A DNA stretch of 64,000 nucleotides, taken from the NCBI GenBank assembly GCA_030549335.1, contig JAUKPH010000017.1, forward strand, positions 4,085,001 to 4,149,000, in the 5' to 3' direction. The position numbers were made by a program, and so were the translations under genes. The notes beneath the pieces are model-generated. The model did not search any database. It saw nothing but the letters and a program-made list of their open reading frames with translations, and had not been told where the DNA came from. The stretch comes from Pontederia crassipes. Lineage: Eukaryota; Streptophyta; Magnoliopsida; Commelinales; Pontederiaceae. Within the stretch, counting starts at the first letter, position 1. Each line of letters begins with the position of its first letter. This document shows, one piece after another, positions 1-64,000 of this stretch.

Positions 1-2046
1 ATCTACAACTCTTACCAAGAGAGATGTCCAATATAATAGTAAAGACTAAAAAATAAAATATGTGGCCACAGTAATACGAGAACGAGTTCTCAATGTTATT
101 TAAATAAAATAATTATGAACTTAATTATGTATTGAGATTATGAATATTATATTCCACCATGTCCTATTAATTTCAATAAAGATATATAAAATGTATAAGG
201 ACTATACATGTATGTATATCATATTATAGATTAATTGATATTCATATTACTATAGTGATCAAGACATATTATTATGTGTCACTCTTGGTCTACAAGAGTT
301 CACACATTTTTTTTAAGGAATATTGATAGATAATACTATGAATGTGATGAATTTGATTCATATTAAGCAAATTGAAGTAATATGAAGAAGTTGTTAGACA
401 TTAATGGGCAAAGTGCATGTCCTTAACTCAATCGGATGATCTCAATTGAATTCGTTGATCGGAGGACTAAATCTTATGATAATGATCGAATAAATTTATG
501 TCATTGATATTCAAAATATTATATTATTAATATATATAATGAGGGACATAATGGTAGAATGAGGAATAAGAAATTATAAAATTTCTCACCATTTTTTATA
601 TAATAATGTATTAGTCATTAATATAGGAGTGGTTCCTATTCCTCCTCTCCTTCTCTCATTATCCTTTTTCACAATGGTTGCGGTGTAAGGATGATGCAAG
701 TTTGCAAATATTCTTGTTGTCTTGTCGTGAATACCGTTAGGAGGATTGTGGATGTGATCCTCTTTGACGAACTTTCACTTCGTTTGATAGCGTTCATAAG
801 GTAAGGGATCATATTCTTACTTGTTATCATAATCTTAATTCATATGTTTCTTTCATAAGCATATAAAATTATTTTAGGAACATATAAAATGAAGTGAAGA
901 ATAAGAAGAATGAAAATTATTAGAAATTTTGTTTTTAAAATAATTATTTTTTTTCTGAAAAATTACTAAGTGTCCATTGTTTTTACTTCAAATTTTTTGT
1001 TAAGAAAACTACTAATTACCAAGTTGATGCCAAATCTTTCATTAATTAATTAGCATGTTAATCCAAATCAATTCGTCCCATGTTTTAACAAAATATTTGT
1101 TTAACTACAACTAATTGATTGAACATCAATTCCTTTGAAAATGAATTAGTATTTTCTTAACAAAAAATGAAAAAACATCAGATACTTGGTAATTATTCGA
1201 AATTTAATTATTTTTTCACTTTATTTTGTATATTTCTAAAAAAAAATTGTCTAATCTTATTGTGGTTTCCATACTAATAATGGTTCAACTTATTGCTGTT
1301 TAAGATGAATTTACACAGGACCTGCCAAAACTAATATGTGAGAATGGTTCAACTGGTAGCAACATGTAAAATTGAAAGGAAATTATCTGAGAAAATCTTT
1401 CCTTCCATAAAATTCGTAAGAAGTCCTTTTAATATCCAGAACTAGAAATTGTGCAGTACAAGAGCATTAATACTGATTGCTATAAGGCTTCTGCAGGAAA
1501 GTTCATCTTCCTCCTCCCTGGAAGCTGATTAGCAACTGTTCAGTTACTCCCTAAGTAACAAATTTCTGAATCCTAGTGATGGCCCACAGAAAACGAAAGA
1601 ATTTGCTATAATTATTTCGTACATCTTTTATTCCTCAACGAAAAGCTATCACACAATATTCACTTTGATTGTGTTCGATGACAAGTAGAGAGCTCCTGTT
1701 ATAACAAGGAACGTTGGGCTCCTGCAGACCTGCACAGCAAAACTCAGTGAGACTAAGAAAATAGTTAAGGCAAACAAAATCCCCTATGCCTTTGACATAG
1801 GGGTTGGGGGGTTGGGTTGGACTCTTTTCAAGAAAGATTATGCTTGATTCTTTCGTTGATAACCTCACTTTCGGCACCAAAAACAGAACATATTGAAAGT
1901 TGTTTTCATCAAAACCCTGCTCCTAAGAAATGGCACTGTTCATCACCATGTTGAAGAATATTTTCACAAGATGTATATCTAAGAATACCCCTCTAACTAC
2001 CACCGCCTAATCAAGCAACACAGAACTCTTACCGAATTGAAAATGC
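1..2046. other. gene-poor AT-rich flank; includes putative 3' UTR of the thiolase gene
   Basis: No supportable coding exon is seen. The last few hundred bases before 2046 are probably the 3' untranslated region and downstream flank of the minus-strand thiolase gene. Bases about 540-830 have a pyrimidine-rich stretch followed by a GC-richer segment ending in GGTAAGGGATC, a layout often seen in LTR leaders. No terminal repeats or target duplication could be found, so this is not called as an element. Confidence 0.5.
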
Positions 2047-6474
<4,428 letters not shown>

Positions 6475-7140
6475 CACTGATCTTGTGAGAACAACTGCCG
6501 TTAATATATAAACCTGAACAGATAAATACAAAAGGGAATGAGTCGCAAAAATCAAACTAATAGGCAAAAAAGAAATGACGAACCACCATAACAAATGTGA
6601 AATTATATAGGAAAAAAAGTATCAGAATTCCGTTTTTAATAAAGGAGCGAAAAACATGAAATTCTGGCAGGATCCATGCTTTGATCGTTGAATACAAAAC
6701 CAAACAGATATGCTATTTTCTAAGCAAACATCGGAAGAAAATTTGTCTCCTGGTCAAGGACCCAACTGAAAGGAGATACCCAACATCCGAAACAACAGAG
6801 GTCAGAGAATAAGAAGAAACTAAATCTGATATCAGAAAAAGAAGAAAAAAATGGTGAAAACAAGCATATTTACACTCAGAAGAAAGGATCGGGTACCAGG
6901 TAAAAGGAAAACAATTCCGGAAACTAGAATATATAAGTTTAGATCCGTGAAGTAGGAAGTAAAGCTTCGATAAAGAAAGATTGAAATTTTTTACGGAAGA
7001 GCTGGAAGAGGAGAACGAGACGCGAAGCTCTCCCTCCCTCTCCCCCTCTTCCTCTCCCTCTCCCTCTCTCTCACCTACTTGCGCTTCGAACTCCCCGATC
7101 ACGTCCTTTTGCTTCCAGGAGGTAGAGCGCTGGTAATTTC
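6475..7140 (-). other. 5' leader of the thiolase gene with a 5' UTR intron
   Basis: Upstream of the ATG on the minus strand, a CAG acceptor borders base 6513. A GC-richer leader exon ends at about 7075 with the donor GTGAGAGAG, implying an intron of about 560 bases (6514-7074). The transcription start is probably near 7130-7150, just past a CT/GA-rich stretch. The splice sites are read from consensus only. Confidence 0.55.
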
Positions 7141-7175
7141 GGGACCGGGATTTTAAACACAAAAACAAAAAAGCG

Positions 7176-8446
7176 GATATGTTTTTATTTTAATTTCGTT
7201 TTTTTCTTTTTTCATTTTCTTTATAATTAAAATATATATATATATTAATTTATCTTTTTAGTACATTTCAATCGTGATTCACTTATCGACGATTGAAATA
7301 TTTTTTAATGATGAAATTTAATCACTTAATATTTATTTATTAGTGAATCAATAATTAAAATACGTTCAATAAATTTTTAGAGCGAAAGATATCCTCAAGG
7401 TACATTAATTAATATCAATTATTAAGTGGATGATGGGTAGTTAAAATAATTTTTAATAAAATATTAGTTTATTACCATCCCAGTTGATCTTTGTCGTTTG
7501 AATACATAAAACCAATAAATTATTTTAATAAGCACGTTCTCCTCCGTTAAGTAAGATTCGTTGGATTGTTTGGAAATGAAGAAAATTATTATCGTCGATT
7601 TTTTTTGTAAATATAGAAACTATCATTAAAAGCCTCGTTTATGGCTGCTCAAGTTTGGATTCAATCTTTTGGGAATGCAAAAATAATTATGTTCAAAGTA
7701 CTTAATATAACGAATTAGTTGGACTTGACAATGAACATTAACATATTTGAATGAAATGATTAACATTAACATATATGATGTCTGAACGATAGAATTTAAA
7801 TTCTTAATAGTTTTCAAAAAAATATTTATATTTGGATGAAAAATATAGTAATTAGGAATTAAAAATTGATTAGGTGGATAAAGTCTAATAAGTGTTTGGA
7901 TAGAGATGAAGAAGCAAAAAGATAAATCTTTGATATTTTATGAAGTAAAAATAATACATTCAACAAAAATATTTAAAAAAATATTATTTAAAAATACATT
8001 TAACATCATTAAAATTGATTATTAGTTAAAAGTATATATTTAACATAATTTAATAAAATAGTTTCATAATTTGTAAAATCTTATTATATTATGATAATTT
8101 ATGTAAATATAATATTAGAAATTACATTAAGTAAAATAATAAAGTTTATGTAATTTCATTTAATTAATAAAAATATTATTTTAATTATATTTATATTTTG
8201 TACTAATTAAATTATAATAAAATAATTAAGAAAATTATTTAGAATTAAAATTAAATAGTTTTTATAAGTTGAATGATAATGTAGTAAATAACATATATAT
8301 ATTTTAGGTGAAAGCAAAATAAAAAAAGATAAAACTAAAAATGTGATTCTTACCTTATTGGAAGAACTTTTGTTTTAATGACATTTAATCATAACATAAG
8401 TTATGATCATCATTATTATTTTTATTCGTGTTTAACTGGATGTGGG
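7176..8446. other. AT-rich intergenic DNA upstream of the thiolase gene
   Basis: Very AT-rich, low complexity, with many poly-A/T tracts. I see no gene, RNA gene or bounded element here. Confidence 0.6.
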
Positions 8447-9110
8447 TAGGGGTGAGCATGACCTGTCATCTCGCCCCACATTGATTCTATCTTTGTTTAT
8501 TTTTTTTCAGCTCAATAGATAATTGGATTGGGATACGTCTCATTCTTCGAGATCGGTCCCAATTATAAAAATCTGAATCGCATTCTGACCTGATAAAATA
8601 AGATCGGTCTAAGTTATAAAAATTTAGACCGTGTTCCAATTCGATAATATATTAAATTATTTTAAATTTTTTTATTTATGTTTATGTTAATTAAAATTTT
8701 ATATTTTATTATATATCTTTAAATATACATTATGTAATATTGTTGTATATGTAATTAGATTGAATATTAATATATGGAAAAATGGGCGTCACGAGAGAAT
8801 GAGGTGTGGTTCGAGTTTCGACCGGCTTGATGATTCGGCACAGTTCGACGAAACGATTCAGAGCGGGGTACAAAAAGCATGTTTCTTTCGTTCTACCGCC
8901 TTTTTCGCCCTCTTTTCTCTCTCTCTCTCCTCTCCTCTCACAATCCTTCTCCTCCTCTCTGCACCACCGGATCTTGATGCTCTTTATTTATATATTAGTA
9001 TTAAATATTTATTATCATATTTAGTTTTTTTATGATTAATCAAGACAATTAAAATTGAATCCGGACTAGAATCGGACGACCGAACCAAGTCCTAGGGTTT
9101 GTTCACCCTC
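8447..9110. mobile_element. candidate degenerate hAT-like non-autonomous element
   Basis: Begins TAGGGGTGAGCA and ends TGTTCACCCTC, an imperfect inverted pair like the ends of the better preserved element at 18.64 kb. Flanks read GGATGTGGG and GGAAATGGG, compatible with a decayed target duplication (two mismatches). The interior carries GATCGGTC-type runs common in such MITEs and a CT-rich stretch around 8910-8960. There is no transposase frame. The boundaries are tentative. Confidence 0.4.
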
Positions 9111-10223
9111 GGAAATGGGTGAGACACCAGTTCCAGCATCTAAAGTTAGCGAACTAAATTATTATTTGAGTTGAAGAGATTAATTTTGATATTTTTTATA
9201 TTTTTAGGAAAATTATTAATCACGTCGTAATAATTTTAAGTAATGCAGGCTATATGTGTTGAGTGGTCCGTCACTCATTTTGATGACAAATTCAAATTGC
9301 ACCATGAAGAGTGCACGAGGGATTTAGCAATAAAATCAACTCGATCCTAACCAATTTAATTAAGTGTTCCTTTTTATAATTGGTACATATTTTTCTTCCA
9401 AAAGAATAATACCACGGAGAAAAGATTGAATTAAATGTGAGATTCGATGTATTAATTAATCCATTCCGATCCAATATTTTATCAAGGCACTTATATTCGC
9501 AGGCTTAATAAAATTTCAATTTTATTTTGGCTAATATTAATTAACTTAATTTGAAGCACGATGGCATGAATCACTTGTTCACCGTCATGTGTGATCAAAT
9601 ATATGTTGTGCTCATTAATTAAAGGTAACTTCCAATTGGAAATATGTGGAATTAAAATGGTATGTTCACTTTGGGCGAAGTGTTAGATTTTGATATTAAT
9701 AGTGTTAGCTATTAATTTCAAATAATTAAACACTTTTAGCGTTTGATTTGAGTTTTCTTAAACGATTTAACATTTAATTCTCCAATTAATTAATTTTTTG
9801 GCAATATTCTATTTTTATATGATTATCAATCATTCTAAAGGCTTAAATCGAACGGCATTATTTTTTTATATTATAATATTTCTTAGTTTGAACTCAAGAT
9901 TGATATTAAATTAAATATCTCTCCATGGTCAATTTTTCTTTTTAAAAAAATTAAAATAATAAGAGAAAAATATGCAGGAAGAAAAAGAAAATATGTCGTC
10001 ATCTTTTGTTAATATTTATTACGTCAATATATTTAATACACAAACCACGTAAATAATGTATTGAGTTGATCTTTGAAGCTTAAACTCGGAATTGTCGGTC
10101 TTTAATTAATATTTCAATTCGGAATCCAATCCTGTCATTCTATTAATTAAAAATAATAAACTAATCGTTGAGACGTGCCTTGTTCATATTTCAAACAAGT
10201 AATTAAAATTCCATTTCTTTCTG

Positions 10224-10260
<37 letters not shown>

Positions 10261-10495
10261 TATATTCGCGTTCAATGCTACGTATCTCGCCCATAATGAC
10301 GACAACGATAACAAAAAACATTTGGCTTACTAGTAGAAGGACTAGGAATAAATAATAATAATTAAAAAAGAGCTACAAGACACAAAAGTGTTCAAGCGTC
10401 AAATTTCTTGTTGCGTGTCGTTGCAAGTGATCTAATTTATCACGGAAGTCCTAGTTACGATCTTGTGTTACCACCACCACCCCTCTCTCTCTCTC

Positions 10496-10528
<33 letters not shown>

Positions 10529-10551
10529 GATTTTAATGTAAATATATATAT
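9111..10551. other. AT-rich intergenic DNA with microsatellites
   Basis: No coding exon is recognisable. It contains a (TA)n run at 10226-10255 and a (CT)n then (AT)n tract at 10483-10528 that adjoins the long-inverted-repeat element starting at 10552. Confidence 0.6.
10226..10255. repeat. (TA)n microsatellite
   Basis: About 15 uninterrupted TA dinucleotides. A second compound tract, (CT)n followed by (AT)n with a GT interruption, lies at 10483-10528. Confidence 0.95.
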
Positions 10552-11174
10552 GGTATAATGATTATGTGAAGCAGCTGCCGCTCTGCATCATGCGAAGCGC
10601 AATCTCGACCGTCCGATCGCGATCTGATGGTGGATATAGAGGCGCTCATCAAAATCTCATCGCACAACCAACAATCATCTCACGAGATTTTTGTTTTCCT
10701 ATTCACTGGCCCGCTCATTTTTTCATTTCCCCTCTATATCTTTTCCTCTTTTGTCTTTTTCCCTCTTATACGGTTATACCTCCTCTCGCTCTAAATCTCT
10801 CTCTCTCTCGCCATTTCTCCGGCGCTCTATTGCAGATCCACCTCTTCTTTCTTCTTCAACGAGCGCAGAGCAGCTCTACCTTCTTCTCTGGTGACCGCGT
10901 TCTCCGACGAACACAAATGTAGGTACTGCTCTTAACCTCTCTCTTGCTCTCTCTCTCACGTTCACCTCTCTCTCTCATCGTCTTCTCCTCCGACGAGTGC
11001 ATTAGTTAGAGTGCCATTCTTCTTCAGTGACCACCTTTACCCTTTTCTTTGGTGAGTGCCTCTACCATTTTCTCTGGCGCGCGTGAGTGCAGGTGTGCTC
11101 TCACTCTGACCTCCCCCCCCCCCCCTTCTCTGGTGCAGGTGTGCTCTCACTCTTTCCATCTCTCACCCTGACCT

Positions 11175-11208
<34 letters not shown>

Positions 11209-13112
11209 CCCCTTCTCTGGCAATGTAGGGGTGGTGATCAATGGCTGATAAGGGCACACAGAAGACACAAATCATATAGGGCATAACCTGCAACTGGTTC
11301 AGAAGGATGTTTTAAAATCAGTCTTTTTTTGTCTTGGAGAGTTGTATGCATGCTTGCCTTCTTTTGAGTATAAATCAGATGGCTAAATCATTTTGTTGCC
11401 TTGCAGTCATGCCTCCTCAATTGGTGGCCCTGCTTTGGTGGAGTCCCATCTCTAACACCGAGGATAAGCTCCTCCATGAATTGGAATATTTCTTCAATTG
11501 GGCACTTTGCTACTATGGCTTTTGTTCTGTGCGTGTACTACTGTCTTTAAGGACTTTGTGGAACGCAGTGCAGAATCTATTAATGTATTTTGTTATGGGT
11601 TGTATGGATTAGCATTAGTTTATTTTCAGTTGTTTAGGTATTTTGATATTTCATCATCACCATTTAAAATCCTTGGGTTGTTCATTGGGTTATTCTCTTT
11701 TATTGTTTCAGTTTCATAATGGTGAAAAAATTATATGACAGTTGCTTTATATAATGATTAATGAACTGACCAACAACCTACGCGAAGAATTGTTCAATTT
11801 ATGTTCGATTAGTCACCAAGATCTTGACGGTTTTGTTCAAGTTTAAGATTGAGTCAATAATAAAATGGATTTGATAACTAAGTTCATACTTACAAAATTA
11901 AATGCAAGTTTTTATATGAATAATCTAATTATGAAGTTAAAATCTCATAATATAATTAATATCTAATCAGGGTAATTAAAGCATCAAAATATTATAGCAA
12001 CAAATCAAAATGACATATTATAGAGAATCTGTTGCTTCTTTCCATGAAAAGTTCAAGAGTTGTTCAAGGTTACATAGCGACCTAGAAAGAATTATCGGCC
12101 AAAACAATAACTCTGATTTTTGCACAATGGAGATGACTATTACATTTGTCTAATTTTTCTCCTGTGAAAAATACCAATTTTGGAAACCGGGGTACCCAGT
12201 AACAAGAGCTGTGTCAACAAATGGACTCCTTGCATATGTCGATCTTCCTACCTCTTGTGCCCTCATCACTAAGAACTCGACAATTTCCTAAGAAGCAAAG
12301 CATGCGACCCTCTTCAACAATACCAATTTTGGAAATCTAGAGTAGAGATACACATGAAATGTTTAATGTGGACTAAGATTCCAATGGAAGATGAAAAATG
12401 AAGTAGATCGTCTCCCTTCTCTATTTGCAAAGGAAAATTGAATCCGTAAATCATCAGTGTGATCTTCTTAAAGATCGAACTGTTGCTTAGAGAGAGAGAG
12501 ATGGGGGGAGAGAGGTTGAGGAAGAGAAGGAAAGGGTGAAATTAGCACCTACACTTGCGCATGCCAGAGAAGTTGGTAGAGGTGCTTGCCAAAAACAAGG
12601 GGAGAGGTGGTCTTTGGAGAAGAAGGTAGAGCCGCTAGCACCCTAAGCCCTGCACTCGCTGGAGGAGAAGATGAAGAGAGAGAGAGAGAGGGTGAGGGTG
12701 ACAGTGAGAGAGAAAGAGAGCAAGCGAGAGAGGTCGGGAGCAACACCAGTACTCGCGATCGCTTGAGAAGAAGATAGAGACATCGCTGCGCTCGCCGAAG
12801 AAGAAAGAAGAGGTGGATTTGCAGTTGAAGGGAGGCAGATCTGCAGCATCGGAGATTGGCGAGAGAGATTTAGGGCGAGAGAGGGAGGCATATGAGGGAA
12901 AAGGTAAAAGAGGGGATGGGGAGAGAGAGAGGGGAAATGAAAAAAATGAGCGGGCCATCTAGAGGGAAACAAAAATCTCATGAGATGATTGTTGGCCGTG
13001 CGATGAGATCTGGACGGGCGCCTCAAAATCCACCATCAGATCGCGATCGGACGGTCAAGATTGCGCTTCGCATGGTGCTGAGCGGCAGCTGCTTCACACA
13101 ATCATTATACCC
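10552..13112. mobile_element. 2.56-kb element with ~600-bp terminal inverted repeats, probably non-autonomous Mutator-like
   Basis: The left end reads GGTATAATGATTATGTGAAG. The right end is its inverse, ending CACAATCATTATACC(C). The inverted similarity is long: the left arm, about 10552-11150, pairs with the right arm, about 12500-13112, including the shared segment GACCGTCCGATCGCGATCTG and CT-rich parts. Arms this long suggest a Mutator-like element. The flanks are (AT)n on both sides, so a 9-bp duplication is compatible but cannot be proven. The interior, about 11150-12500, shows no transposase. It has an intron-like stretch ending in a CAG acceptor at about 11406, followed by an open segment I do not recognise, which may be captured gene sequence. 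Confidence 0.75.
11176..11212. repeat. poly-C tract
   Basis: Thirty consecutive C, one T and six more C. A shorter C run is at 11113-11125. Between them TCTCTGGTGCAGGTGTGCTC repeats a motif seen just upstream, so this end of the left inverted-repeat arm contains local tandem duplication. Run length may be affected by sequencing. Confidence 0.9.
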
Positions 13113-16100
13113 ATATATATATGTATATGTATATCCTCCTGCCCCCAAAGTCGATCTCGCACCTTTCCTCTTTGCACAAGTACGCCGTTCAGTCTCCCGT
13201 TCATCATCTCATCGACGTGAGTCATTATGGATATCTTCAGGTCGTAGATGGCGATCATGTGGCCCTAATGACCAGGATCCTCCTAATACAAGGTGCGGAA
13301 TGACGATGGAATATTGATTGAGGAAGGTGAGGGAGGGGAAGGCGGAATGGGTTCGACATCGGCTATGACATTGGGGACACTGAACGCCATGGCGGTGGCG
13401 GAGTCATGGACGATTGACATTTGGTGTCATCGTTGCATCCCCTGGCCTCGACGCTCTCGTCGATCTCCCTCTCGAGTGGACGATGTTGGGCTTTGGGCCT
13501 CGGGCATTAGGCATCGGTCCTCGGGCATGGGATGCGTCGTCAGTCACAACTCCTTTCACTTGGCGAGACGTCAATTAAAGTTTTTTCTAGAATGGCTGAT
13601 TTAGTCTCTCTCTCACACACATATATATGGGTCTAATGGGAGTGTAGCCCCCTTGGGTGTAACCTTGTGCAACCACCCACATCACAGTTGTTGGATCCGA
13701 TAGTTGATATGATAGTAGATATTTGAATAAAAATATAATTTATAAATATAATTTTGTTAATAATAAAAATGAAAGTATAAATTAATTTTTTTATTAAAAA
13801 ATTAAAAATACATCATTTGAATATAAAAAATATTTTTAAAATAAAAATATATTTAATGAAATAATAAGTAACATATAATATTAGATTAGTCCTTTATAAA
13901 ATATATTTTATATTCAATAAAAATTATTTTATAAGAGAAAGGTGAGAGAGAGAAAATAAGGAAAGAAAAAAGAATAAATGAAATAAAAAAGTGTCATCAA
14001 TCAAACAAAAATAATTGAAAACACAAAATGGTCTATGCTATAGTACTAAGGTGAAATCAATGAAATCAGGACGCACGAACTAAGGGTTATGTCACGCCAA
14101 GTTGTTACATCATTTTTTATTTCGCGAAACATCATGTTGTTTGATAGAACTAATTCCAATTGCCAAACATACCCTGAGTGAAGGAATACTATTCACATAC
14201 TACATTTCATCATTTCCCTTTCACGATGTAAAAGAGGTATTTTATGACAATTTAGATTTCTAGAGACAAAATTATTAACAATGTATTATTACCATATGCC
14301 AATTTTCAAAAGGTAATGCTAATGCTTCCACTAGGATCCATAAAATTTTGTTCAAGTAAAGATTAATCAGATTGACTATATTAACATCCTCTTATGTCTT
14401 GTACAAAGTTGTCTATCATTCAATCACCACTCGTCACACCATCATTTATGTTATCTGCTTATTTGTACACAAAAAAATTCAAAAAGTATGAAGTATTTAG
14501 TATATAAAATCTAAAAATAATGAGTTCGATTGAAAAGAGTTAATAATAACTTCATTGAACAAAGACAATCAATATGAATAATTTAACAATTTTAAAATCA
14601 TTGATCACTAGACAATTATTAATTGATTAAATATCAATTAACTATTATCGAATATGCTTGATCAATTAATAATTTCCATCGTCCATTTCAATTATGCATA
14701 TAAACTATTAATTCCTTGTCAATATCAATTGATAATTCAATTAACATGAAAGTTATCATTTTTTAACTTATTCAAATTTTGTCAATTCAGTGGGGATAAA
14801 AAGGAGGACAAATCATGAACACAATTGGGAAGAGATTACTTGGCATTTCTTCTTTATTTCCTAGTACTGATGGTTTTAAATCAAGCAAACTTCAAGTTTG
14901 AGATCAGACAGCAGAGAAATTTGTGACATGGTGTGGGGAGGGGCACAAAGAAATGATTCACCAAATGCACAAGAAAAAAATATTGTCGTAAATTTTTGTG
15001 TTGTAATAGACGATCTACTTCAATAGTCTGCTCAATCGCTAATCCGATTGCTCAAAGGTTCAACCGTCCAATGAATGTGTGCATACACCCTAATATACCT
15101 CTTAATAGATAATTGATTAATTTATAAATGATGGACGTTCCAAATTATAATCATTATTGTTGATGAATAATTCATAACAATTGATGGATAATTGATGAAC
15201 TCTATGTATTATAATCTTTATTATTCATGGATAAATGTTAATCATTTGATAATTATAACTATTAATGGTCATAATCCATAAATAATTAATAATTATTAAA
15301 CAGTTGATAACAGTAACCAAATAAATATCATGATTGATGGATAATAATTAATTGATAAATTGTCAATTGGTGTCAAAATTTATTTTAAGAAAATCATACT
15401 ATTACATATAAGTTTTCTATCTCCATTTTAATATATATATAGTTCAAATAATAAAACATAAATAAGTAAAATAATAAATGGTTAATACAATAGATATGAA
15501 ATGTCGCTCTTGCTATTGGGTTAAGATTTTAGGACAATTAAATTAGTACATTTAATTTCACATGCTATATTTTGCTCGTATTAGAAAGAAATATTTTTCC
15601 CTTAATTGTTCACATAATGGGCCAAATTTACATATGAGGGAGAACATTAAAATTATAAATATAAAAATTTAAGTTATTTTTATCAATTTAAACTTTTATA
15701 CATTTGAAGCACATTTTATTTCACAAAAACTTAATATTAAACTTTGAATATATCAAATTAGAGTTTCAAAATGTACTATGAGAAAGTTAAATGAAACAAG
15801 ACTATTAATTGAATGACAGAAATAAAATGATGAAATAATACTTTGTAAATAAGAAATTGACTCTTTGAGTTTGAAGTTCTATATTTTTTTTGTGTGGATT
15901 TCGCTTCATTATTTTTTTTCAATTTATATATAAGATACAAGAGAATCTCCCGACCATATGTTTCATCAAGAATACTATGAGTAAAAAATCAAACCACCCA
16001 AAAAATTATTTAACAAAAAAAAATCCAAAAATAATAGTTTTGAGCTCCGATGAAAATTTATGTTTATATTTAAAATAAATAAATTAACAAGTTTAAATAA

Positions 16101-18638
16101 GAGTCTATAACTAAAAAAGCTAGAGAGATGGGCATTTGAACTAATTTTTTTGTTAAAAATATTATTTTCACTTTCACATTATATCTTATAGTTTTTTTTT
16201 CTTTCACACTTCTTAAATTCAATATTATTATTAGGGTTTAAGGAATATACTGTATTTTTAATGTACTTTTTTATAAAGTTTGCTATCGAATTAATTAGAA
16301 TATCTAATAATATGTTAACTATGATATAATTAGGTGGAAAAGTTGAATATTAGAAGTGGTTTACAACTTTTGTTATCATTTATAATGATTAGTTCAATAT
16401 TTATAATTTAAAAATACTATTATTGAAACTAAATCTGTGATGAAAATAATTGAGAGCTCAATTTTTCTGAAAAAATTATTAGAGATTCATGAAATGTCAC
16501 TTGATTTCACTCCTAACTCATGTCAAATGTCATAAATTTTTTATAAATAACTAACTATCCTAATTATAATAAAAAAATGTAAAAGGCAAAATCATAAACA
16601 TAATAGAGGGAGCAATCATCCATGTATATAAATTTTGCTACATACAAGTACATTACAACCCAAATCACCATAATTGTGCTCTCCCCATGAACGCTGAGGT
16701 CCGGGTCATTGCACTACTGTGTTCTTGAAATATGGGTTGTCCCCGGATTTTAATTATGAATTAATCATATGTTATCCATTCTAATCTCTTATGATTACAT
16801 TTGATTTATTCTAATATGAATCTATTATACTGAAAGCAGCGTATGATGAATTTCTAAACTACTTTGATTTACCGAGCAATGATGACAAATTTATTGAATA
16901 ATGATTAATTTATCAGATAATGATACTGATTTACCAAATGATATATGAAAGATGATAAATGGATTAATGAAGATAAAAGATATAAATTGAGTGATGTCAT
17001 TACTATATCTACACTCTTGGAGGTCATTCTTCTGGTTACTATCGAAGATGTAGATAGTCTAATAAAAGATAAATGGTGAAACTTATAAGACCAATGAAGT
17101 TAAAAACTAATAACACTATTCTCGTTGCATGAGACCTTCTACCCCATGCAACGAAGAGGATTTCACACAAGGAGTGTGATGCATGAACCCTTAAGAAAAG
17201 AGTTCTCATTGTGGTAATATTATTTTGCAAGAAATATTCTATAAAAGGAGAGATTTTTCGTATAAAAAAGAAGAATATATGATAACAATAATTGATGCTA
17301 AAGAACAAACACCAATTTTCTTCTAACGCCCAACACTGTCGAATCCTCTTTCGACGTGTGTCCGAATGCACTTTCGGAGCGCTATCACTTGACTTTTGAC
17401 TTCTACTTTAATTTGATTAACTCACAACTAGTCAATAAAAGAATACTTAATTGTAGAAGCAAACATAATTAAGGGCATACAAATCTTGATACGAAAATAA
17501 AACTTCATAATTAAAATGATAGACTTCAAATTAATACAACTTCGTAGACATTGTTATGAAGTTAACAACATTTTTATGAAATAGAAAATACACTAGGACT
17601 AAGTTCAGAATATTTTTCTTCGCGTGCAAGTAGTTTTTTCATGTGTATCACCACATATTGGATCATCACGAACTTTATTCCTAAGCATCTGCAGGATTCG
17701 ATATAATGGAGAAATTCTCCTAGAAGTATTACTCAATATGTAACATTCAAAATAAAAAAATACATTTATATGTATCCATTAATAGTCATAAAATTTATAA
17801 AGCATAATATTCTTTTCAAGAAGGCATAACAACATAATCAAATGTATATGAGTTCCATATATATCATGAATAAAATCATTCATAGAACATGAACATAACA
17901 TACATTACATTGCTTTCATTTTTTTTATATTTGTTTTCTTTAACTTTCAACATTCATTCTTTAACTTGTGCCTTAGAAGTTATATATTTAACTTCTTATT
18001 TTGTTTTTCTTCTCTTGAATAGCTATTAATTCTTTTAGGGTACATCATGTCACTTTATGCATCATCTTCTTAGTAAGCTAAATTAATATTATGTGAAGGA
18101 TGGAGTACCAATCAAATTTAACCATTGTGAGTTTGTTTTCATAAACAAAAAGAAAGATTTCAATTAGTAACGCTAACAAGTTGCAAATTAAATTTTAGTT
18201 GAAATAAAAAAAAAACAAAACTATATTACCTTAGGCAATGAACAATGTTTGCAAGTACTATTAATTGCCTTTGTCACTTGATGTTTCATACATTCAACTA
18301 TGACAACAAAAATAAGTTATTTAGAAGTCCAAATATAAGTTCATGTACATAAGAATTGAGTCAAAAGATACAAATGCATCAAACGGAGATGGGTATGATC
18401 ATGCAAGCATAACAAGCAAGCATTCAACGTAATAGCTGAAATTGAACTAATTAAAAACTAAAAATGAACTTCTTTGAATTCTACATGTAAGACATATAAA
18501 AGTAGTATAGACTCATGCAATATCCTATTAACAAAATATGTTGAATGTACGATAGTACTAATTGGCAATGTAAGCAAAAATTTTAAAAATAATAAGATCC
18601 ATGAACCAAGAATGAAAGCTAAAAGGAATGAGCAATTT
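13113..18638. other. AT-rich intergenic DNA, 5.5 kb
   Basis: No gene is supportable. At about 13140-13600 is a GC-richer stretch with open frames in two phases but no recognisable domain. At 13629 the sequence GGGTCTAATGGGAGTGTAG follows a CA/TA run and resembles the end of the elements at 10552 and 32855, but no inverted partner was found. Around 17040-17400 (minus) an LTR-like layout, with a TATA-like CTTTTATAGAA, is seen without bounded ends. The rest is low-complexity A/T DNA. Confidence 0.5.
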
Positions 18639-19098
18639 TAGGAGTGTTCACCAGATCAGGACCCAATGACCCGTAGGTTGGTGGTCGAGTCGGACTCGAC
18701 CCGACCCGACCACAATCCGAAGAGTAGTCGATCGGCTATGAATTGGGATTTTCCAACACGAGTCAACTCAACCGATCCGACGACCCGAAGTTATTTTTTT
18801 AACACTTTAATACAACTTTAAGCCTAAATTTGAATCAAAATGAGAAAAATATTAAAATAAAATAGTTTACAGATGGAAATAATTGTTAAATATTTGGAAA
18901 AAAATATTTTATGATTTAATATATATTAACTAATATTTTTTTATATTGAATAATATGAAAAAAGTAAGATTTTTTTTAAAAAGAAAAAAGTGATGGTCGG
19001 GTAACCTGACCAAACCGAACCCAACCCGACCCGGGTCAAGTTGGGTCGGATTTGCTACTCCCACGGGTCAAGTACAACTCGACCCGTGAACACCGCTA
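18639..19098. mobile_element. 460-bp hAT-type MITE with 8-bp target duplication
   Basis: The ends are TAGGAGTGTTCACC and GTGAACACCGCTA, which pair as short imperfect inverted repeats. They are flanked by AGCAATTT (18631-18638) and AGCAGTTT (19099-19106), an 8-bp duplication with one mismatch. Eight-base duplications and TAG-type ends point to the hAT superfamily. The interior is too short for a transposase and is rich in CCCGACCCGACC-like runs near both ends, with an A/T-rich middle. Confidence 0.8.
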
Positions 19099-19106
19099 AG
19101 CAGTTT

Positions 19107-21149
19107 CATCATACATACTATGGATGAAGAGTTTAATGATATTGAACCGAAAAAATGAGCTATACTTTTGCATAAGAGCGGTCGACGTGGTTGAAAAAAG
19201 CACATGATATTTTTTAGAGCAGTCATGGTCGACTTAGTTGAAGAAGACCAACCTAAAGGGTGATCAGGTTGATGCAATCATCTAGCGACCAATCTTCGCG
19301 ATGTACCAGTCGTGATGCAACATCTGTCAAATCCTTATGGAGAGAGAATGTTGGGGTTGAGGTGGAGTGGATTGCAATAGTAAAAAAATTTCCTCCGCCC
19401 CCTGTGGGTCCCCGTAGGGAATTCCTGATCGGGGCTCAGAGCTCGAGAAATTTTTCTCTCGTGGAGTCAGGGATGAGAGAAAATTGTCCCCGAACCCTAT
19501 TTCGAGAATCGGAACGGGTGTGGGGGGGAGTTGTCTCCATCCCGCGAGATCTCGGATTCTCGCACCCTAAATAATTAAGTGAGTGTATAAAAATAGTCTC
19601 ACATTGATAGTAGTAAATGAGAGTAAATGGACAAATATAAATGGAGGAGGAGACCAATGGATCAATATGAATGTTTATGAAGAAAGTCCATCTTTGAATA
19701 TTTTTCAAATTTATAATAATAATTTTTATCAAATTATCTCTTAGTAAAAAAAGTAATAAAAAATTTTGGTTGAACCAAAAATGCGGTTCGACCCATTTTT
19801 TCGGTATTGGCCAATTTTAATCGATTTTGATTGATTTTTGATCGGTTCGATTCGATTTAATTCGATCCGCTTTTGAGGTTAGGGCGACGACAATGGTCCT
19901 TGTTTGAGGAGGGCAACGATGATTTAAGAAGAGAGTTACTAGAAGAGGGCTGTGGGGTTCGGAAAATCGGAGTCCCGTGGGGCCTCGAACTCTCAGGAGA
20001 TTGGGACAGGGGATAAAATTTCTTCCGTACCAAAGATTTGGATCGGGGTCGGGGTGGGGGGAGTGTCCTCTGCCCCGAACAGGATCGAGTGTCACTCCTA
20101 CCTAGACGAAAAGTAGCCCATGCTCTTTACCCCTAATAATAAGTTGATATTAATATCATTCAAAAAAATATAAATTGTGTCTACGATGCATGGGCTTTGA
20201 TGCATGGATGCAGAGCATACATGGGCCATTCACTCAAAGATCCACGATAATCCATGAACTAATTGCTGGATCAAAGCGCAATGATCACAATTTATGCTCT
20301 TCGACTTCTCTAATGCAAGCAAGAAGGCCGTTTGAGGGTACACACCTCGATCTCAAGGCTTCATCCTAAGATTACACATCATGTTAATCATCATATGATA
20401 CCAAATCCGTGTGTTAATTCTTTTTTTCTTAAACCAAAGAGATGTTATCTATTAATATAAGTACTAAAAGAGTTCGAATTCATCAATTGAAGAGTTCCCC
20501 GAGGAGAGGTGTCTTCTCAAAAACTATCGCTAGCAGCAAAACGACTAAAATTTGCTAAAAAAATGCGTGGGTTAATTCTTAGCCATGGCGCCCAACTTAT
20601 ATATTTGTGCATGTATAATATCTTGCGGTATGCCACATACAAATCAAAGCCTACGGAGTTACACGCTCGGAGTGTCGAACAATGGCAGGCACGTCGGGTT
20701 TCCATTCATGCATCACAGCGTTATTCATTCGAAAATTTTTTTACTATACTTTATTTAATTAAATAAAAAATATTTTTTTTAAGAATTTGATAATAATATT
20801 TCTTGAAGGGACCAACGCGCTAAACCATATTTGAGACGAGGCCCAAGAATTTTACACGTGTGTCTTGACTCCTGACCCTGGACTTTATCTGTAATAAAGC
20901 CCTTTCTAGTGATCCCTCCAATGGAACTTAACTATCCTACACTATCCATAATTTTGAAGACCGCTCGGAGATAATAAGATTGGCCACATGGGCCCGAACA
21001 GCTTAACTAAATTACTCTCTCGGCTCACCGAATGCGATCCAAGTCCACGAACTATAAACGTGAAAAGAGGGAACAAGATTCCCTTTCTTCTCGTCTCCAT
21101 TATTACTATTAGGCCATTGTGAGGAAGAAAACCCTAGCCATATACGGCG
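19107..21149. other. intergenic DNA with GC-rich repeat fragments; promoter region of the RRM gene at its end
   Basis: Two GC-rich pieces, about 19376-19570 and 19850-20100, contain GATCGGGGTCGGGGTGG-like runs of the kind found in MITE interiors; I could not bound them. The remainder is AT-rich. The last 250 bases are presumably the promoter and leader of the gene starting at 21150. Confidence 0.5.
21052..21059 (+). promoter_or_regulatory. possible TATA element of the RRM-protein gene
   Basis: CTATAAAC lies 98 bases before the ATG at 21150, at a distance that would give a leader of about 65 bases. It is a weak match without other support. Confidence 0.3.
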
Positions 21150-23036
21150 ATGGAGCACGGCGGCGACGGCGACGGCGACGGCTACGGCGGCGGAGCGTTC
21201 CACCAGAACGAGGCCATCTCCGCCGTCCAAGACGACGACCAGTATTATGGAGAGGACGACGAGTACGACGACCTCTACAACGACGTCAACGTCGGCGAGG
21301 GTTTCCACCAGTCGCTCAATCGGAGACCCGAGGAACCTGCCGGAGTTTTCTCGGACGCAGATGAAGGACGGATCGAGCCTCCGCTCCGTCCTCCGCCTCC
21401 GCCACAACAGCCGGTGCCCGACCCATCGGAGAGGGCTCGAATGCTGGGGGCAGTCGGAGATCCGAAGGTCGATAGGCCCGTTGATAGATCCGGCGATTTC
21501 CAGGGCGGTGCTCCCAGGGGAAGCGTAGATTCGCTCGCGCCTGTGCCGCCGCCTCCACCTGCCCCACCGGTTCCGATGGCGCCTGCAGCACCAAGACCGG
21601 ATCTGGTGCAGGCTCCTGTTCGTCCGGCTCAGATCCAGGGTAATAATGGGGATAATAGTTTTGGTAACGATGGATTCCAGAGGCAAGCCGGCGGCTTCGG
21701 CAACGAAGCCCCCCAGAGGCAAGTGGGTGCTGTGGGAGCTGGACCTGGAAATAACGCTAATGGTGGCGGCAACATTGGCGCAGGAGGAGTTGGTGGAACC
21801 ACCCTTTTCGTTGGAGAACTCCATTGGTGGACTACCGATGCTCAATTGGAAGCGGAGCTCTGCAAGTATGGCGCTGTAAAAGAAGTTAAATTCTTCGATG
21901 AGAAGGCCAGTGGGAAGTCAAAAGGGTACTGTCAAGTCGACTTCTTCGACCCTATGGCTGCGGCTGCCTGCAAGGATGGCATGAATGGACATATGTTCAA
22001 CGGTCGTCCATGTGTTGTGGCTTTGGCATCTCCCTTCACTGTTCGCCGGATGGGTGAAAATCAAGTGAATAGAAACCAACAATCCATGGGCCAGTCACAA
22101 CCTCCAGCAATGGCACAGAAGGGAGGAAGAGGAGCTGGAGGACCTCCCCAGGGTGGTAACTTTGGGAAGGGAGGTGGAGGAGGTGGCGGTGGCGGCGGTG
22201 GAGGTGCTGGTGGGAATTGGGGAAGAGGTGGTGGTATGGGAAACCGAGGTCCGATGGGTAATATGAGAAATAGGATGGGTCCAGTTGGTGGAAGGGGCAT
22301 GATGGGGAATGGAGGGATGGTCCCTCCGCTCCCACCTATGATACCTCCAGGAGCTATGCTTGGTCAAGGATTTGATCCAACAGGCTATGGAGGGGCAATG
22401 GGCAGAATGGGCGCTGGCTATGGAGGTTTCCCAGCAGGACCTGCTGGTGTTCCATTTGGTGGAATGATGCCTTCATTCCCTCCAGTGGTGGCACCTCATG
22501 TAAACCCAGCTTTCTTTGGTCGTGGAATGGCACCTGGTGGTGTGGGAATGTGGTCAGATCCTACCATGGGTTCGTGGGGAGGTGAGGAGCAGTCCAGTTA
22601 TGGAGAAGATGCTGCATCTGATCAGCAATATGGAGAAGGAAGCCATGGTAGGGACAGGGGGCCTGAAAGGGACCGTTCTGATGTTTCTGATAGAAGACAT
22701 GAGAGGGAAAAAGAAATGGGCTCAGGTCAAGAATTGTCAGATAGGAGGTATCGCGATGAGAGAGATATGGGAAGAGATAGAGAAACTGGTAGGGAAAGGG
22801 ATCGAGAATGGGAAAGGGACAGGGATAGAGAAAGGGAGAAAGCCAGAGGAAGAGAAAGAGACAGAGAACGTGATCGTGATAGGTATAGAGATGACAGGGA
22901 CCGCCAGGTTGATCATTACAAGCATAGGGACCGTGAAACAGAGCGTGATGATGAATGGGACAAGGGAAGATCTTCGAGGCCTCGGAGCAAGTCAAGGGAG
23001 ATTGAACATGCAAAGAGGCGCAGGATGTCACCCTAA
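21150..23036 (+). CDS. RRM-domain protein with RD/RE-rich C-terminus, plant CFIm68/CPSF6-like, single exon
   Basis: 628 residues without an intron. The N-terminus is acidic, with a DDEYDDLYNDVNVGEGF segment at about 33-50 that I recognise from plant CFIm68-type RRM proteins. Then comes a proline-rich linker. One RRM spans about 217-296, with RNP2 LFVGEL and RNP1 KGYCQVDF; it lacks aromatic residues at two usual RNP1 sites, as CPSF6-type RRMs do. Residues about 330-475 are Gly/Met/Pro-rich, with a run of Gly near 340-355. Residues 500-628 are alternating Arg with Asp/Glu, ending in a basic KRRRMSP tail. CFIm68 pairs with CFIm25 to bind UGUA motifs and set poly(A) site choice in the nucleus; that role here is inferred from architecture. 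The ATG at 21150 is chosen because upstream frames are closed. A generic glycine-rich RRM splicing factor is the alternative. Confidence 0.85.
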   Translation: MEHGGDGDGDGYGGGAFHQNEAISAVQDDDQYYGEDDEYDDLYNDVNVGEGFHQSLNRRPEEPAGVFSDADEGRIEPPLRPPPPPQQPVPDPSERARMLGAVGDPKVDRPVDRSGDFQGGAPRGSVDSLAPVPPPPPAPPVPMAPAAPRPDLVQAPVRPAQIQGNNGDNSFGNDGFQRQAGGFGNEAPQRQVGAVGAGPGNNANGGGNIGAGGVGGTTLFVGELHWWTTDAQLEAELCKYGAVKEVKFFDEKASGKSKGYCQVDFFDPMAAAACKDGMNGHMFNGRPCVVALASPFTVRRMGENQVNRNQQSMGQSQPPAMAQKGGRGAGGPPQGGNFGKGGGGGGGGGGGGAGGNWGRGGGMGNRGPMGNMRNRMGPVGGRGMMGNGGMVPPLPPMIPPGAMLGQGFDPTGYGGAMGRMGAGYGGFPAGPAGVPFGGMMPSFPPVVAPHVNPAFFGRGMAPGGVGMWSDPTMGSWGGEEQSSYGEDAASDQQYGEGSHGRDRGPERDRSDVSDRRHEREKEMGSGQELSDRRYRDERDMGRDRETGRERDREWERDRDREREKARGRERDRERDRDRYRDDRDRQVDHYKHRDRETERDDEWDKGRSSRPRSKSREIEHAKRRRMSP

Positions 23037-24018
23037 TAGTGTTAGAGCGTATAACTATTTTGGCTGATGGTGTTATTTGGTTTTTAACACATGTTTCAAT
23101 AGCCGTTGGTACCAAGTCAAGAGTACTTTCTTCTGGTGATTATAAAGGAGCCTATGATTTACAAGGCATAAGTAAGTTACTCTAGTTCCCTAACTGCTTA
23201 ATTTGGTATTTGTGTACTTCTGAAAATTAGTATTTATGTCTGCTCAGAGTTAATTGGAGCTATGTTCATGATATGTCATAAAATGTATTCTTGTTCTTTT
23301 GTTGAGTATATCTGTTATTTTCTTATGTTACAATGTAACTACTCTTCAAGTAATTATTGATGCTCAAGTAGAATTTAAGTTGTTTTGAAACCAAACTTTG
23401 CATAAAGGAAGTTGATGCATTTATCAAACAATTCATCTCCATTATTTATTCGTCTCTTGACTATTATGAACGTTATGTTTTTTCATGTCTTGTTTTAACA
23501 CTTTAGGCCACCTTCTCACTTGTCCTCTTTTCACTTATTTGAACTCTGGATCATCTAAGCTATGCACACAAGTCATTGTGTTAGACCTATATGCTGGAAA
23601 TCTTTCCATTACTGAAAGGGTATATGAAATATATGGAGCACCATTGATATTAGTATCAATCGTTGAAATACGACATAGGAACATGAAACCCCAGCAATAT
23701 CCTAGGCATTAATATTAAAACCTATGTTGTATCATATGTATGGAGCAAACTGAAACAATGTCCTATTTTTTTAAAGATAATGAAATAACGCTCTACTGAA
23801 CCATTGTTTGCGTTATTGAGTTAATTTAATAAGAATATCCCTAAAAAAAGAGTCGTACATTTTTAATGAATGATTTTTTCTCCTAGTTACTATTCCCATT
23901 AGTCTATTTGTTTGATTTTTTAGTAGGTAGGTGCAATATTTCTTGTATGCTTTAACAATATTATTTTTATTGTAAATCTCGTCAAACATCATTCTAGAAC
24001 AGTCTATCACCTGATATT

Positions 24019-24209
24019 GCAGGACATGATTGGCATATATTTTAACTGTACCCAGTTGTAGAATCCTTTCTTTCATAAAAAAAGAACTCGGTTCTTGTCT
24101 AATATTATCTATTGCAGAACATGATTGGCATATATTTTAACTGTACCCAGTTGTAGAATCCTTTCTTTCATAAAAAAAAGAACTCGGCTCTTGTCTAATA
24201 TTATCTAGT
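24019..24209. repeat. two-copy tandem duplication, 95/96 bp
   Basis: Copy one starts GCAGGACATGATTGGCAT at 24019. Copy two starts GCAGAACATGATTGGCAT at 24114. The copies differ by about two substitutions and one extra A in an A-run, so the duplication is recent. Confidence 0.95.
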
Positions 24210-25828
24210 TTAGTACAATATCTGATTAATCATGTCAAATGTTTTTGTTGTGAATACTGCATTGTATGAAATTGAGATTTAAAGAAAACATTCACGTAGG
24301 TCCACTGTACAGTACTTTATTCAGTTCTTTTATTGCATTTTCTTGTAAGTAATTTGATTGCTCTTCTGAGGATATGTTGGAGAACCTCAAAACATGTGGC
24401 AGGAAAAAAACTGTAAAAAATTCATAGAAACTCGTTGATGTAAAATTTTACCATAGAATAACATGTTTTATTTACCTGATTACATGGTCCTTGATAAATA
24501 ATTAAAAGTATATTTATTGACACATAAGAGAGGAATTAAATATTGAAAGATGATGTGAGGGAGAGAAAATTGGTTGCGTGAAAATCACATACACCCAAAC
24601 TGAGAAACCGATCGTAGCATGTTATGTTGCATACGTATGAGTACAAGGTTACGTAAGATTTTAAAACTCTAGGGTACGGATATGGCAATCTAAAAATATA
24701 ATTTCCTTCTAGAAAAATGGAAATATAAGTTATGCATAATATATGAACTCTTCTCAAGGAAAATATAATATAGCATTCTGAAATTTATAAAGTAAATTAT
24801 CATAACTAATAACATAATAAGCAATGAAGTTATCTCCAATAAGTCAACATAGAAATAAATACTAATCTTTTAAAAAATTATACAAACCTAGTACAACCCA
24901 ATTGGGCCAGTCAATTTTCATACCCGAACAAAAAAGGTAAAGTCACTCAGAGATCAAGTGAGCTCTCCGACACTTTTATAAGTATTGGAGTAAGAAAGGC
25001 AAGCATGTCTCGGTCTTCCTAAATTGTGGCAGGTGTGTGTTGTGAAAGGTGAAGCCGGGGACATCATGGTCAAATTTGCTTCTCTCATCTCCACCTTGGG
25101 TTGGTATCGTGATCTCTCATGAAGGCTGTCAGTAAAGATTTAGCAGCACCCATGTCAAGCTCAACACACATCACCTCTCATTCCTTCTACAAGTGTCCAG
25201 ATATATGGGTACCGGATCCATAGTGTACCCATATCATTAAAATACATTAAAGTATTGGGGACGCGAGTGTACGCCTACCCAAGAATGCTCGTACCGGTAT
25301 GGGTACTCTGGTCAAAGAGACTACCCATGCATCATAGGTATCAGATCGAGATGATCTCGCCTAACAACAGTCTGGGAATTCACCCGTGCTTGGAGTAAGA
25401 TTGAGTTCGCTTTTCCAAGATTTGTGCGGCCTCTACCCACCTACTACATCTGTTGAGAATAGCAACAACCTAAGCATCAACTCATGACACTCCGATTCTT
25501 GAGAGTGTATTTAAGTAAAGTACTATGATGTTTGCATGGTTAACGAAGATGTGCACATATAGGTAGTGTCTAAGTTATATAATTTAGTGTCTTAGTCAAG
25601 TAATCATGAGTAACACTTTTTTTAAAAAAAGTAATCATGAGTAAGTGTTGTTTGTACATATTATTTACGTTTCTTGAACATAGTTTTAGGGAAGGGCTAT
25701 TTTTACTCATAAGAGAATGTTTGAACTTACTCATGACAGTCAAGAATCGCTAAATATAGTAAGTAGGTTGTGTTTTAAATTTGATATGAAGTGTCAATAT
25801 CCTCATATAGTATGAAGATGGTTTTTCC

Positions 25829-25846
25829 GGGGGGGGGGGGGGGGGG
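25829..25846. repeat. poly-G tract of 18
   Basis: Eighteen consecutive G followed by TGGTGGTGG in otherwise AT-rich DNA. The length may be imprecise. Confidence 0.9.
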
Positions 25847-26600
25847 TGGTGGTGGTTGCAGATGGTTTGTCTGCTGGTCAGGTGGATAGTCAAAGCTAAG
25901 TGGGATTTTATGCGGCTTATGGGTCTATGGCCTTTCTAGAAGTGCCTGGTTTCTGTTTTATTCTACAATGTTAGTGATGAGTGTTTTTCTGTTTTATGGT
26001 TTTGATGCCATTTTTAAAAAGAAACTTAATTTGATAATTTCTTTTTCTGACCTCTGAATAGAACAATTTTTTATGAGTTATTATTGATACTTGTAATTAA
26101 CGATTTGCACTTTCTGTGTACTTACAGATAGAAGACCTTTCTCAATAAGACAACCGGTGTTTAGGCTCCTCTAGGCAGTCTGATCATCGAACTAGTAAGT
26201 TGTACCATCAGCTCCTGGTCTTTTAAGTAAAACGAGAACTTGTTGACTTACTATATTTGAATGGTTGCTAGTCCTCTATCATTTACAATCGGACTTGGAA
26301 CTACTTTGTTGCTTTTTTATGATTTCCTCGGATATGGATTGCAGTGTCAAAACCGTGAATGTTAATGATGCAGGATTACTGTCATTGCTAAATGGACCTT
26401 AAATTGGTGATGGTGCTTGTTCCAGAGATATTTCGTTTATATTGTGAAAAAACGAGATTTGTAGAATTTCTTTTTGTTTCGTGTAGAAATATTGTCTATA
26501 TCCTCATGTAGGAATTTTGTTTATAACTAGTTAATATAGGAATGCCCCCTCTCCATTGCTGGATCCGAGTGGCACCTCGTGGTCTCATGGAATGTACATG

Positions 26601-29600
26601 TGGTCCTTAGCAATCTGTGATTTTCCTCTGTATGTAATATGAGGGCAGTATGTTCTAGGTTGAGACTAATTGGACCCCTCATGATTTAGATGTAAGAGGC
26701 CATCTTAGTCTTACAACATCAGGATGCAAAGCTCGATGATTGATCGAAATGCTCAGTTGTCGCCGCCTAGGGATCTTTCAAATTGAATCACAAACGGCAT
26801 TCATGTTTCCGTGCAACGGCAATTATCAGACTGGTTGTAAATAGGGTTGGGGGGTAAAATCCTCAAATATGTGGGTGTGCATAATTTGATTGTATTATGT
26901 GGCTGTGAGCATATACATTATCAAGGCACGTGTAAACTGGAATTAGGTCAATTGGTATCCTCTGGATGGACACTGCAATATGCCTTTCACTCACAGCTGC
27001 TTTTATTGTATTTAATAGTGATCTAATTTCCTTCTTTTTTCTAGACATGACTTTAGTACATATGAAATGAGGTGGTGCACTCATGTCCGTAGTCGTTCTC
27101 TGTGTCCAATTAGTTGCATCTGATATTCCAATAATACTGTAGAAGGCCGTAAGGGAATGTTAAATGTAATCTCTGTTGGAGCGTGTGATAAATTAGTCTT
27201 CAAATTCGACTGGAACTGAGATATCGGTTTGATATATATATTTTCATGTGTTCAAATTTTTTGTTGTAACTTAGTGTTACTATTTTGGTCCATTGCGGAG
27301 CGAAAATTACAAACTTGAAATTTGTTTGCCATTCGAATGAACCCTTCTCTTCTGATTTTCGATTGAAGGTTCAATGTCGCAAACTAGATAATTGTTAGTT
27401 TATTTGAATATTTGTTTTGTATTGGCGGTCGATTTGATATCCGATGGACCAGATCGATACGGACGAGGTGTAATCTGATATTACACTCTTCTGAGACTAT
27501 TGGACATCTTCCAAATATTTTCCTCGTAAATTAAAGTTACACGTGCACGGCATGACAAGCACTCGATGGTGGATAGCCAGACTTGATCGAAAGAAAGAAG
27601 CAGATGATATGAAGAGTCACATTTGACTGCATGCTTATCCAATGTTTGCTTTGACACACCACTAAACGCAGGTTGGCCTCACATTTGACGTCACGTTTCG
27701 TCAAATGTTTCCTCGTTTCGCCTGGAACTTGCTTGTCAAATAGATCTTTTTAGTGCCCCAGTTCATCCGTAGGTGGGTTGAGCTGTCGCAAAGAAAGAAG
27801 CCTAGAATACGACATTTTGGAGGCGTCCAAAGTTGGATGCCTATTCAATCAATTAAGTTTGGTCTTTGAGTTCAAATTCGGTCTAACGAGGGTTGGGTTG
27901 GATTGAATTGAGTTGGATGGTTGAGTCATTCTATTATTACTTTTAAAAATTTTCCGACATTCTTTAATATAATGTATACTTTTTTTTTAATTTAAAGAAT
28001 GAATACTTTTTATATATTTTAAATTGCATTCTCAGAATAGATAAATAATACATTTAAATGAAAATTTTAAAAATATTCCTCGACGAGTTGGAGCGCATCG
28101 AACATGCGTTGAGATTTAACCTTTGGTCAGGTTGTGGTCGTAGATATTATTTTAAACTTGTGGATAGATAATGCACAGGTAAGCGGTTTATTAATAAAAT
28201 AAGTATTATCGTCAAAGAAATGGATACTCGTTATTATTTGATGTAGAATAAAAGTTGGTGTTTTATTTTTGTTATTATTTATTTTAGCTTCGAGGTTAGT
28301 TCAGATATGTTGTAAAGCTCTACAAATAAATCAACATTACTATGATAATGCAAAATAACTTTTTCATCGAATTTCTCTCTGCGGTGTGCCGTGAAATTTG
28401 TGATACAATTATTTTTACAGTGTTTCGAATGATCAATAATAGATTTATTTATAGAGTTGGAAATAGATCAACCTTAAAATCAATACATGAGCCTTAGTGA
28501 CGTTAGGTAGTGATGTGATCAAAGGAAGATAATTATCGATGACATTTTAAAAATAGCAGATTAGATGGTCACTTCTAATGGAGGACTTTTCAACTTATCT
28601 GATGTCAATTGAAGACTGTTACACAGTAATGATCTAATTAATGGATACTTAAAATTAGCCTTTACAAACTTTTCATTTATTGTTGAATCAATCCGGCCGG
28701 CCTTGAAAAATGAAAAGAACAATGAAGTCAAACCTAACAAAATGTGAGCCCTAGTCCCAATGCAACAATAATTTGAGGAAGATTTAAACTTGATCTACGT
28801 GACATTTGTTGAAAAAAGATGAAAAGAATATCATGGAATAAATAAAAAGGAAGCATTACCAACTTTTTTACGAGTAGACAATTTTATTGAAAAAATTGAG
28901 TTCATAACTATCCTTTGGATGAAAGAAAGAGCATCAAACTTTTGTTGTAAAATTCGACCTGAAATGATTAATGGGTAAAATTCGACTTGAAATGATTAAT
29001 GGGTCAAAGTCGGACCGAATGAATTGAGTTCATAATTATCGGATGATCGAATCGAATAATATAAATTAATAAAAATAAAAAAATTAAAAAGATTGTCATG
29101 TTATAGTCCATATATAATATTTTAGTATAACAAATATATTAATAAAATATATAATATAATAAAGTAAAATAAAATGGCTCAAATCAAATAATATAATAAA
29201 ATAAGAATAAGTTAAGTCATCAATCAAATATTAGTTAAATAACAAAAATCTTATGAAATAATTATAAATAAAAAATATTGATATTATATATGTAACAAAA
29301 AACGAAAGAAAAAAAAGCCATGGAGAGTCGAAGGTCAAATTTAAGTGACACATGAATTGTTGTAAATGTCAAGACATTGGTTGTTATGTTGGTATGTTAA
29401 GCAGCTGGAGCAACTTCATCTGCTGCCAAGGAGAGATCAGTGCCTTCCTTCTTTCTCTGCCCAATCCTTCAGGCAAGCTCAGGTCGTTCCTGCATTTTGT
29501 CCATGGGATCCAAACTATACTTCTCCTATGACCAACTTGAAGCTCATGCACCTAAAGTAAACCTTATTCACAACCATGCTCTGCGGTTCGCCATACAGGA

Positions 29601-29702
29601 TTGGCTTTGCCAGTCTTGAACGTTAGCAAAGCAGGATCATCTTGGTAGTCTTGTTGTCCTCTGAGGCTGTTGTTGTTCTACGTTCATTCCTTTTAGTGGA
29701 GC
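26601..29702. other. intergenic DNA, 3.1 kb
   Basis: No gene is recognised. TTGAC-type motifs cluster around 27560-27740, but there is no adjacent gene for them to serve. A GGGTTGGGTTGG and GACGAGTTGG pair at 27880-28140 resembles MITE interiors. An imperfect near-repeat, AAATTCGACTTGAAATGATTAATGGGT, occurs at about 28950-29005. Bases 29366-29560 hold a 64-codon open stretch that might be an exon of an unknown or decayed gene. Confidence 0.5.
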
Positions 29703-30148
29703 TGTTACGAAAAAAGGGAGAGAGGGATCGCACGAAATACAGAAGAATACGAAGAGGAAAAACGGCGACGGCTCTTTGTTATGAAATAATGATGATTACA
29801 AGGATAGGTCTCGGTCTAGACCCCTAGGGAGTTTATATAGGCACTCCCTTTGACAGATGATAGGAATTACATACGGACTGAGATTCTAAATAAATTCCCT
29901 GAAAATAGGACACCTATCTCATGATAAGGAAATAAATCAAATTCGAATCACAAACAGAATACCCCTAAAAATTTTCGCTCAGGGGGCTCCGCCCCCTTGC
30001 AACCCCCGCAGGGGAGGATCCCCTGGATCCCCCCTTGACCCCCCACAGACTCGCTGACCGGGCAACGAGACCCCCGTAAAAGAATTCTGCTGAAGCGCCT
30101 GACTATGTAGGGGGACCAACTGGATTCAGATTCAAGGCATTATTAACA
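29703..30148 (-). mobile_element. solo LTR of a copia-like retrotransposon, 446 bp
   Basis: Reads TGTTACGAAAA ... TTATTAACA, with LTR-type TG/CA ends that are also a short inverted repeat (TGTTA/TAACA). Flanks are GGAGC (29698-29702) and TGAGC (30149-30153), a 5-bp duplication with one mismatch. On the minus strand a canonical TATATAAAC box lies at about 29831-29839, placing transcription leftward. A GC-rich block at about 29985-30070 (GGGGGCTCCGCCCCC and neighbours) sits in the U3 part. No second LTR or internal region is present. Confidence 0.75.
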
Positions 30149-30717
30149 TGAGCATTGTTGTATTCTCTGTATATATGTTTTGTTTTTCTTTTTATTTTCA
30201 TGTATAGTTGAGGGCGAAATCAGAGAGCACCGTTGTGCCACACTGTATAAAGATTATGAAAGAGCTATTTTTTTTCTCAATTGAGTTAATGAGTGGCAGC
30301 TTTCTTTTATTTTTATTTTCACGACGCAATACATCATTTTTATTTTTTATTTTATGTAGAAAGTTCTTTATGTTTATGCTTATTTTATTCAAAATATATG
30401 TTTACGTAGAAATTTTTATCTCAATTGTGTTCGTTTCTGGACATAAGAGCAGAGCAAGTGCTAAGCAGGCCCCGGTCCCGGTCCCACACCCCTATACGGC
30501 ACTTCCTGCTCCTCTTTTCTCTTCATGTGTAGCAAATGTTCCACGACATTCTTCTGTAAAATTATGCGACTATAACAGTTTTGGTTCGTTAGTTGGGAGC
30601 CCACTATCTTCTAAATATGACACATTGGCATACAAAAGATTTAAGCCAAAATCATTGCAGGTATATATACAATAATTATGTGCATAGGTATATATCATTG
30701 CAGGTATATATACATAA
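30149..30717. other. unassigned segment with an exon-like open stretch
   Basis: An open stretch on the plus strand at about 30430-30660 encodes a Ser/Pro/Ala-containing peptide with VKLCDYNSFGSLVGSP and YKRFKPKSLQ. Its composition is more protein-like than the surroundings. It is followed by repeated CAG/GTATATATAC motifs. I do not recognise the family and no start or stop pair supports a gene, so it may be a decayed or captured exon. Confidence 0.3.
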
Positions 30718-30767
30718 ATTAAGCCGACCCCACCTAGTGGGATAAGGCTTTGTTGTTGTTGTTGTTG
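30718..30767 (+). mobile_element. 50-bp LINE/SINE 3'-tail insertion with 11-bp target duplication
   Basis: Only the tail GCCGACCCCACCTAGTGGGA...AAGGCTT(TGT)n is present, ending in TTG repeats. It is bracketed by TATATACATAA at 30707-30717 and again at 30768-30778, a perfect 11-bp duplication. The tail matches the last codons and 3' end seen in the LINE fragment at 48829-48990 and the tail typical of plant Au SINEs. It is an extreme 5'-truncated retrotransposition event. Confidence 0.88.
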
Positions 30768-30778
30768 TATATACATAA

Positions 30779-32854
30779 TATTTTGCATTAGATATGTATT
30801 TTACTTTGTCTTATTTCAATATGAAAGAAAGGGAAAATCATCTCTCATAGGTGAACATAGATGGAACCAAACATCAAACGACAATTAATTAGGGCAAATT
30901 GCATAAAAGAGCCCAAACTTTAGTTTTATTCTCAATTCTAACCCGAATTTTATTTTTGCTCAAAAAGTTTTTTTTTTCAAATTTAGTCTAAACTTTTACT
31001 TCCGTAGAAAAAGTCTTGAACTTTAATTTATTTCTCAAATTTAACTTGAACATTTACTTTAAAATTTGTTATAAATATGACATATTATTATATTTTATTA
31101 AGAAAATAATAATTTATCGATCATTACAAAAGACAAGTTGTAAAAAAATAATAAGATAAAATTTAAAATATGTTTTAAAACTTTAATAGTAAATTAGACT
31201 TTTTATACAATATTTTACTAATCAAATGGACGGTTGAATGATCAACTGAATTGTTATTGGAAGGGTTCGATGATGTTCAACAAGATTCAACTAGATAATA
31301 TTAAAATAATATTATACATAATAATTTTAAAGATGTATAAAGAATCAATAATATATGATGCTTAAAAAAGTTAAGTATATATTACTATTCATAGTAAATT
31401 ATAATAAATAAATGTTAATTTAAAATTAATATTCATTAAAAACTTTAAGTTACTATTATATAATATATTAATTCTTTTATTTTATTCTTCAACATTATTT
31501 TATGACGATAATATATTTTTTCTATATATCACTCTTACTTTTATTCTTTTTCTTTACTTTCATCTTAAGAGATTTCTTTTCCCATTTCCATTAAATCCTC
31601 TCTACGTATTAATTTTCAACATTCGTATCCTTTTTATACTAAACAGATATTAATTACTTAATATTCACAAAAATACTTTAAGTTATTATTGATATAATAT
31701 GTTAATTATTTGAATTTCTTTTTTCATATATCACTCTTACTTTTATTTTTTCTTTACTTTCATTTTTTTATTTTCTGTTAATTCCTCTCTCCTTATGAAT
31801 TTTCCTTATTTATTTATTTTTAAATTTTCACCTATTTTAAATTCAAACACTTTCCCACTTTTTTACTTTTTCATTTTAACATTTTCTATTTTTTTCACTT
31901 AAAAATATAAATTGGATTCTTTTCCTGGTTCAACACCATTTCGATTTTGAACATGACCAAGACTGGACAGTTACCGTTTCATGATTAAACCAATTGAATG
32001 GACTGATCCAATTTCAATAATATTGATTAATACTAATATTCTTAATAACATTGATAAAATAATTATTATTAAGAGTGAACTGCCAATCTTCTTACCTCTT
32101 TATATTTAAGTTTGAATCGTATTTGATTAAATAAAAAGTAATAGTATAGTCATTCTATTTCTTTCTCTATTTTTGAGAAAATAAAATTCCAAAAATTCTA
32201 TTATACGAAAATATGGTAACTATATGATGTTATCTAAATACTTTATATATTAATTTAGCTTGTTAGTTTTTTTGTATATAATAAATTTATTTCATTTTAA
32301 AACAAATTAAGACTCCTATTGATGCTCGACAATATTTTCTATTATTAGAGGAAATGATTTTTTTTTAAAAAGATAATCATGTTATAGAAAAATAATACGA
32401 AATATTTATTTTATCTATTATTGACAAAATACTTGCTACTAATAAGGTAATTAAAAATAATTTCCTTCCATCTAGTAAATAAAAGTAAATGTTAAATCTA
32501 AATCCAATCAAGTTCCATATATATTTACAACTTTTTCATTCAATTATTTTTTTCACCTGCTCATCTTTTTTTTAATTCTCCCGCTCTCTATCTTATTATA
32601 TATATGTATAACTCAAAGGGATGAAAGTGATTTTTTTCGTAATAAAAAGTAGATTAACTAAATGGAGTCTAATTCCTTTTTTCTTCCTTCTCTCTTTTTT
32701 ATCATCTTAGTCTACTACACTAATATATGCATTAGATAATTTGTTCTTCTGTTATATTTCATCACTTTTATCTCAAAAATAATATTAATAGTCAAGTTAA
32801 TGAATTACGAGTAATAAATTAATCTATACATTCAAGACCTACACACACATATAT
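30779..32854. other. AT-rich intergenic DNA
   Basis: No gene seen. At about 30890 the sequence TTAGGGCAAATTGCATAAAAG resembles a common plant MITE/MULE terminus, but the partner end was not located. Local duplicate runs containing CACTCTTACTTTTATT occur at about 31530 and 31733. Confidence 0.5.
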
Positions 32855-33232
32855 GGGTTTAATGAGCATGTGAAGCGTCTTCCGTGCGAAGCACATGTGA
32901 AGCGATTTTAGACATACTTATGTTTTTTCGACATTTTTTTTCATTGATACTTAGAGGGTCATTGGGAATAACAAATATATGATTCAAATCATTAACAATA
33001 ATTATTTTCATCATTTTTGAATTTTGACGAACTTCTGCACATTATTATCCATCATAATGGATATAAGCATTTTATATATCTTATAATCTTATAAAACTAT
33101 TTTTTTGTTATCATGAATGATCATTTAAGCTATTAGTAAAGAAAGATATTGAAAAAAAAATGAAGAAAAATATGTCTAAGGTCGCTTCACACGTGTTTCA
33201 CATGGAAAGCGCTTTACACGCTCATTTTTTCC
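32855..33232. mobile_element. 378-bp foldback MITE
   Basis: The left end GGGTTTAATGAGCATGTGAA and the inverse of the right end, GGAAAAAATGAGCGTGTAAA, are related, and the inverted similarity continues for about 70-100 bases, including TGTGAAGCGA and TTAGACATA. The flanks are TA-rich on both sides. There is no coding capacity. The terminus resembles that of the 2.56-kb element at 10552. Confidence 0.75.
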
Positions 33233-33242
33233 TATATATATA

Positions 33243-33535
33243 GTATCTTATCTCGTTAATGTTATATTTTAAAATGTTCCCGTTGTGAAGTTGATAAAGA
33301 CAATGAATCAATCATCACAATCTTTGCAATTTTCTTTTCTTAAAAAACACGATGAGTAGTTGCCGTCAAAAGAGTCTTTTTTTGTTTTTTTTTTGCCTAA
33401 AGAGAACTAGCGCTTGGGAAGTTTATTTTGTAGGACCAACTCTGCGTGAAGAGATTGTAGAGAACCAATGAGCTAGAGAGAGGAGAGAGAACTATTCTAT
33501 ATTGAGCCACACGAGCCCTGTAGAATATAAAAGAA
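33243..33535. repeat. direct repeat, left copy (right copy about 35667-36001)
   Basis: GATAAAGACAATGAATCAATCATCACAA, GATGAGTAGTT, AGAGAACTAGCGCTTGG and GAGAGAGGAGAGAGAACTA occur in the same order here and at about 35667-36001, with moderate divergence. The two copies bracket the LTR-like element at 33725-35607. Confidence 0.75.
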
Positions 33536-33724
33536 TGAGTTCATACTTCTTAATTCAAATCCACTCTTATTAGTGATTCATAATTCTTAATTGAAATCAA
33601 CTACTATTGCAGTGAATTAGTACCGTGAGGAAAAAGGTAAATTTTACATTTCTATTGTTATTTGGGTACCATTTTCTAATAGGAACAAATGAATCTTTGA
33701 TTTTAAATTTCATATTTTTTAATA

Positions 33725-35607
33725 TGCTCCCCCAAATCGACCAACGTCACGTGGTGAGGATCTATCCGAAGGCGCTACGAAAACACAATGACTATGACCA
33801 ATAATTTGACTAAACTTCATAAAAGCGATAACAAATTAGCAACAAAGATAACAAAGAAATATATGACATCAAATAGTGGAAGTCTCAAAGTGTTACAATA
33901 TCTCCATGATAGTCATAATGTTTGAATTACATCAATACTCATAATGCAAAAAATAAAGATAAAAATAACTAGGTCCTCTGTCAGTTCATGTGTTATGCCA
34001 TCGCTCGAGCTGGTCGAAGCACACGATCTCAACACTATCACTGACCTGGCCCTATGGAAATCAAACACAGAGGAGGAGGTCCTCCCGTAAGCTATACAGC
34101 CTAGTGGGGATCCATAAAGTGCTCAATGCATAACGATAAGTAGCAATAGTCAGAATAAGTAATCATGGATAACAAATTAAGTAAAGAGCATATGATCATT
34201 CAATTAGAGGTATCATTGGATAGAAGAGATCATGGATCATATAATTATGAGAGATCACTATAATCATGTTGGATGAAGAATCATGCTTCACATATCATCA
34301 TCATATTCATGTCACTTGTACATTCTCTTTGTGCTTGTATTTTTGTCTTAACATTAGGTGCCTTTGGGTGCCTTTAACTTGTGGGGGATTTACGCCGAGC
34401 GACCGATACAGTCTTGTGCATCCAATGAGTGATCAAGCCATGGTTAAGGGAGCGACCCTCCATGATAAGCACTTGGCATAAGCTGGCCACCACTCCCACT
34501 AACATTTCCATCTTTCATGCTTATTCACTTTATTATTCTTGCATACGATAAGGGGATTGGATCATTGGACAAATCAATGCAAGACCAAGGATTCAGTTAC
34601 ATAACATTCCAATCAGTAAGGAGTAGCACAACACAATCATAGAAAGCATCAAGATCAAATCAGCAATCAATGTGCAATCTGGACAAATTTCGGTCGACCG
34701 ATCCTCACTGATCGGTCGATCGATTTTCGAGCACCGGTCGACCGATATCTCTGGATCGGTCGATCGATGGGTCGTAATACAGTACAGTGGACAAGTCCTG
34801 AGTATCGGTCGACTGATATCTCTGGATCGGTCGACCGATAATACTTGGTCAAAAATGAGCTTCGGTCGGCCGACCTACGAGAGGCTCGAAAGGAATAATC
34901 GGTCGACTGATCTCCAAGGATCGGTCAACCGATATTCTCATCACCAGTCAATCGATATTCAGGATCGGTCGACCGGTCCTCATGAAAACAGAATCAGACA
35001 GAATCAAAATAATAGCGATTTTTAATTCAGAAATGAAATCAGGGCATACAATCAATCATCTAAGCATGGAGGACTAATAAAGAACACATTTATAACTATA
35101 AGAATTACAAAACATGCATCAAACATAAGAAACACAATCAATCATTCCATTTTCATTCCTTCTCATCAATCAAGAACATAATCCATAGTAAGAACCTTAA
35201 TTCTAATCAATTGCTAATCAAGTTATGCAAGGGGATTTCGGTATCACCCACCTTCTCCCATGATTGATCCTAGCTTCAACTTTTCCGATCACCGAGACTC
35301 ACTTTCCTTTATTGTTCTCCACATAAGAAGCATTCCAATGGAAAGGAATGTAAGGGGATGATGTTGAACATTAAAGAAATTGCAGAATGAAGATGAACCT
35401 TGCTGAAATCTTGCTGGAGCACCCTTTGCCCTTGCTGGATGGATTGCCTTAGGGAGGAAGAGAGAGAAGTGAGGGAGAGGAATGAGTGGATAAGAAGAGG
35501 CTTTAGGGTGTAGGTGCTTTTATAGTCTAGGTCATGGGCTAAACATGCTAATGGACTTCTTAATTGGGCTAAGGTGGTTGATTTTTACAATTTGATTTCA
35601 TTTTCTA
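33725..35607 (+). mobile_element. LTR-like element related to the 43.08-kb solo LTR, boundaries uncertain
   Basis: Starts near GCTCCCCCAAATCGACC, matching the start of the 43077 element (GCCCCCAAATCG). It keeps the same order of parts: a leader with GATC/CAT-rich DNA, then a GC-rich hairpin block (34691-34977), then a TATA-like CTTTTATAG near 35518 and a purine-rich end. The terminal TG/CA and target duplication are not clean, so the edges are approximate. There are no pol or gag frames. Confidence 0.55.
34691..34977. repeat. array of GGTCGACC-centred inverted repeats
   Basis: About ten copies or variants of CGGTCGACCGAT occur in pairs separated by 8-12 bases, for example GGTCGACCGATATCTCTGGA followed by TCGGTCGATCGAT. 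Each unit is itself palindromic and pairs with its neighbour, so the stretch could fold into several hairpins. It lies inside the LTR-like element. Confidence 0.85.
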
Positions 35608-36439
35608 TTTTATTATTTTTATTTTTTTAATACCGGTCACTTTTGGATATCATTAATATATATTTTGTATCTTATCCTGTTAATATTATATTTTGGAACA
35701 TTCCTCGTGTGAAACAGATAAAGACAATGAATTGATCATCACAATATCTACAATTTTCTTTTCTTCAAATACATGATGAGTAGTTAATGACTAAAGAGAA
35801 CTTTTTTTTTGTTTTTTTGTTTTTTTTTCATTTTTTTGTTTGCTTAAAGAGAACTAGCGCTTGGAAAGTTTGTTTTGTAGGAAAAGAAAGGAAGAGAGAA
35901 ACTAGGATTATGAAAAACTAATAAGTCAGAGAGAGGAGAGAGAACTACTATATATGGAGTTAGGCCTTGCATAATGATATCACAGAAAATTAAAAGAGTG
36001 TGTACAAGCCCAACAGGTATCATAGAGAATAATGATAAAAAGACTACTTTGTTAAAAAGACTATGAAAAACATTAATGCGGTTCAATTATGAAAAAAATA
36101 TGCATTTAGTTTGCATGTAACATTAGTTTTATATATATCATGTCATGTCAATGCTACATGAGAAATGCATGTCATTATGATATATGACCAATATTGCACC
36201 ATCAAATGTAATAATACTTTAGAGTCTCCACGTGTCCTCCGATCCATAATAAACTTAATTTTATTATTTTAATGTAGGAATTAAATTGCGGCTTTTTAAT
36301 GTAATACATATTAAGTGAACATTGTTTAAGACTTTTTTATCTTCTCAAACTTGTGAATTAAACTTTATTTAAAAGTTCATAAAGTGTTTTTAATTATTTG
36401 AAAATTTTTATTTTCTAAAAAATAAAAAAAGAATTTTAT

Positions 36440-39400
36440 CGTAATAAAAAGGTAATAATTTAATTATGAATAGTTGCAAAACAATAACTGATATAATTTC
36501 TTAAGTTTTTGTCTGTACTTTTGTTTCCCATCTGCTACACTAATCTAAACATCCTTGAGCCTACGTATTGACGACAAAGTAGTCTTTTTCTTTTATTCTC
36601 TATGATATCTCAGTTTCGCATTTGCCTGTATTGATCTCTGATTCCTGTGATATATCATTATTTCATTTAATTTTCCTAAGTGCGCTTAAGGAAAAACAAG
36701 AATTTAATTTGCATCCAAGATAAGTTTATATTTACAAAATTAAGATGTATGTGCATGTGATAAAAAAATCAATGTAACATTGCACCATTAGGAAATATTA
36801 TTTTATTTGAAAAATAAAAGAAAAGGGATAAAATGGAATTTTATTGTAATCAAAAGTTGATTAACTAAATTTTATGAATAGTTGCTAAACAATAACTGAT
36901 TTAATTTCTTTTTTTTGTCTATATCCTTTTTTCCATCATCTTAGTCTACTACACTAATCTATGCATCCCTGACATTTAGCCCAAAGTCTTTCCAACAAAG
37001 TAGTTTTTTTATTCTCTATGATATCTCTCTGGACTTGTTCACACTCTTTTTTCTATCATTATGCAGGGCTCGTCTATATTTTTAAAATATGATGAATTCA
37101 TCCTAATAAGAATTATGCTAGAATTGATCCTGGTAATGCTCTTGTTGATGATGTCTCCCTTCTCCTCCTCCCACTATTCCTCCTTGGATGCTATCTCGTA
37201 TTCTTCTTTTTTTAGACGTTTATAGGGGCGCTAAGAGGAGGAAGAACAAATGGACGTGCCATTATCGAATTGATACCTAGAATGCTATTATTAGCAATAG
37301 TTAGTTTAACTAATCTCAACTCTATTTATGCATCCGATGCTAACATTCAATTATTATTAAGGGTATTAGTACTTGTTTTATTTATGCTAGCAAAGCCTAC
37401 GTTGAATAACGTGGAGCTAAAGTTAAATGATGTGGAAAGAGTTAATAGAGTATTTTGATATGAATGTTACTAATTGTTTTATTTATTATGTGAAAGTCCA
37501 CAATGGAGTATATGGAGCTTGTCTATCAAGTGAAAAGAATTAATTGAGTCATTTGTTTTGTTTTTATTAGGTTTATTATTAGAAATTATATTTATGAGTA
37601 TTTTTTACAAGTAGATTAGATGATTATTTGCTTGATAAATAAAGTTTATTTGAGAATTAAAATAAACTTTGACATTTTCCCACTATTCTTATACACATTT
37701 TTCCCACTATTATTATACACTAGTACTCGTACAACACAATTATTTTCCAATTCCTCCTTGTCCTCCAACTTTAATCAAATGATTTGGAATTAAAGGGACA
37801 ATATATATAATAGTTTATTTAATTTATTTGAAAATTAAAGCATTCTCGTGGGTGTTACTAATTGTTTTATTATGTGAAAGTCCACAATGAAGTATATGGA
37901 GCTTATTGATCAAGTGGAAAGACTTAATTGGGTCGTTTGTTTTGTTTTTTTACTAGGTTTATTGTTAGAAAGTATATTTATGAGTATTTTTGAAAAGTAG
38001 ATTAGATGATGATTTGCTTGATTAATAAATTTTATTTGAGAATTAAAATAAATTTTGACATTTTTCCCACTACTCTTATATAAAACATGATTTTCTTGAG
38101 TATGTGAGTGGGAGTTAAGTGGTAATATTTTGATTATAAATAATTGCTAAACAATAACTGATTTAATTCCTTTTCTTGTCTAACATTGGACTTCACTACG
38201 GGGACATGCCATTCGGAGGACGTCTTCGTCTGGGAGGCTTCCGAGTTCCGAGGCATTTTCAATAAGGTATGCTCATTGTCATCCCTTATTATTTTGTCCA
38301 TCTTTTGTAATTTTGATTTAAATGTGATGAACACCCTTCATCCCTATAAGAATTCTGTTGGCCTTGCTCCTGTTAATGCTGCTGCTAGGGATGATGCTGA
38401 GATGACTTGTTGTCTTTCTCCTCCTTCTCCTACTATTTCTTCTTGGATGCGTATTCTTTTTTTTAGATGTTTATAGGGAGGAGGAAGAAGAAATGAATGC
38501 GCCATCATCAAATTGATACCTAGAATGCTATTTTAGCAATAGCTAGTTTAACTAATCTCAGTTCTATTATGCATCCGATGCTAAAGTTAAATTGTTATCA
38601 AGGGTATTAGTAATTGTTATTTTTATGCTGGCAAAGCCTACAATGAATAACGTGGAGCTAGTCATCATGTGGAAAGAGTTAATAGAGTATTTTGATATGG
38701 GTGTTACTAATTATTTTATTTATTATGTGAAAATCCACAATGAAGTATATGGAGCTTGTTTATCGAGTGGAAAGAATTAATTGAGTCATTTGTTTTGTTT
38801 TTTTATTAGGTTTATGTTTAGAAATTAGATTTATGAGTATTTTTTACAAGTAGATTACATGATGATTTGATTGATAAATAAAAATTATTTGATAATTAAA
38901 ATAACTTCTAACATTCTTCCCACTATTCTTATACACAAGTGCTCGTACAACACAATTATTTTCCAATTCATCATTGTCCTCCGACTCATGAAAATGATAG
39001 TGGGGTGTTTGATATTATTTGTTTTCTTTAATTTTTGAAAGATTTATTCAAGTATCGACGCAGAGAGAATTAAGAAGAAATCAACATTTAGTCGGGAATC
39101 ATTAATTTAATACTAAGATGATATTATTACTAATAGCTAATTTAACTAATTTCAATTATATATACATCAAATCAAATATGAAAATTAAATCATTCATTTC
39201 GATGTTACTAACTATTTTATTTATCATGTAAAAAGACCATAATGAAATAGGTGGAGCTTATTGATATAGTTGAAAGATTTGATTAAGTTGTTTGTTTTAT
39301 TTTTTTATTAATTTTTTTCTTAGAAACCAGATTTATGAGGATGTTTTTACAAATGAATTAGATTGACATGGTGGGAGTATAGAATGAAAAGATTGTAACT

Positions 39401-41900
39401 AAATAAAGTTTATTAGAATGAAAAAGTTGGTAATTAAATGGAGTTTATTTTAATATGTTATCTATGATTTTAATATCTTTCCATCCTCCTCTTTTTTTCC
39501 CCTCTGCTTGAGATGTTTTCTTGCCTGCATCTGCACCATTCTTCCATCAGTAGCATTGTACTTTGCTACGGGTAATGTCTCTTTTTGGAAGAGGGAATTA
39601 GCGTCTTTGTGTAGGAGGGTACTAGTTTGGCTTCGAAGGCATTCTTTAATAATATAACTTAATTAAGTTCATTTTATTTCTTCTTGTTATTTTATGATTT
39701 TGTTTTAAACTTGATTGATGGCTCCTCCTCTTGATAAGAAGTCTGGTATTTGTCTTCCTATTTTTAATGTTGCTACTGATAATGATGTTTAGGTGACTCT
39801 TGCTACTCCATAAGAATAAAATGATGTAAAAAAGTTCAATAAATATTAAATAATAATATTTTTGGGTATAATTAATCATTTTATTTATCATGGCAAAGCC
39901 TATCATAAAGGATAATAAGTTAAAAGAGTTGATGTGTTATTTGTTTTGTTTTTCTCTTTTGATATAATAGCACTTGAACTTTAATCAAATGATTTGGAAT
40001 TAAAAGGGACAGTATACATAATAGTTTCTTTAATTTATTTAAAAATTAAAGCATTCTCGTGGGTGTTACTAATTGTTTTATTTATATGTGAAAGTTCACA
40101 ATAAAATATATGGAGCTTGTTGATCAATTGAAAGAATAATTGAGTCGTTTGTTTTGTTTCTTCAATAGGTTTATTGTTAGAAAGTAGATTTTTAAAAGTA
40201 GATTAGATGATGATTTAATTGACTAATAAAGTTTATTTGAGAATTAAAACAAATTATGACATTTTTCCCACTATTCTTATACACAAGCGCTCATACAAAC
40301 GATTTTTTTGAGTTTGTCAGTGGGAGATAAGTGGTAATATTTTGATTATGAATAGTTGCTAAGCAATAACTAATTTAATTCCTTTTCTTGTCTAACATTG
40401 GACTTCCCTTGGGGGACATGCCATTCGGAGGACGTTTTGGTCTAGGAGGCTTCCGAGGCATTTTCAATAAGGTATGCTTATTGTCATCCCTTATTATTTT
40501 GTCCTTCTTTTGTAATTTTGATTTGAATGTGATGAATTCTCTTCATCCTAATAAGAATTCTGCTGGCCTTGCTCCTATTAATGCTGCTGCTGGGGAAGAT
40601 GCCGAGGTGACTCCTAGTGGTGTTGTCTTCATCTCCCTTCTCCTCCTCCTACTATTCTTCCTTGGATGCTATCTTGTATTCTTCTTTTTTTTTCATACGT
40701 ATAGGGGTGCCAAGAGGAGGAAGAACAAATGGACGTGTCATAATCAAATTGATACCTAGAATGCTATTATTAGCAATAGTTAGTTTAACTAATCTCAGTT
40801 TTATTTATGCATCTCATGCTAAAGTTAAATTATTATCAAGGGTGTTAGTACTTGTTTTGTTTATGCTGGCAAAGTAAAATGTTTCATTTTCCCCCTTTCC
40901 CTTTTTTTTGTCGAGTGACTTCGTTCCTCCTCTTCTGGAATGTATACAGTGAGTCAAATCTGATGTACCATTGCCTCGCACCAGATAACAATGGAATAAA
41001 TTCCAAAAATCTGCCCCAATACCGATTGATCATGATGTAGAAACTGCTTCATGCATATAATAGAGCCAACCGTCGTATTTTCCTTCGCTTCCCTATGAAA
41101 GATATCCAATCAATCAAAATAGAGGTTAAAGAGGGTCTTTATGCTCGTCGTGTCCTTTATATGAAATCAGAGGTCAAGGAGCTATTCTTTTGACTCGTAC
41201 TGATGAGAATTTTACTCCATGAGAAATTGAACAAAAAATTGCGAAATTGGCCTAAAAAATTCCCTCACCGGAACTGCGACCCTTTAGGGATAACAAATGA
41301 TAATAAATCCCCAAACCTGAAATGAGACACTTTAGGGATAAATAATAACTAAACTGAGACCATATATGAATAACGGTGAATAACGTGGAGTTACTGATCA
41401 TGCGGAGAGCTTGTTTATCAAGGGGAAAGAATTAATTGAGTCGTTTGTTTTGTTTTAATTAGGTTTATTGTTAGAAATTAGATTTATGAGTATTTTTTTA
41501 CAAGTAGATTAGATGATGATTTGCTTGATAAATAAAGTTTATTTAAGAATTAAAATAAACTCTGAATTTTTTCCCACTATTCTTATACATAAGTTCTTGT
41601 ACACACAATTATTTTCCAATTCCTCCTTATCCAACTCATGAAAATGATAGTGGGATGTTTTTTTATATTATTTGTTTTCTTTAATTTTTGAAATATTTAT
41701 TCAATTATCAACAAAGAAGAAAAAAGAAATCAACATTTAGTCGGGCGTCATTAAATTAATACTGAGATGGTATTATTAATAATAGCTAATTTAACTAATT
41801 TCAATTTATATATACATCAGATGTGAAAATTAAATCATTCATTTCGATGTTACTAACTATTTTATTTATCATGGCAAAGTCAACAAGCTGGAAGAGGGGG
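36440..41900. repeat. patchwork of locally amplified units with related short open frames
   Basis: Three modules recur. Module 1, ending in GTTGCTAAACAATAACTGAT, is near 36471, 36881, 38141 and 40351. Module 2 is an open-frame module at about 37090-37460, 38186-38700 and 40388-40877; two copies start with GGACATGCCATTCGGAGGACG. Module 3 is a tail module with TTGAGTCATTTGTTTTGTTT and CCCACTATTCTTATACACA near 37520, 37895, 38755, 40110 and 41405. The 38.14- and 40.35-kb copies are about 2.2 kb apart. The longest open frame, 123 codons from 40388, has a GGRFGLGGFRG start and a very hydrophobic stretch followed by KRRKNKW. Another frame shared by copies reads PRMLLLAIVSLTNL. I do not recognise the family. 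Confidence 0.7.
41066..41255 (+). pseudogene. ycf4: nuclear plastid DNA fragment: 3' part of ycf4
   Basis: Translation gives [20 protein letters not shown], then [12 protein letters not shown], the C-terminal part of the plastid photosystem I assembly protein Ycf4. A one-base deletion at about 41162 shifts the frame. The continuation [12 protein letters not shown] is followed by a TGA where the family has an Arg codon (a CGA to TGA change), then EIEQK-like residues and a break in similarity after about 41255. It is a dead nuclear insertion (NUPT) with typical C-to-T decay, lying inside the amplified block. Confidence 0.88.
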
Positions 41901-41965
41901 CGCCGGCCCCCTTTTTGCTCGAGCTCGCACGGGGGGCGCGGTCCCCTCGAGCTCGTCGACGCCCT
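41885..41965. repeat. GC-rich palindromic patch
   Basis: Contains GGGGGCGCCGGCCCCC and two CTCGAGCTCG cores inside AT-rich DNA. It resembles the GC-rich U3 block of the copia-like solo LTR at 29.7 kb, so it may be a remnant of such an LTR, but no ends are visible. Confidence 0.6.
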
Positions 41966-42064
41966 TGTCATTTTTATTTTTTATTAATTTTCATAATATT
42001 TTATTATATTATTTTTATTATATCATGTTAATAAGTTAAATTTTTATTATATTTTATTACATTA

Positions 42065-42440
42065 TGCTAGCAAGGTAATCGAGAGACTGCTTATTACGTG
42101 TCAAGTGGATGAATCGTGCAATAAAATCAAAGTTGGGAAACATTCTAGTTACAAATTAAAATTGAGAACCATTTAGAAATTTACTCAAAGTTGAAGGATG
42201 ATCCATGTATTTTATCTCCGATTTAGTAGTGTTAAATGACGTGGATGACTTGAATGACGTGGATGAAAGAGAGACAATTCACGTGGCGGTCACATACGTA
42301 AGGTAATTGGAAAACTCACTATTACCGGTCAAGTGGACTAATCGTGCAAGAAAATCAAAGAGGGACATTCTAGTTACAAATTAAAATTGGGGAATCGATT
42401 AGAAATCGACTTAAAGTTTGGGGACTAATTGTGTAATTTA
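42065..42440. repeat. diverged tandem duplication, ~229-bp period
   Basis: GGTAATCGAGAGACTGCTTATTA...GAATCGTGCAATAAAATCAAAG at about 42074 returns as GGTAATTGGAAAACTCACTATTA...TAATCGTGCAAGAAAATCAAAG at about 42303. Both are followed by CATTCTAGTTACAAATTAAA. The right end GGGGACTAATTGTGTAATTTACCC looks like a MITE-type terminus. Bases 42441-43071 beyond it are plain AT-rich DNA. Confidence 0.75.
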
Positions 42441-43076
42441 CCCGCATTATCTGTATCTTACTTTCTTCACACTAAAAATGACAAACAATTCTTAAACTAT
42501 TGGCAGAATAATTGTGACAAGGTAATCTTTTTCATCGGAAGCAATTCTAGAATTATCGAATTAATGAATTGAACTTTATGGCCGCTAAAACATAAGGGTA
42601 ATGGTTGTCAGGATCTAATGCGGGTAATAAAATCTTATGATTATTTGGAGAGAAAACAACGATTATACTCAGAGGATCTTAAACTTAGTATCTGTAACGA
42701 ATTTAGAACCGAGCTTTAATATCGTTAGAATCTTACTAATCTTATTATTTTGATACAAATTTATTGATTCTAATAAAAAATAAAAGTAAACATAGAGGAC
42801 TTTGAAAAAAAAAGATTAACTATTTTATTTTTATATATTGCACATATTATTCTCACTTTCGAGAATTTTAAAATCTTCTAATACTTCAATGTTATGCTAT
42901 ATGAATCTAGTTCTATATTCTGTTTCATCAAAATTAAATATTATTATTACATGTATACTAAAAATTATTGTGTTTTAGTAAAATATTAAACTGCATTAAG
43001 ATCAACATATTATATACTATTATTTTTAGTGTTTTCTAAGAATATGCATATATTTCACATGATTTAAATAAATATG

Positions 43077-45382
43077 TGTAACGCCCCCAAATCGCACCCT
43101 GCCATGTGACAGAATACGATTCGAAAATGCTATGGGTCATCTTTCTGTGTACATCATATTAACAAAAAAAGACTTTGACTAGTCAACTCAACATCATATA
43201 AAATGGAAGACTTAATCATCATTAAATAATAAAAAGAATATGACATCTTATTATGCGGAAGACTGATAAAGAACTTCATGTGAGTCCAAATGAAAGTTAG
43301 TACTTCAAACTAAAGGACCCAAGATACCCATGTACAACCACCTACGAGCTTGGTCTGTCACCGTTGGTCACCTTCATCATTAAGATCCGGTCCTGCATTT
43401 AAGAACATGCAGGGGATAAACTTCCCTATGAGTTTTGCAATTCAGTATGGAAGTAAGATAGAAATAATCATAAGATCATGATACTAAATAAGAATCATAA
43501 GGACATCATCATCATCATCATATAGAAATAAAACATGCATCATTATGATATAAATAAAAGGGTTCTTGTAACGTGCCATATGGATAGGATATCACTAAGA
43601 TCATAATAAATTCATAGATCAAGATGTCATCTTCTTAGGATCATAAGATCGAAAGATCATGATAGATCATAATAAATCATCATAGAATGACAAAAGTCGA
43701 TCATCATGATTATGAGGTCATCATCATATAAAGATTCATGAGAGATAATTGTATGAAGATAGAAAATCATAATTGTATCATCTTCTTTAAATCATATTAA
43801 TAATAGATCAAGAGATCATGAAAAAATCATCATAAGTATGATAAGAGTCACTAATCATCATGAAAAGATTTCATTATTAATATGCTTTATCTTCTTCATC
43901 ATCTTATTATTCATCTTTGACTTATAGTAGGGTATGTTTCAACCCACGGGGAGGCCTGCCTCAACCCGTCCATCATCATCATAACTAGCAGAGCCAGCCC
44001 ATAACTGAACGTAGTCAGCCCATAATTGATCGTCACGAGTCCATCATAAAAAGAGCTATTCATTTAACATTTTTCATCTTTTATCTTACAACTTTTAATT
44101 TATCTTTCATTAGGACATAAGGATTATGATTAAGATTTGATCATCATAAGAAGGATCAACGAATCATATGGATCAAGTGTTCTAATCATCATCATCATTA
44201 TATAAGAATTAATTAGTGCTACAAGATAGGATCATGGAGGGAAATCAAAATACATGAACATCATAATCATCATCATCATAAGGTAGGTCAAGATCGATGG
44301 ATATGAATCAATGTCGTCATAGATATGATTGGATCTAAATTAAGTCATCATAAGATCATAATATGCATAATCATCATCATGACATAGATTATGATTACGT
44401 ACATGAATCAAGAGCATTAATATCATAATCATCATCATCATCAAGATCTGAATTAAGTACGTAATCAGGAATCAAATGATTATAAAATCAACTTAATTGC
44501 TTGGAAACCCGAGCCGAGTTGTGTGAAACAAGGGCCGAGTTCGTAAGGGCATTATTGGAAGAAAATTACGACATGGCTCAGGCCGGATGTAGGTCATACC
44601 CGGGTCGGGTTCATACTTAACCACTCGATCGGCCGATTCGATGAATCGATCAACCTCTCGACCGCGGCCGAGCGCGATTTTGTCGTGGAATTGCTCGGGC
44701 CGGGTCATCATCAATCCGGGCCGGGTTCTTCTTTATTGTAGAGGTTTGTGCTCGTGACAATGGCAGACTCGGTCGAGTTCCATTGAACTCGATCCGAGCA
44801 TGAACTAGCCGGGGCCGGGTTCGGGTGAACCCGAATCGGGTTCCTCTTATGCAAAAACTGCGCAGATGCGCAGTTCGCATTTCGTTCGACTTTTTCCGAC
44901 AATGGCCGGTGTCAATCATCATCACCAATATTATAATATAACTAGGCATCAACTATAACATGCTTCAAATCTAAAATCATGATTCTAGGAAGAATCTATC
45001 ATACTTCCATACCTTATTGGTTTTTGTCCAGAAACTAATTCTGCAGTCTTCTTTTTCCTCTGTCTGCACCTCTCGGTTCAGACACACGATCAGGGACGTC
45101 CACGTCCTCCGACATGTCCCTTGTTTGCGGTGGCTGATCAGGGACGAAAGAAGACGAAAGGAGCGCACGAAAGGAGAGAAATCTAGGGCCGGCTCGTGGA
45201 AGAAATAAAGGGGCTGATTTGTTGATTTGGCCTCTTATTTATAGAGAGAGAATAAGAGTTTCAATATGAAATAAACATCTCCCTGGTTTGTTTCAGATTT
45301 TATCTTCCTTTTTTGTTCTTATCTTTCTTTTCTTTTCTTTTTTTTCTCCTCTTTTTCCTTTTGTGATTTCTCGGACGTTACA
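43077..45382 (+). mobile_element. solo LTR, 2,306 bp, probably Ty3/gypsy type
   Basis: Starts TGTAACGCCCCCAAATCG and ends CTCGGACGTTACA, giving TG...CA termini with the inverted ends TGTAACG/CGTTACA. It is flanked by ATATG at 43072-43076 and 45383-45387, a perfect 5-bp duplication. Inside, in order: a leader, a long CAT/ATC-rich stretch, a GC-rich block of CCGGGTCGGGTT-like runs (44500-44870), a TATA-like CTTATTTATAGAGAG near 45235 and a pyrimidine-rich end. There is no internal region or second LTR, so a full element was probably removed by LTR-LTR recombination. The gypsy assignment rests on the TGTAAC(G/A)CCCC-type start and LTR length and is inference. Confidence 0.85.
43500..44460. repeat. 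CAT/ATC trinucleotide-rich tract
   Basis: Dense (CAT)n/(ATC)n runs, such as CATCATCATCATCATATAG, with GATCATAA variants through most of this interval inside the solo LTR. This is low-complexity expansion without coding meaning. Confidence 0.85.
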
Positions 45383-45387
45383 ATATG

Positions 45388-47231
45388 TATTAGATTTGGA
45401 AATATAAATAAAATATTAATGGTCAATGTTTAATTAACTTATAGATAAATATAATATTTGTGAATAAGTATACTATTTTAATTATTTTATATTTTTTAAT
45501 GGGTTAAGATCTTTTTTTTGATCGAGATCTATCAAGTTTTAAGACTACTAACATCTGATTAATTCGGTGTTCGAACGAGAGTGGAATGAATAAATCATGA
45601 TCAACGTGATGACTTTGAGTTTCAAGTATGAGACTACTAGTACTCAACGCCCATAGAACACAACCTTGCTACTAGTACTCGATGCGATGCTACGATCATC
45701 GAATCTCCTTACGATACTAACTCGGAACGTGATTCAGACAATCTTGATTGCGATTATTTTTTAGTGTAAGAAAAAATAACCTTTAAATTTTGGACTATCT
45801 TCCTAAGCATAAATTTTTTTAAATATTTTCTAGAAAAAATTGAACTAGATGGAATTTGATTAATAATATTCTGAAATAATAAATATTGAATTACTAATAT
45901 TAAATATTTAAAAGCTTGGAATTTAATTATAAATTTTAACTTCTTGATCTAATTATATCAAACTATCATAATATTACGATCACAATTCAAAATATTCTAA
46001 TTAATTTCATACTCAACTTCACCAAAATAATTTAGTTCAATAACAATACTCCATCTGATAAGAATATAAGAGAATAAGAACACTTATGAAAGATTATCTG
46101 GAAATTAATAGTATTTTAATTATGGATGATTTTATTTGCTTTAAAAAATTCAACATAATTTTTAATTGGAGTTTATATTTTTTATTTATTGAGATCAAAA
46201 TTTTCATATTGGATAACTTTTTTGCGTATAAAAATTAATAGTTATTTATTTACCCAAATAGACGAATATTTAAAAATAGACTTTTAGTACACAAATAGAA
46301 AAAAAGTTTACTAACACTGGGTTATGAATAATGATTGCACAATGCAGTCACAGAATTTGAAATTTGAATAGACATAATTTCAATTTCAATTGAGCCATGC
46401 AAATTATTTGCATTTTGGATCAACATTCAATCACAATGTTAATTTAACTTTAAATAAAATATCATAGTAAACCCTTGTTTGAATTGAGGGGAAAAGAGGG
46501 GTAAAAGATAGGGAATGAAAGGGAAAAAAAGTTTACTGTCTAAGTTTTTTTTTTCATTGTTTCCTTTGTCCATTTTTTTTCAACCCCAATTGGGAGTAGA
46601 GAAGGTGATAGAAATATTAGAGATATTAAAAAATTTCAATACGTGAATTGACTTAAAATTTTTCCCTCTATCAAAATAAGATTAACTGTATACTTCCATT
46701 TTCTTTCCCTCCCCTCTATAATTTTCTCTTCCTTTGATTCCCGGACTTGTTAGGAGGAGAGTCCATGGGATGAAAGAAAAAGGAAACCTAATATTTTTAC
46801 TATTTGTTTGAATTTAAGTTAAAATAAAATGGAATGAAAAGTCGGAGCAATATATTTAATATATTTTCATCTTTAGTAATATAAATTAAACATATATATG
46901 TACGTATAAAAAATAAAATTAATATTTAACATTATTATCTTTCCTTTAATTATATCAATTAAGTAAAGATAATTATTCATCTTCGTTATCCTTTTTTTTT
47001 CTTTCGCTTATTTTTCTTCTCATTTTTTAGCTTTCCTTCTCCTTAATAAATTTTCAATCAAACGGATTAATGATGTTTTATTCAAGCAAATCGCTGAATG
47101 GCATATTTTTTAGGACATTAATGAATTCAAGTTTTTATTCTTTACCAAAACTTAAAACTTTCTTTTTTTAACGTGCATTTAGATTTCGCCTCTTTTAGTT
47201 CTCCTCCTCCGCCTCTTTTAACTCTCCGTCT
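45388..47231. other. AT-rich intergenic DNA upstream of the E2 gene
   Basis: No gene seen. A purine/pyrimidine-rich stretch at about 46470-46760 resembles one at 60390-60610 and may be a shared MITE. The promoter of the E2 gene lies in the last few hundred bases. Confidence 0.5.
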
Positions 47232-47239
47232 CTATAAAT
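47232..47239 (+). promoter_or_regulatory. TATA box of the UBC7-type E2 gene
   Basis: TATAAATA sits 111 bases before the ATG and is preceded by a CT-rich stretch. A start of transcription near 47265 would give a leader of about 80 bases, which is normal for plant genes. Confidence 0.6.
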
Positions 47240-47342
47240 ATCGCTAATCGCGTCCGGTTCGATCCCTTTGGCCGTCAGCCGCATCCGTCTTCGCCTGCGG
47301 TATCTCCTCCCTCGGCGCCTTCGTAGGCTTCCTGACCACTCG

Positions 47343-50300
47343 ATGGCGGCGCCGAGCCAAGCAAGCCTCCTGCTCCAGAAGCAGCTCAGAGGTCTCCGTC
47401 CTTTGATTGGTTCCGCCCGAGCTTTCTTGCGTTCTTCCCCACGGATATTCTTTTTGATCTTTCTTCCTTTGTTGTTGCCGGATCAGATCTCATGAAGAAC
47501 CCGGTGGATGGGTTCTCTGCCGGATTGGTCGATGACAGCAACGTGTTCGAGTGGAACGTCACCATAATCGGGCCCCCCGACACGCTCTAGTGAGTGATTC
47601 TTATTGCTCGTGTATGCTAATCGCGTAAAGCTTGCTGCTTTATTTGTTTTTGTTGCTCGGATTGCTTGTTTGTGCTTTCATTTTGAATCGTTCCAGAGAA
47701 TTATGGGGTAATTTTTGCCATCTTCGTTCTCTTTTGTTGATCATTAGTCAGCTGCTGTTGATAGGTGTTGGGAAGTTCGGTTTTAGCATCTGGTCGTTTG
47801 GGATTTTCGCATGATTATTGGTGGAAAAAGGACGAATCTAACGTTTTCGCACTCGAAAGGTGATACCTTTCGGGTGTCCTCGTTCACGAGGATTTTGTTT
47901 TGACATGTTAGACATTCATAAATAAGTAAGAATGAAGAACCTACTGAGTATAGATTGTACCTTTTCTTGAGGTAATAGATTCATAATGAACCCTTATTTA
48001 TGTCTAAGGAAGTAATCTCTTACAGTGATTTGGCACCTGAAAGCTGCAAAGAGAAGTCGAAAACAAAGATTATTTTGAATATCATCGATCAGAGAAGATT
48101 GACTGCCTAACCGAGATTTAAGCGTTGGCTTGATATTTTGATATTCTTCTTTAATTTCTTTGAAAAACTAAAAGTTCATGAGATTACTACTAATGTCGTT
48201 TAATATAGCAAGTGGTGCATTGATCTGCTTTGTGAACCTGACAATTTCATCTATATGTATTTGTTCTTTGCTTTTACATTCTGACCATTACCTTGGGAAT
48301 ACTATGTTTGATTTTGGGCACACCAAATTATTGAACATCAGAATCTGCCCTGCGTTTGTTGCTTATTGTTTTAACTCTTCACATCCAAACGACTAATTGC
48401 AACTGGTCCTACTGTGTTTAAAGTGATGGTGGATATTTCAACGCAATAATGAGTTTTCCATCCAATTACCCAAACAGCCCTCCAACAGTAAGATTCACAT
48501 CAGAGATGTGGCATCCAAATGGTATTTTGCTAAATCATGTTTATGGAAGTTCAATCCTTATGTAATACCGTGCAATACTTATCTAAAGAATGTGCACACT
48601 TGTTTCTTTAATTGAACTTCAGTATACCCTGATGGACGTGTTTGCATATCAATTCTTCATCCACCGGGTGACGATCCCAATGGTTATGAACTTGCAAGTG
48701 AACGGTGGACACCTGTGCACACGGTACAATTCTTTTGAAAGTTACAAAATGTTCTATTTTGGCAATTTTATTGAAGAAATAGAGAAGTTGCATATCCTTT
48801 TTTTGTGCCGAATTTTTTTTGGCTTAAAAGAGGGAGAGGAAGGCCAAGGCGGACACTTGGCGAACTAATAGAGCAAGATCTATTGGTGAATAATATACCG
48901 AAAGGTTTGGTTACTAATAGAGCGGAATGACGTCGTATGATCCATGTAGCCGACCCCATCTAGTGGGATAAGGCTTTGTTGTTGTTGTTGTATGTTACAT
49001 CCCATTTTTATTTGAAATACCTCTCACTTCGCAAAAGTCTAAAGCTATAGTGCATCCCAAGCTACAGTGGACTGTAGTACGTAGCTTATGGCTCGAGGTT
49101 TTAGGCATTGCAATGGTTTACACCATCATGTTAGTATGCGGCGATCCTTCATTTTTGTTTCCTGTTACCTTCTAATCAAGAAGCAGTGAGGTTGACATTA
49201 CTCCTGATATTTTAGAATATTCTCGTTCTTCTTGATGCTCTAATTTATTTTCCATGCTATCCTAAAGTTTTTGCAAGCGAAAAAAGAGTATTGTGCCTTC
49301 TATGTGATGAAACATGGATTATTGCATAGCTAAATCAATGCCATTTGCATTTCAAATCTGTTTGATGGCATAGCAACTTTTGTACCGTTCTTGATACAAA
49401 AAAATGGGCATTCTGAAATTCTTAGCACATTTGTGCATGCTTGAGACTCAGCTTGGTCGTGAACTATTTTCTCAGAGATCATAAAGAATAATAACTATTG
49501 ATGAAAAAAACATGTGAGCTGACACCTTCTTTTGCCTAACATCCAAATAATTTAGATTTCGATATCTAGGTAATCTTCCAATGCCGACAAAATGATCAAA
49601 TACAAATATACATATTTCTATTGAATAAAGTTTGGGTCAATATTGGGAGTCATGCAATCCATATGACAAATTTCCAAGGGTAGAGTTATTATTTCACCAG
49701 AGGATTATTAGGATTCTTAAATCAGTATATTAAGTTGATATATTGCTGCATTCTGTCCAAAAGAATGTGATACAAATATAATAAGATTTCTCAGGCATCT
49801 GTAGGAATTCATTACAGCTGAGACTCTCAAAAAAATTATGGGTGGAGTTCATGATTGTAATATTTTGGAGTTTGTGACATTGGGGGCTTCTCTGGCACCA
49901 TCTATACATAGATGAACTGATTATGCTGCATATACCTTTGTTGCCTTAAAGTTTTCCTTTCATCCTAAAGTGCTGCATTGTTTTTTATTCTTTTGATTAT
50001 ATTTTATGTATTTTGAAAGAATGAATTTATTCTCGAGTTGTGCAGGTCGAAAGCATAGTTTTAAGCATTATTTCTATGCTTTCAAGTCCAAACGATGAAT
50101 CTCCAGCAAACATAGAAGCTGCTGTAAGTTTTTCCTTTTTCTACCCTTAAGTCTTGTGCCCAGTGCATCATATTGTCCTTTTTTTTTCTTAAGCTGATCT
50201 TTTGAAATAATAGTTACCACTATATTGGTATATATGGACGGGAATTACCGTTTTGGCGCATCCTGTTGTTTTTCTTTGTCTCTGAAGTTAGACCTGTTTC

Positions 50301-50643
50301 TGATTAGTTGAGTATCTCTGTGAGTAGACATCTCATCTCATGAATTTTTCTGCGAAGAAGGCTAAAGGACACATGTTTCCTCCCTTGTTTTGCTTGATCA
50401 TTCATCTTAAAATGTCAATGCTTTTGGGATTTGAGAATATTGAATTTCTTCTCCCATTTACTATCTGCATGGAGCAGTAAAGTAATTTGATTGCAGTGCC
50501 CTAAAACAAAATTTGGGTGTGTAGTGATTGCCCTTTCCACGATCTTGTGCATGATTTATGAGTTTATGCTGCATAGTTGAAAGGAGAGCTGCATTTGCAT
50601 AATTCTAGTCGGAGATTAATGTTTATAGGGAGCAGAAAAAGAT

Positions 50644-50691
<48 letters not shown>

Positions 50692-51623
50692 GGTCTGCTG
50701 CCATTGATGTCTCTATGAGCTGTTGATGTTCCATTATTTATTGCTTCCCAATCACATAGAAGAGAAAGTTCCTTCCCATTTTGCTCAACAGAAAGAGACC
50801 CCTTCCATTTTATCAGCGAGAAGAGAACATGATCAGAACACAGAAGGAAGAGCTCCCATTTTTGCAATAAACCCCCTTTCTTTTTTACATCAACAACAAT
50901 TCCCTTCCAATTTTGTTCTCCGCGAAGGGGCAGGGAGGATCTAATCGGACGACAAAGGAGAGGGCTTCAATGTTTTCATCAACGGTGACCCTTTCCAAAT
51001 TTGTTTGTAACAAGGTTCGAATTTGGTTCAGCTTAGAGAGATTTATTTCTACTTTACTGTGTCAGAAGAAGAGAAAAAATTATTCTCACCACAGGGACCC
51101 CTTCCAATTTTGTTTCCCTGTTGAAGGAAAGTTACTTGGATTCTTGCTTGCTCTACAGACTCATTTACATTTCTGCCAATGGAAAGAGTTTGTCATTCCC
51201 TACCATTTTTGCAACAGGAGTGCTGAGAGAATTAGGTGAGAGGGTTGAATAGCCCCCCTTCTCTCGTTTTTTCCAAGTCTGCTTCGTATGTATGCAATGC
51301 AAGCCCTCTCTGCTAAACATAAAACCCTTCCAGTTTTGGAAAGTTTTATGTTGAAGAAATTTCTGTTGGAGAGCCCCTTCTCTCTTTTCTTTGTAATCGC
51401 TGATGCATAAATCAGCAGCCATGAGCCTGCCTTGTATGTATGCAATGCAATGTATCTAAATTCTAAACATTAAACCCTTTACTATTGGAAAATTTTATGT
51501 TGATGAAGAGATTTCTTCTTATGGAAACCTTGCAATAACTTGCAGAAAGAGTGGAGGGAGACAAGGGACGAATTCAAAAAGAAGGTCCGCCGCATTGTAA
51601 GACGATCACAAGAAATGCTGTGA
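47343..51623 (+). CDS. UBC7: ubiquitin-conjugating enzyme E2, UBC7/UBE2G2 class, six exons
   Basis: Exons 47343-47391, 47487-47589, 48424-48521, 48623-48723, 50046-50123 and 51546-51623 join in phase with GT-AG borders to 168 residues, as in plant UBC7/13/14. The enzyme accepts ubiquitin from E1 on Cys91 (in PDGRVCISI) and passes it to substrates with E3 ligases. The G2-type acidic insertion [17 protein letters not shown] directly follows the active site and marks the class that works in ER-associated degradation and Lys48 chains in yeast and animals. The core also shows [25 protein letters not shown] and the C-terminal [21 protein letters not shown] helix. The ATG starts [15 protein letters not shown], as in the family. 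Exons 1-2 are GC-rich. Intron 4 holds a LINE remnant and intron 5 a (TA)n tract. It is convergent with the gene at 52.8 kb. Confidence 0.95.
48829..48990 (+). mobile_element. 5'-truncated LINE 3' end in intron 4 of the E2 gene
   Basis: A frame from 48832 reads [18 protein letters not shown], then [10 protein letters not shown], a stop, [10 protein letters not shown] and a stop. This is the characteristic C-terminus of plant non-LTR retrotransposon polyproteins (RAEWRRxIHVADP). The internal stop at 48928-48930 is TGA replacing the usual TGG. The sequence ends in TAGTGGGATAAGGCTT and a (TTG)n tail. Au SINEs share this tail, but the coding part shows a LINE. No target duplication was identified. 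Confidence 0.85.
50648..50685. repeat. (TA)n microsatellite in intron 5 of the E2 gene
   Basis: About 19 uninterrupted TA units, about 0.5 kb after the exon 5 donor. Confidence 0.95.
50720..51530. repeat. reiterated CCCTTCCAATTTTG-type motif in intron 5
   Basis: Variants of CCCCTTCCAATTTTGTT recur about eight times at roughly 70-110-base spacing between GA-rich segments. The last two units (from about 51282 and 51428) are a longer pair sharing TATGTATGCAATGCAA and GGAAAGTTTTATGTTGA. This looks like an old degenerate tandem array inside an intron; the open stretches in it are not conserved between units. Confidence 0.6.
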
Positions 51624-52815
51624 TGGCATAACAAGCAGCAGTGTAACTCACAAGCTTGCTCTTTATTTTAGGACTTTATGATGTGGAAGTGGAATCCAGG
51701 TTTCCATCATAATGAAGATGGATCTACAACCTGTGTAGAATGTGGTGATGTCAGTCTTTGTGCAAGAAACTGGTGCTAATGTTATTTGAATGGTTTCTTC
51801 AGTTAATTTTGTGGATGTCTCGTCATGGTTTCTCCAGGTCACAGTGTTCTCTTTCTTTATTTTTTATGTGCATCTTAAGATACTCCTGTTATCCTCCTCG
51901 TGTGTGCCTATCACACCACCATATTGTGTTAGATTAAAATCATAACACCATATTGTGTTAGATTAAAATTATAAAGATAGCAAAATTCTGAAAAGATATA
52001 GTTGAAAATACGTAGTCGTGTGATAGAAGGTATTTGTATAAATTCCTTTGTTTGCGTCGCATGTAAAACAATATCCACCCCATGTATATGAAAACCTTGG
52101 TAATTTCCAAAGAACAGTGCGGTTGAAACCTATGACAAAACTAGATGCATGACTATGACTCGAATTGGAAATCTCTTAACAAATTGTGGTTCTCATTATA
52201 TCGGTTTTTGTAAGGAGGAACTATAATGCAACATCCTTAACAAATTGGAAATCTCTTAACAAATTTGGAAATCTCGAATTGGAAATCTCTTAACAAATTT
52301 GGGAATACTCTTGTGAGAGTGAGAACCATAATGCAACATCCTTCAAAATTTGTCCATCAAAACAATAAAAAAAGAGCTACTTGCGTTGTTCAAGTGCACT
52401 GCTTTCATCCAATCTCAATGCCCAAGTTTGCTTCAGTTGCTAGTTCATTTCGTCTTCTGATATTTCACCAAAAAAGGCTACACCTTTTGGAAGCTATTAT
52501 TTATGTGCAAAATACGAAATGCTTGATTGACAGCTAAGAATCTGGTGAATATCTTGTTGCTGATGGATACATGACAAAACTTGAGCTTATAACGAAAGTA
52601 TTTGATTTGGGTTATGACCCTAGACATCCGGCGTACATAAGATAAGATTGTTGTCTTCTAGCTCAAACATGGCTCATGCTCCAGAAAAAAGAAAGAGGAA
52701 AGAAGGTTATTTATAGCAATGTGACATACATGGACCTCATGCAGAAAAAATAAAGACTAAAATTAAAGAAAAAGCGCATTCGTTATGCCCTTGTTCCCAC
52801 ATTCTTTACTTAATA
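51624..52815. other. convergent intergenic space with small repeats
   Basis: Holds the 3' UTRs of both neighbours. Two short tandem repeats are seen. ACCATATTGTGTTAGATTAAAA is doubled at about 51917-51970. AATTGGAAATCTCTTAACAAATT occurs three to four times at 52160-52305. No further gene is supportable; the open stretch at 52265-52537 is not protein-like. Confidence 0.55.
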
Positions 52816-55661
52816 TTAAATGATAGCATAAAGCTGGAGCCTTGCCTCAGCTGCTGCAGCTAAGGATTCCTCAGTAGGGTTATCTTTTGCAGCCGCTAGA
52901 GCTCCAATATAGGCAACTCGTGCCTCTTCCATCTTTCGGATATCTATTTCGTCAATGTTGTCCTGCAGAATTTTGAATCAATCAATTGCATCAGAAAATA
53001 CTCTTGTTTTAAGAACCAACATATCAGGACTTTGAAGATGGAAGATAACAATTGATCATAGAATCCAGATATAATGCCAGTTCTTGATGTGTGCAATATG
53101 AGTAAGTAATGACAGTAAACGTCACAATGCAAATCTAATATTGGACCAATTGTAATTGGCAAGCTATTGGGAAATTTCATAGCCTAATTTGAACCACTTC
53201 AGATATACTGAAATGGACGAGGACAAATTCTTATGGCACCATTAATGCAAAATGACTCAGAATCCTTCACGATGAGGGAATCTTAATTTTAGGGTCCAAG
53301 GTTCCAGATTAAGAGAAAATGATGCTTAACCAGCATCCCCTCAGAAGATCCTTAAAATAGCAATGTAACTATGACATAACAAAAAAAGTAAAATTACGGA
53401 GACTTATAACCTGGCTTTCTAGGTTCTGTAGCTCTTCATTGATGCATACCAGTATTGATGGTATGATATAAAATCATACAATATACATGAAAGAAAATGA
53501 AAAAAAAAATGATAAAAAAGGGTTTTTTTGAGTAATGATACTAACTACAAAGGTTCGATCGGCACATCCTCGGTATTGAAACTTAATTTACGTGATGTAC
53601 TACAACAAAGTTTTACGAGTTAAAAATAATCAAAGTGATCTTACAATGTACTGCAGGCAACCAGTTGGTTCAAAAGTGGCAATGTCATCCTTGAGTTCGT
53701 GGTGCATCTTTGACAATTCCCCAAATAGTTTCCTGAATGAAGAAATTTCAAACTCTGTTGATTGTAGTTGCCCTCTAAGTTCTTCAACCTTGTTATTTGA
53801 GGTTGCGACTTCCGATTCTAAATTCTCCAGATGTGCTTGCTTTTCTGAAAGCTTAACCTATAAATTGGAAACAAAGATATTATTCACTCGTTCATGAATT
53901 CTTGTAGAAAAACTCTGTGCTGTTACATTTTAAAGAACAAAAAGAGTAAGGATTACTCATTAGATATCAAGTCACAGTAAAAGATACTGCAGACTAACAA
54001 CATATATATGTAGTATATCGTAAAAGGAATATTACTACATTATTCAACTGGGAAAAAGAACATTGGTAAACGAATATATTGGAAGGGCCTCATATTGACT
54101 TAATTATACATGGTTATCACACTTCAGCATTTCTTATGCCCAAACAGGATATTGGAACGTTAATAGATTAAAAATTCCAAAACAAGTGATAATGATTAAA
54201 AATTTTACAGACCCTGTATTTCTTACTTTGGTATTAGCCAACTGCACATTGACGTCAATAATTGAGGAGTCTTTCTCAGCAACCTGCTGTTTCAGTTTCT
54301 CGAGCTCAGAGTTAACTACACTAATTGCATTAATATCCTCCTTTAGAGATTGTAGTTGTCCATCTTTCTCCAATAATTGTTTCTGTAGGCCATCCAATTG
54401 CTCCTGTAGCATAGATAATTCTTCTGCATCTATTTCTGCATCTTCAGTTGTGGTTGGTGGTGATGTGAAGATTGAGAAATCAGCAGCAACATCTCCATTG
54501 TCTGTATGCTTATCTGAGATATTGTTTTCTTGATTGTCTTGCTTTACTGTCGAACAAATTTGAGCTGTTTTTCTCCCTTTTTGAGCAATATTCTGTAGGT
54601 ACAACACAAAACTATCAAAGATCATCCTCTATATGTAGTATAAGTCCATGTTAAGTAAGAAAAGGTAAATTACATTCCGACATCGATTAGAAGTCACTGA
54701 TGATAACAGTCCATGAATACAAGTTAAGCTCAGCTAGTCAACTTCAAGAGTATACAGACTTTTGATACGTCGCCTCACTTTTTGAGCATTTAAATGACAC
54801 AAACATAAAGTACTTAACGTAATAGATAATGGAGTCTTTGAATGTGCAAAATTCTCTACTACTCTCAATTTCTGGTGTCATTTACTGTCCTAGATGCAGA
54901 ATCGACTAAGACATGAACAGATCTAATGAGCCAAATAAAACTTGTTTAAATCCTCAGACAGAGAGGAAAAGAGAAATAAAAAATCAAGATTTTGCATAAT
55001 GCAGGAAAATCTAACAATTTAAAGCTCAAGTACTAAAATTGCATGTTTCTTGTATGCTAAAATACGATTCCCGAATGATCCCATTCCATATTGCACACGT
55101 AAACGATCTTAAATTAAAAGGATAAAGTATAAATGTCATCTGCTGAACAGTGTTCTGGGATCAAGAATCATCTTTTAAGAATGCATGGAGCAAATCTATA
55201 AAAGCAAACGGCGTATGATCTCACCTTCGAGGGGTTTGAAGGAGTGGGCGTGTAGGACACCGCTGCCCGCCTCCTCAATGAAGGATTCGCCTTCCGATCC
55301 TAAGCACATTTGCGTAACACGACCGGTAAGAGAAAACTACCGCGAGTTTGGCAGAAATTAGACAAAAAGAGAAACCATTTCGAAGAAAAAAAAGGCACTA
55401 GAAGAAGAAAGAAGGAGAGACCATGAGCGATTCGACGAGGGGAGCCATGTCGACGAGGTTCTTGTAGAGCACCTTATCGACATTGGCCCCATTCGTGTGG
55501 CCATTCCTGGAGGCAGCAGCAGCAGCAGCCGCAGCGACGAGAAGAGGACTCGGAGACGACGAAGCCACCGAAGGAAAAGACGACGATGCGTTACCATTCC
55601 CCGGCGGATCGCGGAGGCTGCGGTGCTTCTGCGGCTTCTCCGCCACTTTACGGGACGCCAT
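52816..55661 (-). CDS. MPB2C: MPB2C-like coiled-coil protein, five exons
   Basis: Exons in transcript order, 55422-55661, 55225-55299, 54227-54592, 53645-53857 and 52816-52962, join in phase to 346 residues. The N-terminus MASRKVAEKPQKHRSL is followed by a Ser/Ala-rich stretch with eight Ala. Then comes the conserved NVDKVLYKNLVDMAPLVESL, extended across the first intron by DRKANPSLRRR. Residues about 145-295 form a long coiled coil (EELSMLQEQLDGLQKQLLEK; KQAHLENLESEV). The C-terminal block DNIDEIDIRKMEEARVAYI ... ESLAAAAEARLQLYAII is typical of the family. MPB2C is a microtubule-associated plant protein known for binding plant virus movement proteins and KNOTTED1-type factors and limiting cell-to-cell transport. 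The identification rests on remembered family motifs at both ends. No lesions were seen. It is convergent with the E2 gene. Confidence 0.82.
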
Positions 55662-57880
55662 TGCAGCCAGCAGTGAACCAGAGCCCGTGTTGCCTTTTTA
55701 GTGAGAAGTAGAGCTCCAGTAAAGAGGGAAAATATTTAAAAAGATAAGGGCAGATTTGGAACATTGTTTTCAGTATCTTTTTATTTTCTTTTGCCTAATT
55801 CAATCACAAAATTGATTTTCATAATCAATATACTTCAATGTTTTTTTTATTTCTTTTATTGCCTTGTTAATTTGTTATTATCCAAAGTTTTTCACATTTA
55901 TTTACGTGAATATTTGGGATGGATTGGTTTGAGAATAAATATGAATGGAAATAATGTACTAAAAAAGAAGAATGAAACAAAATAACGAATTATTATATTG
56001 TTAAGAAAGTAGACATATTCTATTTTACCTTCTGTTTGGTATAAGATAATTTAGATAAATTATCAATTATTTTATTTAAATTTTTTTATGTCCATCATAT
56101 TATCTCTTGATTGTAATGGATTAGTGATAATTTTAATTACTTGTTAATCTTAATTATCACATAACAAGATAATTTTTTAGATTACCAATTATTTAGCACG
56201 CATTTTGATAAAAATAATTATTCAATTAATTTTTTATTTTAAATATTTTATTAATAAATAAACATCATTTAACTTCATATTTTTTATTATTTAAAATCCT
56301 TTACAAATAACTCTTAATTTTCTCCCATATTATTTTATCTATATTTATTTTTCTATTTTTACTTTATTTATTTATAATAATATGTGATGAAAATCTAAAA
56401 TATTTTTTTATGAATATTTTTGTAATTTGTCCTTCAACTATTTTAATCATTATTTATATTATAAATACTTGTCAAATATTATAATGAATTATTATTGATA
56501 ATCTATTTAAGTGATGATATAAATTAATGATTAGATCAAACGAAGCTTAAGTGCATAACTTAGTAATGATTTGCATGGTTGTGCAACAACAACCAATTCA
56601 ACTTTACAACAAAATAACTGTAATATTCTTAAAAGTAAAATAAAATAAAAAGAAAAGAAAATAAATAAAAAAATCTAGTGTCATTTAAAAGCTCATTATA
56701 AGGCCTATTAATTTATTAAATCCTAAGTCTAAATTATAAAAAGCTTAAATGCTTTGAACCCACTTACTCTCCTCTCATTTCTCTCCCCCCACACCTCACA
56801 GCCACCTCTCTCTCCTCTCTCCTCTCTCCTCTCTCCAATCTCCAATCTCACGGCCAGCAACACCAAGGAGGCAGCGACCCCATTCTCTCACCCCTCTCAT
56901 GTTCTCTTCTCTCTCACTCAACTCTCTCTCCCACACTCACGCTCACGCACAGCAGCCTTCCCCAAGCGACACTCTCTTTCTCTCACTCCCTCTCCGATCA
57001 CGGCTGCAGAGTAACAAGGAGGCAAACCATCCCCACTCACCAACTCTCTCCCGGGTCGAGATACGAAGGGATGGAGAGAAATATGAGAAAATAAAATTAA
57101 TTAAATCATATTTAGTTATATTTTTTATTTAAATTAAGAAGGATTGGGTGGAACAACTAAGTTTTTTAAACACTACATTTTTCATTCCATCAAATTAACG
57201 GAATGAGAAGAGATAAATTATTTTAGACCAAATTAATCTCTTTCCCTTTTTTATTATCAAATTAAATTATTTTCCTTCTTACCAAATTAAATCACATCTC
57301 TCTCTTTCTCATTCATTGATATATATCATCATATATTATTTTTTTCTAATATGTACATATTTATCTATAATTTTTTATTAAATAAAACTTTTTAGTAAAT
57401 ATAAAATTTTATTCAAAATAAACATAAATATACTATTTAAAAATAATTTAACATTAATATAATATATTCAATCGGATCGGGACGTAAAATTCGGATTCGG
57501 TCCCGACCGAGTCGGGTGTCAATGAAATGAGACTCGGTCCTAACCTAATTATCCATCGGATCGTGAAAAAATTTGGAAAATCCGAGCCGATGCGGACGAA
57601 GGTGACCAAGTCATCCCGATTCATGCTCACCCTTAATTAATGATTATAAATACTTTAAATATATAAAGAAGGTTAAAAATAACTTTTATACAAATAAAAC
57701 CTTCATTTTCCCCACCCCATGTCTTATATAATTTATTATCAAAATATGGACTTTCTAATGACACACCACGCCACCTCACCCCATCACTCACCACACCATC
57801 ACATCCTATCCCTTCATTAGTTATTTGCCAAACAAATCCTAAGTCTTTCTCTCCTTCACATTCTCTCTTCCATATAACAC
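55662..57880. other. intergenic DNA with CT-rich microsatellite and a MITE-like right end
   Basis: The first 100 bases include the leader and promoter of the MPB2C-like gene. Bases 56760-57010 are a CTCTCTCC-rich tract that produces long but meaningless open frames. Around 57470-57640 GGATCGGGACG/CCCGACCGAGTCGGG runs end in ATGCTCACCCTTA, resembling the right end of the hAT-like MITEs; no left end was found. Confidence 0.5.
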
Positions 57881-60110
57881 GTGACAACAATCAGAGAAGA
57901 GGAAACAAGGAGCCACAACAAGAAGGAGAAGGAAGGAGGAAAAGAAAAGAAAGAAGGAAGAAAAAAGAAGAAAGAAGAAAGAAGAAGAGATAGGAGATTA
58001 GGACTAAGGTTTTAATCTAAGCCCTAAAAGTATGTTTGAAAGGATTCAAACCTTCTTAAACTTCTCCCTAATGATGTTTGAATGTGTGGATTAGGACATG
58101 AAGAATAAATCCTCTATTCTTGGAGTGAAGGTTTAGGAAATATGCATTTGATGATTGATATTATTCATGTTGCTATTCTATTGCTAAACATGATTAGAAT
58201 CCAATGTGCTTCATGTATGATTAAGATTATTATTCTATTGCTAATCATGTCTAGATGTAGGGTGTTTATTGTTACTTGTGTTAATTCAAAATGGAAGTGG
58301 CTAATGCTCATGTGCATATATGAATGTAATTAATACCTTCATGTGAAAACCCCATTTACTTCATTATTAGCATTCTAAGAATGTTGAGGAATATTCCATA
58401 TGTTGTTTGGAACCAATTATGTGTTCAAGGTGTCAAGATATGCACGATTTGAATGGAAGAATGTAAACTTGTATGGTCTGTCATCCCAAAACGGACGACC
58501 GATACAATATCAGTTGATCATTCTGGGCGACAAAGTAGTCTCGACATTTGTCCAACGATCGTTCGAAAGCCTTTCGGACGCCCGTTTAGAGTAGTCGTTA
58601 CTCCTTGTGATTAATAGTCAACCCGTCACCTAATGTCGGTTGTCCGAGGACCTGATAATGGTCGATCGATATCCTAACGGTCGTCCGATTTAGAGCAGTC
58701 ATACTCTCTGTGATTAGTGGTCGACCTAACGTCTAGTTTCGGTCATTCGAAGGCCTGATTACAGTCGACCGATATCCTAATGGTCATCTGATTTAGAGCA
58801 GTCATGCTCTCTGTGATTAGCGATCGACCCAACGCTCAGTTCAGTCATCCGAAAAATTGATAACGGTCGATCGATACCAAAACAGTCGTCCGTTACAAGG
58901 GTCCAACGGTCGATCGAAAGTAAAACGATCGTTCGTTCTAGGCTGATGATTGGTTATGATTGAATATCCACACTTAGCATGATTTGAAGTATATATGACC
59001 TTAAATAGGATTAAAACATGCAACATGCATTGAATGATTGTACGTATTAATGAAACATGAATGTGTCTTGTTGTAATCGTGGATGAGAATAAAGTCTTCA
59101 CATACTAGTATATATGTCATATTCCCTGGGAAGAATACTTCCAATGGGGCAATCGTCCCGGCCTACTTAGCCAAGGTCTCGCGAATCAATATGATTTTCT
59201 CAATCACCAAGATAATAAGCTATCTTAATCAAGATAGAAGATGAAGTAAAGTGGAAAGTAAAGTTTTGAACTTTTGTAAAATCTTACATGTGTGTATGTA
59301 CTTTTCAAAGATGACTTGAGACATAAAGATGAAGATGATGATGATGAAAGTACCAATAGAATGCTAATGTATGTCCCCTTGTCATAAGATGTCATGTAAG
59401 AAGTTGTTAGAGTAAAACAAAATAAATGATGATAGACCTTAGAATAATAATAAGTCATGATATGCTTTGACATAATAATTATGATGTTACATGTTTATTT
59501 TATCTTACCATAATGATATGTTCATATGTCATATATGATGCATAAGTAGTTTATAGCATGCATATGATTATGTACGATGATGATGAAATGCATATGTCAT
59601 GACATGTAGAGATTATGTCATAGGATCATAGCATGCATGGACCTCAACATACTCTAACGAAAGAAATTTTTTGCACTTCATGGATCCGTGCAGGTGTGGA
59701 CGAGGCTTAGGTTCGACGTCGATAGCCTCGTGATGGTGATATTGCACATGGATTGATCGGGCTATGGCCCAAGTTATCTTTTAGTATTTTTATGTTAAGA
59801 TGATGAACTCTTATAAGAGTCAAGTATATATGACCTATGGACTATTGAGTCATTTACTTTATATGAACTCACTTATTGATTATGAACCCTATGTTGGGTC
59901 TCATGTTAGAGCCTATGTGGCCCATGAACTAGAGATGTATTTTGAGTTTATTTTATTCACTTATGAAGTATTTCGCTGTGTTTTATGTCAATTGAACTTT
60001 TTATGATTATTACGTTTTCTGCTATAATGTTTTATGAAATTAGATTATGAAAAAGTAACATCGCCTAGGGTTCGGCAACTAAATTGGGGCCGAATTTTGG
60101 GGGCGTTACA
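57880..60110 (-). mobile_element. LTR-like element of the same family as the 43.08-kb solo LTR, reverse orientation
   Basis: The right edge ends GGCCGAATTTTGGGGGCGTTACA, which reversed begins TGTAACGCCCCCAAAATTCG, the same start as the 43077 LTR. Moving leftward it has the same parts: AT-rich leader, a GC-rich repeat block (58553-58960) and a pyrimidine-rich end. The left edge near 57880 is not resolved, and the 5 bases after 60110 (ATAAT) have no clear partner. There is no internal coding region. Confidence 0.6.
58553..58960. repeat. ~102-bp tandem repeat, about three and a half units
   Basis: GATAATGGTCGATCGATATCC (58655), GATTACAGTCGACCGATATCC (58757) and GATAACGGTCGATCGATACC (58859) mark a 102-base period. 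TTTAGAGCAGTCATACTCTCTGTGATTAG recurs in the units between. The palindromic core GGTCGACC is the same as in the 34.7-kb array, but the rest differs. Confidence 0.85.
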
Positions 60111-62000
60111 ATAATGATAGCATTTTTATAGTCATTTGTAACATTTAGATTTCTTCTAATTCTTTTTTTATTCTCATATAAACAAGGAGGGTGTCCAAAT
60201 TGGATCTAACACACTCTTCTATCTATCTTCGGAGGCATTGCGTGGGAATTCAGGATCATCAATTCAAATTTCATCGAGTTCATATTAAAAAAACGTATAC
60301 ATGAGAGGAAGTTTTAATATTATAAATAAAAAATATTGTTTTTCCTAATAATTTAAACCTTTAAAATAATAAGATATTTGTAACACATCTATTTTCACAT
60401 AACCGATTACTTCATAAACTATTTCAACAATTATTTGATTGGGGGTGAAAGAAGGTAAAAGGGGAAGAAAAAGGAGGAGAATTTGATCTTTCGTTTGGTT
60501 AAATTTAAGTTGGAAAGAAAACGAGTTTTTTTCCTCCATTCCCTTATAATATCTTATTTTCCCCTCTAAATTGGGGTGAAAAGAGATAGAAATGGAAAAC
60601 AAATATCATAACGGTTAGAAAAAGGAGATTGTAGTTTGAGTTGTAATCAAATTATTGTTCCCTAAACTCCTAATTTTATTTAAACTAAAATTTTATCACT
60701 AAGAATCTTGAGTTGATTTGAACCTTATCTTATAGGGAATTTTGATTAGATTCAAACTTTGTCTTTTAAGAGTTCTAATCAAATTTAAATTCTATCCCTA
60801 ACTATTTTTACCTTTATAAATAACCCCTAAAACCTCAAATCTTTCTCTCTTGAAAGGAAGATGAGGAAGGAATGAGATTCAATTCGATTGTCAGAAATGT
60901 TTTAAGGGCATCATTGATGATTTTATCAATATATATCATGAACCAACCCTATAGAAAATTTATGAAATATGCAATGAGATGAATGTTCATAATCCTAGTG
61001 TTATATGTATTTCATGAATTGTTTAAGTTTCATCACCCAATTGTTCATAATATTTCATGATCCTAGTTTTATTCTTGAAACGAATATGAATGGATATATA
61101 TCAAACTCTAGTTTTTGTAGACACCTAAATCATATTAATTATAGATGTATATAGAGAGATAGTTTAAGTGAAACTATCATGCTGTCTCGAGGAATATTAC
61201 AATTAAATTTTAATCATGTCATGTAATTTAAATATGTGATAGAGCAATATATGACCCTTTGAACGAGATTGGAACCAACTTAAAAGATGATGTATACACC
61301 AAGATATGAGTGTCCTAAGTCTCCGTTGATATATCAATTAGAAAACCTAAGAATATTATATGTTGATAAGAGTATGCTTTAGGAGAAATTAGAATCACAT
61401 GAATTTGGGTCTTCTACAAATTATGAACTGAGTGTGTGTCAAATGTGTTTATCCCTGAAAGTTATATAATTATACTTATGCCTTGATTATAATGTTATAT
61501 AATTATTTATTTGATTGATTTTATGAAGTTATTGGTATAATTGTTAGCCTTGTTTTCATGATGTGTTTTTATGCAATTATGTTATGTAAATAAAAAAATG
61601 AAATACAAAAGATAGATGTACTAAACTAACAACAAAAAAAAGTCATTACTCATCATATCTATTTATTGTTCTTGGATCGAATTTGCTATTGATTAAAATG
61701 GATTGATCAAGTTAGGTAGCTAGGCAATGACGACTATTGTACAAACCCTCATCCCCTTGTGCAATGAAAGGATTCTAATTAAGATGAATTCTACTCCGTG
61801 AAGGGAATCTCATGATATGAATGATATTGGACCATTGCTATATGAAAGTACACTTGGTGTTACATTTAATTATTGAAAGTTCTCTCTATTGCTTGATTAA
61901 TATGTTCGAATAAGTTCAATCATAATAACTTTTACATTGAAATTAGCTGATAATTATGATTGGTAATCAAAATTGATAGTTACAAAAAAATATTAGTAAT
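60111..62000. other. AT-rich intergenic DNA
   Basis: No gene, RNA or bounded element is recognised. A CATTCTTTT/GGGG-rich stretch at 60390-60610 resembles one at 46470-46760. Confidence 0.55.
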
Positions 62001-62009
62001 GTTTAATAG

Positions 62010-62908
62010 GGGTAAAGAGGTGATGCTTAGCGCTTGCGCTATGCAGCCTGCTGAGCGAGCATCGCAGTCGTCCGATTCCATCAGGTGAAGAGGCGAGCTC
62101 ATCCCATGGCCAATCGAGGCTGATTCGCTTGTGTTCTGTCCCTTTCGGCTGCGCCTTCAATGTTATCTCTAGCGCCACCTCCGGTGCTTCCCTCACTGGC
62201 ATCCTCGGCCTCAACCATCAGATGGCCATCAAATGGAAGTTCATTGGATGGCCATCGCTTGCGTTGTTTTTTCCTGCTCTTTTTCTCTCGATGATTTCAA
62301 CATTTTAGAACCCCTATATCTTCCCCTCGTTCTGGTCCCTTCTCATCCCTGTTGAGTTCCCGCTCGTGAGCTCCAGTATACTCTGCGGTCATTGGAGAGC
62401 ACAGGAGGGCACGAAAATGGAAACTGGAGCTGGGAATTACAACCCCAGGATGCCGAAAGAGGTCTTCGGGGACTTCAGAGGCTGAAGAGCTGGCATGATC
62501 AAAGCTCTCACCACCAGTACACGAAAAAGCTTCGACATTTAGTTGCATTGTTCAATATATTTTTATGTCACAGATGTCGATAGTTTTTTCAAGCAATGCG
62601 ATCCCGGTGAGTTATCTGTTTCATTTTTCCTTTGGTTTCAATTCCTTCGTTGCGTTGATGCTATGGCTCGATGTTTTGTGTCAATTTTTTTATGTTTAAA
62701 AGGTCGTTGGCTATCTTCAACTTGTCCATTTTGAATGGCCAACTGATTTTGGCGGTAGCAAGGTTCCGAAGGAAGGAAGGCCATCGGATGGAAGCTGCGA
62801 TGGAGTAAAAGAAAAAAAAAGGACGTGCCGTCTAAGTTGGATCCGAGGGTAAAGAGGCACGCTCGGCGGGCTACTTTAGCGCAAGCACAAAGCAACGCCT
62901 CTTTACCC
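62010..62908. mobile_element. 899-bp Pack-MULE (Mutator-like element carrying host gene sequence)
   Basis: The termini GGGTAAAGAGG and CCTCTTTACCC are perfect inverted ends, extended to about 55 bases of imperfect pairing (for example GCGCTTGCGCTA against TAGCGCAAGCAC). The flanks GTTTAATAG at 62001-62009 and 62909-62917 are an identical 9-bp target duplication, diagnostic of Mutator-like transposition. There is no transposase. The interior carries exon 1, intron 1 and exon 2 of an Alfin-like gene (62417-62606) plus a further GC-rich open stretch at about 62110-62290 that may be a second captured piece. Confidence 0.9.
62417..62606 (+). pseudogene. captured Alfin-like (PHD finger) gene fragment: exon 1, intron 1, exon 2
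   Basis: From ATG 62417 the frame reads METGAGNYNPRMPKEVFGDF, then RG, stop, RAGMIKALTT. This is the N-terminus of Alfin-like chromatin readers, with a TGA at 62483-62485 where an Arg codon is expected. A GT donor follows at 62517. A CAG acceptor before 62574 opens NVDSFFKQCDP, the next family segment, ending at a GTGAGT donor after 62606. Retaining the intron shows the fragment came from genomic DNA, not mRNA. The PHD finger itself is absent, so no functional histone reader is encoded. Confidence 0.88.
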
Positions 62909-62917
62909 GTTTAATAG

Positions 62918-63091
62918 ATAGTCGCAATTGTACATTGATTAAGTTCAACTAGTTGCTAATTGTTGATTGTATATAGAAGATTGTCTATGTTCAATATTGC
63001 CAATTAATAATCGCTTATTAATATCATTTTATAATTGAATGATGGTGCATATGTTAAATGTTTACATATGTTTTATATGTGATTCATTGAT

Positions 63092-63149
<58 letters not shown>

Positions 63150-64000
63150 TTTTTTAGCTCAGTGAGAGTTCTATATTTTACAATTAGATTTGTGCAAGAT
63201 GATTAGTTGTTGATGTCAATATTGATGGTGGCTTTTGTGACGACTTGCATAGAAAAGAAATATATAGCTGATGCATTGAAATCATCCTCCATTCATCTTT
63301 CTCCTTTATCTATTTTCTTATTTTTTGGAAATTTCTAAATCGTTTCCTCCGTAAATTTATTAATTAAAATATTAACTCTTGGTATTCTATCAATCAATGA
63401 TATGGTATGTCGGTGTAACGTAAGCCTAGAATTTAAGCCCCTTTTCTCATCTTCTCATAATTAAATATTAATCATTAATACCAAGTGACCCCTCACCTTC
63501 ACATTCATATCTCCTCTTTCCTTCTTCTCACGTTCACCTTTGGATGGCAATGATCCACAATGAGGCTCCAAGAAAGCATCTCTTCAAGATCAATCCATAG
63601 GTAAGCAACCAAATATTCTCTTTATGTTGTTAATCATTTCTCCTCTTATTTTTTTATGTGTCTTTGTCTAGATTAATCCACAGGTAAGCAAAGTAATAGT
63701 TCTTTTATGTCGTTCATCTTTTGATCATATTTGATATATTTTAAATTCCTTTATAATAGTCCTATTGCGCTGAATTTTTTTTATACAAACGAATTTTCAC
63801 TGGGATATTTGAAGAAGGTATCCACATAAGATGCAATCAAGCGATATAGTGGTATCTATGATGTTCCCACATTCTTAGTGTGATAAAATTATACAAGCAT
63901 CATTTTCATTCATTATTCATAAACAAGTTTTTCTTTCTTTATTTCATACATTTTTTCTCTTACATTATAAGAAAAATCACTATTTCTCGGGAACATCAAT
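62918..64000. other. AT-rich intergenic DNA to the window end
   Basis: Contains a (TA)n microsatellite of about 27 units at 63094-63147. Bases 63480-63610 have a CT-rich stretch followed by AGATCAATCCATAGGTAAGC, and AGATTAATCCACAGGTAAGC recurs at about 63670, a small duplicated splice-donor-like motif. No gene is supportable. Confidence 0.5.

Follow-up and report, generated by a model that had tools for sequence, protein, structure and literature searches.

Structure of the element

The window (the whole stretch of DNA analysed, 64,000 nucleotides) corresponds to C17:4085001-4149000 of a host genome of 1.13 Gb in 43 contigs, in which all match counts given below are lower bounds. At 62001-62917 of the window we found an element with inverted ends, enclosed by a direct repeat and containing pieces of two host genes, with the following features:

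62001..62009, + strand: left target-site duplication GTTTAATAG, directly outside the inverted end
62010..62908, + strand: non-autonomous Mutator-like element (Pack-MULE), 899 bp, GC 0.48
62010..62064, + strand: 5' terminal inverted repeat (the part pairing with the 3' end), 44/55 alignment columns identical
62102..62212, + strand: captured aspartyl-protease (TAXi) coding piece 1, 87% to bases 670-780 of the L019 ORF
62213..62266, + strand: filler that separates the Alfin piece from protease piece 1, majority sequence GGATGGCCATC twice
62267..62731, + strand: captured Alfin-like genomic DNA, running from the leader through exon 1, a shortened intron 1 and exon 2 into intron 2, by BLAST
62417..62516, + strand: Alfin-like exon 1, ATG at 62417, in-frame TGA at 62483-62485 (CGA in the donors)
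62517..62573, + strand: what is left of intron 1, 57 nt against 112-113 nt in the donors
62574..62606, + strand: Alfin-like exon 2, 33 nt
62607..62731, + strand: beginning of intron 2, with GT donor
62751..62788, + strand: captured protease piece 2 (donor ORF bases 1164-1202), BLAST E 1.8e-4
62796..62908, - strand: 3' terminal inverted repeat, about 113 bp, common to other elements of the genome
62847..62858, + strand: 12 bp of the element end repeated in inverted orientation within the 3' terminal repeat, exact match
62909..62917, + strand: right target-site duplication GTTTAATAG, 9/9 identical to the left one

The initial annotation of this DNA, made from the letters alone, had described a perfect 9-bp target duplication and perfect 11-bp terminal inverted ends. 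The duplication was borne out, with GTTTAATAG at 62001-62009 and 62909-62917, and so were the 11-bp ends (62010-62020 and 62898-62908), the real ends being longer, as the 44 identical columns of 55 indicate. When the 64-kb window was scanned for inverted ends spaced 100-5000 bp, 62010-62908 was the sole structure in which 11-bp inverted ends are bordered by a 9-bp direct repeat, and no such structure was present in any of 60 dinucleotide shuffles (ends with at least three G/C counted). The GC content of 0.48 inside the element compares with 0.268 and 0.248 in the 500 bp upstream and downstream, respectively. The longest stop-to-stop frame overlapping the element had 94 aa, and in the 10 scanned frames of the 17 with at least 45 aa there was no Pfam match above the cut-off and none to a transposase up to E 1.

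CACTA elements have a 3-bp target repeat and CACTA ends, and hAT elements have an 8-bp target repeat; a gene-capturing element of either kind was ruled out by the 9-bp repeats together with the GGGTAAAG ends. A target-site duplication of 7-11 bp adjoining both ends is given as the Pack-MULE criterion in a passage of PMC4858842. The element has target repeats in this range, opposed inverted ends, fragments of parental genes and, as far as the scanned frames reach, no transposase inside.

The Alfin-like segment and its donor

The spliced 44-aa product of the two Alfin-like exons (with X at the stop) matched the Pfam Alfin profile at E 4.9e-8, and the solved ALFIN-LIKE 7 and ALFIN-LIKE 2 chains at E 1.1e-10 and 3.9e-7 (23/36 and 17/36 residues identical). 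The two-exon N-terminal Alfin-like fragment proposed earlier (exons 62417-62516 and 62574-62606) was therefore real, and the start codon and the single in-frame nonsense change (TGA) in exon 1 were as described; the ATG and the splice-like sites are undamaged in the window copy. The intron had also been described as retained, which held in part: intron sequence is present, but it is not whole, with 57 nt against 113 and 112 nt in the two donors. From all seven copies of the element in the genome, 40 aligned columns of donor intron 1 are absent. Because the Alfin frame ends after 22 codons, no coding function is evident for the window copy; if it is active at all, it would be, if anything, a source of small RNA.

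As had been proposed, the segment was compared with the Alfin-like genes of the same genome, for which a family search gave at least 24 matches. The BLAST pieces 62267-62544 and 62558-62731 matched a pair of loci, C7:51768878-51769399 and C8:23685616-23686139, over the leader and both exons and also over part of each intron, with K of 0.204 and 0.217, whereas DNA matches to the other Alfin loci lay mainly in exons. The finding of this donor pair supports the view of a Mutator-like element that took up Alfin-like DNA including intron sequence. The capture as first described was right in this respect and incomplete in another, as a second captured gene and six further copies had been missed. The C7 gene has five exon-like frames, and its exons, joined by eye, encode a protein matching Alfin at 6.7e-69 and PHD at 2.5e-9; the C7 and C8 donors are apparently an intact pair of five-exon genes. 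Five exons and four introns are also reported for the Arabidopsis and Thellungiella relatives in passages of PMC3698079. Elsewhere on C7, four Alfin matches with identical scores lie about 4 kb apart (35385323, 35389339, 35393390 and 35397392), likely a recent tandem array of Alfin-like genes.

The protease pieces and the filler

Piece 1 of the protease could be named only through its donor locus: from sequence alone, 62102-62212 had no match in Pfam and one chance-level match in PDB. In the genome it matched C3:8952192-8952302 at 87% and a C4 duplicate of this locus at 86%. The C3 locus contains a 496-aa open frame with TAXi_N (4.9e-40), TAXi_C (2.7e-30) and Asp domains. Neither the Alfin loci on C7 and C8 nor the protease loci on C3 and C4 lie themselves inside an element of this type, as the end repeat had no match at E 1e-3 in the gene loci L015-L022.

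Piece 1 is present in all seven copies of the element. Piece 2 was listed by BLAST in six of them (E 5e-5 to 0.008; 33-45 columns), with no match listed for the C12 copy. In each of four copies tested, its score was reached by none of 1000 resamples, and the controls with the reverse strand and with the Alfin gene scored 19-25 versus 42-51 for the piece itself. The two pieces keep the order and orientation of the donor, one on each side of the Alfin piece; being collinear with the donor, they indicate that the Alfin segment occupies the place of about 370 protease bases. At the left junction, the majority sequence of the seven copies has about 50 bp of filler containing two apparent GGATGGCCATC units, and it appears to have a third one immediately beyond the right edge of the Alfin piece; in the window copy these units are partly decayed. 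The element is thus the product of a two-gene capture at the DNA level, with Alfin sequence nested between collinear protease pieces.

Copies in the host genome and their insertion sites

The 48 matches listed include seven places that are copies of the element: C17 (the window), C4, C9, C6a, C6b, C12 and C5, the last in pieces. Reading the ends by eye, we found perfect 9-bp target repeats, all different in sequence, at C17 (GTTTAATAG), C9 (TAAGTTAAA), C6a (TTTATTAAT), C6b (TTTAATTAA) and C12 (ATTAATCTT). The repeat of the C4 copy is identical at 8/9 positions (GTTTAATAG on the left, ATTTAATAG on the right) and that of the C5 copy at 7/9. Each of the five different 9-bp targets contains TTAA, which may hint at a preference in the choice of target. 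In the C6a, C6b and C5 copies (L011, L012 and L014) alike, part of Alfin exon 1 is duplicated in tandem within the element, and the C5 copy has about 300 extra bp where intron 1 starts.

The flanks of the C17 and C4 copies match on both sides, in four pieces of 134-1110 bp at 87-93% identity and one of 55 bp at 82%. An RRM gene occurs near both, 39 kb from the window element and 24 kb from its C4 counterpart; the two genes are 97% identical and are oriented alike relative to the element. These matches indicate that C17 and C4 are duplicated blocks carrying one common insertion. The C5 and C6a copies also have flanks in common (84% over 785 bp upstream, 85% over 97 bp downstream), so that the seven copies represent five distinct insertion sites among the matches listed.

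The flanks of the C9 copy were found again on C10 (85% over 723, 87% over 492 and 91% over 232 columns). There, the joined flanks are identical at 221/234 bases without a gap and contain a single TAAGTTAAA, and the element had no match at E 1e-5 in the corresponding 8-kb region. The 9-bp duplication structure was thereby upheld at a related position, where a sister copy of the window element has a precise empty site holding the 9-bp target once. Since C10 has the joined site free of the element, the C9 insertion most likely postdates the C9/C10 duplication, the less likely alternative being that the element was excised exactly from C10. Elements of this family thus moved as a unit and created 9-bp target duplications.

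Taken with the structure of the locus, these copies make it highly probable that 62010-62908 belongs, as a degraded copy, to a multi-copy Pack-MULE family with two host-gene donors. The Alfin-protease family is new, and the kind to which it belongs, the Pack-MULE, is already known. To our knowledge, there is no earlier report of such a family, and a search for Alfin-like together with Pack-MULE in the set of papers covered found nothing.

The terminal repeats and an inner copy of the element end

A genome search for the same ends, which the initial annotation had suggested, gave at least 15 matches to the 3' terminal repeat, the window included. Scans of viral and genome contig collections with the end-repeat pattern gave no match. 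Six loci (L023-L028) have GGGTAAAGAGG ends as in the element and lack Alfin or protease pieces (e.g., L024:3335-4581 and L025:3574-4624); these elements may carry other captured genes.

The exact 12-bp inner copy of the element end was reached in none of 2000 resamples. Across the family, four members have it perfect (12/12), two at 10/12 and one at 8/12 positions; its distance from the terminus is 50 bp in every member except C5, where it is 40 bp. In the 5' repeat, no inner end copy above 7/12 was found in any of the seven. A one-off rearrangement was rejected as its source, and we regard it as a family feature, since it is present in the 3' repeat of all copies. It gives the 3' end of the window copy a hairpin (z -3.9). 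The 5' end and a second element of the window (10551-13112) folded no better than shuffles, and no general hairpin rule follows.

Age and sequence decay

The capture had been taken as fairly recent, and this claim was not supported. Judged from the divergence between the window piece and its donors and from the insertion that the window has in common with the C4 duplicate block, the capture is not recent. Over the captured segment, the K2P distance of the copies to the donors was 0.162-0.225, while the two Alfin donors differ from each other by 0.032. Between the C17 and C4 copies it was 0.106 over the whole element, and 0.044, 0.080 and 0.083 in three flank stretches; in sites, 83/851 differ in the element versus 96/1584 in the three stretches (Fisher p 0.001).

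The features that give the window copy a young appearance, namely the intact 9-bp target repeat, the ATG and the single stop codon, are unreliable as indicators of age. Dating by the perfect target repeat was set aside as weak: with 5% change per site in each copy, 40% of the pairs would be expected to remain perfect. The homologous exon 1 triplet is CGA in the donors, TGA in six copies and TAA in C4; as the C-to-T change affects the same triplet in all seven copies, it is weak evidence on the age of the window insertion. Only in C17, C12 and C5 does the stop triplet share the frame of the start position (the start of C5 being ACG), and the C4, C9, C6a and C6b copies have frame-shifting changes upstream of it.

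Of the sites in the window copy, 14/55 CG, 9/49 CHG and 12/107 CHH show C>T or G>A, and 14/219 A/T sites show transitions. In the other six copies, 14-16 of 48-58 CG sites were changed, these counts being non-independent owing to common ancestry. The excess of C>T and G>A would fit the decay of methylated cytosines, and from this pattern we infer that the family was probably methylated at one time, its CG sites decaying afterwards.

Origin of the composite

The seven copies point to one composite that was later amplified, because they have the layout, the intron deletion and the stop-triplet change in common. In a tree, they split from the Alfin genes with a support of 0.78; the common changes are the stronger argument for a single composite.

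For the order of events, the reading we put forward, to which we give about an even chance, is that the protease came first and that its interior was then replaced by Alfin DNA through templated gap repair. An existing Pack-MULE would have taken in a protease fragment; a gap inside this fragment would then have been filled with a copy of Alfin DNA that lay on another chromosome. Template switching could have left the filler at the left junction, which repeats sequence found on the opposite side of the Alfin piece. This order lacks direct proof, because no element with an uninterrupted protease fragment was present among the 41 matches listed (a lower bound). The same absence of an intermediate would suit a single event, in which one repair copied the protease, switched to Alfin and then back to the protease. 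All three parts were found by BLAST in six of the seven copies, and the repeated filler fits template switching here as well, but the copying strand would have had to rejoin the same protease gene about 370 bases further along, and we regard a single event, whose product would be indistinguishable, as possible yet rather doubtful. It is unlikely that neighbouring protease and Alfin elements were fused and then re-mobilised through their outer ends. Fusion of neighbouring insertions is a model described for Pack-TYPE elements in passages of PMC8903248, and the inverted end copy inside the 3' terminal repeat resembles a leftover inner end; however, this copy is away from any protease-Alfin junction, and with protease on both sides of Alfin in donor order, side-by-side fusion would need further steps.

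A recent capture, possibly expressed as a truncated Alfin transcript or serving as a source of small RNA, could draw on the undamaged target repeat, ATG and splice-like sites of the window copy, and on the element strand, which folds better than 20/20 shuffles (z -7.9). Against these stand the distances to the donors (K 0.204-0.217), the insertion in common with the C4 duplicate, the stop triplet in all copies and the loss of 35/100 nt of exon 1 from the C4 copy, which leave this explanation very improbable; an old element might nevertheless act through small RNA. Alfin-like sequence outside a complete gene might also be a processed retrocopy or an ordinary segmental duplicate of an Alfin gene, but we give this almost no weight: the shortened intron 1 and the start of intron 2 are present, the Alfin piece is enclosed by inverted ends and the 9-bp duplication, and a sister copy has a clean empty site.

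If the order of protease first and Alfin by later gap repair is true, Pack-MULEs would gain donors through successive rounds of gap repair in their interior, and nesting together with filler could be read as a chronology of capture across genomes. The way in which Pack-MULEs take up DNA is unsettled, as gap repair on stem-loops and ectopic invasion (PMC4858842), fusion of neighbours (PMC8903248) and template switching (PMC8277862) are all proposed in passages of these papers. The family described here offers two donors, nesting, filler, seven copies, insertions common to duplicated blocks, one insertion absent from its duplicate and an exact empty site, and these features make the order of events testable in related genomes.

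Comparison with known elements

According to passages of PMC4858842 and PMC3310237, plant Pack-MULEs are non-autonomous, have 7-11 bp target repeats and inverted ends, and carry fragments of host genes, the captured DNA being GC-rich; the element agrees with them in these respects and differs in having a second donor inside the first and repeated filler at one joint. Uptake from several genes is described for Oryza in part of PMC4858842, where 5-10% of MULE-derived putative genes took frames from at least two parental genes. In having extra terminal sequence inside, the element resembles the MULEs with multiple terminal repeats of tomato and other plants, as described in part of PMC3310237, but here it is only a 12-bp inverted copy and not a whole extra repeat. 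In animal Pack-TIR elements, donor DNA is copied in by repair or replication, and passages of PMC8277862 explain the capture by gap filling or by fork stalling with template switching; the same kind of mechanism may have operated here. Unlike those, the present element is from a plant and has Mutator-type 9-bp target repeats, two donors and a multi-copy family.

Other features of the window

The second element of the window, at 10551-13112, has 149-nt inverted ends at 91% identity and, on both sides, ATATATATA within an AT run. Its end repeat had at least 40 matches in the genome including its own, and three further facing pairs lie about 2.5-2.6 kb apart (C14, C12 and C13); by these matches and pairs it belongs to a multi-copy family. 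When it was compared with the element at 62010, the pairwise score at the 5' end was reached by 1 and 3 of 2000 resamples, over a stretch that is partly protease-derived, and that at the 3' end by 765 and 372 of 2000. A profile built from the 10551-13112 element alone did not recover the 62010 end; on this ground, and because the aligned stretch is in part protease sequence, any kinship of the two elements is tentative, and a 104-bp 5' repeat of the 62010 element was dropped. Diverged direct repeats, with units of about 50-230 nt that are 60-95% alike, extend across 5 kb at 37100-42000 of the window.
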